From a virus: a stretch of 42,812 bases of DNA. The stretch is taken from the IMG/VR virus record IMGVR_UViG_3300025141_010727, positions 1 through 42,812 of that record; one strand, given 5' to 3'. The notes under the pieces are model-generated. The model was given only the letters and a program-made list of their open reading frames with translations. It ran no database searches and had not been told where the DNA came from. This document shows positions 1 through 42,812 of this stretch, piece by piece; position 1 is the stretch's first letter; every line of letters begins with the position of its first letter. Position numbers and translations under genes: made by a program.

Positions 1-1
1 A

Positions 2-58
2 ACTCGTGCTAGAGCAGAATATTTATTTTATGTTGCAGAATTAGAAGGCTTACTATAA
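2..58 (+). CDS. C-terminal end of an unknown gene
   Basis: An open frame enters from the left edge and stops with TAA at 56-58. The last 18 residues end ...VAELEGLL. Too little is visible to name it. It is taken as coding because it runs in the same direction as everything downstream and ends just before a promoter-like element (66-79). Confidence 0.5.
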   Translation, partial: TRARAEYLFYVAELEGLL

Positions 59-65
59 TCGATGG

Positions 66-79
66 CGTTTATATTTATA
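66..79 (+). promoter_or_regulatory. Promoter-like element (TTTATATTTATA class)
   Basis: CGTTTATATTTATA sits in the short gap before the small gene at 135. Similar TTGTTTATATT-type elements occur before several other genes (3737, 9366, 12295, 14183, 15316, 18199), which suggests a shared promoter class. This is inferred from recurrence; no start site is known. Confidence 0.35.
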
Positions 80-134
80 TAGGATAGTCAGTTGAATGTC
101 CCAGAAATATTATTTATAGCATAGAGGATAAAAG

Positions 135-308
135 ATGAAGTTAAATGAAGCGATAACAAATCCAAATAAAGTAGGAAAAAAGATAGAAGGTAAGACTATT
201 GAGTCCGCTTGGCAAGCCGCATCAGGCTTTATTGTAAGATTTGAAGATACATCAAGAGTAGTATTTAGTGCAACACACGGAAATATGAGTGTTGAATATA
301 CTAATTGA
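135..308 (+). CDS. Small unknown protein (57 aa)
   Basis: ATG at 135 follows an AGAGG ribosome site (123-127). The product contains the run KTIESAWQAASGFIVRFED, suggesting a small folded beta-rich domain, but I do not recognise a family. It ends 20 bases before the TTG of the ligase-like/adenylyltransferase gene, so the two are probably co-transcribed. Confidence 0.7.
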   Translation: MKLNEAITNPNKVGKKIEGKTIESAWQAASGFIVRFEDTSRVVFSATHGNMSVEYTN

Positions 309-328
309 TTAGAACTTGGAGTATAAAA

Positions 329-2395
329 TTGACTAAAACATTATTATGTGACGGTATAGCTCACTTAAACGATTTAGAAATTTCAAAATTTATTGATACA
401 GTAAGAAAATTATCAAATAAAGATAATTCAATGGAACTATCAGTAAAATTTGATGGATCAGCTAATCTTGGTTTTGGTATAGACGAAGATGGTAAGTTAT
501 ATTTTGATCGTGCAGTTAAAGGACAATCTGAAAAGAAATATGGTCCAAATGACTGGGCTGCAAAGCCTATGTATAATCCTATTAGAACGGCAGTTGCGGC
601 ACTTCTTAAAAATAAACATGTTTTAGAAAAGAATATGATGCCAGGTGAATGGACAGATTGTGAAATTATGTTTGAAGCCATTCCAAATGCAATTGAATAT
701 GGTGAAAATTATATTGTAATTCATGATGCTAAGTTTAATAGTTTAGTCCAGAAGTTAAAACCAACTACTGTAAAAATAGACATTTATTTATATGATCATA
801 ATAGTAAAAAGATCGTTAAAAAAGTTGAAAACATAACTTATAAATTTAGTGGTAAAGAAGTATTAAATACTAAGAAATATAAAATTAGTATCAATGCAGA
901 TATAGATAAATTAGAAAAATTCATGAATTCAAAAAATAAGAAGTTCAGAGATAATTCTAATTTTGAAATTCTTATTATGAGAGCAGCTGGTAAAAATAAA
1001 AATTCTATTAAAGCAGAAAAAGAAAAATTGAAAGCACAGATTTCTAAAATGAAATTGGCAATCAAGGATAAATTGATAGAACAAATTCTTAATCGTATAG
1101 CCGCTGGTTCAATGGCAAAACCACCTGAGTTCGATGATAAAGGTAATAATGTAGGAGGAACATTTCCTGAAGGCATAGTTATTAAAGATCTTAAAACAGG
1201 TGATCTCTCAAAAATAGTTTCAGTATTTCCAGAAATTAATAAATTTCTTTGGTTCTATAGAGAAACAGCAAGTAAAGGAACCGGTCCTGCTGGCAAATTT
1301 GTTCCGGGAATAATGGCAAAATTTAAAGATGAAATTTCATTAAAAGCATTTGGTATTAAAGCTCTTAGATCTGTAGCAGTAACAAGTAATATAAAAAAGA
1401 AATATCCTAATAAACCAGCTAACTTAAAATTACTTACATTTTTGAAAAATAGTGGCTATGATTTTAAAAAGGTTGGGCAAACTAAGACAAAATATCTTGG
1501 TGCAATTAAAAAAGCAAAGAAGGAACTCAATAAATTAAGAAAAGAATTTGAAAATAAAGGGCAAAAAGATGTTCTTAAAGTTAGACATGGTAAATTCAAA
1601 AGAGATATAACATATAATGACATTGCAATAAGAAAAACATTTGAAACATTTTTAGATATTGAACATGAATTGGATCAATATGCAAGAGAGATTCAAAGTA
1701 TTAATGAACATACTAGAGAAGGAACAGCAGTTCAAATACTAAGGGTATATTTAGGACAGAAAAATTTGAATAAGCTTGCCGAGAATTTTCTTGATATTAA
1801 AACGCATATGATTATGGAAGCAATTAAAGGAAGTTCGGTTGGAGTTATAATAGGAAGATTTCAGCCCCCGCAAAATGCTCATATAAAACTTATTAATAAT
1901 GCAATTAAATCTAATAATAGGGTTTATGTATTTATTACTGGTCAAAAATACGATAAGGATAAAAATCCATTTCCGTTTAAGTTGAGGAAGAAAATTATAG
2001 AAAAAGCAGTAGGAAATAATAAATTATTTATTGCGCCGGCTAAAACTGGATTTTTACCTGAATTAATAGAAGATACCGCAGATCTTAATAGTATATCTAA
2101 TCTTAATATTTATGCTGGAACAGATAGAGTTGCATCTTATGGTTCTCAGATGAAAAATTACTGGGATCATAGCGCTGTAAGTTGGAAAATAAAAGAAATG
2201 ATAAGACCAGCAAATGCTGTTAGTGCAACTAAGGTTAGAGCAGCAATTAAAAATAATGATAAGAAACTATTTCAGAAATTGGTGCCAAGAAATGTTTGGA
2301 ACGAATGGCCAAACCTTGTCAAGCACTTAAAAGAATATAGAATAAAAAAGTTTGTTAAAACTTTATTTGAACAGAAAACAAAAAAGTCTGCATAA
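329..2395 (+). CDS. Ligase-like nucleotidyltransferase fused to NMN adenylyltransferase-like domain
   Basis: 688 aa from a TTG at 329 preceded by GGAG (318-321); an upstream in-frame TTG at 305 lacks such a site and overlaps the previous gene. The N-terminal part has motifs of covalent nucleotidyltransferases (RNA/DNA ligase fold): SVKFDGS near residue 40 (motif I, Lys-x-Asp-Gly) and PEGIVIKD near 279 (motif IV). A Lys-rich middle leads to a C-terminal domain (about 505-665) with GRFQPPQNAH, matching the GRFQPxHxGH signature of NadM/cytidylyltransferase-like enzymes, and SATKVRAAI, matching their ISxTxxR motif. The first His of the usual HxGH is replaced (QNAH). Known fold: the C-terminal domain transfers AMP or CMP, often to NMN. 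Inferred: RNA repair or NAD-related chemistry in one polypeptide. Substrates are not determinable here. Confidence 0.7.
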   Translation: MTKTLLCDGIAHLNDLEISKFIDTVRKLSNKDNSMELSVKFDGSANLGFGIDEDGKLYFDRAVKGQSEKKYGPNDWAAKPMYNPIRTAVAALLKNKHVLEKNMMPGEWTDCEIMFEAIPNAIEYGENYIVIHDAKFNSLVQKLKPTTVKIDIYLYDHNSKKIVKKVENITYKFSGKEVLNTKKYKISINADIDKLEKFMNSKNKKFRDNSNFEILIMRAAGKNKNSIKAEKEKLKAQISKMKLAIKDKLIEQILNRIAAGSMAKPPEFDDKGNNVGGTFPEGIVIKDLKTGDLSKIVSVFPEINKFLWFYRETASKGTGPAGKFVPGIMAKFKDEISLKAFGIKALRSVAVTSNIKKKYPNKPANLKLLTFLKNSGYDFKKVGQTKTKYLGAIKKAKKELNKLRKEFENKGQKDVLKVRHGKFKRDITYNDIAIRKTFETFLDIEHELDQYAREIQSINEHTREGTAVQILRVYLGQKNLNKLAENFLDIKTHMIMEAIKGSSVGVIIGRFQPPQNAHIKLINNAIKSNNRVYVFITGQKYDKDKNPFPFKLRKKIIEKAVGNNKLFIAPAKTGFLPELIEDTADLNSISNLNIYAGTDRVASYGSQMKNYWDHSAVSWKIKEMIRPANAVSATKVRAAIKNNDKKLFQKLVPRNVWNEWPNLVKHLKEYRIKKFVKTLFEQKTKKSA

Positions 2396-2404
2396 CAGAG
2401 AAAG

Positions 2405-2442
2405 CAACCTGATATTTATATTGAAAACATAAAATTAGGTTG
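2405..2442 (+). promoter_or_regulatory. Hairpin around a promoter-like element before the radical SAM gene
   Basis: CAACCT (2405-2410) can pair with AGGTTG (2437-2442), which touches the ribosome site GGAGGT (2442-2447). The loop contains GATATTTATATTG. The layout resembles the stronger hairpins at 3724-3778 and 22489-22535, but the stem is only 6 bp. Confidence 0.3.
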
Positions 2443-2450
2443 GAGGTAAT

Positions 2451-3701
2451 ATGAATAATAAGATATTTGACCCACAAGTCAAGGTAATAGCCAATGTAGA
2501 TAGAGTTCTAGAACTTTTAGATACAGGCAATACCCCTCCAGTTTTAGTAGAATTTGACACCTCCAATGCATGTAATCATTCATGTTATTTTTGTATTAGT
2601 GGTTATATACACCTACCAGAATCTAAAGGTTTACCTACTTTTAATAGAAGTATGTTATCAGAAAAATTGATGCTAAGTACATGTCAAGATTTTATTAATA
2701 TGGGTGTGAGAGCGGTTAACTGGACAGGTGGGGGCGAACCTACTGCAAATCCAGCACTTAGTAAATGTGTAAAATTACTTGGGCAAAATGATGTTAAGAT
2801 GGGAATGTTTACAAATGGAACTTTGATACATAGATTTCCAGAATTGTTAGATGCTCTTGTAGAAAATATGACATGGATAAGATTTTCTGTTGATGCTGGA
2901 ACAGAAAAAACATATAACGATATAAGAAGAACTACTGCTGGTAAAGATGATTGGAATATGATGCTATCTAATCTTAATAAAATTATAGATGCAAAAGATA
3001 ATTATGAAGAATCAGTTTCAAAAGATCCATTTGATTTTCAAAGAAAATTAGGACCAGATATTGGTGTTGGTATGGTTATAACACCTGATAATTATTGGGA
3101 AATAATAAATTTTGCTGAAACATTCTTAGAATATGATATATCATATTGCCAATTCAAACCTGAGATCGTTAATAGAGAACGAGAAGGTGGTATCCAAAGG
3201 GATATAGATTTTTGGTATGAACATGTAGAACCACGCATAAAAGTAGCAAAAGATATTCTTGGTGATAAATTTCAAATGAATGGATATAAATTATCAGATT
3301 TACAGCATGATCCATCAATTTTAGGTAGAACATATAAGAAGTGTTTAGGAAGCCAGATTCAACCATGTGTTGGGGCCGATGGAGAAGTATATGTTTGTTG
3401 TAACCATAGAGGTTATAAAGAATATTCATACGGTAATTTAAATGAAAAATCATTTAAAGATATATGGAATGATATAGAAAAAAGGCAAGCTATCATGTAT
3501 CAAATAAATGATGTAGATAAATTCAATAATTGTACACAGCTATGTAAACCACATGAGTCGAGTAAACAAGTGTGGAAATTATATGAAGAATATGAAAATG
3601 TTAAAAGTAGCGAAGTAGATTTAAAAGAATGGAAAAATAATTTGTTAGATATAGAAAGATCTAATGCAAGAACAAATGTAGATCATTGGGAATTCATTTA
3701 A
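2451..3701 (+). CDS. Radical SAM/SPASM-type protein
   Basis: 416 aa from an ATG with a strong GGAGGT site. The radical SAM cluster motif is C41-NHS-C45-YF-C48 (CxxxCxxC), and TGGGEPTAN near residues 92-99 is the glycine-rich SAM-binding motif. The C-terminal third has a Cys-rich SPASM-like section (KKCLGS, QPCVGADGEVYVCC, GNLNEKSFKDIW, then NNCTQLC), expected to hold auxiliary Fe-S clusters. Family knowledge: such enzymes often modify peptides, sugars or cofactors by radical chemistry. Radical SAM genes are uncommon in phages. Neither neighbour explains the substrate, and no small precursor peptide is obvious next to it. Function beyond the superfamily is open. Confidence 0.85.
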   Translation: MNNKIFDPQVKVIANVDRVLELLDTGNTPPVLVEFDTSNACNHSCYFCISGYIHLPESKGLPTFNRSMLSEKLMLSTCQDFINMGVRAVNWTGGGEPTANPALSKCVKLLGQNDVKMGMFTNGTLIHRFPELLDALVENMTWIRFSVDAGTEKTYNDIRRTTAGKDDWNMMLSNLNKIIDAKDNYEESVSKDPFDFQRKLGPDIGVGMVITPDNYWEIINFAETFLEYDISYCQFKPEIVNREREGGIQRDIDFWYEHVEPRIKVAKDILGDKFQMNGYKLSDLQHDPSILGRTYKKCLGSQIQPCVGADGEVYVCCNHRGYKEYSYGNLNEKSFKDIWNDIEKRQAIMYQINDVDKFNNCTQLCKPHESSKQVWKLYEEYENVKSSEVDLKEWKNNLLDIERSNARTNVDHWEFI

Positions 3702-3723
3702 AAAGAATTCAGTTTTAGTTTAA

Positions 3724-3778
3724 AATTAGGCCTACTTTGTTTATACTATATGGGAATTAAATAAAGGAGGCCTGAATT
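3724..3778 (+). promoter_or_regulatory. Hairpin enclosing a promoter-like element and covering the clpP-like start
   Basis: AATTAGGCCT (3724-3733) can pair with AGGCCTGAATT (3768-3778), giving 10 bp with one bulged G. The right arm includes the end of the ribosome site AAAGGAGG (3763-3770) and the first bases of the TTG start (3777). The loop carries TTGTTTATACTATA (3737-3750). A read-through RNA would hide the start, while an RNA begun inside the loop would leave it open. Confidence 0.5.
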
Positions 3779-4364
3779 GTATGTAGTAGAAAGACTTCAC
3801 GAAGCATTCATGATCAATGAAGAAATTAGTTCCAAGACCACAAACAAACTATTTAAATATATTTCAGATAGAGGTGATAAAGATATAAATATAACTATAG
3901 ATTCAGATGGAGGAGATATAGAATCAGCGTTATGTATGTATGATATATTAAGATCTTTACCTGAAAAACAATCAATTTTTACAATAGTATTGGGGAAGTG
4001 TTATTCGGCTACAAATATAATATTTTGTGCATCACAAGAAAATAGAATGGCATTTGAAAATTCTTCATTTATGATTCATAATATAATGACATCGTTCGAA
4101 TTAGAAGACGTAGGTAAAATATATTCAGCAGTAAAACATACATTAAGTATTCAGGAAAGGATGTATGATATAATAGGGTCTTGTATGACAGTTAATCCAA
4201 GAACTTTTGTAAAGAATAATGATGAATGGTATATGGATGGTAAATCAGCATCTAAATATAAATATGCAAAAGTTATTTGTCAAGGGTTAGAAGATGTCAA
4301 AGAAGATAACAAAGAAATAATTATGGCTCAGTATCCCATCCCCCGCCCGCGTAATGTAAATTAA
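3777..4364 (+). CDS. ClpP-like serine protease
   Basis: 195 aa from a TTG placed 6 bases after AAAGGAGG. It shows the ClpP/crotonase-like fold: TIDSDGGDIESALCMYDIL (substrate-groove strand and helix), GKCYSATNIIFCAS with the probable nucleophile Ser77, SSFMIHN with the catalytic His101, and an Asp in NNDEWYMDG near residue 150. The length matches bacterial ClpP (about 195-207 aa). In phages this family often serves as a head-maturation protease or an unassigned protease; no portal or capsid gene is nearby, so I do not choose. Translation may be controlled by the hairpin just upstream. Confidence 0.85.
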   Translation: MYVVERLHEAFMINEEISSKTTNKLFKYISDRGDKDINITIDSDGGDIESALCMYDILRSLPEKQSIFTIVLGKCYSATNIIFCASQENRMAFENSSFMIHNIMTSFELEDVGKIYSAVKHTLSIQERMYDIIGSCMTVNPRTFVKNNDEWYMDGKSASKYKYAKVICQGLEDVKEDNKEIIMAQYPIPRPRNVN

Positions 4365-4377
4365 TAGGAGAATACCG

Positions 4378-4650
4378 GTGATACTATTGAAAATCAAAAA
4401 ATGCCAATTGGCAAATGTTAGAAATAGACATCGTAAAGCAAATATAGTTTTTTTGAAGAAAAGGTGGTTCACCATTGATTCAAATAACTATGATTTATTT
4501 ATTAGATTGTCAGCAGATATCGATGTAGAATATGCAACTTTTGAACCAGCTCAGGCTACTAACTACGATCACAAACTTGCCGGGAAATTCAATCATACAA
4601 CAACAACAGCAAACCATGAAAATGTAGTAGATTCTTTGATAGTAACATAG
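4378..4650 (+). CDS. Unknown protein (90 aa)
   Basis: GTG at 4378 follows AGGAG (4366-4370). The N-terminal half is basic (KIKKCQLANVRNRHRKANIV) and the C-terminal half Thr/Asn/His-rich, with AGKFNHTTTTANHENV. No family recognised. It starts 13 bases after the clpP-like stop and ends 10 bases before the membrane protein, so it probably sits in the same transcript. Confidence 0.65.
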   Translation: MILLKIKKCQLANVRNRHRKANIVFLKKRWFTIDSNNYDLFIRLSADIDVEYATFEPAQATNYDHKLAGKFNHTTTTANHENVVDSLIVT

Positions 4651-4660
4651 GAGAGGCTAG

Positions 4661-5035
4661 ATGGAATTTTTATCAGTAGCAGTATTTTTACTTTATATAG
4701 GGATGATTTCAATTGCTAAAGGATTTGGTGATGCAGCATATAACCATAAGAAATACAATCCAGGTGAATATAATGATACTTGGCATAAGGTAACAAGGTG
4801 GTTGTATTATTATCCATCACATATTATGCCTTGGTTAACAGCAATTTTAGTTTGGTTATTCCCACCAACAATGATTTGGACATTTTTGCCATTAGGATTA
4901 ACACCAGTTATATCTTTTATAGGAATGAGAAGAGGGGTTGATTTCGCAGGGAAAGACGAAATTTGGTATGGTGAAGAATTTAACTGGACTTCAGGTTTCA
5001 AAGCACTTATACAGAAAGCAAAGTCAATATATTAG
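4661..5035 (+). CDS. Small membrane protein (124 aa)
   Basis: ATG after GGAGAG. Hydrophobic stretches lie at about residues 2-20 (FLSVAVFLLYIGMISIA) and 50-85 (HIMPWLTAILVWLFPP, then TMIWTFLPLGLTPVISFIG), predicting two or three membrane spans with a charged Trp-rich C-terminus. No known family. It could act in the host inner membrane, but holin or other roles cannot be decided from sequence. Confidence 0.7.
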   Translation: MEFLSVAVFLLYIGMISIAKGFGDAAYNHKKYNPGEYNDTWHKVTRWLYYYPSHIMPWLTAILVWLFPPTMIWTFLPLGLTPVISFIGMRRGVDFAGKDEIWYGEEFNWTSGFKALIQKAKSIY

Positions 5036-5178
5036 GAGAGCATATAATGGGAATGGGCCAAACACCATACCAGATATAAGTAGTATTATTTCATTAAGTA
5101 TTACTCAGATAATGAGTTTTTGTTTACAATAGATTTCAGATTGTATATATTATATAAGATTTGCAGAGAGGTTATTTT

Positions 5179-5223
5179 ATGAATGGTGAATATGTTTTCA
5201 TTGGGATAATACAAATAATATAG
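5179..5223 (+). CDS. Possible 14-residue peptide
   Basis: ATG at 5179 lies 7 bases after AGAGAGG and encodes a short hydrophobic peptide ending GIIQII before TAG. It follows a promoter-like AT-rich stretch (5120-5156). It may be a leader peptide or chance; the rest of the 240-base gap before 5276 shows no longer gene. Confidence 0.25.
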   Translation: MNGEYVFIGIIQII

Positions 5224-5275
5224 GCTTTTTTGTTATAGATTCTAATGAATTATAAATTGTAATTGGAGAAATTCG

Positions 5276-5644
5276 ATGTTATGTAAGGATTATCTAAAAT
5301 TAAAAAAGTTTTCGGGAATAAATTGGGAAAGATCAGAAGATTTTCAACCTGGTGCTAATTGGGATACAGCAGACTGGTTTACTGCAATAATGGGTGAATT
5401 AGGTGAAGCTGCAAATTTCGCTAAGAAGATGCGTCGTTTAACAGACGAAGATGGTTTTGTTGAAAGAGAAAATTATGTTGAATATGATAAATTAAAAGGG
5501 GAATTGGAAAATGAATTAGCTGATACTTTTTGTTATCTTGATTTATTAGCAACACATCTAGATATTAATTTAGAAAAATCAGTAATTAATAAATGGAATG
5601 AAGTTTCACGATGTAAAGATTATCCTATGATTCTGGAGAATTAA
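5276..5644 (+). CDS. MazG-like nucleotide pyrophosphohydrolase
   Basis: 122 aa, ATG behind TTGGAG. It has the all-alpha NTP pyrophosphatase pattern: IMGELGEAANFAKK (ExxE helix) and, after an insert, LENELADTFCYLDLLA (ExxxD helix), then a third helix ending at KWNEVSRC. Family role: hydrolysis of non-canonical or signalling nucleotides to monophosphates. It ends immediately before the DNA ligase ATG, implying coupled expression. Two further proteins of this fold occur at 33745 and 37993. Confidence 0.8.
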   Translation: MLCKDYLKLKKFSGINWERSEDFQPGANWDTADWFTAIMGELGEAANFAKKMRRLTDEDGFVERENYVEYDKLKGELENELADTFCYLDLLATHLDINLEKSVINKWNEVSRCKDYPMILEN

Positions 5645-6892
5645 ATGGTAAACTATATGTTTGAACATCTGATTAAACAATTGAGAGAAATATCCGGTCG
5701 CAATGATAAAATGGCCCTTTTAGATAAGGTAAAGGATAATAAAGATATTGTCGAAGCATTCAGAATGTGTTACGATCCTTTTACGGTATTTTATATTTCC
5801 AAGGTAAATATAACAACATCTGGTAATAAGAATTTCAAAGATAGTTTTCGAAAATTCAAGACAATTGCTAAACATCTTTGTTCACGTTCAATTACTGGTG
5901 ATATTGCTAAAGATACAGTGAGAATATTTCTTGAAGAATTGGATGTTGAAACACAGAAAATTTATATCAATATCTTGAACGGAGATATGAAGTGTGGTGT
6001 AAATACATCTACTGTTAATAAAGTATTCGGAGATGTTATTAAGAAGTTCAAGGTTCAGTTGGCAGCAAAGTATGATCCAGAGAAAACTTATCATGAGGTC
6101 CTTTGGTATGCAACACCTAAACTTGATGGCATAAGAGGATTTTTCCAAGATGGTATTTTATTAGCAAGGAGTGGAAAACCAATTATTGGATTCCCTGAAA
6201 TTGTAGAGGAACTTACTAATATATGCGAAGATAATGATTTATCGTTTATTGATGGTGAGTTATATTCGCATGATATTCAATTCCAAAAAATTCAGGGATT
6301 CGTAATGCGCTCTAAAAATATTAAACCTGAAGAGAAGAAGAAAATTAAATTTAATATATTTGCAATTGGTAGTAAAAAAGGTGAATGGAGAAATACAGAA
6401 AAGATGTATGATAGACTTGCATATCTAGATTGGGAGGATTATACATATGTAACACCTTTAGAATATAAAAAGGTTCCAAATATTAAAGAAAATATTAATG
6501 CACTTTGTACAGAATATATAAAACAAGGTTATGAAGGCGCGATGCTTCGATCCGGACAGACAGCATATAAATGGAAGAGAACAGATGATTTACTAAAAGT
6601 AAAATTATTCCTTGAGGAAGACTTCAATGTTGTCGGGTTTAATGAAGGTACTGGAAAACATGTTGGAAGACTTGGTGCTGTACGAGTTGAAGGAATAATT
6701 GATGGAAAGAGAATTGCTTGTAAAGTTGGGTCTGGATATTCAGATGAAGAAAGAATAGATTTGTGGGGTAAGGAAGCCGAATATGTGGGTAAGAAGATTG
6801 AAGTCAAATATCAAGGAATTACCGATAGGGAAGTGGATGGCAATTGGAGCCTTAGATTCCCTGTATTTAATAAGTTCAAATTAGATAGGTAA
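5645..6892 (+). CDS. ATP-dependent DNA ligase
   Basis: 415 aa; ATG at 5645 with GGAG 6 bases upstream. Motif I is KLDGIRG (about residue 160; the Lys takes AMP), motif III is FIDGELYSHD, motif IV is EGAMLRSG, and motif V is LLKVKLFLEED. An OB-fold follows, with EVKYQGIT near the end. The N-terminal 140 residues form the helical DNA-binding part. The length is near that of T4 gp30 (487 aa) and other phage ligases. It seals nicks in replication and recombination and follows the MazG-like gene without a gap. Confidence 0.93.
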   Translation: MVNYMFEHLIKQLREISGRNDKMALLDKVKDNKDIVEAFRMCYDPFTVFYISKVNITTSGNKNFKDSFRKFKTIAKHLCSRSITGDIAKDTVRIFLEELDVETQKIYINILNGDMKCGVNTSTVNKVFGDVIKKFKVQLAAKYDPEKTYHEVLWYATPKLDGIRGFFQDGILLARSGKPIIGFPEIVEELTNICEDNDLSFIDGELYSHDIQFQKIQGFVMRSKNIKPEEKKKIKFNIFAIGSKKGEWRNTEKMYDRLAYLDWEDYTYVTPLEYKKVPNIKENINALCTEYIKQGYEGAMLRSGQTAYKWKRTDDLLKVKLFLEEDFNVVGFNEGTGKHVGRLGAVRVEGIIDGKRIACKVGSGYSDEERIDLWGKEAEYVGKKIEVKYQGITDREVDGNWSLRFPVFNKFKLDR

Positions 6893-6896
6893 TATA

Positions 6897-7127
6897 ATGA
6901 TTAAGAAATTTTTGATATATTTAGGATTATTATGTGATCATGAATATGTAAAAGAGAAAAATAAAAAATTTGGTAAATATCATGCTGTAGCACCAAATAA
7001 AAAATCTTTTATTAAACCAGAACATTATCCTTATATTGAAAAATTTATATGTAGTAAATGTAATACGTGGTATTTAAAACGGGGACCTTATACTGGTCCC
7101 GATATGTCATGGACAGGAGAATTATGA
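6897..7127 (+). CDS. Small Cys/His protein, possible zinc binding
   Basis: 76 aa, ATG 4 bases after the ligase stop. LCDHEYV near residue 13 and FICSKCNTWY near residue 51 supply Cys, His and a CxxC pair that could bind one zinc ion. No family assigned. Confidence 0.65.
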   Translation: MIKKFLIYLGLLCDHEYVKEKNKKFGKYHAVAPNKKSFIKPEHYPYIEKFICSKCNTWYLKRGPYTGPDMSWTGEL

Positions 7128-7207
7128 TACAAAACAGAAGTTGTGTGGTTAAGAAGAGAATTGAATAGTTTAAATATAGATATATAATGTATTATAATAT
7201 TTTGAAC

Positions 7208-7241
7208 GGTTAAACAAACAGTCAAAACATGGTTAAACAAA
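7208..7241 (+). repeat. Direct repeat GGTTAAACAAA before the SSB gene
   Basis: GGTTAAACAAA occurs at 7208-7218 and 7231-7241, 23 bases apart, the second copy running into the ribosome site AGGAG (7241-7245). An unstructured A-rich repeat at the start of an SSB gene is reminiscent of the T4 gene 32 translational operator, where the protein binds its own mRNA. That role is inference. Confidence 0.45.
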
Positions 7242-7254
7242 GGAGAACCAAAGA

Positions 7255-8181
7255 ATGGCACTAAATATGGAAGCATTGAAGTCCGCATTAGATAGGCAAG
7301 AAAATCCACAATCAGGTGGGGGTGGAGGAAGAAATCCACTTAGATTCTCATTAAATCCTGGCGAGGATGAAGCAAACGCAGTCGTAAGGATTGTTCCTTA
7401 TGTTCAAATTCCTGAGAATCCTTTTTTGGAATTATATTTCCATTATGGATTACCTGGACAGAATTCAATTCTATGCCCAAGACGAATGGAAGATTTTCCA
7501 GGGTTTGTATCAGAGTTTTATGATTGTCCACTTTGTGAATTTGGATTTGAGATTTTAGCTAAGTATCGTGAAAGTGGTGGTGCCACAAATGAATCTGCTA
7601 AAACAAGATATAAGCCATATCTTGATGCATTACTACCAAAACTAAGAACACATATTCCTGTAGTAGTTGTATCGGAAAATGGTGTTGATCAAGATCCTGA
7701 TCAGGCCAAAGTTCAATTTTGGGGTGTTGGTAATGGGGTTTATACAGATATTCTCAAAGCAGCAGTTCATCTTGATGCAAATGGTGTAGATATTACAGAT
7801 GTAAAGAAGGGTGTATTTTGGGATATTAAGACAACTTCTAAGAAGAAAACAGGAACAAACTTTCCGAAGACAGAAGTTGAAGTTCATAAGGAGGGTCTCG
7901 GCCCACAGATTGCACCACTCTTTTCAACAGCAGAAGGAAATCCTGATAATAACAGAATTTCTGCGGTTCTTGATGCACAAGAAACAATTTTCGATCTTTA
8001 TACAGGAACTCCAAAGAATAAGTTGAATGAATATCTTGAGAAGTTCTGTGCCTCAAATGATACAGAAGAAAGAGAACAGGATACTGGAACAGAAAAGTAT
8101 GGTAAGAAGGATGATGAACCAATTGATACAACTGAACTTACTGACGATTTTAGCAAATTGTTAGAGAAAGATGATGAGTAG
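7255..8181 (+). CDS. gp32-like single-stranded DNA-binding protein
   Basis: 308 aa; ATG 9 bases after AGGAG. Architecture follows T4 gp32 (301 aa): a basic, Gly-rich N-terminus (SGGGGGRNPLRF), an OB-fold core with a zinc site formed by His in LYFHYGLPG and Cys in SILCPRRM and DCPLCEF, and an acidic tail (DDFSKLLEKDDE) for protein contacts. It coats ssDNA and organises replication and recombination. RecA follows 3 bases later. The preceding repeat suggests self-regulated translation. Confidence 0.9.
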   Translation: MALNMEALKSALDRQENPQSGGGGGRNPLRFSLNPGEDEANAVVRIVPYVQIPENPFLELYFHYGLPGQNSILCPRRMEDFPGFVSEFYDCPLCEFGFEILAKYRESGGATNESAKTRYKPYLDALLPKLRTHIPVVVVSENGVDQDPDQAKVQFWGVGNGVYTDILKAAVHLDANGVDITDVKKGVFWDIKTTSKKKTGTNFPKTEVEVHKEGLGPQIAPLFSTAEGNPDNNRISAVLDAQETIFDLYTGTPKNKLNEYLEKFCASNDTEEREQDTGTEKYGKKDDEPIDTTELTDDFSKLLEKDDE

Positions 8182-8184
8182 TAA

Positions 8185-9354
8185 ATGACAAAACGTAGGA
8201 AGGTTATTGATGAGGAATTTGAAGGTATGAGTTCCTCATCAACTCAACCAAATGATTTTAATGATTTGTTAATTCAATCTCTTAAGGATGATTTAGCAGG
8301 ATCTGCTTTTACAATTGGTTTGGATGATATAGGCGCAGATGTAACCGAATGGCTTTCTACGGGAAGCACTCGTTTAGATAAATGTATATTTAATAATAAA
8401 GATATAGAGGGAGGAATTCCAGTCGGAAGATTGACAGAAATTCATGGTGATCCTTCAACTGGAAAATCTTTATTATCTTATATGATCCTCGCGGACTGCG
8501 TAAGAAAAGGTGGAACCGCAGTATTAATAGATACTGAAACATCTGTTAATGAAGATTTCATGAGAATGTTAGGATTGGAACCTAAGAAGAATTTACTATA
8601 TGTTCCAGTTAATACTGTTGAGGAAGTCTTTGCAACAATTGAAAGTATATTAACAACCATTCAAGATGCCAAGAAGAAAAATAAGATGGTATGTATTGTA
8701 TGGGATTCTGTTGCGGCAACATCTTCAAGAAAAGAGATGGAAGAAGAAGTTGGAGATATGCAGTATGCTTTAGTCCCAAGATTATTGGGTCAAGGATTGA
8801 GAAAAGTAATAAGGCATATTGGAGATAACAGAGTAGCATTAGTATTTCTTAATCAAATGAGAGCAAAAATTGGAATGATATTTGGTGATCCTATGGGAAC
8901 ACCTGGAGGCAATGCTATCCCATTCTTTGCATCAGTAAGAGTAAGATTATATTCTGGTTCTAAGATTAAAGCAAAAGATGGAACAATTATCGGAGTTAGT
9001 AATAAGGCAAAAGTAATTAAAACAAGATTTGGGCCACAATTTAGAGATACTACAATAGATATATTCTTTAATCGGGGCTTAGTAGAAGAATATACTTGGA
9101 TCAAATACCTCACATCAAAGAAATTAGTGAAAATTATTACTAAACAACAATCAGAAATAGAGATAGATGGTGAAACTCATAAATTTAAAAATAAGGATTT
9201 TGTAGATTTTATTACAGCACCTGAACAAAAGGAACTACATTCTAAAGTGAAGAAGATGATTATGGAAGATATGTATGTAGAACCTGATCCAAGAAAATTA
9301 GATGAAGAAGAATTTGAATATGAAGATTTCGACAGTGATGAACAAAGTATTTAA
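8185..9354 (+). CDS. RecA/UvsX-type recombinase
   Basis: 389 aa starting 3 bases after the SSB stop. Walker A is GDPSTGKS (near residue 90), Walker B is MVCIVWDSVAA, and the RecA signature region is VALVFLNQMRAKIG followed by a Gly-rich GTPGGNAIPFFAS loop. The C-terminus is acidic (DEEEFEYEDFDSDEQ). The Gly-rich loop is closer to bacterial RecA than to T4 UvsX. It forms filaments on ssDNA for strand exchange and recombination-dependent replication. No intein or intron interrupts it. Confidence 0.93.
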   Translation: MTKRRKVIDEEFEGMSSSSTQPNDFNDLLIQSLKDDLAGSAFTIGLDDIGADVTEWLSTGSTRLDKCIFNNKDIEGGIPVGRLTEIHGDPSTGKSLLSYMILADCVRKGGTAVLIDTETSVNEDFMRMLGLEPKKNLLYVPVNTVEEVFATIESILTTIQDAKKKNKMVCIVWDSVAATSSRKEMEEEVGDMQYALVPRLLGQGLRKVIRHIGDNRVALVFLNQMRAKIGMIFGDPMGTPGGNAIPFFASVRVRLYSGSKIKAKDGTIIGVSNKAKVIKTRFGPQFRDTTIDIFFNRGLVEEYTWIKYLTSKKLVKIITKQQSEIEIDGETHKFKNKDFVDFITAPEQKELHSKVKKMIMEDMYVEPDPRKLDEEEFEYEDFDSDEQSI

Positions 9355-9365
9355 TTAAAAGCTTT

Positions 9366-9381
9366 TTGTTTATATTTAATA
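9366..9381 (+). promoter_or_regulatory. Promoter-like element after recA
   Basis: TTGTTTATATTTAATA just downstream of the recA stop is a good copy of the element seen before other genes. It would drive the structured stretch 9424-9623. Confidence 0.4.
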
Positions 9382-9423
9382 TAGTAAGTTTCTTTTTACT
9401 ATAAAATTAACCGAGTTAGAACG

Positions 9424-9561
9424 ATGAACCAACAGTTATCAAATGCATTTAAAAACCAGCTTGTACAGGATATTGGGTTTACAAAATCTTATAATCCTGT
9501 ACAAGCTGGTAATGTTACAATCCAGATAACAATTATGTTAGGGAGGCTTTCTAACAACTAA
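9424..9561 (+). CDS. Possible 45-residue ORF overlying an inverted repeat
   Basis: ATG at 9424 opens a 45-codon frame ending TAA at 9561, with no convincing ribosome site. Both arms of a perfect 17-bp inverted repeat lie inside it, so the sequence may serve as RNA or DNA structure rather than protein. No family recognised. Confidence 0.25.
   Translation: MNQQLSNAFKNQLVQDIGFTKSYNPVQAGNVTIQITIMLGRLSNN
9455..9510 (+). repeat. Perfect 17-bp inverted repeat
   Basis: ACCAGCTTGTACAGGAT (9455-9471) is the exact reverse complement of 9494-9510, with a 22-base spacer. As RNA this is a very stable hairpin; as DNA it could be a cruciform or a palindromic binding or cleavage site. Confidence 0.85.
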
Positions 9562-9589
9562 AAATACTAAAAATGTAGTATTTTAAGTC

Positions 9590-9623
9590 TAGGCCTGCCA
9601 ACAGTTTATGTTTGGCAGGCCTA
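9590..9623 (+). terminator. GC-rich hairpin, probable terminator
   Basis: TAGGCCTGCCAA (9590-9601) pairs perfectly with TTGGCAGGCCTA (9612-9623), 12 bp with a 10-base loop, followed by a modest T-rich run (ATTTGTT). A weaker 9-bp hairpin (9561-9569 with 9576-9584) precedes it. It could end transcripts from the element at 9366. The weak T tract lowers confidence. Confidence 0.55.
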
Positions 9624-9753
9624 ATTTGTTACAGACCAACAGTTTAGGATAGCTACTTTTTATGCAGTTTTGGATTACGTTTAGCATACAATTTATTATA
9701 TTATATAGGTTAGGAAAGATACAACAAACATGATGGCTACTTAGAGGAATGTT

Positions 9754-9960
9754 ATGCGCAATAGATTTTTGAAAAATATCGATTCAGTTGTCCTTAGAGA
9801 TGGGATCACAGCTGGGTTGAAGGTTATTGATGAATATGAGAATGATAAAAATGATAGAACTGACGAAATAAAATATATCAAAAATATTATTAAGTTAGCT
9901 TCTGATGAACTTGAAATTCGAGTAAAAAAATGGAAAGAAATGGTTAAACAAGGAATATAA
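9754..9960 (+). CDS. Unknown protein (68 aa)
   Basis: ATG after AGAGGA. Mostly helical and charged, with EIKYIKNIIKLASDEL. The upstream AT-rich block (TTTATTATATTATATAGG, ending 9709) preceded by GCAGTTTTGGATTAC resembles the promoter region before 12347, where GCAGTTTAGGATTAC also precedes TTTATATTATA. No family recognised. Confidence 0.65.
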   Translation: MRNRFLKNIDSVVLRDGITAGLKVIDEYENDKNDRTDEIKYIKNIIKLASDELEIRVKKWKEMVKQGI

Positions 9961-9962
9961 AA

Positions 9963-10196
9963 TTGTACATTAAATTAGACATAGAATTTGATGATTGGGT
10001 AGATAAAGTATATGATATTGTACACAGTGGTAATGATACAGGTATTACAACAGAACATATCGTTGCCGAATTATATGATTCATCTGAACTTCGTATAGCA
10101 TTTGAAAACGGTGAAGATGCTTATAAAGTGGCAGACCGTTGTTATTCGGCATTGTTCAGTTCAAACTTTGGAATAGGTGGTGGTGAATATGTCTAG
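9963..10196 (+). CDS. Unknown acidic protein (77 aa)
   Basis: TTG at 9963, three bases after the previous stop, with AAGGA upstream. Acidic, containing DIEFDDWVDKVYDIV and ending GIGGGEYV. It overlaps the next gene by 8 bases, whose ribosome site is the GGTGGTGG run encoding the Gly cluster. Function unknown. Confidence 0.6.
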   Translation: MYIKLDIEFDDWVDKVYDIVHSGNDTGITTEHIVAELYDSSELRIAFENGEDAYKVADRCYSALFSSNFGIGGGEYV

Positions 10197-10470
10197 AGAA
10201 GATCAGGCTGATAATTATCTCGAAGAAGTATTCGAACGATTGGTTAAATATACTGACGAGGGAAAAGCAGAGATACTGATCGAGGTATACGGTGTCGAAA
10301 CCATTCTTTGTAATGGAAGAAACGGCTGGACCCCGGAGGCCTGCGCTCAGAGCATCGCGAACTACGATGACATGTGGCCGGAAGAGGCAAAAGCAATTGA
10401 AATACAGATAAAGTTGGATCAAGAGCGTAGAGATCAGTTGAAGTCCGAAATGAATGTAGGATCCATTTAA
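10189..10470 (+). CDS. Unknown protein (93 aa), GC-richer than its surroundings
   Basis: ATG at 10189 (MSREDQADN) is chosen over upstream in-frame GTG codons because GGTGGTGG lies at the right distance. Charged helical protein with GWTPEACAQSIANYDDMWPE. Bases from about 10310 on are noticeably richer in G and C than the rest of the window, a trend that continues to about 10800 and suggests separate origin. No family recognised. Confidence 0.65.
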   Translation: MSREDQADNYLEEVFERLVKYTDEGKAEILIEVYGVETILCNGRNGWTPEACAQSIANYDDMWPEEAKAIEIQIKLDQERRDQLKSEMNVGSI

Positions 10471-10481
10471 GGAGCAGAAAA

Positions 10482-10646
10482 ATGTCACGCACAGTAAGAA
10501 GTGAGTTCAGGAATCTTGCACATAAGAATGCCCAAATGGGCAGCGCAGGCCCACACACTTCAAAGAAGTATCGTAGGGAAAATCGTGAAGCAGTTCGCGA
10601 TGCACTTGCCGAGGAAGAGATTATTGAAGCCACACATATTGAATAA
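10482..10646 (+). CDS. Small basic/acidic protein (54 aa)
   Basis: ATG at 10482 follows AAGGAG at 10468-10473. The product begins MSRTVRSEFRNLAHKNAQMG and ends with an acidic LAEEEIIEA segment. The frame, strong ribosome site and GC-rich composition like its neighbour argue that it is real. It ends directly against the folded RNA candidate at 10647-10795. Confidence 0.65.
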   Translation: MSRTVRSEFRNLAHKNAQMGSAGPHTSKKYRRENREAVRDALAEEEIIEATHIE

Positions 10647-10795
10647 TGAAGGGGTCGCTCTCGCGGATAACATAGCGACCAAAAGCCGACACGATATTTC
10701 GTGTAGGAATGATAGGACTTAGGGACCTATCTATTACGGTGATACTGGTAGGATGGCACCTGGGAATACGCCGTAACAGTATCAGCGACCCCTCA
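10647..10795 (+). ncRNA. Folded non-coding RNA candidate with possible pseudoknot
   Basis: A 9-bp closing helix joins GGGGTCGCT (10651-10659) to AGCGACCCC (10784-10792). Stacked directly inside is GATACTG (10741-10747) with CAGTATC (10777-10783). Local hairpins are ACACGA/TCGTGT (10689-10694, 10699-10704) and GATAGG/CCTATC (10711-10716, 10726-10731). TACGG (10735-10739) can pair with CCGTA (10771-10775) across the inner helix, making a pseudoknot. The 5' arm can instead pair with AGCGACC at 10674-10680. No known RNA family recognised. It lies between a small gene and a tRNA relic. Confidence 0.55.
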
Positions 10796-10818
10796 ATCCG
10801 GTTTAGCTCAGCTGGCAG
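10796..10818 (+). pseudogene. 5' half of a tRNA gene (relic)
   Basis: TCCGGTT (acceptor-like) followed by TAGCTCAGCTGGCAGAGC matches a textbook tRNA D-arm (GCTC/GAGC). Beyond it the anticodon arm is replaced by an AT hairpin (TATAAAA/TTTTATA), and no T-arm or matching AACCGGA acceptor strand follows. It is a remnant, or a 5' piece whose partner is elsewhere. Confidence 0.6.
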
Positions 10819-10862
10819 AGCTATAAAAAAGGTTTTATACAGTTACATGTTTATATAGAAGT

Positions 10863-10937
10863 TCCTAGATGGCTCATGGGCAGATCGGAACACTGTTAGT
10901 GTTCTGGTTGGGGGTTCGAGTCCCTCTCTAGGAGCCA
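10863..10937 (+). tRNA. tRNA-Asn (GTT)
   Basis: Acceptor TCCTAGA pairs with TCTAGGA. Anticodon stem GAACA/TGTTC encloses CTGTTAG, giving anticodon GTT. The T-arm has loop TTCGAGT. Discriminator G and CCA are encoded (10935-10937). One D-stem mismatch. GTTTATATA lies just upstream (10849-10857). Confidence 0.93.
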
Positions 10938-10967
10938 AAATTTTAATTTAAGAAAGGTTTTATTGCT

Positions 10968-11459
10968 ATGAATTTAGGTAAACAGATTGATCTGTATGAT
11001 TTACAAGATTATCCAGTCCTTTATCTTTTGGTTAGGACAGATATTGATTCAATGAATCCTGGAAAATTGGCTGCACAATGCGGCCATGCAGTTTCAATGT
11101 TTATGCAAAAAGTATTGAATCCTTGTCTAATTGACCTTCAGCCTCAAACCAATTCTGTCAGCTCGACCGCGTCAGGCAAAGTTGATTATAAAATACGGAA
11201 AACTTTTAATGAATGGTTTAAGGGAGATCGAGGATTTGGAACAAAAATAACATTAGATATTGATTCAATTGAAAATCTTAATTATATACATGACGAATTA
11301 AGTGATGCTGGTTATTTAACCGATTTAGTTCATGATCCTACATATCCTTTAGAGGATGGAGAATTTACACATTTGATTCCGCTTGTAACTTGTGGATATG
11401 TGTTTGGTAATAAAATAGAATTGTTAAATCATTTAAATAGTTATCCATTATACAAATGA
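10968..11459 (+). CDS. Peptidyl-tRNA hydrolase, Pth2 family
   Basis: 163 aa, ATG after AGAAAGG. VLYLLVRTDIDSMNPGKLAA followed by QCGHAVSMF matches the Pth2 (archaeal/eukaryotic-type) core: strand, then GKlAAQxgHA with the conserved Gln and His. An insert (about 55-85) and LTDLVHDPTYPLEDGEFTHL complete the domain. Family reaction: release of peptides from stalled peptidyl-tRNA. Its place beside the tRNA genes suits maintenance of phage tRNAs during infection. Confidence 0.82.
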   Translation: MNLGKQIDLYDLQDYPVLYLLVRTDIDSMNPGKLAAQCGHAVSMFMQKVLNPCLIDLQPQTNSVSSTASGKVDYKIRKTFNEWFKGDRGFGTKITLDIDSIENLNYIHDELSDAGYLTDLVHDPTYPLEDGEFTHLIPLVTCGYVFGNKIELLNHLNSYPLYK

Positions 11460-11475
11460 AGAATTGGAGACATAT

Positions 11476-11694
11476 ATGACAATCAGAGCTAAAACAAAAC
11501 CGAAAGAAATGGTTATTGACTTAACTGGGCCAGATGGTAATGCCTTTAGTTTAATGGGCCAAGCACAAGCTTTTGCTAGACAGTTAGGCTGGGACGCTGA
11601 AAAAATTATCAAAGAAATGAAGTCTGGTGATTATGAAAACTTGGTCGAAGTGTTTGACAATTATTTCGGTGATTACGTAGTATTAGAAAGATAG
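11476..11694 (+). CDS. Unknown protein (72 aa)
   Basis: ATG at 11476, six bases after GGAG (11466-11469), is preferred over an upstream TTG that overlaps the ribosome site. Contains VIDLTGPDGNAFSLMGQAQ and an amphipathic helix, ending FGDYVVLER. I have a general impression of small phage proteins with this DLTGPDGNAF motif but cannot assign a function. Confidence 0.72.
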   Translation: MTIRAKTKPKEMVIDLTGPDGNAFSLMGQAQAFARQLGWDAEKIIKEMKSGDYENLVEVFDNYFGDYVVLER

Positions 11695-11719
11695 TAAATA
11701 AAATTATAGAAAGGTAATT

Positions 11720-12043
11720 ATGTCCAAAACAATTGAACTCACAAAAGATAACTTCCAATCCGAGGTCATCGAAGGGGATATTCCTGTACTTGTGGACTTT
11801 TGGGCGACTTGGTGCAGCCCTTGTCGTGCTGTTGCATCGATAATCGATGAATTAGCAATAGAATATGAAGGAAAATTGAAGGTTGGTAAAGTTGATATAG
11901 ATGTTCAGCAGCAACTTGCTGCAGAATTTGATGTTCGAAGTATCCCAACATTACTCATTTTTAAGGATGGGAAAATGGATGAACAGATTATAGGAGCTGT
12001 TCCCAAGAGTAAATTAGTAAACAAACTACAGAATGTCTTGTAA
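11720..12043 (+). CDS. Thioredoxin
   Basis: 107 aa, the classic thioredoxin length. VLVDFWATWCSPCRAV carries the redox pair with CSPC in place of the usual CGPC; DVRSIPTLLIFKDG provides the cis-Pro loop. It probably supplies electrons to the phage ribonucleotide reductase at 21235-24720. The Gly-to-Ser change in the active site may tune its redox potential. Confidence 0.92.
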   Translation: MSKTIELTKDNFQSEVIEGDIPVLVDFWATWCSPCRAVASIIDELAIEYEGKLKVGKVDIDVQQQLAAEFDVRSIPTLLIFKDGKMDEQIIGAVPKSKLVNKLQNVL

Positions 12044-12060
12044 CTAAAGGAGTATTATAA

Positions 12061-12150
12061 GCTGTTGGTCTGCATAGACTTAATCTAAGTTGTTGGCAGG
12101 GTTACACTTAGATCAATGCGACAGAGGCGTTCTGGAAGGCAGTATTTTTT
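12061..12150 (+). ncRNA. Possible structured RNA with T-run after thioredoxin
   Basis: In a 303-base gap without a gene (12044-12346), ATCTAAGT (12083-12090) pairs perfectly with ACTTAGAT (12106-12113). An outer stem GTC(T)GCAT/ATGCGAC (12068-12075, 12116-12122) encloses it. A run of seven or more T residues ends near 12151. An orphan AAAGGAG precedes it. It could be a small RNA or a 3' UTR fold; 12152-12280 shows nothing more. Confidence 0.35.
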
Positions 12151-12281
12151 TAACTACATTATAACCCGGATAATATATTATTCACTCTCTGACAGTAGTT
12201 CTGCTATCCATATATGAAAAATAGGTCCTTTTAGACTACTAATGTCTTTTATACACAATTTATTTTGCAGTTTAGGATTAC

Positions 12282-12343
12282 ATCCCTGTTCAGATTGTTT
12301 ATATTATACATATTACGGATGATACCAAATCATCAAAGGGGAT
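12282..12343 (+). promoter_or_regulatory. Promoter-like element inside a weak hairpin before 12347
   Basis: TTGTTTATATTATA (12295-12308) is the cleanest copy of the recurring element. ATCCC (12282-12286) can pair with GGGAT (12339-12343), which overlaps the ribosome site AAAGGGG. A shorter CATCC/GGATG pairing competes. Same layout as the hairpin at 22489, with a shorter stem. Confidence 0.4.
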
Positions 12344-12346
12344 AAT

Positions 12347-12499
12347 ATGAAACATTCAAGAAGATGTCCTAAATGTGGAACACACCCATCTAGCCTTAAG
12401 TCATATGGCGAATATGGAAGTGCCCTCATTTATACATGTCGTAATAAACATACTTGGGAAAAATCATCTAAGTGGAGATTAGAAAATGAAATATCGTAA
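12347..12499 (+). CDS. Small zinc-ribbon-like protein (50 aa)
   Basis: ATG after AAAGGGG. RRCPKCGTH and, 20 residues later, YTCRNKHTW provide CxxC, Cys and His for one zinc ion, with basic residues throughout. It overlaps the M48 protease gene by 14 bases, suggesting translational coupling. Confidence 0.7.
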   Translation: MKHSRRCPKCGTHPSSLKSYGEYGSALIYTCRNKHTWEKSSKWRLENEIS

Positions 12500-13361
12500 T
12501 ATAATGCCAATGTTGCTTGCTGCAGGAATGGCTACAACTTCATGTTCCACAATGCAGAGGATAAATGTTATTCCTACTTATAAGGAAATTGAGATTGGGG
12601 CTGAGACTTCAAAAGAAATTGAATCTAAAATAAAAATATATCGTGATACCTTGGTGGTAAATTACATAAAGGATTTGGGTAAGGAAATTGCATCCCATTC
12701 ACCCAGACAAAATGTGAGATATCAATTCAAGGTTGTTGATACACCTACAATTAATGCTTTTGCAGTTCCCGGAGGATGGCTTTATGTCAACTTAGGATTG
12801 ATTGCTTTAACTGAATCAGAATCAGAACTAGCTGGTGTAATTGGCCATGAAATTGCTCATGTTGCTAAAAAGCATGGGGCCCGTCAAATGACAACATTTT
12901 ATGGTCTTTCATTTATGTTTGAACTTGTACAGAATTTGCAAATTAAGGCAAGAAGTATAGTGTCTTGGTTCCTAAATGTAGGAGGAACAATGACTCTCCT
13001 AAAATATTCTAGGGATATGGAAACTGAAGCCGACAAGGTTGGTGTAAATATGGTTCATAAAACTGGAATTGATCCGAATGGTATGATTGGATTCTTTGAA
13101 AAGATGAAAGCAAAACAAGCAAAGAATCCAGGCTGGGCTGAAAATTTGTTGTCAACTCACCCAACTACAACTTCGCGGATCTCCAGTGTGAACGAAGAAG
13201 TAAAGAAGTTTAAAGCAATAAAAATTAAACACAATACACCTAGATATGATAAGGTTAGAAAACATGTCAGGAAGTATTTGGAATTTGATAAAGCTCCGGC
13301 CAAATCGAAGAAAAAAGGAAAAATTATCACTGCTATAAATCCTACTGTAAGAATTAAGTAA
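12486..13361 (+). CDS. M48-family metalloprotease, lipoprotein-like
   Basis: 291 aa. The N-terminus MKYRNIMPMLLAAGMATTSC is a lipoprotein-type signal with a candidate lipidated Cys20 (TTSC is an imperfect lipobox). Zinc motif HEIAH at about 121-125, third ligand Glu near 181 in METEADKVG, and downstream STHPTTTSRI are typical of M48 (Oma1/BepA-like) peptidases. FAVPGGWLYVNLGLI is the conserved strand before the helix. In bacteria these act in the periplasm on outer-membrane or misfolded proteins. This is an unusual cargo for a phage; it may be a host-derived gene altering the infected cell's envelope. Confidence 0.85.
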   Translation: MKYRNIMPMLLAAGMATTSCSTMQRINVIPTYKEIEIGAETSKEIESKIKIYRDTLVVNYIKDLGKEIASHSPRQNVRYQFKVVDTPTINAFAVPGGWLYVNLGLIALTESESELAGVIGHEIAHVAKKHGARQMTTFYGLSFMFELVQNLQIKARSIVSWFLNVGGTMTLLKYSRDMETEADKVGVNMVHKTGIDPNGMIGFFEKMKAKQAKNPGWAENLLSTHPTTTSRISSVNEEVKKFKAIKIKHNTPRYDKVRKHVRKYLEFDKAPAKSKKKGKIITAINPTVRIK

Positions 13362-13372
13362 AGAAAATTATT

Positions 13373-13570
13373 ATGCCTGTTTATTATGATGACAACTTCG
13401 GACATTGGGATGATATGGATGATCCTGAAATGCAGAGGTTTTATAAACAGGTTCAAGATGAATCAGTAGAAAAGAGATGTAGAGGTTGTGATAACTTAGT
13501 AAGGATCCGTCCTGATTATGCATATTGTAATTCATGTGCAGATAAAATCGAAAGAGGATGGGACATATAA
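13373..13570 (+). CDS. Small acidic zinc-ribbon protein (65 aa)
   Basis: ATG 11 bases after the protease stop. Acidic N-terminus (DDNFGHWDDMDDPEMQ), then RCRGCDNLV and AYCNSCADK giving two CxxC pairs for zinc. Function unknown. tRNA-Lys begins 14 bases after its stop. Confidence 0.7.
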   Translation: MPVYYDDNFGHWDDMDDPEMQRFYKQVQDESVEKRCRGCDNLVRIRPDYAYCNSCADKIERGWDI

Positions 13571-13583
13571 GAAGTATTACAAT

Positions 13584-13657
13584 GATCCGTTGGCATATCG
13601 GTTGTGCACCAGACTTTTAATCTGGAGAGCTGGGTTCAATTCCCGGGCGGATCACCA
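13584..13657 (+). tRNA. tRNA-Lys (TTT), copy 1
   Basis: Acceptor GATCCGT/GCGGATC. Anticodon stem CCAGA/TCTGG with loop CTTTTAA, anticodon TTT. T-arm CTGGG-TTCAATT-CCCGG. Discriminator A and CCA encoded. All stems form. Confidence 0.93.
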
Positions 13658-13658
13658 A

Positions 13659-13805
13659 AATATTATACCTATTCAGGTTCATCATGTGGATGGAAACAAA
13701 AATAATAATGCAAGAGAAAATTTTCAGATATTATGCCCCAATTGTCATTCGATGACAGAAACATATATGAAATTTGGAAGACATTGGAAAGGCGTTGGTT
13801 CATAA
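13659..13805 (+). pseudogene. C-terminal remnant of an HNH endonuclease
   Basis: In frame from 13659 the translation reads IIPIQVHHVDGNKNNNA, then ILCPNCHSMTETY, the His-His, Asn and CxxCH parts of an HNH domain, ending TAA inside the next tRNA. No start codon or ribosome site precedes it; upstream in the same frame is tRNA-Lys, and the usual first CxxC half of the zinc knuckle is missing. Interpreted as the truncated remains of a mobile HNH gene stranded between tRNAs. Confidence 0.65.
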
Positions 13806-13869
13806 CTTAGTGGCAAAGTACCTGGCTTTTAACCAGGTAACCGGGGTTCGATTCCCCGTGAACCTACCA
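13796..13869 (+). tRNA. tRNA-Lys (TTT), copy 2
   Basis: Anticodon stem CCTGG/CCAGG with loop CTTTTAA, anticodon TTT. T-arm CGGGG-TTCGATT-CCCCG. D-stem ACTT/AAGT. Acceptor pairs 2-7 form (GGTTCA/TGAACC), but the top pair would be T opposite T. CCA encoded. Different in sequence from copy 1, so not a recent duplication. Confidence 0.85.
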
Positions 13870-13874
13870 ATAAT

Positions 13875-13963
13875 GCCCGCGTGGGGGAATTGGTCTACCC
13901 ATCGAACTTAAAATTCGACGGCCCATCACAGCCTTGCTGGTTCGAGTCCAGTCGTGGGCACCA
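13875..13963 (+). tRNA. tRNA-Leu (TAA)
   Basis: Acceptor GCCCGCG/CGTGGGC. Anticodon stem TCGAA/TTCGA with loop CTTAAAA, anticodon TAA. Long variable arm as expected for Leu. T-arm loop TTCGAGT. Discriminator A and CCA encoded. Confidence 0.92.
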
Positions 13964-13968
13964 AGTAT

Positions 13969-14043
13969 GACCCCGTCGTTCAGCGGTTAGGACACCGGGT
14001 TTTCATCCCGGCAACGGGGGTTCGATTCCCCTCGGGGTCACCA
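13969..14043 (+). tRNA. tRNA-Glu (TTC)
   Basis: Acceptor GACCCCG/CGGGGTC. Anticodon stem CCGGG/CCCGG with loop TTTTCAT, anticodon TTC. T-arm GGGGG-TTCGATT-CCCCT. Discriminator A and CCA encoded. Confidence 0.93.
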
Positions 14044-14051
14044 ATTATAAT

Positions 14052-14140
14052 GCTACGATCCCTTAGTGGTTGATAGGACCAGCCTTGTAAGCTGGTAGGT
14101 TAATTACCTCACGTCAGTTCGAATCTGACTCGTAGCTCCA
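14052..14140 (+). tRNA. tRNA with anticodon TGT (Thr), long variable arm
   Basis: Acceptor GCTACGA/TCGTAGC. Anticodon stem CCAGC/GCTGG with loop CTTGTAA, the usual Thr loop. T-arm GTCAG-TTCGAAT-CTGAC. The variable region is 17 bases (14096-14112) with a 4-bp stem AGGT/ACCT, like class II tRNAs (Ser, Leu, Tyr), whereas Thr tRNAs normally have about five bases. The discriminator is T, not the A usual for Thr. CCA encoded. Identity as Thr follows the anticodon only. Confidence 0.85.
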
Positions 14141-14182
14141 CATTAAATTAATTTAGGCTTTATGTTTACGTTTGTGAGTATA

Positions 14183-14195
14183 TTGTTTATATTTA
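14183..14195 (+). promoter_or_regulatory. Promoter-like element before 14260
   Basis: TTGTTTATATTTA lies 65 bases before the ATG at 14260. A TTTATGTTTACG run just upstream (about 14159) is a weaker copy. The ribosome site AGGAG of the next gene sits in the loop of a 5-bp hairpin (AGAAT/ATTCT). Confidence 0.4.
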
Positions 14196-14259
14196 TATTG
14201 TCAGCAATAATAGAAATTAACCTTTATATAACGCATAAATATTCAGAATAGGAGATTCT

Positions 14260-14466
14260 ATGTCAAATGCAACACAGGTTTCAGTAAGTGCAATAGGCGT
14301 AAGAAAACATATTAACTTAGAGACATGTATCCCCGCCCCCAGAGATCCGATGACTCTTGTTCGTGTAATATTATGTGATGAAGATGGAGTTGATACAGAA
14401 AAAATTATTGTAGATCTTGATCAATTGGAAAGGGCAGTTAAATCAATTAGATTGAATAGTTTTTAA
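14260..14466 (+). CDS. Unknown protein (68 aa)
   Basis: ATG after TAGGAG. Contains SAIGVRKHINLETCIPAPRD and an acidic middle (CDEDGVDTEKIIVDLDQ). No family recognised. First gene after the tRNA block, with its own promoter-like element. Confidence 0.68.
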   Translation: MSNATQVSVSAIGVRKHINLETCIPAPRDPMTLVRVILCDEDGVDTEKIIVDLDQLERAVKSIRLNSF

Positions 14467-14516
14467 CTGAGAGATTTAATATTTTCTTGGTTAATCTAAA
14501 ATTTATGAGGTTACAA

Positions 14517-14783
14517 ATGACAAAAGGTAGATTATATTTAGATGCAGCACAGAATATCGAATTAGAAAATGAAACATCTTATGTCAGAGAAATGGAAATG
14601 ACATTAGATATGGGTGAAACACCTAGACAAAATGGAGTTGTAATGCAATTCTTTCAGGATTTTTCGGTCTATGGTGTTGATGAAGCCATTGTATATGCAG
14701 AAGGATATGAAAAGCAAGGGATGTTCAAGAAAGGAACCATTGCAAAGGTTAAAGATATCAGAAAGAAGTTGCCATCGGTATGA
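14517..14783 (+). CDS. Unknown protein (88 aa)
   Basis: ATG at 14517 is favoured by GAGG (14507-14510) over an upstream in-frame start. Acidic N-terminal half (DAAQNIELENETSYV), basic end (KKGTIAKVKDIRKKL). No family recognised. Confidence 0.65.
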   Translation: MTKGRLYLDAAQNIELENETSYVREMEMTLDMGETPRQNGVVMQFFQDFSVYGVDEAIVYAEGYEKQGMFKKGTIAKVKDIRKKLPSV

Positions 14784-14845
14784 ATAAGATGAGGGTTCTT
14801 AAAAATAGATATGGTTGTACAGGAAATTTCGTAGCATAATATTTT

Positions 14846-14920
14846 GGAGGGATAATTTAACGGATAAAATCTCGGTCTTCTAAACCGATAATCGGGGTTC
14901 GATTCCCCGTCCCTCTACCA
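14846..14920 (+). tRNA. tRNA-Arg (TCT)
   Basis: Acceptor GGAGGGA/TCCCTCT with a G-T first pair. Anticodon stem TCGGT/ACCGA with loop CTTCTAA, anticodon TCT. T-arm CGGGG-TTCGATT-CCCCG. Discriminator A and CCA encoded. Reads AGA, a codon favoured in this AT-rich genome. Confidence 0.92.
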
Positions 14921-14937
14921 CATCTACTGGAGATAAT

Positions 14938-15111
14938 ATGAATTGTCGTGCTAAATTACAAAATAGAAAATCAAAATCTTTAAAATTTTCAGAACTACAA
15001 CTTGAAGGTAGCCCTTTTAATAAAGAAGATATTACAAAAGCATATAAAATATTTAAGAAAGAAAATCCTGAATATAAAGTAGTATCTGTATTGAATACTA
15101 TGGCTTCTTAA
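14938..15111 (+). CDS. Small basic protein (57 aa)
   Basis: ATG after TGGAGA, 18 bases past tRNA-Arg. Basic and helical, with NRKSKSLKFSELQLEGSPF and ITKAYKIFKKENPEY. Unknown function. Confidence 0.6.
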   Translation: MNCRAKLQNRKSKSLKFSELQLEGSPFNKEDITKAYKIFKKENPEYKVVSVLNTMAS

Positions 15112-15158
15112 TATAGGAATTCAATTCTCTCAAGAACTGCCACTTTACGAGGTAAATA

Positions 15159-15302
15159 ATGAGCAAAGATAATTACATTTCAGCAGCAGTACCTGGAACA
15201 AATAATGTTACAATTTGGAAACTAGTTCCTTCTAAAAGAAAACCAAGAGTAAAGAAAGCGACTCCTGTTGCTTCTATTCCTAAAGATAAAAAATATATTT
15301 AG
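15159..15302 (+). CDS. Small basic protein (47 aa)
   Basis: ATG after CGAGG. Contains SAAVPGTNNVTIWKLVPSKR and a Lys/Arg-rich tail. No family recognised. Confidence 0.55.
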   Translation: MSKDNYISAAVPGTNNVTIWKLVPSKRKPRVKKATPVASIPKDKKYI

Positions 15303-15315
15303 TTAGTAATGTTAT

Positions 15316-15328
15316 TAGTTTATATTTT
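15316..15328 (+). promoter_or_regulatory. Promoter-like element before 15340
   Basis: TAGTTTATATTTT immediately upstream of AAGGGT and the ATG at 15340. It is so close to the start that a transcript from it would have a very short leader. Confidence 0.3.
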
Positions 15329-15339
15329 AAGGGTAAAAA

Positions 15340-15621
15340 ATGAAACATAATTATTATACAATGACACAAGATGGTGATTATTGGAATGTATACGGTTGGT
15401 CCGTATATGAATCAAGTTCCGTACTTGCCGGTCAACCCTGTAAAATGTTTTTAGAATCTTGTGAAACACCTGAAGAAGTAAAAAAGAAATATCCAGGTGT
15501 GACATACTCCGATAGTAGGGTTGAACCTAAAGCATCTGTCGGCCCTGCACCTCCAAATTATTATGCTAGTGATGGTGGATTTTATGATGCTGGCGAATAT
15601 TGGGATGAAGATGACTATTAA
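15340..15621 (+). CDS. Unknown Tyr-rich protein (93 aa)
   Basis: ATG after AAGGG. Aromatic and acidic, starting MKHNYYTMTQDGDYWNVYGW and ending DAGEYWDEDDY. The central ETPEEVKKKYPGVTYS resembles a short helix-turn in many small phage proteins. Unknown function. Confidence 0.68.
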   Translation: MKHNYYTMTQDGDYWNVYGWSVYESSSVLAGQPCKMFLESCETPEEVKKKYPGVTYSDSRVEPKASVGPAPPNYYASDGGFYDAGEYWDEDDY

Positions 15622-15635
15622 AGAAAGGATCCTAG

Positions 15636-15920
15636 ATGGAGGATAAGGGACTTCAAAAACTTTTAAAAGAATTAAAATCCGAAGGATTAATTGTATTTTA
15701 TTGGGGTGCAGAAGGAAAACATGATAGTCCTGAGGACGGTGTAGATTATGTTGGTATAGATGAACAACATACAGAATTAGCAAAAGAATGGTCAGAATAT
15801 CTTGCAAAGATATTATGGGAAGAGTCATATGATAATAATGGAAATTTTATAAGTGATAAAGAAAAATCTTTACATAATTCACCTACGAAATCTGCACTAT
15901 CAATATTGCATTGGAAATAA
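15636..15920 (+). CDS. Unknown protein (94 aa)
   Basis: ATG after AAAGGA. Contains LQKLLKELKSEGLIVFYWGA and an acidic middle. Its last codons form the left arm of a terminator hairpin (15905-15940), so it ends the transcript. Confidence 0.66.
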   Translation: MEDKGLQKLLKELKSEGLIVFYWGAEGKHDSPEDGVDYVGIDEQHTELAKEWSEYLAKILWEESYDNNGNFISDKEKSLHNSPTKSALSILHWK

Positions 15921-15940
15921 GTGATGCAATTTTTATTTTT
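15905..15940 (+). terminator. Rho-independent terminator
   Basis: ATTGCAT (15905-15911) pairs with ATGCAAT (15924-15930), followed by TTTTATTTTT. The stem overlaps the 3' end of the preceding gene. AT-rich but with a good T tract. Confidence 0.6.
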
Positions 15941-15948
15941 AGCTTTTT

Positions 15949-16026
15949 AGGCCAGATGTGAATGCCGGTATCCACGCTACTCTTATAAGGTAGAAATAGC
16001 AGGTTCAAATCCTGCCTGGCCCACCA
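15949..16026 (+). tRNA. tRNA-Ile (TAT)
   Basis: Anticodon stem CTACT/GGTAG with loop CTTATAA, anticodon TAT reading AUA. T-arm GCAGG-TTCAAAT-CCTGC. Acceptor pairs 2-7 form (GGCCAG/CTGGCC), but the first pair is A opposite C. Discriminator A and CCA encoded. A UAU anticodon is rarer in bacteria than a lysidine-modified CAU. Confidence 0.85.
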
Positions 16027-16080
16027 ATAAGGTTATATAATTAATGAATTGAAGTTTATAGAAAATATATACATAAATAA

Positions 16081-16166
16081 GGAAGGTGTCCGGATGGCCC
16101 GAGGAAATGCACTTGAAATGCATTACGGCTTAATAGGTCGCTAGGGTTCGAATCCCTAACCTTCCT
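16081..16166 (+). tRNA. tRNA-Ser (TGA), no encoded CCA
   Basis: Acceptor GGAAGGT/ACCTTCC. Anticodon stem ATGCA/TGCAT with loop CTTGAAA, anticodon TGA. Long variable arm. T-arm TAGGG-TTCGAAT-CCCTA. It is the only tRNA here whose 3' end is not followed by CCA (next bases GCTCAG). An eighth pair (A16080-T16166) would place the Ser-typical G at position 73. Confidence 0.88.
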
Positions 16167-16233
16167 GCTCAGAATAATGCAAGCCTTCACGTGGCTCTGA
16201 GTGATAACTGATTTATTCAGGCTAATTGCATTG
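16167..16233 (+). other. Structured stretch after tRNA-Ser with two competing folds
   Basis: Fold A: CTCAG (16168-16172)/CTGAG (16197-16201) with AGCC/GGCT inside. Fold B: AATGCAA and GCC (16176-16185) with GGC and TTGCATT (16220-16232). They cannot coexist. It may affect processing of the tRNA 3' end or expression of the next gene. Otherwise the 16234-16333 gap is plain AT-rich sequence. Confidence 0.35.
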
Positions 16234-16333
16234 AGGTTCAATTAAAAAATATTAGAATAAGTTAGTTTAATAGTCGGCTTATTTTTATTAGAAACATATG
16301 TATTCTAATAAATTTATTTTTGGGAAAGCAAAT

Positions 16334-16585
16334 ATGTCACATGATTTAGAAAAAAATATAAAAAGTGGTGGAATTGGATTCTTTGGTCTTTTAACAGTTT
16401 TGTTTATAGGTTTAAAATTAACAAACTATATAAACTGGGCGTGGTATTGGGTATTGGGTCCTTTATGGATTCCAACAGCATTAACTCTTAGTGTTGCCGG
16501 AACATTATTTGCAATCGCCGGAATATTGTATGCCTTTGAAGATATTGCTTGTCATATCTGGGAACATATAAAGAAAAAGAAATAA
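16334..16585 (+). CDS. Small membrane protein, two spans (83 aa)
   Basis: ATG at 16334 is preferred (GGGAAAG upstream) over 16298, which lacks a ribosome site. GGIGFFGLLTVLFIGLKL and, after a Trp-rich turn (YINWAWYWVLGPLWIP), TLSVAGTLFAIAGILYAF predict two membrane spans with a Lys-rich end. Small proteins of this GGIGFFGLL type recur in phages and prophages; their function is not settled. Confidence 0.75.
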   Translation: MSHDLEKNIKSGGIGFFGLLTVLFIGLKLTNYINWAWYWVLGPLWIPTALTLSVAGTLFAIAGILYAFEDIACHIWEHIKKKK

Positions 16586-16613
16586 TGATCGGTATTTTAA
16601 TAAAGGTTATTAA

Positions 16614-17777
16614 ATGACAGAAGAAGCAACTCGTCCAGAACTTATGCGTGAAGCACTAGGATTTGATGATATTGGTTTAATTGCAGCAGACCAATCAAAT
16701 ATAGCTTCACGAAAACAAGTATATACATACACAAAACTTTCTAAAAATATAACTATAGAGTATCCTATTATATCATCGCCAATGGATACAATATCAGATG
16801 TTGATACTTGTATAGCGTTGAATAATATTGGTGCTGCAGGTATTCTTCATAGGTTTATGTCAATTGAAGAACAAGTAGAAAAAGCGGAAAAGATAAATAA
16901 AGAAAGTGGAGCAGTCTATGTAGCAATAGGATTAGGTGATTATGAAGAACGTATTAATACATTATTAAAATCATCAGCTGATCCAGATTTATTATTTTTG
17001 GATACTGCAAATGGTGCTTCAATTCAAGTAACAGAATTTATGAGATGGTGGAATAATAAGAAGAAATCATTCGCATCGGATTATATATCTCCTGATATGA
17101 TAATTGGAAATACAATGTCAAAGGCATCTGTTTCAAGAGCTTTTAATTTAGGCGCGGATGGAGTTAGGCACGGAATCGGTATCGGAAGTATGTGTATTAC
17201 ATCAATGCAAACAGGAATTCATTGTCCAGCCGTCACATCATTATATTATGGATGGAAAGCAAAACGCAATTACGAACTGCAACAGGTAGATTCGTTATCC
17301 AACAACCCAATGCCATCCTTACTTTGTGACGGAGGAATAAGAAAACCTGCAGATTTGGTTAAAGCAATTATTTCAGGTGCTGATGCAGTAATATGTGGTA
17401 ATATATTTGCAGGATGCAATGAAACACCAGGTAAAGTTATAATAAAAAAGCCGATTGCAGGTAATCCTGATTCTGGTCCAATTGATAAGTATAAGAAATT
17501 CAGAGGTATGGCTTCAGCAGGTGTTGTAGAAGATTACGGTTTAGGTGATGGAACTACAGAAAACAGATTTATTGAAGGTGAAGAAACCCTCGTGCGATGC
17601 AACGGAAAATCCGTTGTTGATGTCGTACACGAGTTGAATAATGGTCTTAGAAGTGCAATGTCTTATCTAGATTATGAAAAATTAAAAGATATGAAAGGTA
17701 CTTTGTGGACCGGTGGTGTTAAGGCAATTAGATTAACAAATTCATCGTATATTGAAGGAACACCACATGGAAAGTAG
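16614..17777 (+). CDS. IMP dehydrogenase / GMP reductase family enzyme
   Basis: 387 aa without CBS domains. TIM-barrel features: LGFDDIGLIA near the start, YPIISSPMDTISDVDTCIAL, GADGVRHGIGIGSMC with the catalytic Cys near 194, LLCDGGIRKPADLVKAIISG then ADAVICGNIFAGC (phosphate-binding), and FRGMASAGVV (flap region). The flap and the segment NRFIEGEETLV leave it unclear whether it makes XMP from IMP or reduces GMP to IMP. It would shift the purine pool during infection. Genes of this family in related uncultured phages are known split-intein hosts; this copy is continuous. Confidence 0.85.
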   Translation: MTEEATRPELMREALGFDDIGLIAADQSNIASRKQVYTYTKLSKNITIEYPIISSPMDTISDVDTCIALNNIGAAGILHRFMSIEEQVEKAEKINKESGAVYVAIGLGDYEERINTLLKSSADPDLLFLDTANGASIQVTEFMRWWNNKKKSFASDYISPDMIIGNTMSKASVSRAFNLGADGVRHGIGIGSMCITSMQTGIHCPAVTSLYYGWKAKRNYELQQVDSLSNNPMPSLLCDGGIRKPADLVKAIISGADAVICGNIFAGCNETPGKVIIKKPIAGNPDSGPIDKYKKFRGMASAGVVEDYGLGDGTTENRFIEGEETLVRCNGKSVVDVVHELNNGLRSAMSYLDYEKLKDMKGTLWTGGVKAIRLTNSSYIEGTPHGK

Positions 17778-17785
17778 AGGTATAT

Positions 17786-17947
17786 ATGTCTAAAATTCTT
17801 TTTACATGTATGGCGCAAAAGAATCATGAATCTACAGAAATGGAAGTTATAGCAAATAATTGTACATGGGATGCAATGAAAGCTTTAGAATCATACTATA
17901 AAAATACTTTATGGTTAAATTTCAAGTATAAGAAAGAAGAAACTTAA
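17786..17947 (+). CDS. Small unknown protein (53 aa)
   Basis: ATG at 17786 after AGAGG, nine bases past the IMPDH-like stop. Contains FTCMAQKNHESTEMEVIANN and a C-terminal YKNTLWLNFKYKKEE. No family recognised; probably co-transcribed with the upstream gene. Confidence 0.6.
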   Translation: MSKILFTCMAQKNHESTEMEVIANNCTWDAMKALESYYKNTLWLNFKYKKEET

Positions 17948-17979
17948 GAATACGTTTATAGATAGAAATTAGGAGAAGA

Positions 17980-18030
17980 ATGGAGTCATACAGTATATAT
18001 TCCTCTTTTTTCTATCGTAATTTAATATAG
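17980..18030 (+). CDS. Possible 16-residue peptide
   Basis: ATG close behind AGGAG encodes MESYSIYSSFFYRNLI. A good ribosome site but a very short frame; could be a leader or chance. Confidence 0.25.
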   Translation: MESYSIYSSFFYRNLI

Positions 18031-18057
18031 TTTTTATATAGTTATTATATAATTCGA

Positions 18058-18157
18058 AATGACTAGAGATAGATCGTTCGAGTTACACTGTTCTTGTAGG
18101 AATGGGACGACGAGGAATTTAAGGTCTATAGGCATTAACACCTATAGGCCTTTTTTT
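18058..18157 (+). ncRNA. Small RNA candidate with own promoter and terminator
   Basis: A TATAAT box (18048-18053) precedes about 60 non-coding bases and then a strong terminator. Inside, TCGTTC (18074-18079) pairs with GGACGA (18105-18110) around a small TTCT/GGAA hairpin. No open frame fits. It shares the 10-mer TGTAGGAATG with the RNA candidate at 10647-10795, which may be chance. No known family recognised. Confidence 0.45.
18121..18157 (+). terminator. Strong rho-independent terminator
   Basis: AAGGTCTATAGG (18121-18132) pairs with CCTATAGGCCTT (18141-18152), 12 bp with one G-T pair and an 8-base loop, followed by seven T residues. The clearest terminator in the window; it separates the IMPDH-like operon from the 5' nuclease operon. 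Confidence 0.85.
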
Positions 18158-18198
18158 GTTTAAAAAAGAGGCTCTTTTTGTTTACATAGAGGCGCCAA

Positions 18199-18212
18199 TT
18201 GTTTATATTCTA
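18199..18212 (+). promoter_or_regulatory. Promoter-like element after the terminator
   Basis: TTGTTTATATTCTA, with a partial copy TTGTTTACA at 18178-18186, directly follows the strong terminator and precedes the small ORF at 18258 and the 5' nuclease gene. The position supports a real promoter. Confidence 0.5.
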
Positions 18213-18257
18213 ACGACTAAGTAATTATATGGTATATTATATGGCTGGAGGAAAAAG

Positions 18258-18347
18258 ATGACTATATGCTTCTCTGGGACGCGGTTTTATGACCCAATTA
18301 GACCTTCAAATGTGATAAAAATTACAGATATGGTAGTAGATACTTGA
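18258..18347 (+). CDS. Possible 29-residue protein
   Basis: ATG behind the strong site GGAGG, following the promoter-like element. Begins MTICFSGTRFYDPIRPS. No family; the good ribosome site makes translation likely. The 90 bases after it, up to the nuclease gene, show nothing further. Confidence 0.45.
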   Translation: MTICFSGTRFYDPIRPSNVIKITDMVVDT

Positions 18348-18436
18348 TAAGTATCCTCAATCATTAGTCTTCGGAATACGATAAAATATGCACAGAGGAT
18401 TGAATGTCCTGTAACAATAACAGAATTGGAGACCAT

Positions 18437-19489
18437 ATGGCAGAAATTGTAGAAGTAGATGGTAAAAAGATTGAACGTAGGAAGATTCTCCATATTGACA
18501 TGTTAAATTTATTCATCAGAAATTTTGCAGTTCAACATGCAACAAATGAACAAGGAGTTGATGTCGGTGGTATTTTTGGATGTCTTCAAAGCTTTAATAA
18601 ATTCCTTAGAATTCATAAGCCAGATGTAGTTCATGTAGCATGGGAAGGTAAAGGTTCATCTAAGCGTAGAAGAGAAATGCTTGAACAATATAAATCAAGT
18701 AGAAAATTTAGTGGATTTAATAAGAAGAAATATAAGGATGATGAAAAAGGTGAGAAGGAATCTTTAATAAGGCAGCTTAATAGGTTAAGAGATTATATTG
18801 CAATTTTACCGTTTTATCAAACATCTGTAGATTTCTTGGAAGCAGATGATACTATTGCATATTGTGTAGAACATATCTTTGATGGGCCTGAATGGGAAAA
18901 TGTTATTATAACTACAGATAGAGATTATTTCCAATTAGTATCAGAAACAACTACAATTCATCGACCAGTAAAAACTAAGAAGTATAAGGATGGTGAAATT
19001 GTTACACCTGAATTTGTAATGGATTTTTATGGTATACATCCGGATAATTTACCTATCCTTAAAGCAATCATGGGTGATGCTTCTGATGAGATTGATGGAA
19101 TAAAAGGTGTTGGGGCAAAAACAGCAATAAAAGATTTTGAAATGCTTGAATCCTTGAAAGATGGAGCTGATATTTATACCATTGATGACATACTTGAGAT
19201 AGCACAGCATAGGTTCGAAGTTGAAAAGAAGAAGAAATATGCCAAATATTTAGATCATAGAGACCTACTCAAACGTAACTATGAGCTTATGCAACTTCTC
19301 ATTCCAAACATGTCACTGCAAGCAAGAAGCGTAATTCATAAAACTTTTAAAGATATACCAAAGTTTAAACCCACACAATTCAGATTAATGATTATTGGAG
19401 ATTCTATTAGTCCCCCAAAGATGTTCACCTGGGCCGAAATGTATATGGATATGAAACCAAAACCTATTATATTAGAAGAAAAAATATAA
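18437..19489 (+). CDS. 5'-3' exonuclease, T4 RNase H / FEN family
   Basis: 350 aa from ATG 18437 (TTGGAG just upstream; an in-frame ATG at 18404 is less well placed). Metal-binding Asp residues: ILHIDMLN, VDFLEADDTIAY and VIITTDRDYFQLV. The helix-hairpin-helix follows as IMGDASDEIDGIKGVGAKTA. Comparable in size to T4 RNase H (305 aa). Removes RNA primers and flaps on the lagging strand, together with the ligase and SSB encoded upstream. Confidence 0.92.
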   Translation: MAEIVEVDGKKIERRKILHIDMLNLFIRNFAVQHATNEQGVDVGGIFGCLQSFNKFLRIHKPDVVHVAWEGKGSSKRRREMLEQYKSSRKFSGFNKKKYKDDEKGEKESLIRQLNRLRDYIAILPFYQTSVDFLEADDTIAYCVEHIFDGPEWENVIITTDRDYFQLVSETTTIHRPVKTKKYKDGEIVTPEFVMDFYGIHPDNLPILKAIMGDASDEIDGIKGVGAKTAIKDFEMLESLKDGADIYTIDDILEIAQHRFEVEKKKKYAKYLDHRDLLKRNYELMQLLIPNMSLQARSVIHKTFKDIPKFKPTQFRLMIIGDSISPPKMFTWAEMYMDMKPKPIILEEKI

Positions 19490-19584
19490 TAAAATATTAT
19501 ATAAGTTTGTGTTTAAGTATGGCGTATTGAAGATTAATAATAAATGGAAATATCATAAATACATACTTTAATTGAGGATAATTA

Positions 19585-20946
19585 ATGTCACAAGAAACAT
19601 TTCGTAAATTTGGTCATAAATTCGAAGATCGTCTAATTCAGGCCGTTCTTTCAGATGTAGACTTTTTCCAAAAGATATATCCGTTAAGCAAAAAGGAATT
19701 TTTTAGTGAAAATCATGGCATAATATGGAATTTAATAACAGACTTTTTTGAAAAATATAAGACGGTTCCTACATATGAAAATCTTGGAGTTACGTTATCT
19801 AAATTAAATAATGAAGATATAATAGATTCTTGCAAACTTATAATCTTACACATGCAGAAAGATTTTAAAGTAAAAGAAGTAGAACAAGCTAAAGAAGAAG
19901 GTTTTGAATTTCTGGAAGAAAAAGAGATGGAATCAGCAATTTTAGAATGTGCTGTTCATCTTAAAGAAGGTAAGAAAGATATGATCAAGCCAAGAATCGA
20001 AAAGGCTATGAAACATATCTATATTTCAGATACCGGCCATGATTATTTTGAAGGATTATCCGATAGAACATCAGAAACAATAAGAAAATCTATCCCTACA
20101 GGACTTAAGTTATTAGACGATATTGATTATCTTGATGGGGGACTAGCAGGTGGTGAGATAGGCGTTATGATGGCACCAACTGGTGGTGGTAAATCCTATT
20201 GGTTAATGCAAATGGGTTATGGTGCACTGAAGGCAGGATATAATGTAGTCCATTATACATTCGAGCTTTCAGAAATTAATATTGGTAAGAGATATGATGC
20301 TAAAATTTCTGGTTTCCCAATCAAGGATATTAGAAATAATGAAAAAGATGTACAAAAGATACTTTCAGAATTTAAAGGTGGCAGATTAATCATCAAAGAA
20401 TTTCCAACACGAACAGCAAATATTCATAAAATAAAATTTCATATTGATAGATTACAAGCATCGGGTATTCAAGTTGATTTAGTTGTCCTTGATTATGCTG
20501 ATCTTATGCTGTCAACAAGATCGTATGAACAAAAAACTTGGGAATTAGAAGCAATTTATGAGGAACTTAGAAGTTTCTCAATGGAAACAAAAATCCCAAT
20601 TTGGACAGCATCACAAACAAATAGAGCAGGATTGGATGAGGATATTATTGGGTTAGATAAGATAGCTGATGCATATTCAAAAGCACAAGTTGCAGATTTT
20701 ATTGGAACATTCAGTAGAAACAAATATGAGAAGGAAACAAACGGTGGTAAATTCTATATTGCAAAAAATAGAATGGGATTTGATGGCAAGGTTTGGACAA
20801 CTTATTTTGATCCTGCAAGATCAGTGATTCAGTTAAGTGAACCTGATCAGATTGGGGGAGATTTTATTGTTAATGTAGATAAAGAATTTAAAGATGGAGT
20901 TGGAGAATTATGGAGCAAATTCAAAGATAATAAAGGTGTGAATTAA
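19585..20946 (+). CDS. Replicative DNA helicase, gp41/DnaB type
   Basis: 453 aa. N-terminal helical domain (LIQAVLSDVDFFQKIYPLSK), linker, then a RecA-like motor with Walker A MAPTGGGKSYW near 198-205, Walker B LVVLDYADLM, PIWTASQTNRAG, and the arginine-finger region FIGTFSRNKYE. Unwinds the fork 5' to 3' as a hexamer with the primase at 41737. This gene is a known split-intein site in related uncultured phages; here the motor is uninterrupted. Confidence 0.92.
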   Translation: MSQETFRKFGHKFEDRLIQAVLSDVDFFQKIYPLSKKEFFSENHGIIWNLITDFFEKYKTVPTYENLGVTLSKLNNEDIIDSCKLIILHMQKDFKVKEVEQAKEEGFEFLEEKEMESAILECAVHLKEGKKDMIKPRIEKAMKHIYISDTGHDYFEGLSDRTSETIRKSIPTGLKLLDDIDYLDGGLAGGEIGVMMAPTGGGKSYWLMQMGYGALKAGYNVVHYTFELSEINIGKRYDAKISGFPIKDIRNNEKDVQKILSEFKGGRLIIKEFPTRTANIHKIKFHIDRLQASGIQVDLVVLDYADLMLSTRSYEQKTWELEAIYEELRSFSMETKIPIWTASQTNRAGLDEDIIGLDKIADAYSKAQVADFIGTFSRNKYEKETNGGKFYIAKNRMGFDGKVWTTYFDPARSVIQLSEPDQIGGDFIVNVDKEFKDGVGELWSKFKDNKGVN

Positions 20947-21200
20947 TGTCAAGAGACAATTATACAATATCAGTAATATTTTCAAGTGCTGATGAAAGTT
21001 TACCTCTTCAGATGCCTAGTACTATAAGGAATGATACTTCATTTGAAAAAGAAAAGCGTAAAGTAAGAACTGTGTTTGGGGAATATTTGAAAAGAAAAAA
21101 GCTTAATGAGCACTTAAGAGTTGAACTTTGGTTACATAGAGCTAATGGCATTAGTGAATTACAATATCATCATGGAACTGAAGAAATGTTTAGGGATTAG
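20946..21200 (+). CDS. Unknown protein (84 aa)
   Basis: ATG overlaps the helicase stop by one base, so it is probably translationally coupled. Basic middle (KEKRKVRTVFGEYLKRKKLN) and His-rich end (YHHGTEEM). No family recognised. Confidence 0.68.
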   Translation: MSRDNYTISVIFSSADESLPLQMPSTIRNDTSFEKEKRKVRTVFGEYLKRKKLNEHLRVELWLHRANGISELQYHHGTEEMFRD

Positions 21201-21234
21201 TTATGATTTTAAGATAAATAATGAGGGAAAATAA

Positions 21235-22485
21235 ATGGCAGTAGATAAGTTGTTAGAATGGTATAATGGTGATAAAATGGCTTCGGATATTCTTAAGGAA
21301 AAATATCTTATGAAAGATGAAGAGCTTCCTAATGATATGTGGCGAAGATTAGCAAGTTCAATTGCCAAAGTAGAAAGTGACCCTGACAATAGTAATAGTG
21401 ATAATGGTGTAGAAGTATATGATATGTGGAATTCAAAATTCTACGAACTTTTAAAAGATTGGAAATTCATACCAGGGGGTAGAATTAATTATGCTGTAGG
21501 TAGAGATGAAAAAGTTAGTTGTACAAATTGTTATGTAGTTCCTATCAGAGATACTATAGATTATGAAAGTAATAATGAAATAATTGAAGCTGATTCTATT
21601 GAAGGTATATATAACTGGCTTAAAGAATCTGCATTAACATACCGTTCAACAGGTGGTGTTGGTGTAGATATATCTGTTTTAAGGCCAAAAGGAACAAAAG
21701 TAAAAAATTCAGGGGGTGAATCTCCTGGTGCTACATCGTTCATGGATTTAATGTCGAGGTCAACGCACACTGTCCATCAAAAACTAAGACGCGGTGCATT
21801 GATGATTACAATTAATGTTCATCACCCTGACATATTGAATTTTATAAACATAAAGAAAATCCTTGGTCAAATTAACTATGCAGAAGGTGAAGGAGATGGT
21901 TATAATGACCTTTATAAATTGGTAGAATATGCAAATATATCTGTCCTTATAACAGATGAGTTTTTGGAAGCATTAGAAAAAGAAGAAAAATATGAACAAA
22001 GATTTCCTGTCGATGTAGAAAAGCCGCAGATCAAGAAAAAAGTTTCTGCAAAAAAGATTTGGAATGCTATTGTTGAAAATGCTCATGCTCATGCTGAGCC
22101 AGGTATTCTTTTTATTGATAATCATCGTAGGAATGATAGTTTAGGTTATATTAACCCTACTATTACAACAAACCCATGCCTTGTAGATAATACTAAATTA
22201 AAAACATCAGAAGGTTTAATTGAAATAAAAGAACTTGCATTAATGTATTTTAATAATGTTAAAATGCCTAAAATACTTACATTTAATGTAGATACTAAAC
22301 AATTAGAATGGGAAGAAATTATTCAGGCCGGTAAAACTGGTGAAGATAAAAATATTATAGAAATAGAAACAGATGATGGATGTATACTAAGACTCACACC
22401 AAATCACAAGATATATACAGAAAATAGAGGGTATATAGAAGCAGCTAAACTCACAGAAGAAGATATACTTATAAGTATAGAATGA
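21235..22485 (+). CDS. nrdJ: Class II ribonucleotide reductase N-part fused to N-intein
   Basis: 416 aa. Residues 1-314 are the N-extein: WKFIPGGRINYAVG, SCTNCYVV (redox Cys), STGGVGVDISVLRPKG, SPGATSFMDLMSRSTHTVHQ and PTITTNP, all typical of B12-dependent NrdJ. At residue 315 (22177) an intein begins: CLVDNTKLKTSEG (block A, Cys1) and ETDDGCILRLTPNHKIYT (block B, TxxH). The frame ends TGA at 22483-22485, so the intein is naturally split. The partner is the gene at 23131. Only trans-splicing would give a full enzyme. Confidence 0.93.
   Translation: MAVDKLLEWYNGDKMASDILKEKYLMKDEELPNDMWRRLASSIAKVESDPDNSNSDNGVEVYDMWNSKFYELLKDWKFIPGGRINYAVGRDEKVSCTNCYVVPIRDTIDYESNNEIIEADSIEGIYNWLKESALTYRSTGGVGVDISVLRPKGTKVKNSGGESPGATSFMDLMSRSTHTVHQKLRRGALMITINVHHPDILNFINIKKILGQINYAEGEGDGYNDLYKLVEYANISVLITDEFLEALEKEEKYEQRFPVDVEKPQIKKKVSAKKIWNAIVENAHAHAEPGILFIDNHRRNDSLGYINPTITTNPCLVDNTKLKTSEGLIEIKELALMYFNNVKMPKILTFNVDTKQLEWEEIIQAGKTGEDKNIIEIETDDGCILRLTPNHKIYTENRGYIEAAKLTEEDILISIE
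22177..22482 (+). mobile_element. Split intein, N-terminal fragment
   Basis: 102 residues from Cys1 to the last codon before TGA, with splicing blocks A and B; block B His is in TPNHK. No endonuclease domain is inside. Lengths (about 102 + 42) match natural split inteins of phage NrdJ, gp41 and IMPDH described in metagenomes. Confidence 0.9.
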
Positions 22486-22488
22486 TTC

Positions 22489-22535
22489 TAATCCCTGTTT
22501 AACTTATATTTATTTATAAAAGGGGGCAGGGATTA
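22489..22535 (+). promoter_or_regulatory. Hairpin with promoter-like loop at the endonuclease start
   Basis: TAATCCCTG (22489-22497) pairs perfectly with CAGGGATTA (22527-22535); the right arm runs from just after the ribosome site AGGGGG (22521-22526) to the first base of the ATG. The loop holds TTATATTTATTTATAAAAG, similar to late-promoter sequence. In T4, I-TevI translation is blocked in read-through RNA by a hairpin whose late promoter lies inside; the same layout is inferred here. Confidence 0.65.
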
Positions 22536-23179
22536 TGAATAGAGAATTAAATGAAGAATTAAAAAAAGAATTAGAAGAAAAATATAATGATGGATATGGA
22601 TTTAAAGCTTTAGCTAAAGAGTATAATTCATCATATACAAGAATGAGAACAGTTTTTAAAAAACTTGATATTAAACATAGAAAAGGCCGAAAAGTAGTTA
22701 CTAATAGATTAAGAAAATTAAGATCAGAAAAAGCTAAAAAAGAATATGAAACAAAATCTGGTTGGTGGAGTGATAATATTGTTAGAAAAATACATAATGC
22801 AACAATTGGATATCAAGGATACTATTATAATAGAATAAGAAAAAAATATGTTTGGTTAAGAAGTTCTATAGAATATTCTTATGCTAAGTGGCTTGATAGA
22901 AATAAGATAGATTGGGATGTAGAATACAAAACATACGAAGTAAATGGAAAGTTATATAAACCAGATTTTTTTATTTTTGAAAATGGAAATCTTGTAAAAA
23001 TAGTAGAAACAAAAGGTTATGATAGAAGTCGAGATTGGAAAACCACAGAATTAAATAAGATTTTGAGTATACCAGTGGTTTTAATAGATAATATCAAATC
23101 TTATACCCAGCATTCACAGGAGACCGAAGAGTGGAAAAAAGTAAGATTAAACGAACAAGAATTAAAGCAATTAAAGTAA
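22535..23179 (+). CDS. Free-standing homing endonuclease, PD-(D/E)XK (EDxHD/Vsr-like)
   Basis: 214 aa, ATG at the edge of the hairpin. A basic helical N-terminus (FKALAKEYNSSYTRMRTVFK, probably DNA binding) leads to a nuclease core: RSSIEYSYAKWLDRNKIDW, YKPDFFIFENG (Asp near 143) and VKIVETKGYDRS (Glu-x-Lys near 157). This pattern fits the Vsr-like homing nucleases found between the halves of fractured phage genes. It probably cuts intein-less nrdJ alleles near the insertion site. Its 3' end overlaps the C-intein gene by 49 bases. Confidence 0.85.
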   Translation: MNRELNEELKKELEEKYNDGYGFKALAKEYNSSYTRMRTVFKKLDIKHRKGRKVVTNRLRKLRSEKAKKEYETKSGWWSDNIVRKIHNATIGYQGYYYNRIRKKYVWLRSSIEYSYAKWLDRNKIDWDVEYKTYEVNGKLYKPDFFIFENGNLVKIVETKGYDRSRDWKTTELNKILSIPVVLIDNIKSYTQHSQETEEWKKVRLNEQELKQLK

Positions 23180-23256
23180 TTGAAAATGCTGATGTATACA
23201 ATTTAACTACTGAAAAGAACCATAATTATTTTGCAGAAAATGTTTTAGTTAAAAAT
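23131..23256 (+). mobile_element. Split intein, C-terminal fragment
   Basis: 42 residues from a GTG to the Asn before the C-extein Cys. DVYNLTTEKNHNYFAENVLV is block F, and it ends VKN followed by C. The terminal Asn is present; the penultimate residue is Lys rather than the common His. The GTG has AGGAG (23118-23122) eight bases upstream. Confidence 0.9.
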
Positions 23257-24720
23257 TGTGGTGAACAATTTCTTGGGGCTTATTCAAATTGTCTTTTAGG
23301 GCATATGAATTTAAGTAAATATGTTACAAATTTAAATAGTGATAATAAACCATTTTTTGAATTTACTAGCTTTAAAGAAGATATAAAAACAGCAGTTCGT
23401 TTCATGGATAATGTGATAGATTATAATGATGGTAAGCATGCATTGCTACAACAAAATGAAACAGCAATGAATGAGCGTAGAATCGGTTTAGGTTTTACAG
23501 GCCTTGCTGATATGTTTGTAAAATTAGGAGTAAAGTATGATAGTGATAAAGCAATAGAATTAATTGATTTAGTAATGAAAGAATTCAGGGATGCTGCATA
23601 TGAAGCATCAGTGGAATTGGCAGAAGAAAAAGGTGCATTTCCTTGGTTTGAAAAAGATGAATGGTTAAAATCGGAATTTACTAAAAATTGGTATGATGAA
23701 GTTTTAGCAGGTGATTCCGAGTTAAATGAAGAAGGTTTAAAACCTAGTGAACTATATGAAAAATTTAAAAACACTGGAATTAGAAATTCATTCCTTCTTA
23801 CAGTAGCACCAGTTGGAAGTGGATCCATTATCGCTCAAGTATCAAGTGGTCTTGAACCAATCTTTGCAACTTCCTATACACGAAGAGTTAGACAACCTGA
23901 TGGCCAAAAATTCTACGAATATAAAACATATCCTAAAATCATATCAGAACTTTTTGGAGATGATACATCACTTCCAAATTATGTAGTTACTTCGCATGAT
24001 ATTGATCCCTTTTATAGAGTGAAGCTTCAAGGTGTTATTCAAAGATATATTGATAATTCAATTAGTAGTACGATTAACTTACCATCAGACACGCCGATTG
24101 ATGTTGTTGCAAAAATTTATATTGATGCCTGGAAAGAAGGCCTTAAATCAACTACTATTTATCGAGATGGTTGTAGAGAAGGCGTACTTATTACAGATAA
24201 AAAATCTAAAACAGCGGAAAAAGAAGATGAAGCTAAAAAAACTAGGCCTATCACTTTGGGAAGTAAAACGTACAAAATCCCAGACGGCCCAGACAGAAAA
24301 TTATACATCACAATTAGTGGGTTTGAAAATGATCCTTATAGACCGTTTGAAGTTTTCATACAAGCTTATGGACCCGATGATGCAGAAGTAAAGGCAATTG
24401 CAATTTTAGTTTCAGCATTACTCAGAAAATGCGAAGATATAGATTTTCTTATAGATCATTTAGGAAAGATTGATTCGCCAAAGCAAGGTGCAATGTGGCA
24501 TGATAAAGAAGCTAAGAAGAAATACTACATTAACTCTGTCCCTAGAGCAATAGGGATTGCATTGAAAAAGTTTATAAGTAATGGGCAAGATGTTATAAAG
24601 GAAAAAGATGAAGCATCACTTAATGGTGCACAATACTGTCCGAAGTGTCATGCAATAGCATTGATAAAAGAAGAAGGCTGTGAAAAGTGCCTGAATTGTG
24701 GGGCCGCAAAATGTTTCTAA
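23131..24720 (+). CDS. nrdJ: C-intein fused to class II ribonucleotide reductase C-part
   Basis: 529 aa: 42 of intein and 487 of C-extein. The extein begins CGEQFLGAYSNCLLGHMNLS; joined to the N-part this restores NPCGE, the class II active-site motif, with the second Cys 11 residues on. Later features are AMNERRIGLGFTGLADMF, TVAPVGSGSIIAQVSSGLEP, TTIYRDGCREGVL and a C-terminal zinc ribbon (YCPKCHA, CEKCLNCGAAKC). Spliced product about 801 aa, normal for NrdJ. Reduces ribonucleotides with adenosylcobalamin, using thioredoxin. Confidence 0.93.
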   Translation: MEKSKIKRTRIKAIKVIENADVYNLTTEKNHNYFAENVLVKNCGEQFLGAYSNCLLGHMNLSKYVTNLNSDNKPFFEFTSFKEDIKTAVRFMDNVIDYNDGKHALLQQNETAMNERRIGLGFTGLADMFVKLGVKYDSDKAIELIDLVMKEFRDAAYEASVELAEEKGAFPWFEKDEWLKSEFTKNWYDEVLAGDSELNEEGLKPSELYEKFKNTGIRNSFLLTVAPVGSGSIIAQVSSGLEPIFATSYTRRVRQPDGQKFYEYKTYPKIISELFGDDTSLPNYVVTSHDIDPFYRVKLQGVIQRYIDNSISSTINLPSDTPIDVVAKIYIDAWKEGLKSTTIYRDGCREGVLITDKKSKTAEKEDEAKKTRPITLGSKTYKIPDGPDRKLYITISGFENDPYRPFEVFIQAYGPDDAEVKAIAILVSALLRKCEDIDFLIDHLGKIDSPKQGAMWHDKEAKKKYYINSVPRAIGIALKKFISNGQDVIKEKDEASLNGAQYCPKCHAIALIKEEGCEKCLNCGAAKCF

Positions 24721-24735
24721 AGGAGGGTGTGGAAA

Positions 24736-24972
24736 TTGGCGAAGCAGAAAACTAGATTTGATGTAAAGCCAGCAAAACCAAAAAAGACAGGACCAGGTAT
24801 GGGATTTGAAGCAACAGTTGCAAATTTGGCAAGAAAATATAAGAACTTAGATGAGATATTTCGAAGAATGACTTATGGCCAATTAAGAAATCATTTTGAG
24901 AGAGATGGCTGTATAATTCACTATGAACGAGGACTTATATATAATAAGAATACTGGGGAAATAAATGACTAA
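24736..24972 (+). CDS. Unknown basic protein (78 aa)
   Basis: TTG at 24736 lies nine bases after AGGAGG; a GTG at 24727 overlaps the ribosome site and is less likely. Lys-rich start (AKQKTRFDVKPAKPKKTGPG), then VANLARKYKNLDEIFRRMTY. It overlaps the methyltransferase gene by 8 bases. No family recognised. First gene of the overlapping cluster that runs to the polymerase. Confidence 0.65.
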   Translation: MAKQKTRFDVKPAKPKKTGPGMGFEATVANLARKYKNLDEIFRRMTYGQLRNHFERDGCIIHYERGLIYNKNTGEIND

Positions 24973-25765
24973 AGAAGAAGTTGGTAAATCATTACCAAAG
25001 TTTTTTGGTTGTAAAAACAATACAGAAATGTGGAAAAAACTTTGTAGCATTGCAGAAGAATATGATGGAACAGATTTAAACTATTATTATTGGATGAATA
25101 ATTATGTTCCTGAAGATACACCAATGTTTAGACAATGGGTCAATGTTAAAGATACAATTCCTACTTATGATTTTTCTGTATATAGTATGCCTCAATATAA
25201 AGTAGATACATTTTACTGTTATAAAGAAATTACAAGACAATCAGTTGGAACAATTTCTAAATGGCTTTCTGAAAAGAAGGATATAAAATCTATTTTAGAT
25301 TTTGCAGGTGGAACCGGTTTATCAACTCTCCAGTTAGCATTGAACTTCCCGGATATTGAAGTATATTATTATGATACTGGAAAGCAGAAAAAATTTTTAG
25401 AATATATATTAGATTCTTATACACAATTCGTACCAAATAATTTTATCATACTTGACGATCTAGATGATAGAACATTCAACCTTATCACCGTATTTGAAGT
25501 AATAGAACATTGGCAACGTCCATATGACTTTGTGAGAGATGATTTATTACCGCACATATCAGAAAAAGGATATATGGCAGAAACAAAGACATTTGGCATT
25601 ATGTCTATAGGACACTTCCATGAATATCTTTTTGAAAATGATACTGTAAGTAAATATGGTAGATCATGTACAGCATATTTCAATAAAAAAATTAAAGAAC
25701 ATTTTGAACCAGAGTTTATAGGGTGGAATAATAGGCCTATAATTTATAAAAGGAAAGTATCATGA
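24965..25765 (+). CDS. Class I SAM-dependent methyltransferase
   Basis: 266 aa. SAM site ILDFAGGTGLSTLQLAL (motif I) and VYYYDTGKQKKFLEY (acidic ribose contact), then FNLITVFEVIEHWQRPYDF, as in many small-molecule and tRNA methyltransferases. No DNA-methylase catalytic motif (DPPY or PCQ) is seen, so a small molecule, nucleotide or tRNA is the more likely target. Overlaps both neighbours, placing it in the same pathway as the next gene. Confidence 0.8.
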   Translation: MTKEEVGKSLPKFFGCKNNTEMWKKLCSIAEEYDGTDLNYYYWMNNYVPEDTPMFRQWVNVKDTIPTYDFSVYSMPQYKVDTFYCYKEITRQSVGTISKWLSEKKDIKSILDFAGGTGLSTLQLALNFPDIEVYYYDTGKQKKFLEYILDSYTQFVPNNFIILDDLDDRTFNLITVFEVIEHWQRPYDFVRDDLLPHISEKGYMAETKTFGIMSIGHFHEYLFENDTVSKYGRSCTAYFNKKIKEHFEPEFIGWNNRPIIYKRKVS

Positions 25766-26781
25766 GAAAATATAAAAATTTCGCGCAAGCTTATATAACA
25801 AGCATCGACGATATATTGGCAGATGGTACTGATATAGAAACTGTAAATGATAAATCCTCGATAACTTTTGGTAAAGGCTCTAAAGAAATTATAGGTTATA
25901 CCTTTGAAGTATCAGATATAAAAACTAGACTCATTACCATTCCAGAAAGAAAAGTAAATTTAATAAATTCTATAGGGTTTTTTCTTTGGATTCTTAGAGG
26001 TAGCAATAATCTTAAAGAAATAAGTTACTATAATCCAATTGCAAACAAATTATCAGATGATGGAATTTCTCATAGAGGTGCTTACGGTTTCAGATTAGGA
26101 TTGTTTAATGAACAAGAACCTCATACTATAACTAGAAATCAAGTCGAAGATGCAATTCAGAGGTTAAATATAGATAATAATTCTAGAAGAACTTTTTTGA
26201 GTATATATGATCCAAGTGAAGATTCTAAACCAGAACCTACAAAAGATTATCCATGTACGATTGGTTATCATTTACTTATTCGTAATGGATGTCTTGATAT
26301 GATATGTATGATGAGATCACAATCAGTTGTAATGGTAATGCCTTATGATATTTTTAATAATACAATGTTACAGGAATATATAGCAACAAGATTGAATATT
26401 CCTGTAGGAAAATATATACATTTTGCAAGTAGTTATCATATTTTAGATTCTGAACTAGAATTTGCTAGCACAATAACAAATGCATCTGGAATCCCGCAGA
26501 ATATACAAACACAACCAATGCCTTCTATGCTTGTAGAAGGTCTAAAAGTTAAAGAAGCATGGGAATGGGTTATTCATAAAGAAATGATGATAAGAGAAGC
26601 TGCAATGGAAGATAAATATACTGCTATAAGTGAAGAAACAAAACATAAATATGGAAAGTATATGGCTGATATTATAACACTTTTTCAATTACATGCAATA
26701 AAAAAAGTGCAGCCTGATAATGATAATTGTAGAGATTTATTAATAGAAAATCTACACACTGTTTACAAGAGAAATTTATAG
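25762..26781 (+). CDS. Thymidylate-synthase-fold protein, possible pyrimidine hydroxymethylase
   Basis: 339 aa; ATG overlaps the methyltransferase stop. Matches the TS family: FFLWILRGSNNLKEISYYNP, SHRGAYGFRLGLF, catalytic Cys in TKDYPCTIGYHLLI, the phosphate Arg in MMRSQSVVMVMPYDIFNN, and GKYIHFASSYHIL. The usual Asn of PFNI is Asp (PYDI), as in T4 dCMP hydroxymethylase, pointing to cytosine. By eye, the Glu that normally precedes LLWFL is Phe, which is odd for either activity. A modified or altered reaction is possible. Confidence 0.75.
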   Translation: MRKYKNFAQAYITSIDDILADGTDIETVNDKSSITFGKGSKEIIGYTFEVSDIKTRLITIPERKVNLINSIGFFLWILRGSNNLKEISYYNPIANKLSDDGISHRGAYGFRLGLFNEQEPHTITRNQVEDAIQRLNIDNNSRRTFLSIYDPSEDSKPEPTKDYPCTIGYHLLIRNGCLDMICMMRSQSVVMVMPYDIFNNTMLQEYIATRLNIPVGKYIHFASSYHILDSELEFASTITNASGIPQNIQTQPMPSMLVEGLKVKEAWEWVIHKEMMIREAAMEDKYTAISEETKHKYGKYMADIITLFQLHAIKKVQPDNDNCRDLLIENLHTVYKRNL

Positions 26782-26808
26782 ATAGATGGTAATTGATTGG
26801 AGAATAAT

Positions 26809-27945
26809 ATGGCTAAAGAACTGATGATTGGGAATTTATGGACAAAGAAATATCTTAATGCTGCACATAATCTGAATTTGGCAAATTTAGGAAATCCAAA
26901 GTCAGCAAAAATTACAGAAATGTATGGGTCACTTCCTAGTTACCATAACCCAATAGGGTCCGCACGTCCAGATTCTAGATTACCAAAGGTAGAACCAGAA
27001 TATTTTGAAGATTATGTTCAAGCAGCAAACAAATTAGGAATAGATATTAATTATACATTAAATATATCATGTATAGGTGAATTAAATGAATTAAATAATA
27101 GAAAACCAGAAATTGAAGCATTTTTAAAAAATCTTGAAGATGTCGGTGTTAAAAGAGTTACTGTAGCGCATCCTATTATTGGCAAACTTGTATGCGAATA
27201 TACAAAAATACCTATTGAGGTTTCTACTATTATGCATGTAGAAACAGTTGGTCAACTGGAACAATATAAGAAAATGATGCCAAACATCGATAAAATATGT
27301 ATGAACGTTTATAAGAACAGAGACTTCAGATTTCTTAGAAGATTTAAAAGAAAAGCTGATGAATTTGGTATTATTGTGGAATTAATGGCCAATGAATTTT
27401 GTTCTATAGGAGGAATTCCTTGTTACGGATTATATAGAACTTCATGTTATATGGTACATTCTCATGGCGGTAATGATGATCTTGCTTTCGATGGGTTCCC
27501 TATTAAAGGTCCTTGTGGCTGTATTACTTCTCGTATACAGTCACCAAGTTCTTACCTTAAGGCTCGTTTTATATTGCCTCAATGGTATGATATTTACAAA
27601 CAAGAAACAGGAATAGAACATTTTAAAATTACAGGTAGAACTCATACATTTGAACAAATAATTCCAGTTGTTCATGCATATGCAAGTGGTTATTATGGTA
27701 ATGATCTAATGAAATTGTGGTTGTTAGATAAAGATCATGCAGACCTTAAAATTGATTCAAAGGAACTGAATAATTTTATAGATCATTGGGTCGAAAATTC
27801 AAGAAAAGGAAAAGACTTTCCATGTGATGAATTATGTGGAGATGGGTGTAAATTTTGTGATGATGAGTTTATAAAGATATGTCCAGATACACCTTTACAT
27901 AGACCAGAACTCATTCATCAGTATGAAGGAATTGGGATTGAATAA
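26809..27945 (+). CDS. U32 peptidase-family Fe-S protein
   Basis: 378 aa from ATG 26809 (TTGGAG upstream). It has the U32 pattern: a TIM-barrel-like half (YTLNISCIGELNELNNR, VKRVTVAHPIIGKL) and a Cys cluster starting at ELMANEFCSIGGIPCYGLYR, with TSCYMVHSHGG and GPCGCITSRIQSPSSYLKAR, expected to hold a 4Fe-4S cluster. GIEHFKITGRTHTF follows. Known members are oxygen-independent hydroxylases: RlhA and TrhP act on pyrimidines in RNA, UbiU/V on quinones. Extra Cys pairs lie near the C-terminus (DELCGDGCKFCDD). A U32 protein in a phage cluster with TS-like and glycosyltransferase genes is notable. Confidence 0.78.
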   Translation: MAKELMIGNLWTKKYLNAAHNLNLANLGNPKSAKITEMYGSLPSYHNPIGSARPDSRLPKVEPEYFEDYVQAANKLGIDINYTLNISCIGELNELNNRKPEIEAFLKNLEDVGVKRVTVAHPIIGKLVCEYTKIPIEVSTIMHVETVGQLEQYKKMMPNIDKICMNVYKNRDFRFLRRFKRKADEFGIIVELMANEFCSIGGIPCYGLYRTSCYMVHSHGGNDDLAFDGFPIKGPCGCITSRIQSPSSYLKARFILPQWYDIYKQETGIEHFKITGRTHTFEQIIPVVHAYASGYYGNDLMKLWLLDKDHADLKIDSKELNNFIDHWVENSRKGKDFPCDELCGDGCKFCDDEFIKICPDTPLHRPELIHQYEGIGIE

Positions 27946-28510
27946 AAAATTGGTTATATTCGAAGGTGCAAGCAAAACTTTTAAGACATCTATTATAAAG
28001 GAAATAAATGAATCTAGTGAATTGAATGCTTTCTTCTTTAAACTCAAGAAGCGAGTGAGATGGGGCCAAACATATTTTAATATGAATATTAACTCCCCAG
28101 ATTTGTCAACGTTTCTTGAAGGAATGAATGTTGGATCACTTGAAGCTTTATTATATACTGATTATGATTACATTCTAATTGACCGTATGCATATTTCTCA
28201 ATACGTATACGATAAATTATATAGGAGAATGAATTATACATTGCAAAGTTTCAAGCTCTTTGAAGATCATTTAATTAATATTTATGGGCTCTCAAATATC
28301 AGGATGATATACTTGAGAGATAATGTTAGCGGGATAAAAAGTAGATTAGAAAAAGAAGATATAAATGAAAGTGAACAATTACAGGATGTATTAGATAGAT
28401 TCGAAGAAGCTTTCACATTCACTAGATTTGCTTATAAAAGAATAGAAGCAAGCAGTTTTGATGAATTAGAATTTTATGTGCAGCAAGTAAAGGAATTTAT
28501 AAATGAGTAA
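27938..28510 (+). CDS. P-loop nucleotide-kinase-like protein
   Basis: 190 aa. The TTG at 27938 follows AAGGA (27926-27930); an ATG at 27923 is an alternative. LVIFEGASKTFKTSIIKEI is a Walker-A-like loop in which the Gly before Lys is Phe. YILIDRMHISQYVYDKLYRR resembles the DR-x-x-S motif of thymidylate and deoxynucleoside kinases, and MIYLRDNVSGIKSRLEKE the lid. Probably phosphorylates a nucleotide, perhaps the modified pyrimidine of this cluster, but the altered loop leaves activity open. Confidence 0.65.
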   Translation: MNKKLVIFEGASKTFKTSIIKEINESSELNAFFFKLKKRVRWGQTYFNMNINSPDLSTFLEGMNVGSLEALLYTDYDYILIDRMHISQYVYDKLYRRMNYTLQSFKLFEDHLINIYGLSNIRMIYLRDNVSGIKSRLEKEDINESEQLQDVLDRFEEAFTFTRFAYKRIEASSFDELEFYVQQVKEFINE

Positions 28511-29738
28511 GATTCTTTATGTCCCACAATTAACAGCAATTGATAAGATAACAAAACAATATAATATTCATGCAGATTCCAATGTAGTTATATTGGAATG
28601 TATTGCCGAATGTATGAAAAATACAGGAGTTGAATTTGATTTAATGGTTCCAACTGGAACACAAACAGAATTTTCTAAAAAACTTATAAAGTATCATAAT
28701 TGGAATATAATTCTTGAAAGACCAATAAATTCTTTGGTAAGATCTGCATTTACATTAAGATACGATTTTGATATGTCTTATTGGTTTGATATACTAAATA
28801 ATAAGTATGATGTTATTATAATTCATACGCCTACATTAGTCAATAATATAAATGCATTGGTAAAACATATGATGCTTTCAGGTTACCTAGAAAAGAAACC
28901 AAAGATTGTAGCATATTTGCATTTTACTGATGTTCCAACCCAAAATAAAGTTCCAAAAGAATTTTCATATTTTTATAGGCAAATAGAAGGATTGGCAAAT
29001 GCAGATTTTCCAGTAACACAAAGCCATGCAAACAAACAGGTTATAGTTGCAAATGCAAAGAAATATATGCCAGAATTGGAAACACCAATACCTGAAGTTT
29101 GGAATTCGACGTATTCTCAAAAAGAAATCGATAAATATAAGAATAATAATAATAGATATGATGATAAAATCATTATAAATTTTCCTAATAGATTATCAAG
29201 TACAAATTATTGTAATCATGAAAAATTTTTTGAAGTAATGAGAAAAATTAATAAGACAAGAGATGACATAATTTGTTATATAACAAATCCATCAAAATAC
29301 ATTCCAGATATACAACTGGAAAGTTTAGTTGGATGTCCAGTTGAAACTCCTGCAGATTTAGATTCAAGGGAAGAATATATAAGTAGGTTACATAAGTCGG
29401 ATATCGTAGTAGCATTATTTAATAAAGAAGCACATGGTGGAGTAAGTTCTAAAGAAGCTATGGCAGCAGGGTGTCTCCCTATATTTCCAAAATGCTATGA
29501 ATATAAAGAAATAATGCCAAAAACATATCCTGGTTTTTGTAATAAAACATTAATCGATCTTCAACATGCAATAGAATGGGGAATTCAAGTATGTAAAAAT
29601 GAAATAGGTAAAGAATGGGCTGAAGATTCAAAACTTAATATATTTGAAAGAGATTCAGTAGAGTTTAATGGCTCTGAAATTAGAGAACAAATAGAAAGAT
29701 TATGTGATGAAAATATTGGAGAGTCTAAAACAGATTAA
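28503..29738 (+). CDS. GT-B-type glycosyltransferase
   Basis: 411 aa; ATG overlaps the kinase-like gene by 8 bases. Two Rossmann-like halves: ILYVPQLTAIDKITKQY to YDVIIIHTPTLVNNINAL, then DKIIINFPNRLSSTN and SDIVVALFNKEAHGGVSSKE followed by AMAAGCLPIF, the sugar-nucleotide-binding region typical of GT4/GT-B enzymes. In T4-like phages such enzymes add sugars to hydroxymethylated cytosine in DNA; placement after a TS-like gene supports that. Receptor or surface glycosylation is an alternative. Confidence 0.8.
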   Translation: MSKILYVPQLTAIDKITKQYNIHADSNVVILECIAECMKNTGVEFDLMVPTGTQTEFSKKLIKYHNWNIILERPINSLVRSAFTLRYDFDMSYWFDILNNKYDVIIIHTPTLVNNINALVKHMMLSGYLEKKPKIVAYLHFTDVPTQNKVPKEFSYFYRQIEGLANADFPVTQSHANKQVIVANAKKYMPELETPIPEVWNSTYSQKEIDKYKNNNNRYDDKIIINFPNRLSSTNYCNHEKFFEVMRKINKTRDDIICYITNPSKYIPDIQLESLVGCPVETPADLDSREEYISRLHKSDIVVALFNKEAHGGVSSKEAMAAGCLPIFPKCYEYKEIMPKTYPGFCNKTLIDLQHAIEWGIQVCKNEIGKEWAEDSKLNIFERDSVEFNGSEIREQIERLCDENIGESKTD

Positions 29739-30309
29739 TGAAGAGAAAGAAAAGTGTACTAAATGCTCTTTGCATGAGAATTCAAAAATAAGATGCCATG
29801 GTTATTTTTATCCGTCTAAACAGTCAGTAAATACAAAAATAGTATTCATAGCAAGAAATCCAGGAAATTTTAAAGATCAAGAAATTGCATCAGAAGATGT
29901 AGCCCCTTTTGGTCTCCAAAAAGATCCAAATATCCTCAAATATTCCGAAGTATATTTTAGAAAACTTATAACAGAATTACATTTCACAGAATTTCATATA
30001 ACTAATATCGTAAAATGTGACTCAAAAAATAATGTTCCAACAAAAGAACAGCAATATCAATGTATGCATTTTTTAGCAAAAGAATTGAATATAATAAAAC
30101 CTGAACAAATATACTGTCTGGGAAGGGAAGCAGCAAATCTTTTTGGTTTAAATTTTGGCCAATTTGTTTATAATACAATGTGGAATAAGAAAGTATTTGT
30201 AGGTGCAGTATATCATCCTGCATATATTTATCGAAATCCAGGTATGTATGAAAAATGGAAAAAACAAGTAAATGAATTTCAAACACATTCATTTTTTAAG
30301 GATAGTTAA
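29707..30309 (+). CDS. Family-4 uracil-DNA-glycosylase-like Fe-S protein
   Basis: 200 aa, start uncertain (ATG 29707 used). CTKCSLHENSKIRCHG, IVFIARNPGNFKDQE, FHITNIVKCDSKNNVPTKEQ, CMHFLAKELNI, IYCLGREAANLF and GAVYHPAYIYRNP follow the order of family-4 UDG motifs, with four Cys for an Fe-S cluster. The first motif is ARNPG rather than the usual GEAPG, so uracil excision is uncertain. It may act on a modified base in the same pathway or repair uracil in phage DNA. Confidence 0.75.
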   Translation: MKILESLKQINEEKEKCTKCSLHENSKIRCHGYFYPSKQSVNTKIVFIARNPGNFKDQEIASEDVAPFGLQKDPNILKYSEVYFRKLITELHFTEFHITNIVKCDSKNNVPTKEQQYQCMHFLAKELNIIKPEQIYCLGREAANLFGLNFGQFVYNTMWNKKVFVGAVYHPAYIYRNPGMYEKWKKQVNEFQTHSFFKDS

Positions 30310-33300
30310 TGAATAAAGAAGTCACAACTTTTACTCATCTACATTGTCATACTTCATTTAGTATGATTGATGGTATAGGTAAGCCTCCTGATAATGCTAA
30401 ACGTGCGGCTGATATAGGTCAGCAAGCATTAGCTATAACAGATCATGGTACTTTGGCTGGTTCATATGAGTTTCAGAAAGCATGTCTTGTAAATGGTGTA
30501 AAACCAATTATTGGTAATGAAATGTATCTTTGTAACGATATGAATGAAGCACCTTTATCTAATGCTGAAAAAGCAATCATGACAAAGGACCAAATCAAAG
30601 AAGTTCAATCAAAACGTGCTAGAAGTTCACATCTACTTGTATTAGCAATGAACGATAAAGGTATGGAAAATTTATATACTTTGAATTATCAGGCCAATAA
30701 GTTTGGATTTTATTACAGACCTAGAATTGATTTAGACATGTTAGAAAAACATAGTGAAGGTCTAGTTGTAACATCAACTTGTATTGCATCAAAAATGGGT
30801 AGATCATTCTTTGATGGTGATTATAAAGCTATGCAAAATTATTTTGAAAGAATGACATCAATGTTTGGTGAAAGGTTCTTTCTTGAAATTCAGCCAAATG
30901 AGTTACAGATGCAAATTGATTATAATGAATATATCATTAATAATTTTGCAAAAAAATATGATGTAGGAACTGTGATTACATGCGATGCTCATTATCCTAT
31001 TAAAGAAGGAAATGATGCAAGAACATTTCTATTAAGTTTGACAACTGATATGGAAGAATCTGAATGTAAGAATATGTTTATTATGCCTGAGGAAAATGTA
31101 AGGGAACTTTGGAAAATTCATGGGCATCAAGATGTTATGGGAACAAAATGGCTTGATGAAGGTATTGAAACAACTAAAAAGGTTGCAACAATGTGTAATG
31201 GTCTTATTGATACTGAATCATTGAAGGAACCTACATTTGTTACACCTGAAGGTTATAAAAATAATAGGGAATTCATTAATAAAGCTCTTATAAACGGTAT
31301 TCAAAAGAAAATTAAGCTTGGGCAGGTAACAACAGAAAATGCCAAGGATTATATGCTTAGAGCTAAAAATGAAATCGAGGTTATTGACGATAAAGGATAT
31401 GTAGATTATTTCCTTATTACAAAAGATTTTACCGATTGGGCTTATGAACATGATATATTGATGTCGCCAGGGAGGGGCAGCGCGGCTGGGAGTGTTGTAT
31501 GTTGGTTGTTGGATATTACACAGTTGGATCCAATTAAATATGATTTGTTCTTCGAGAGGTTCATGAATCCGGAACGAATTAAGGTGCCAGATATTGATAA
31601 TGACTTTGAAGCTGGGCGTCGCAGAGAAGTTAGAGATTATGTAGCAGGTAAATGGGGGTTTGATAATATTGCACCAGTTGGGTCAATTATGAGGTATACA
31701 TGTAATAATTTGTTTAGAGAATATTGTAAGAATTTAGGAATGGATTTTTTTGAAGTAAACAAAATAGCTAAAACAATTAATTCAACTGGATCAGAATTCA
31801 AATCATTAAAAGCATTTGCCGATGTTGCTAAAGATAACGAAAAATTAGCAGCGTATCTTGCACAATTTGAACAGGATGACAAAAATAAATTGATAGAAAC
31901 TATATCAGCAATTGAAGGAAATCCAAAAACATACTCTGTTTCAGGAGGCGGAACTATTATATCATCGGATGTATTATACAAAAGTATGCCACTTAGAAGA
32001 GCTAAATTGAATAAAGAGGATGAGGAAATTGCAAAGAATACTAATGAAGAAGTAATTAAGATGGTTACAGAATGGCAAGTAGAGGAACTTGGTAAGATTG
32101 GGTTCCTTAAAATTGATATGCTTGGAATTAAAACTTTGGATGTTGTTAAGAGAGTGGCGGAACAAGTAGGTATATCAATTGATGACCTATATTCTATGCC
32201 TATGATGAGAGAGGATATTGATCCTGAAGATACAGAGTATATGAAGTATTATGATAAGGCATATGAAATGTTGTCACAAGGAAAGACAGAAGGTATATTC
32301 CAATTTGAAGGTGATAATATTACAAGGTTATTGAAGGATATTTGTCCAAGAAATGTCGAAGACCTTGCAGTAACATCAGCATTATATAGACCTGGTGTTA
32401 TAAAAGCTGGTCTTACACAGAAATATGCAAAGAGAAGATTGGGTAAAGAGGAATCAACAAATGATGTTCATCCATTCTTTGATGAAATCCTTGCACCAAC
32501 AGAAAACATTATGGTATACCAGGAACAATTCATTCGAATGTTTAATAAGATGGGAATGGGCCTTGGTCCTGCTGATCTTCTTCGTAGAGCATGTGAACAT
32601 TTTGATTACGAACAGATTGATGACCTATTGGATAACCATCTCTTTAATAATGATGACCTTAAGTTACCGGTAAAAGATGTGAAGAAAATAACAAAGTATA
32701 TGATTGACAATGCAGGTTATTTATTCAATAAACCTCATTCAGTATCATATGGAATGTTATCGTATTGGGGTGCATATATGAAGGCACGCTATCCCGCCTT
32801 ATTTTGTGAAGTATTACTTAACTATAATCAAGGGATCCAAGAAAAGATTGCAAGTTATATTAATATGGCAAGAGAATTATTGCCTGATGCTAAGGTAAGT
32901 ATTGGTTCAATCAATAATTTCTCTGAAAATTTTAAAGTAAATGAAACAGATATTCTGATTGGTATTGTAAATGTAAAAGGAATCGGTCATAAAGTTGTTT
33001 CGAAAATCAATGAACATAAGCCTGAAAAAGGTTGGGAAACATTTCTAGAATTCTATAAAGATAACATGGATCATAGAATGGCATCGAATAAAAATATTAG
33101 TATTATGGCTATCTTGGGAATGTTTGATAATATGCCATTTAGTGATAAGGTGGATAATATAGGTAGAAAACCACTATCACAAATAGTAATATTATTTGAT
33201 AAATTTACAAGACTTAAAGTAGTAGAAAGAAGAGAAATATTTAAGAAATGTGGTTTTGAAGATAAAAAGATGAAGCCAATTATGTTAATGGAGTCGGATA

Positions 33301-33752
33301 AATTTAAGAAATTCTTTTCAGAAGTTGGTGTATATTTCAATGATGATTTTAATGAAAAGGAAACGATTAAATTAGAATTAGAATATCTAGGGTTTAGATA
33401 TTCAGGAAGTGAAAGAACAGCTGAATTAGAAGAAGCATTGCGGGGTATAGGAATACCTCATATATCTGAATGGGATGCAATATCACATGAGGATTCTACA
33501 TATGTTTGGGGAACTATACAAAATGTGGATCATCGTACAACAAAGAATGGAAAACCATTTGCTATACTTAAATTTAATGGGAATATATCCGTTAAGATAT
33601 GGGAAAATAAACTTAGATATTTTATTGATGATCTATTTGCCGGAGCATTAATATTACTTAAATTAAAAGAAGATAGTTTTGGATTATCTGTAGCATGGGA
33701 CAGAATGTCATTACTTACAGAAAAAGATATAATGGAGAAAATGAATGAATGA
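30309..33752 (+). CDS. dnaE: DNA polymerase III alpha subunit (DnaE type)
   Basis: 1147 aa, uninterrupted; the ATG overlaps the UDG-like stop by one base. PHP domain starts FTHLHCHTSFSMIDG, with ALAITDHGTLAGSYEF and VITCDAHYPI. The catalytic Asp pair is in VPDIDNDFEAGRRREVRDYV (near 426), and a third acid is in GFLKIDMLGIKTLD (near 600). PGRGSAAGSVVCWLL and GIFQFEGDNI are DnaE signatures; FNKPHSVSYGMLSYW and an OB domain (VWGTIQNVDH) follow. No exonuclease domain is inserted. It is the replicase and replaces the family B polymerase of T4. Confidence 0.95.
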   Translation: MNKEVTTFTHLHCHTSFSMIDGIGKPPDNAKRAADIGQQALAITDHGTLAGSYEFQKACLVNGVKPIIGNEMYLCNDMNEAPLSNAEKAIMTKDQIKEVQSKRARSSHLLVLAMNDKGMENLYTLNYQANKFGFYYRPRIDLDMLEKHSEGLVVTSTCIASKMGRSFFDGDYKAMQNYFERMTSMFGERFFLEIQPNELQMQIDYNEYIINNFAKKYDVGTVITCDAHYPIKEGNDARTFLLSLTTDMEESECKNMFIMPEENVRELWKIHGHQDVMGTKWLDEGIETTKKVATMCNGLIDTESLKEPTFVTPEGYKNNREFINKALINGIQKKIKLGQVTTENAKDYMLRAKNEIEVIDDKGYVDYFLITKDFTDWAYEHDILMSPGRGSAAGSVVCWLLDITQLDPIKYDLFFERFMNPERIKVPDIDNDFEAGRRREVRDYVAGKWGFDNIAPVGSIMRYTCNNLFREYCKNLGMDFFEVNKIAKTINSTGSEFKSLKAFADVAKDNEKLAAYLAQFEQDDKNKLIETISAIEGNPKTYSVSGGGTIISSDVLYKSMPLRRAKLNKEDEEIAKNTNEEVIKMVTEWQVEELGKIGFLKIDMLGIKTLDVVKRVAEQVGISIDDLYSMPMMREDIDPEDTEYMKYYDKAYEMLSQGKTEGIFQFEGDNITRLLKDICPRNVEDLAVTSALYRPGVIKAGLTQKYAKRRLGKEESTNDVHPFFDEILAPTENIMVYQEQFIRMFNKMGMGLGPADLLRRACEHFDYEQIDDLLDNHLFNNDDLKLPVKDVKKITKYMIDNAGYLFNKPHSVSYGMLSYWGAYMKARYPALFCEVLLNYNQGIQEKIASYINMARELLPDAKVSIGSINNFSENFKVNETDILIGIVNVKGIGHKVVSKINEHKPEKGWETFLEFYKDNMDHRMASNKNISIMAILGMFDNMPFSDKVDNIGRKPLSQIVILFDKFTRLKVVERREIFKKCGFEDKKMKPIMLMESDKFKKFFSEVGVYFNDDFNEKETIKLELEYLGFRYSGSERTAELEEALRGIGIPHISEWDAISHEDSTYVWGTIQNVDHRTTKNGKPFAILKFNGNISVKIWENKLRYFIDDLFAGALILLKLKEDSFGLSVAWDRMSLLTEKDIMEKMNE

Positions 33753-34335
33753 TCCAGGTAGAGCACGAGGAAGCCGACGGAGTTTTAAAGATAAGATAAG
33801 TAAATTTGCTCCTCGCGGATCCGGCCGTCTTAAAAATACAGTGGAAGGTGAAGATAGGAAAACTATTAAACCAAGCGAAACTGCAATAAGGGAAGATACA
33901 ACATCAATAGAGTTCAGAAGAATATATGATGAAGATAGTGGCAAAGACAAATTCGACCAAATGTATAATACTCAATTGGAATCCCAATTATATTTATCAA
34001 GATATGTCGATCATGCATGTTATCCAGGGAATGATTTGGTTGGTAAGCAACAATTGTTTAAAGATGTTCTATTATTGCTTATAAAGGAATGCACAGAAGT
34101 ACTTGATGAAATAAACTTTAAACATCATATGAAAAGAAAAATAGTAGATAAAGAAGCATTAAAGGAAGAATTGATCGATGTTTTAAAATATTGGATGAAC
34201 CTTTGTTTATTATATGATATAAAATCAGAAGAAATAATTGATATTTTTATGAAAAAAACAAAGAAAGTAATTGAGAAGTTTGACAATGAGATGGGGATCA
34301 ATAATGTTAGTCAAAACACCACTGATTCAGAATAA
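33745..34335 (+). CDS. All-alpha NTP pyrophosphatase-like (MazG/dUTPase-2 like)
   Basis: 196 aa; ATG overlaps the polymerase stop by 8 bases, behind GGAG. After a basic tail (ARGSRRSFKDKISKF), LLLLIKECTEVLDEINF (ExxxE helix) and LKEELIDVLKYWMNLCLLY (ExxxD helix) form the metal site of the dimeric dUTPase/MazG fold. Probably hydrolyses a dNTP; the substrate may be dUTP or a host nucleotide. Adjacent to the replicase. Confidence 0.75.
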   Translation: MNDPGRARGSRRSFKDKISKFAPRGSGRLKNTVEGEDRKTIKPSETAIREDTTSIEFRRIYDEDSGKDKFDQMYNTQLESQLYLSRYVDHACYPGNDLVGKQQLFKDVLLLLIKECTEVLDEINFKHHMKRKIVDKEALKEELIDVLKYWMNLCLLYDIKSEEIIDIFMKKTKKVIEKFDNEMGINNVSQNTTDSE

Positions 34336-34903
34336 AAAAGATAGGAAAAAGCCAGGATTAATAACTACTAGACTTACCTATAATAACATAATTGATATGA
34401 ATTATCGGTTATGGTTCTTATCAAATGAAGCAGGGAATGCTTTGTTTTATATCATGTTAGATGGCAATGAACCAGGATGCACCATTGCATTTACTGAAGA
34501 AAATATAGGGTTAAGATATATAAACAGTGAATTTGTTAAAATGGGATTATTGAAATCATTTGGACCAAAAGTTGTATTAACAAATATGTCATTGTTTTAT
34601 ATTCAAAAAATTCTCAATCCAGCTAATGCAACATTTCTTAATGTTGTAGCAGTTAATCCTAATAATAAAGATAATTTTTTTGTTCCATTACAATTATCAT
34701 ATTTCAAAGGTATGTATGAAAATTGTTGTAATGATGAAGCAACAATTGTAGACAGTCATAAACAATCTTCTGTATTTCTTACGTATAATACAGAAAATTC
34801 GATATATGAAGTAGTAAATAGGTCTAATCATGATTCAGATTCGTTTGGTTTATTTGGAATGGGCCAGGATGATGGTGATGACGACGATATTAATAGTTTT
34901 TAG
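34304..34903 (+). CDS. Unknown protein with acidic tail (199 aa)
   Basis: ATG 34304 with GGGGA upstream, inside the end of the previous gene. Begins VKTPLIQNKKDRKK; the C-terminus ends GMGQDDGDDDDINSF, an acidic tail of the kind used by phage replication proteins for partner binding. No family recognised. Confidence 0.65.
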   Translation: MLVKTPLIQNKKDRKKPGLITTRLTYNNIIDMNYRLWFLSNEAGNALFYIMLDGNEPGCTIAFTEENIGLRYINSEFVKMGLLKSFGPKVVLTNMSLFYIQKILNPANATFLNVVAVNPNNKDNFFVPLQLSYFKGMYENCCNDEATIVDSHKQSSVFLTYNTENSIYEVVNRSNHDSDSFGLFGMGQDDGDDDDINSF

Positions 34904-34931
34904 TTGATATTTATAATTAAGGAAAATAATC

Positions 34932-35021
34932 ATGGCTAGTTATTCACATGAACAATGCTGGGTCTCCCAAACTTTTCTATATTCAGCAGAATTTGAATGT
35001 GTGTTTAACTAGCTTTTTTTT
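34932..35021 (+). ncRNA. Small folded RNA candidate ending in a T-tract
   Basis: GCTAGTTA pairs with TAACTAGC (about 35006-35013), then CACAT/ATGTG, TGCTG/CAGCA and GGG/CCC nest inside, and the outer stem is followed by eight T residues (35014-35021). A 26-codon frame starting at 34932 fills the same space, but the long-range pairing suggests RNA function or a composite terminator. Confidence 0.4.
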
Positions 35022-35034
35022 ATTCGGAGGTAAA

Positions 35035-35454
35035 ATGCCACAAGAACAAGAAAAAGAATATATTGATGAGATAGAAAAAATATTATCTATTGAACCGGAA
35101 ACAATTAAATTAAGAGTTGCTACAATTCAAGAAGAACTTGATAAAGTTGCAACAGGTCTCCGAGCCGAATTAGATAATCAAGTAACTGATAAAATAACAG
35201 ATTTAGAGATTATGGAATTACCAGTTTTCAAAACTTGGATGTTATGCAAATTAATTATAGAACAGAGTCAAACATCTATTGGCGATGATACATGTAATAG
35301 ATTATTATATTACATATATGAAGAAAAGAATGGTTCTATACCAGAATTACTTAACCAATATGATCTTGTTACAGTTACTAATCCTGTAACAGGTGAGTTA
35401 AGTTTTGAATTAATAGTTATGGAGACTGAAACTTATGAAAAGTCCGGAGAGTGA
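35035..35454 (+). CDS. Unknown acidic protein (139 aa)
   Basis: ATG 35035 after the strong site GGAGGT; an upstream in-frame ATG at 34948 has no such site and lies in the folded RNA. Helical and acidic (PQEQEKEYIDEIEKILSIE), later DLVTVTNPVTGELSFELIV. Overlaps the next gene by 20 bases. No family recognised. Confidence 0.7.
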   Translation: MPQEQEKEYIDEIEKILSIEPETIKLRVATIQEELDKVATGLRAELDNQVTDKITDLEIMELPVFKTWMLCKLIIEQSQTSIGDDTCNRLLYYIYEEKNGSIPELLNQYDLVTVTNPVTGELSFELIVMETETYEKSGE

Positions 35455-36106
35455 AGAGGAACAGGCTGCAAGGATAGCGAAAACATTTATGGAAAGCGCT
35501 AGGCAAGAAGAATTAAATATTAAAGAACAAATTAGAATCGTTGCAGTAACATTATCAAATGTTGATCAACAAGTTAGAACAGCAATACAATTAGTTAATC
35601 AAGCACATGAGAAAATAGAAGATATGGTTGCTCATAAGGTTTATAGAGATAATAGTGATCCTAATATCAATATTAATTCTCACTATAATATATTAGATGC
35701 ATTTAATGATATAGTCAAAACTTCTAGTTTTTTAAGAATGCAATTAGGAGTACCATTAAGAAGATTTTTGTTATTAGCAGAAGAACAAAAAGTAGAAGAA
35801 CAAAATAATCCTAATAAACTACCTGAAATTGTTGAAGGTTCTGAAGATGAACAAATAAAACAAGAAGATTTATTGAATGCTTTTCATGAAAGTGAAAAGA
35901 TAATGGAGAACTCTAAAGAACATTTCAAAGGAATTGCCAATGAATCGGAAGAAAACGATGAAGAAGACAGATATAGTGAAACAGGTGAAAGAGAAATTGA
36001 ATTCATCTTCAACCCAAACCTCGGCGAAGAAGACTCGGAAGAAGAGGATTTCGAAAAAAGCGAAAATAAAGAAAATTCCGAGGACGAAGAAACCGAAGAA
36101 GATTAA
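35435..36106 (+). CDS. Unknown protein with long acidic tail (223 aa)
   Basis: ATG 35435. N-terminal helices (AKTFMESARQEELNIKEQIR, VTLSNVDQQVRTAIQLVNQA), middle SFLRMQLGVPLRRFLLLAEE, and a Glu/Asp-rich last 70 residues. About 167 bases of the acidic tail are also read in another frame as the basic start of the next gene. Function unknown. Confidence 0.7.
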   Translation: MKSPESEEEQAARIAKTFMESARQEELNIKEQIRIVAVTLSNVDQQVRTAIQLVNQAHEKIEDMVAHKVYRDNSDPNININSHYNILDAFNDIVKTSSFLRMQLGVPLRRFLLLAEEQKVEEQNNPNKLPEIVEGSEDEQIKQEDLLNAFHESEKIMENSKEHFKGIANESEENDEEDRYSETGEREIEFIFNPNLGEEDSEEEDFEKSENKENSEDEETEED

Positions 36107-36431
36107 ATTAAAAATAGAAACTACCAAAGATAGATATGGTACGAAAAGGTTAAAATATGTTGACATTCCAGAAGAATTATTAATAACAAAGGATCATATT
36201 AATAAATATTTAGAGTGCGCTGATTATAAAGAAAAGCGATACTTTAAATTAAAAGAATTAAATAAAGAAAAAGGATATGTATCAGTTATAACAGAACAAG
36301 GTGCTGCTAAGACACTTAATTTACAATCAGTATGCTTACATAGAAATATTAATGTAAGAAATCAAAATTTGGATCCAAATGAATTGTTGAGAGCTGCAAA
36401 AGCTAGAAGAAGAGGAGCTAAAAAGAAATGA
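35940..36431 (+). CDS. Unknown protein with very basic N-terminus (163 aa), dual-coded start
   Basis: ATG 35940 is seven bases after AAGGA; no later in-frame start exists before the well-behaved part (TTKDRYGTKRLKYVDIPEEL onwards). The first 55 residues (SAKKTRKKRISKKAKIKKIP) lie over the acidic tail of the previous gene, one frame apart. The remainder ends LRAAKARRRGAKKK. It may bind nucleic acid; family not recognised. Confidence 0.65.
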   Translation: MNRKKTMKKTDIVKQVKEKLNSSSTQTSAKKTRKKRISKKAKIKKIPRTKKPKKIKLKIETTKDRYGTKRLKYVDIPEELLITKDHINKYLECADYKEKRYFKLKELNKEKGYVSVITEQGAAKTLNLQSVCLHRNINVRNQNLDPNELLRAAKARRRGAKKK

Positions 36432-36673
36432 ATAAAGGGAATTTAATATTACCTAATGATTTAAATACAGCAGGCATTCAACCTGATGAAATCGACCCTG
36501 CTGATGCATTAGTAGCTGTTCATAGAAGAATGGTATCGTCAGAACAGGCAGTTATGACATTTCGTCAGCATTTAAATGATGTGATGATTGAAGTAGAAAT
36601 GATTAAGGAATCACAAGCAAAATTGGAGAATGAGATTGAGTCTCTCAGAACGACAAAGAAAGATATATCATAA
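36428..36673 (+). CDS. Small coiled-coil protein (81 aa)
   Basis: ATG overlaps the previous stop (ATGA). Predicted coiled coil in FRQHLNDVMIEVEMIKESQA and KLENEIESLRTTKKD. Overlaps the nuclease gene. Function unknown. Confidence 0.68.
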   Translation: MNKGNLILPNDLNTAGIQPDEIDPADALVAVHRRMVSSEQAVMTFRQHLNDVMIEVEMIKESQAKLENEIESLRTTKKDIS

Positions 36674-37160
36674 TGTAAAAGATTCTGAATGGGAAGAAAC
36701 TAAGGAACGTTATTATGAAAAGGAAAGAGACAATGGCCATCATTTAAAATGGTGGGCTAAAAATATGAAAACACGAGCACCACGTGATATGTCTATTGCA
36801 CGAAAGAAAATGAGACGTACCGCTCCAGAAAAAGCAATGATAGAGATTCTTGAGGGATTAGGTATAGAATTTGAGGTAGAATTTCCATTAAGATTTTTAG
36901 ATAGTTATAAGATATATGACTTTAGAGTTGGTAAACTACTTATTGAAGTAGATGGTGATTATATACATGGGAATTTTGATAATGATTCAGTATCATTCAA
37001 TTATATGCAAATGAAAAATAAGAAGAATGATGGTCAGAAAAATTGGATAGCAAAGAAATCAGGCTATCAGATAATAAGGTTTTGGCAATCAACTATTGAG
37101 AGAGATAAACTACTTGTGATCGAAAGGTTAAAAAAGGCAATTAATGGAAATAAAAAATAA
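36636..37160 (+). CDS. PD-(D/E)XK endonuclease-like protein (DUF559/Vsr-like)
   Basis: 174 aa; TTG 36636 is seven bases after GGAG, while an in-frame ATG at 36630 would be too close. TAPEKAMIEILEGLGIEFEV, YKIYDFRVGKLLIEVDGDYI then HG, and SGYQIIRFWQSTIERD follow the Vsr/DUF559 nuclease pattern (Glu, Asp, Glu-x-Asp, His). It could be a repair, recombination or free-standing homing nuclease; no target gene is evident beside it. Confidence 0.75.
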   Translation: MSLSERQRKIYHNVKDSEWEETKERYYEKERDNGHHLKWWAKNMKTRAPRDMSIARKKMRRTAPEKAMIEILEGLGIEFEVEFPLRFLDSYKIYDFRVGKLLIEVDGDYIHGNFDNDSVSFNYMQMKNKKNDGQKNWIAKKSGYQIIRFWQSTIERDKLLVIERLKKAINGNKK

Positions 37161-37470
37161 GACATTGGTAGAAGTTATATCAGATTATATAGCAATATTA
37201 ATAACTAAACAAATATCAGAATATGAAAATGCAATTGATTCTATTCTCAATGGTATAGATAATCCTACTACAAAAAGTGATATTGTTACAAGAAAACATT
37301 TGATAGTTAGTGTTATGAATTCTATAAAAAATGAGATAAGAGAGGAAATAACTGATGAAACATTCCTACCTTCGATTGCACAATCGATAAGAGATAGGGA
37401 AGATTTTGAACATTTGGAAACCCCTAAGGTGCGACAGAAGGAGATTGGGGACGACGTTTCGCTTGTATGA
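37144..37470 (+). CDS. Unknown helical protein (108 aa)
   Basis: ATG overlaps the nuclease gene by 17 bases. Helical: KTLVEVISDYIAILITKQIS, then KEIGDDVSLV at the end. No family recognised. Confidence 0.62.
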   Translation: MEIKNKTLVEVISDYIAILITKQISEYENAIDSILNGIDNPTTKSDIVTRKHLIVSVMNSIKNEIREEITDETFLPSIAQSIRDREDFEHLETPKVRQKEIGDDVSLV

Positions 37471-37491
37471 TAAACTATATGGAGAAATAAA

Positions 37492-37986
37492 TTGGCTAAA
37501 CAGAAGGGTAAAGCAAATGACTGGAAGCGAATCAAGCAGTCAAAAAGTAAGTTCGCTACTGCTGGAGGAGAATGGGAGATTACAAGAAAACCTTGGATGA
37601 TGATTTTCTTGGTAGGATTCAAAATTAAAGCAACTGATTTCGCAAAAGATATTTATGAAGGTGATGATAATGATTATCGTATTGCCCTTGCAGAAATATT
37701 TGGATTGAAAGCATTGGATAGAGAATTTGGTAAAATTATGCCTGCTGGATGGGATTTTCTTGGTTCAAATTATACATTCGAACATAATCCTCACCAGTTT
37801 ACATTAAATAAACAATCAGATTTTCAATTTGCATTAGATGCAATGTTTCCTCCTGAATTTGCAAAGAAGGATGATAAAAAAGGAGCAGTCAAAACAGCTG
37901 AAAGGGTTTCGAAAACATTACTGAATTCAAAAATATTGAGGTCAGGAAATGAGTGGGAAATGAAGCCATTAGCAAATGTCAAGTAA
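37492..37986 (+). CDS. Unknown protein (164 aa)
   Basis: TTG 37492 is seven bases after GGAG. Basic N-terminus (AKQKGKANDWKRIKQSKSKF), then KPWMMIFLVGFKIKATDFAK and KALDREFGKIMPAGWDFLGS. No family recognised; lies just before a MazG-like gene. Confidence 0.68.
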   Translation: MAKQKGKANDWKRIKQSKSKFATAGGEWEITRKPWMMIFLVGFKIKATDFAKDIYEGDDNDYRIALAEIFGLKALDREFGKIMPAGWDFLGSNYTFEHNPHQFTLNKQSDFQFALDAMFPPEFAKKDDKKGAVKTAERVSKTLLNSKILRSGNEWEMKPLANVK

Positions 37987-37992
37987 GGATTT

Positions 37993-38292
37993 ATGAAAGC
38001 AATATATGATCATAATATTGATAAATGGATGGATGACAAAGGCATTACAGAACACGGAACTGCTATGGGACAAGCCATTAAAACTTTAGAAGAAACTGCC
38101 GAACTCCTTGATGCTATAAATCATAATAATGATGAAGGCATTATGGATGCTATCGGAGATATATACGTGACCTTGCGTGGTGTTTGCAAAGTGAAAAATA
38201 TTAAATTTGACAAATGTGTAGAAGCTGCGTATAATGAAATTAAAGATAGGAAAGGTCATTTAACATCCCAAGGAACATTTGTAAAGGAGTAG
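37993..38292 (+). CDS. MazG-like nucleotide pyrophosphohydrolase
   Basis: 99 aa. QAIKTLEETAELLDAINHNN (ExxE) and GIMDAIGDIYVTLRGVCK (DAxGD helix) form the metal site of single-domain MazG-like enzymes; FDKCVEAAYNEIKDRKGHL is the usual last helix. The third all-alpha NTP pyrophosphatase of the window. Begins six bases after the previous stop. Confidence 0.83.
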   Translation: MKAIYDHNIDKWMDDKGITEHGTAMGQAIKTLEETAELLDAINHNNDEGIMDAIGDIYVTLRGVCKVKNIKFDKCVEAAYNEIKDRKGHLTSQGTFVKE

Positions 38293-38295
38293 TAA

Positions 38296-38361
38296 ATGAG
38301 TACAGAATTTTTTCCAGTAGTAACAGAGAAAAAAGCAAGAAAAATTATTGATAAATCTTAA
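38296..38361 (+). CDS. Possible 21-residue protein
   Basis: ATG soon after AAAGGAG; the peptide is STEFFPVVTEKKARKIIDKS after Met. It fills a small gap exactly between two genes with a good ribosome site, so translation is plausible. Confidence 0.45.
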   Translation: MSTEFFPVVTEKKARKIIDKS

Positions 38362-38374
38362 AATTGGAGGATAA

Positions 38375-39061
38375 ATGAATAATGTTTTTGTAAAGCTTCA
38401 TCCACTGGATGATAAGAAGAAGCTAATGACAGATTGGTGTTATTCTGTTAAGAATAATATGTTTATAAAAACAGATTTGAACCTTAGTAGAATTGATGAA
38501 CGAGGTTATTTCACAATAGAAGATAATAAGATAAAAAAGCTTCGTAGGAATAATTATTATACAAAACTTACAAGAGATGAATTTGCAAGAGATACAAGAA
38601 ATTTACGTCGTAGAAATAATGAAGCATATAAAGCTGGTGATATATTAGGCCAAGTAATTGGTTTGGTACAACCTCATAGATATATGCATAAGAAGGGTAA
38701 GCCAGCTCGTCATAAGTGGATATTTGATGTATTGAATAATACTTTTTTATATATATCTAATGAAGATTATATCGAATTAGGTTTTAATAAATTTGGCAGA
38801 GGTTTTATAATTTCATTTAGTAAGAAAAAAGGAAAATATGTAAAATTAGGACAAAATGGGGATGTAAAGCTCCCTAAAACTTTGGATGAAATACAAGCAC
38901 AAGAATGGCAAGGAACAGTTGCAGATAATTTACTTTTTTGGCAATCTAGATTAAAATATAATAACAAATGTGCAAGGTGCGTTAACATATTATCATGTGG
39001 ACAACCAAAAAATATTGTGCTTGCAAGTTGCAGGAAGTATAAAAGGAGGCCAAAGGAATGA
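38375..39061 (+). CDS. Unknown protein with C-terminal Cys cluster (228 aa)
   Basis: ATG after TTGGAGG. Basic in the middle (RDTRNLRRRNNEAYKAGD), then HKKGKPARHKWIFDVLNNT. The end has CARCVNILSCGQPKNIVLAS then C, four Cys that could hold zinc or an Fe-S cluster. Overlaps the HD hydrolase gene by four bases. Unknown function. Confidence 0.68.
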   Translation: MNNVFVKLHPLDDKKKLMTDWCYSVKNNMFIKTDLNLSRIDERGYFTIEDNKIKKLRRNNYYTKLTRDEFARDTRNLRRRNNEAYKAGDILGQVIGLVQPHRYMHKKGKPARHKWIFDVLNNTFLYISNEDYIELGFNKFGRGFIISFSKKKGKYVKLGQNGDVKLPKTLDEIQAQEWQGTVADNLLFWQSRLKYNNKCARCVNILSCGQPKNIVLASCRKYKRRPKE

Positions 39062-39687
39062 CAAAGGTAGAACAAAAAGTATTGACCGATAATGCAATTG
39101 AAGTTATTGATAAATTATTCGAGAAATACGTTTTCAATGACAAAGTATCAAATGAAAATAAAGAGGGATGGAAACTCTTTTTAGAGAAATATGCACAAAG
39201 ATATTTTATGTGTCCTGCATCAGGAAAGTTAGATCAACATTCTCCATATCCTGGCGGTTTAGCGGTTCATTCATTAAAAGTGTATGAAAGATTAATAGGA
39301 ATTAGAGATGCTTTAGGTGTTAAGAAACAAATTTCTGTTTATAGTGCATTAATCACTTCATTATTTCATGATGTTGGTAAGATTGGTTCAGAAGATGGGA
39401 CTACTTATTACATTCCAGAAGAATCAGATTGGCATAGAAATAAATTAGGTAGAATGTTTACTTTTAATAATGAGTTACAAGACGGACTTACAGTTCCATT
39501 AAGATCACTTAGATTAATTGAAGGTTGCGGTATTAAATTAACAAATGATGAATTCCATGCAATTCTATATCATGATGGTTTATATGTAGAAAGTAATAGA
39601 ATTCCATCAGTTATGTTTAGTAAAATCGCACTTACACGTATTTTACAAATGGCAGACAGTTTTACTGCATTGGTAGACGATATTTAA
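39058..39687 (+). CDS. HD-domain phosphohydrolase
   Basis: 209 aa; ATG overlaps the previous stop, with AGGAGGCCAAAGG upstream. YPGGLAVHSLKVYERL supplies the first His, SLFHDVGKIGSEDG the HD pair, FHAILYHDGL and LTRILQMADSFTAL the last His and Asp. It may act on nucleotides or cyclic/signalling nucleotides; substrate unknown. Confidence 0.82.
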   Translation: MTKVEQKVLTDNAIEVIDKLFEKYVFNDKVSNENKEGWKLFLEKYAQRYFMCPASGKLDQHSPYPGGLAVHSLKVYERLIGIRDALGVKKQISVYSALITSLFHDVGKIGSEDGTTYYIPEESDWHRNKLGRMFTFNNELQDGLTVPLRSLRLIEGCGIKLTNDEFHAILYHDGLYVESNRIPSVMFSKIALTRILQMADSFTALVDDI

Positions 39688-39699
39688 CTGAGAGATTAT

Positions 39700-40317
39700 T
39701 TGGGCATATATAAAGAAGCTCTAACGAAAAATAAGATTTGGTCTTTTCCCTTATGTTGTTCTTTAGCTTTAAATGTTATACTAACTATTACATTTGCTAT
39801 AATTGGATTTAATCTGGTAAATTATAACTTCGTATTATCAGATACTAACGCAGCTCTTCGTCTTACAAATATAAACAATGGTATACTTATACAAAGATTG
39901 ACAGAATATGAAGAAAGGTTTAAAGAATCAGTAAAACATGTAAAAAAAACAATTAAGGTAGCAGTAACAATGTATCATCCTGTAAAAGGTCAAACAGATG
40001 ATAGACCAAATGAAACAGCTGATGGAACTATTATTAAAGTTGACGAAGCTAGTAATTATCGTTATATTGCTTTATCACGTAATCTTCACAAACGTTATGG
40101 GGGTCCTTTTGAATTTGGGGATTTTGTTTATATTTCTGCTATTCGTAAATCGAAGTTGGGGGATGTTATTGCTGACAAATCAGGGTTCTACAAGGTAAAA
40201 GATTTAATGAATAAGAGATTTATGAATAGAGTTGACATATTAGAATCAATAGGTGTAAAACCTTATAAATTTGAGTCAGCGAGTTTGTACAAAATAGAAA
40301 TGAACCAAGTAGAATGA
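39700..40317 (+). CDS. Membrane-anchored 3D-domain (double-psi barrel) protein
   Basis: 205 aa from TTG 39700. One membrane span near residues 15-38 (SLALNVILTITFAIIGFNLV), a helical linker (QRLTEYEERFKESVKHVKKT), then VAVTMYHPVKGQTDDRPNET with ADGTII, YIALSRNLHKRYGGPFEFGD and YKVKDLMNKRFMNRVDIL, matching the 3D domain of cell-wall-related proteins. Possibly acts on peptidoglycan outside the membrane. Catalytic activity not demonstrated by sequence. Confidence 0.7.
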   Translation: MGIYKEALTKNKIWSFPLCCSLALNVILTITFAIIGFNLVNYNFVLSDTNAALRLTNINNGILIQRLTEYEERFKESVKHVKKTIKVAVTMYHPVKGQTDDRPNETADGTIIKVDEASNYRYIALSRNLHKRYGGPFEFGDFVYISAIRKSKLGDVIADKSGFYKVKDLMNKRFMNRVDILESIGVKPYKFESASLYKIEMNQVE

Positions 40318-40351
40318 AGTATACCAAAATTAAATATAAAAAGGAACAAAT

Positions 40352-40666
40352 ATGATATTGGAGATTGCATTAGGTGTAAGTATAGTTGTCAATGTTATTC
40401 TCGGTTTTCTTGCAAAAAGATTGATTGATAGAGTTACAGCATTAGAAGGTGTATTTGAAGGTATTCATGGTGTTCTTGTAGAATTTTCAGCAAGATGTGA
40501 AGAAATGTTAAACATGCCGGCATATGCAAATGAACCTGTTGTAACAAATTTACTCACATCAGTAAAAGATTTGTATGATAAACTGCAAGTAGTAAATGAA
40601 CAATATAGATTCAATGTGCAGCTTAATGATGAGAATGCACCTTTGGAGAAAACGGATGCAAGATGA
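40352..40666 (+). CDS. Small membrane-anchored protein (104 aa)
   Basis: ATG after AAAGGA. N-terminal span ILEIALGVSIVVNVILGFLA, then a helical soluble part with LLTSVKDLYDKLQVVNEQYR. It overlaps the next gene by 11 bases. It may be a partner of the 3D-domain protein or a spanin-like accessory, but nothing confirms that. Confidence 0.65.
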   Translation: MILEIALGVSIVVNVILGFLAKRLIDRVTALEGVFEGIHGVLVEFSARCEEMLNMPAYANEPVVTNLLTSVKDLYDKLQVVNEQYRFNVQLNDENAPLEKTDAR

Positions 40667-41183
40667 AAATAGTGAGAAAAAACCAGAAGAGAATTTGAAA
40701 GTATCTTTAAAAGATATTGAAATTTTTGATGGTATGACTTATGATGCATTTATGAAAGAAATATTTATTAGATGTACAGAAGATAGAAAACGTGCATTGG
40801 ACACGTATGATAATATTGCAAAAAGATTTGATGATGACGATGATGTTTTCATGATTGGCGATAAAGCAAATCCTTATTTAGATTTATCAGTAAAATTAAA
40901 TGATAATCTTATTAAGCTTCTTTCTGCATCGCAAAAAATAGTTGAATCAGCAATTGATGCTAAAGATGATAATCAAGGTCTAGATGGTGATTCTATTCTT
41001 GATATGCTTGATAAACATGATATATTACCAGCAGGTATGAAAAATAGGAAATCTGAAGAGGATGAAGAAGATGAAGAGATAATAAAAGAAATTAAAGAAG
41101 AAGTAGATGATATGAGTAATAATCGTTTTATTATTGATCTTCCTGAAATTGATGAGTTTGAAGATAAGGATAGATACAAATGA
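40656..41183 (+). CDS. Unknown acidic protein (175 aa)
   Basis: ATG 40656 is seven bases after GGAG; longer upstream starts lie deep in the previous gene. Contains MTYDAFMKEIFIRCTEDRKR, NDNLIKLLSASQKIVESAID and a Glu-rich stretch (KSEEDEEDEEIIKEIKEEVD). No family recognised. It lies just before a RuvC-like nuclease. Confidence 0.68.
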   Translation: MQDENSEKKPEENLKVSLKDIEIFDGMTYDAFMKEIFIRCTEDRKRALDTYDNIAKRFDDDDDVFMIGDKANPYLDLSVKLNDNLIKLLSASQKIVESAIDAKDDNQGLDGDSILDMLDKHDILPAGMKNRKSEEDEEDEEIIKEIKEEVDDMSNNRFIIDLPEIDEFEDKDRYK

Positions 41184-41210
41184 AATTGATTTAGTTTGGA
41201 GGATAATGGT

Positions 41211-41756
41211 ATGAGGATTTTAGGGATAGATTTATCTACTAATGCAACTGGTTGGGGATTAATAGAAGACGGCGAATTATTAGATTATGGATTAATAGAT
41301 ACATCTAAAGCAAAAGATTATTATGATAAGTTGGTAGTATTTCAAGAATATATAGAAGAAAATCTTACAGGTTCAGTAAGAAATGTAGATATTATTGGTA
41401 TCGAAGATATATTAGGTAGGTTTTCAGCTGGTAGAACAAGTGCAAAGACAATTATAACTTTGGCAAGATTTAATGCTTTGGCAAGTGATTGCCTTTACAA
41501 ATATTATGGGATCAAGCCAGTTCATATAAATGTATTGAAAGCACGTAAATTAACTTTTGGGTCTGCAATTCCTAGAGGTGAAAATAGTAAAGAATATGTA
41601 AAAAATTACGTAGTAAATAGGTTTCCTGAAATAGAACTACCAAGAATGAAAAGAATAGATAAAATTGCAAATACAGCCTATGATATATGTGATAGTATAA
41701 TTATTGCTCTTGCATTATATGAAGAAAAAGAATTGAATGAATACAAGGCTAGATAA
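41211..41756 (+). CDS. RuvC-like Holliday junction nuclease
   Basis: 181 aa; ATG 41211 is placed eight bases after GGAGG (a TTG at 41196 overlaps that site). RNase H fold: RILGIDLSTNATGWGLIEDG (first Asp), DIIGIEDILGRFSAGRTSAK (Glu), and NTAYDICDSIIIALALY (Asp pair). About the length of RuvC (173 aa). Resolves branched recombination intermediates, perhaps before packaging. It overlaps the primase gene by 20 bases. Confidence 0.85.
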   Translation: MRILGIDLSTNATGWGLIEDGELLDYGLIDTSKAKDYYDKLVVFQEYIEENLTGSVRNVDIIGIEDILGRFSAGRTSAKTIITLARFNALASDCLYKYYGIKPVHINVLKARKLTFGSAIPRGENSKEYVKNYVVNRFPEIELPRMKRIDKIANTAYDICDSIIIALALYEEKELNEYKAR

Positions 41757-42696
41757 TTTAACAATTTTAGAAAATATACTAGGGGATCATGACGGTCATG
41801 ATCGAAACAACAATTATGTATTTACATGTACTAATTGTCAACATCCAAAGCCACACTTAGTAATTGATGTAGTCACAGAAAAATATCATTGTTGGATTTG
41901 TGATATTGGTGGCCAAGGATTAAAAAGAATGTTATTTAAGCTTGGTTTTGCTTCCGAAGCCAAACGATTTTTTTCTTCCAATATAACATATGGTTCACCT
42001 ACCAATCTCAATGATTTAATAACAATGTTGTCACATAGTCCGCAAAAAAAGCCGCTTTTTGATAAGCTTTTTATACCTAAAGAGTATGAAAATTTATATA
42101 AGCATAAGAAAGGCTTTGGCTTTGGTGCAGGAGTAAATTATCTTTATGGAAGAGGGATAACACAGGACGATTTGATCAAATACAACATGCATTATAGCCC
42201 TACGTCAAGAAGGATATTAATTCCATCATATGATCCATTATATAAGATAAATTATTTTATAACTAGAAGTATAGATGATGAGGTCAATCAAACATATGAT
42301 AATCCGCCAATTCCAAAAACAAATTTTATCTTCAATGAACATTTAATAGATTGGAATAAACCTTTATTCTTAGTAGAAGGTGTATTTGATGCAATAATGC
42401 TAAGAAGAAATGCAGTTCCTATATTAGGATCATCTTTAAAGAGAGATCATAAACTATTCAGAAAAATATTAAATAATAATTCAAAAATAGTATTATGTTT
42501 AGATCCAGATGCTTATAATAAGCAGATAACTATAGCAAATATCTTAGTTAAAAATGGTATAGATGTTAAAATGATAGATTTAAGGAAATTTGACAATGAT
42601 ATAGGGTCTATCAAAGATGTAGAAATAGTAAATGAATTGATTAATAACAATTCTGTAGATTTTGATTTTTTAGAAAGAGTTGCTTCAAATTTTTAG
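41737..42696 (+). CDS. DNA primase (gp61/DnaG type)
   Basis: 319 aa. N-terminal zinc ribbon FTCTNCQHPKPHL and YHCWICDIGG; linker; TOPRIM domain with PLFLVEGVFDAIMLRRNAVP (Glu) and KIVLCLDPDAYNKQ (Asp-x-Asp). Size near T4 gp61 (342 aa). Makes RNA primers for the lagging strand with the gp41-like helicase. Confidence 0.88.
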   Translation: MNTRLDNLTILENILGDHDGHDRNNNYVFTCTNCQHPKPHLVIDVVTEKYHCWICDIGGQGLKRMLFKLGFASEAKRFFSSNITYGSPTNLNDLITMLSHSPQKKPLFDKLFIPKEYENLYKHKKGFGFGAGVNYLYGRGITQDDLIKYNMHYSPTSRRILIPSYDPLYKINYFITRSIDDEVNQTYDNPPIPKTNFIFNEHLIDWNKPLFLVEGVFDAIMLRRNAVPILGSSLKRDHKLFRKILNNNSKIVLCLDPDAYNKQITIANILVKNGIDVKMIDLRKFDNDIGSIKDVEIVNELINNNSVDFDFLERVASNF

Positions 42697-42743
42697 AGGT
42701 ATTAATAGTTTTATTTAAAAGATTTAGAAAAGGAGTTTAATTA

Positions 42744-42812
42744 ATGCTGATCGGCCACATTTCAGATGTGCATATTCGTTTACTCAAAAGACATAGAGAA
42801 TATAAAGAAGTA
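42744..42812 (+). CDS. Start of SbcD/gp47-like nuclease (truncated by window edge)
   Basis: ATG after AAGGAG. The first residues include LIGHISDVHIR, the first metal-binding motif (Asp-x-His) of SbcD/Mre11/T4 gp47 nucleases. Runs off the right edge. A gp46-like partner would be expected downstream. Confidence 0.7.
   Translation, partial: MLIGHISDVHIRLLKRHREYKEV

What the first reader, a model, noticed from the sequence alone, without database searches (positions are those of the whole stretch)
10647..10795. Previously unrecognised folded RNA with a possible pseudoknot and two-state 5' arm
A 9-bp closing helix, a stacked 7-bp helix, two local hairpins and a 5-bp crossing helix fit one molecule of about 149 bases; the 5' arm has a second exact 7-base partner (10674-10680). 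The pairing is too extensive for chance and no gene covers it. It could be a riboswitch-like switch, a ribozyme or a trans-acting RNA.
Basis: seen in the sequence. Interest (0 to 1): 0.7.

Follow-up and report, generated by a model that had tools for sequence, protein, structure and literature searches.

The report
Orphan folded RNA beside phage tRNAs
A stretch of about 144 bases in an uncultured phage almost certainly encodes a tightly folded non-coding RNA next to the phage's tRNA genes, but no relative could be found anywhere, so what it does cannot yet be told from sequence.

Summary
Window 10650-10793 (+) folds into one closed molecule: a 10-bp closing helix (not 9), a 7-bp helix abutting it, two perfect 6-bp hairpins, and an alternative 5' hairpin using the second AGCGACC at 10674-10680. 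Its MFE is the lowest of 427 sampled plus-strand windows; none of 4000 dinucleotide shuffles folds as well (z -4.4); the signal peaks exactly at these coordinates. Codon statistics show the overlapping ORFs are not genes. The "crossing helix" (10734-10741/10769-10776) is real but within chance (11% of shuffles). It is as stable as the 7-bp helix and more likely competes with it than forms a pseudoknot. The two-state 5' arm is in the sequence; the short repeat behind it is not rarer than chance.

No Rfam family, HDV-like motif, reverse transcriptase, CsrA or Ro partner was found. Covariance-model, pattern and neighbour-anchored searches found no homologue, only identical copies in two contigs of the same virus. 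Covariation is therefore untestable.

Best reading: a stable non-coding RNA of a phage tRNA operon, like T4 RNAC/RNAD (also function unknown). Riboswitch and ribozyme readings have no support. A 54-codon ORF precedes it; a 5' half-tRNA-Thr relic, tRNA-Asn and PTH2 follow.

The parts
10482..10646 (+). 54-codon ORF immediately upstream (stop TAA 3 nt before P1), with a good Shine-Dalgarno (AAGGAG); no known family
   Evidence: sequence; no Pfam/PHROGs match; no phage relative
10650..10793 (+). folded non-coding RNA (core)
   Evidence: 0 of 4000 shuffles fold as well, z -4.4; non-coding by codon statistics
10650..10659 (+). P1 5' strand (AGGGGTCGCT), closing helix
10784..10793 (+). P1 3' strand (AGCGACCCCT)
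10653..10680 (+). H5: alternative 5' hairpin GGTCGCT/AGCGACC, the most stable fold of the nascent 5' part, excluded by P1 in the finished molecule
   Evidence: prefix folding
10686..10707 (+). P3 hairpin (6 bp + 2 bp across a G.A mismatch; loop UAUU)
10711..10731 (+). P4 hairpin (6 bp, 9-nt loop)
10741..10783 (+). P5: 7-bp helix GATACTG/CAGTATC, its 3' strand contiguous with P1 3' strand
10734..10776 (+). S1: helix TTACGGTG/CGCCGTAA, crosses P5 or replaces it
   Evidence: chance level 11%
10798..10823 (+). relic of a tRNA-Thr 5' half (acceptor 5' strand + D arm), no 3' half
   Evidence: 22 nt identical to a bacterial tRNA-Thr; not called by ARAGORN
10863..10937 (+). tRNA-Asn (GTT)
10968..11459 (+). 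peptidyl-tRNA hydrolase PTH2
   Evidence: PF01981 E 1.4e-11

Best explanation
10650-10793 is transcribed on the + strand as part of a phage transcript that also carries a 54-codon ORF, tRNA-Asn and PTH2. It is released as (or persists as) a compact, stable, non-coding RNA of about 145 nt that acts in trans, the counterpart in position and size of the small stable RNAs RNAC and RNAD of the T4 tRNA region. Its folding is sequential: a 5' hairpin (H5) and S1 form first, and the last 17 nt transcribed (CAGUAUCAGCGACCCCU) displace both to give P1 + P5, closing the molecule with a quasi-continuous 17-bp stack. SHOWN: the fold is beyond chance, non-coding, single-copy in the window, next to tRNA genes. 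COMPUTED on one sequence: the folding order. INFERRED: strand, transcription, processing, action in trans.
For: Fold beyond chance and peaking at these ends; helix count and closing helix beyond shuffles; overlapping ORFs score like out-of-frame sequence; neighbours on + are tRNA-Asn, PTH2 and a tRNA relic; prefix folding shows H5/S1 then P1/P5; T4 annotates rnaC (139 nt, z -4.6) and rnaD (119 nt) next to tRNA-Arg, classed as late RNAs and checked by Northern blot, functions unknown (PMC9697503, PMC3014915).
Against: No homologue, so no covariation. No promoter or terminator bounding it above chance. The minus strand folds as well. The downstream tRNA half lacks a T arm and so is unlikely to be an RNase P site. 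No model similarity to T4.
Confidence: 0.45

Rival explanations
1. A cis-acting 3'-UTR or intergenic structure: the closed fold, starting 3 nt after the stop codon of the 54-codon ORF, blocks 3' exonucleases and separates that mRNA from the downstream tRNA during processing.
For: Position directly after a stop codon; stable closed fold.
Against: A simple hairpin would do; the four-helix architecture is more than needed. No U-run for termination.
Confidence: 0.2
2. Relic or chance: a GC-rich, recently acquired patch (about 10250-10850) with a decayed tRNA, whose pairing is an accident or the remnant of a lost element.
For: No homologue at all; the tRNA-Thr half next to it is a pseudogene; GC 42-51% against mostly 25-38% around; 4 other windows of 427 have a lower z; S1 and H5 are at chance level.
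Against: 0 of 4000 shuffles; lowest MFE of the sampled windows; sharp peak at the helix ends; P1 has ten perfect pairs.
Confidence: 0.2
3. A two-state regulatory RNA (riboswitch-like or leader-peptide attenuator): H5/S1 and P1/P5 are mutually exclusive, and an overlapping TAATG mini-ORF (10646-10675, MKGSLSRIT) would let a ribosome hold the 5' arm open.
For: Both alternatives exist, and one 17-nt 3' strand flips both; TAATG overlap and mini-ORF are in the sequence.
Against: No regulated protein gene, RBS or terminator in direct reach; alternatives are at chance level; the finished molecule is essentially all P1 in the computed ensemble.
Confidence: 0.08
4. A self-cleaving ribozyme (HDV-like/theta type) that processes the adjacent tRNA.
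For: Theta ribozymes lie next to phage tRNAs (PMC10879173); crossing helices.
Against: No HDV-like arrangement on either strand; no Rfam ribozyme at E<5; theta ribozymes sit at a tRNA 3' end, this lies upstream of tRNA sequence.
Confidence: 0.03
5. A CsrA/RsmA-type decoy using its six GGA motifs.
For: Six GGA in 149 nt, a count reached in 3% of windows of this genome.
Against: Not above dinucleotide shuffles (p 0.26); several GGA are base-paired and only one is ANGGA; no CsrA in the window.
Confidence: 0.03

Closest known systems
T4 RNAC and RNAD (species 1 and 2 RNAs)
   Same: Small (139 and 119 nt), in the phage tRNA region; RNAC is as strongly folded (z -4.6); RNAC carries a tRNA-like T-arm half (read from its sequence), as this RNA is joined by a tRNA half; function unknown
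   Different: No covariance-model similarity; RNAC/D lie downstream of the tRNAs and are experimentally observed transcripts; RNAD is not unusually stable by z
GOLLD and ROOL RNAs
   Same: Structured phage ncRNAs near tRNA islands, function unknown (PMC12286853)
   Different: About 600-800 nt and form homo-oligomers; no Rfam match here
Theta (minimal HDV-like) ribozymes
   Same: Phage, tRNA-associated, two crossing helices in principle
   Different: No P1-P2-P3-P1.1 arrangement with catalytic C

Membership tests
Any Rfam 15 family | score at or above gathering, or E<5 with lax filters | tested here: not met
   only tRNA-Asn and noise
HDV-like / theta ribozyme | nested double pseudoknot with P1, P2, P3, P1.1 and catalytic C in J4/2 | tested here: not met
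   home-made descriptor (pairs incl. G-U, P1 6-7, P2 4-7): 0 hits on both strands of the region
T4 RNAC/RNAD | location in a phage tRNA region | tested here: met
   tRNA-Asn 70 nt downstream, tRNA relic adjoining
T4 RNAC/RNAD | homologous sequence/structure | tested here: not met
   model R1 finds nothing in the T4 record; folds differ
T4 RNAC/RNAD | stable discrete transcript | not testable with these tools
   no transcriptome available
Retron ncRNA (msr-msd) | adjacent reverse transcriptase | tested here: not met
   no RVT_1 in the 42.8-kb record, control genomes ring; record is a fragment
Y RNA | Ro/TROVE protein encoded nearby | tested here: not met
   no PF05731 in the record; record is a fragment
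CsrB/RsmZ-type decoy | GGA motifs enriched and exposed in loops | tested here: not met
   6 against 4.6 expected in shuffles, p 0.26; several paired
Riboswitch | control of an adjacent ORF through RBS or terminator | tested here: not met
   next elements are tRNA relic and tRNA; no terminator on +
Structured RNA family in general | covariation among homologues | tested here: inconclusive
   no homologue; only identical copies in two contigs of the same virus

The most novel reading that the evidence does not exclude
A phage RNA built as a coupled double strand-exchange device: one 17-nt 3' strand simultaneously displaces two earlier helices (H5 and S1), so the molecule changes state when its 3' end is completed or removed. 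It would belong to a class with no described relative.
Probability: 0.06. Interest if true: 0.6.

Novelty: new member of a known kind. Interest (0 to 1): 0.3.

Why it matters
If transcribed, it adds to the small set of phage tRNA-region RNAs whose role is still unknown, such as T4 RNAC/RNAD. An orphan in a little-sampled virus lineage also shows that such RNAs can exist without belonging to any described family. By itself it answers no open question.

Tried and rejected
Homologue hunts that failed: blastn of the region in phages, plasmids and E. coli genomes. Protein-anchored viral scans with PTH2, UvsX and DNA polymerase, PTH2 and polymerase also as alignments. Pattern scans of viral contigs; the 7 new hits are GC-rich sequences with other folds and no model match. 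A single-sequence covariance model R1 over PTH2-bearing and DnaE-bearing virus records and T4. The one weak hit, 11 bits in phage phiM19, is at noise level. Model caveat: built from one distinct sequence, nested helices only, so remote homologues can be missed. Genome-collection scans served only to identify the tRNA half. Coding alternatives (73-aa and 49-aa ORFs) rejected by codon statistics. Mobile repeat (MITE-like) rejected: single copy in the window. A 14-nt similarity to a second folded element at 18.1 kb (13/14) lies in a different structural context and was taken as chance.

Full report
WHAT IS THERE. The window is a virus record of IMG/VR encoding UvsX, gp32-like protein, DNA ligase, DnaE-type polymerase, DnaB, NrdA, thymidylate synthase and nine tRNAs. 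Its only near relatives in IMG/VR are contigs of the same virus, with identical proteins; the two that cover this region are 99.9% identical to it over 12.5 kb and identical over the RNA. Window 10650-10793 lies between the stop of a 54-codon ORF with a good ribosome-binding site and a tRNA half, tRNA-Asn and PTH2, all on +.

THE FOLD. P1 (10 bp) closes the molecule; P3 and P4 are perfect 6-bp hairpins; P5 (7 bp) abuts P1 so that one 17-nt 3' strand pairs throughout. H5 (7 bp) is an alternative for the P1 5' arm and S1 (6 WC, 8 with G-U) an alternative for, or a crossing partner of, P5. Energies: finished molecule -55.5 with P1+P5 and -54.5 with P1+S1; forcing H5 costs 5.6 kcal/mol. Pair probabilities in the finished molecule: P1 core 1.0, P3 and P4 about 1.0, P5 0.76, S1 0.24, H5 0.00. 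Prefix folding gives H5 from 40 nt on and S1 at 128-136 nt; P5 replaces S1 by 144 nt, and P1 replaces H5 in the complete molecule. P5 and S1 would be linked by 1 and 0 nt if both formed, a strained geometry; competition is more likely than a pseudoknot (inference).

CHANCE. The 149-nt stretch has z -4.1, the 144-nt core z -4.4 with 0 of 4000 shuffles as stable; neighbouring windows shifted by 20 nt fall to -1.2 and -2.3. Among 427 plus-strand windows it has the lowest MFE and the fifth-lowest z. Six WC helices of >=6 bp against 1.7 expected (p 0.007); longest helix p 0.0035; but crossing 6x7 helices occur in 11% of shuffles. The ends were chosen after seeing the fold, so these are not genome-wide significance values. 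The minus strand is as foldable because nearly all pairs are Watson-Crick.

NOT A GENE. The 73-aa (10501-10722) and 49-aa (10709-10858) ORFs score -0.41 and -0.48 in codon log-odds, against 0.16 +/- 0.09 in frame and -0.76 +/- 0.28 out of frame.

THE tRNA HALF. TCCGGTTTAGCTCAGCTGGCAGAGCT carries 22 nt identical to the 5' half of a tRNA-Thr of an uncultured Firmicutes genome; no other genome of the collection has that 22-mer exactly. No 3' half was found. Without a T arm it is unlikely to be an RNase P substrate (general knowledge).

RELATIVES. None found by blastn, by pattern, by neighbour-anchored scans or by covariance model over whole records of PTH2-bearing and DnaE-bearing viruses and T4. 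The model comes from one distinct sequence, so these negatives are moderate evidence only. Covariation is untested.

WHAT IT WORKS LIKE. The closest precedents by place and size are T4 RNAC and RNAD (139 and 119 nt, next to tRNA-Arg), classed as late RNAs and checked by Northern blot, function unknown (PMC9697503, PMC3014915). RNAC folds as strongly (z -4.6). GOLLD and ROOL show that large structured phage RNAs are often encoded near tRNA islands (PMC12286853). None is a homologue by these tests. Theta ribozymes (PMC10879173) were tested by descriptor and not met. Retron, Y-RNA and CsrA-decoy readings lack their partners in this fragment or their motif enrichment.

VERDICT. Observation confirmed; interpretation partly supported: a real, orphan, folded RNA, most likely a stable phage RNA of the tRNA operon (0.45), with cis-structure (0.20) and relic/chance (0.20) as serious rivals. 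Pseudoknot and two-state claims remain open and are statistically unremarkable.

Noticed in passing
window 18048-18160: A second folded element (161-nt stretch z -4.4) in a 0.6-kb gap, ending in a strong intrinsic terminator at 18121-18152; looks like a stand-alone sRNA gene; no Rfam or phage match.
   Followed up: partly
window 9455-9640: Strong hairpins after uvsX, including one of about 19 bp (9455-9510); 201 nt fold with z -8.5. The strongest fold signal of the window.
   Followed up: partly
window 21235-24720: Ribonucleotide reductase large subunit split into two genes, each with half an intein (PF14890 at the break), and a 214-aa ORF between (22535-23179): a fractured gene with a probable split intein.
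   Followed up: partly
window 10250-10850: GC-rich patch (42-51%) in AT-rich surroundings, including the 97-aa and 54-aa ORFs without relatives; perhaps a recent acquisition.
   Followed up: partly
window 10646-10675: Mini-ORF MKGSLSRIT overlapping the upstream stop as TAATG and covering the 5' arm of the RNA; no own ribosome-binding site.
   Followed up: no
L010 (phage DSS3_MAL1) about 2041-2132 and 3942-4032: tRNA-Ser-like sequences with unusual T loops (ATCGAGA), not among the record's annotated tRNAs.
   Followed up: no
window 16614-17777: Phage-encoded IMP dehydrogenase/GMP reductase family protein, an uncommon phage gene.
   Followed up: no
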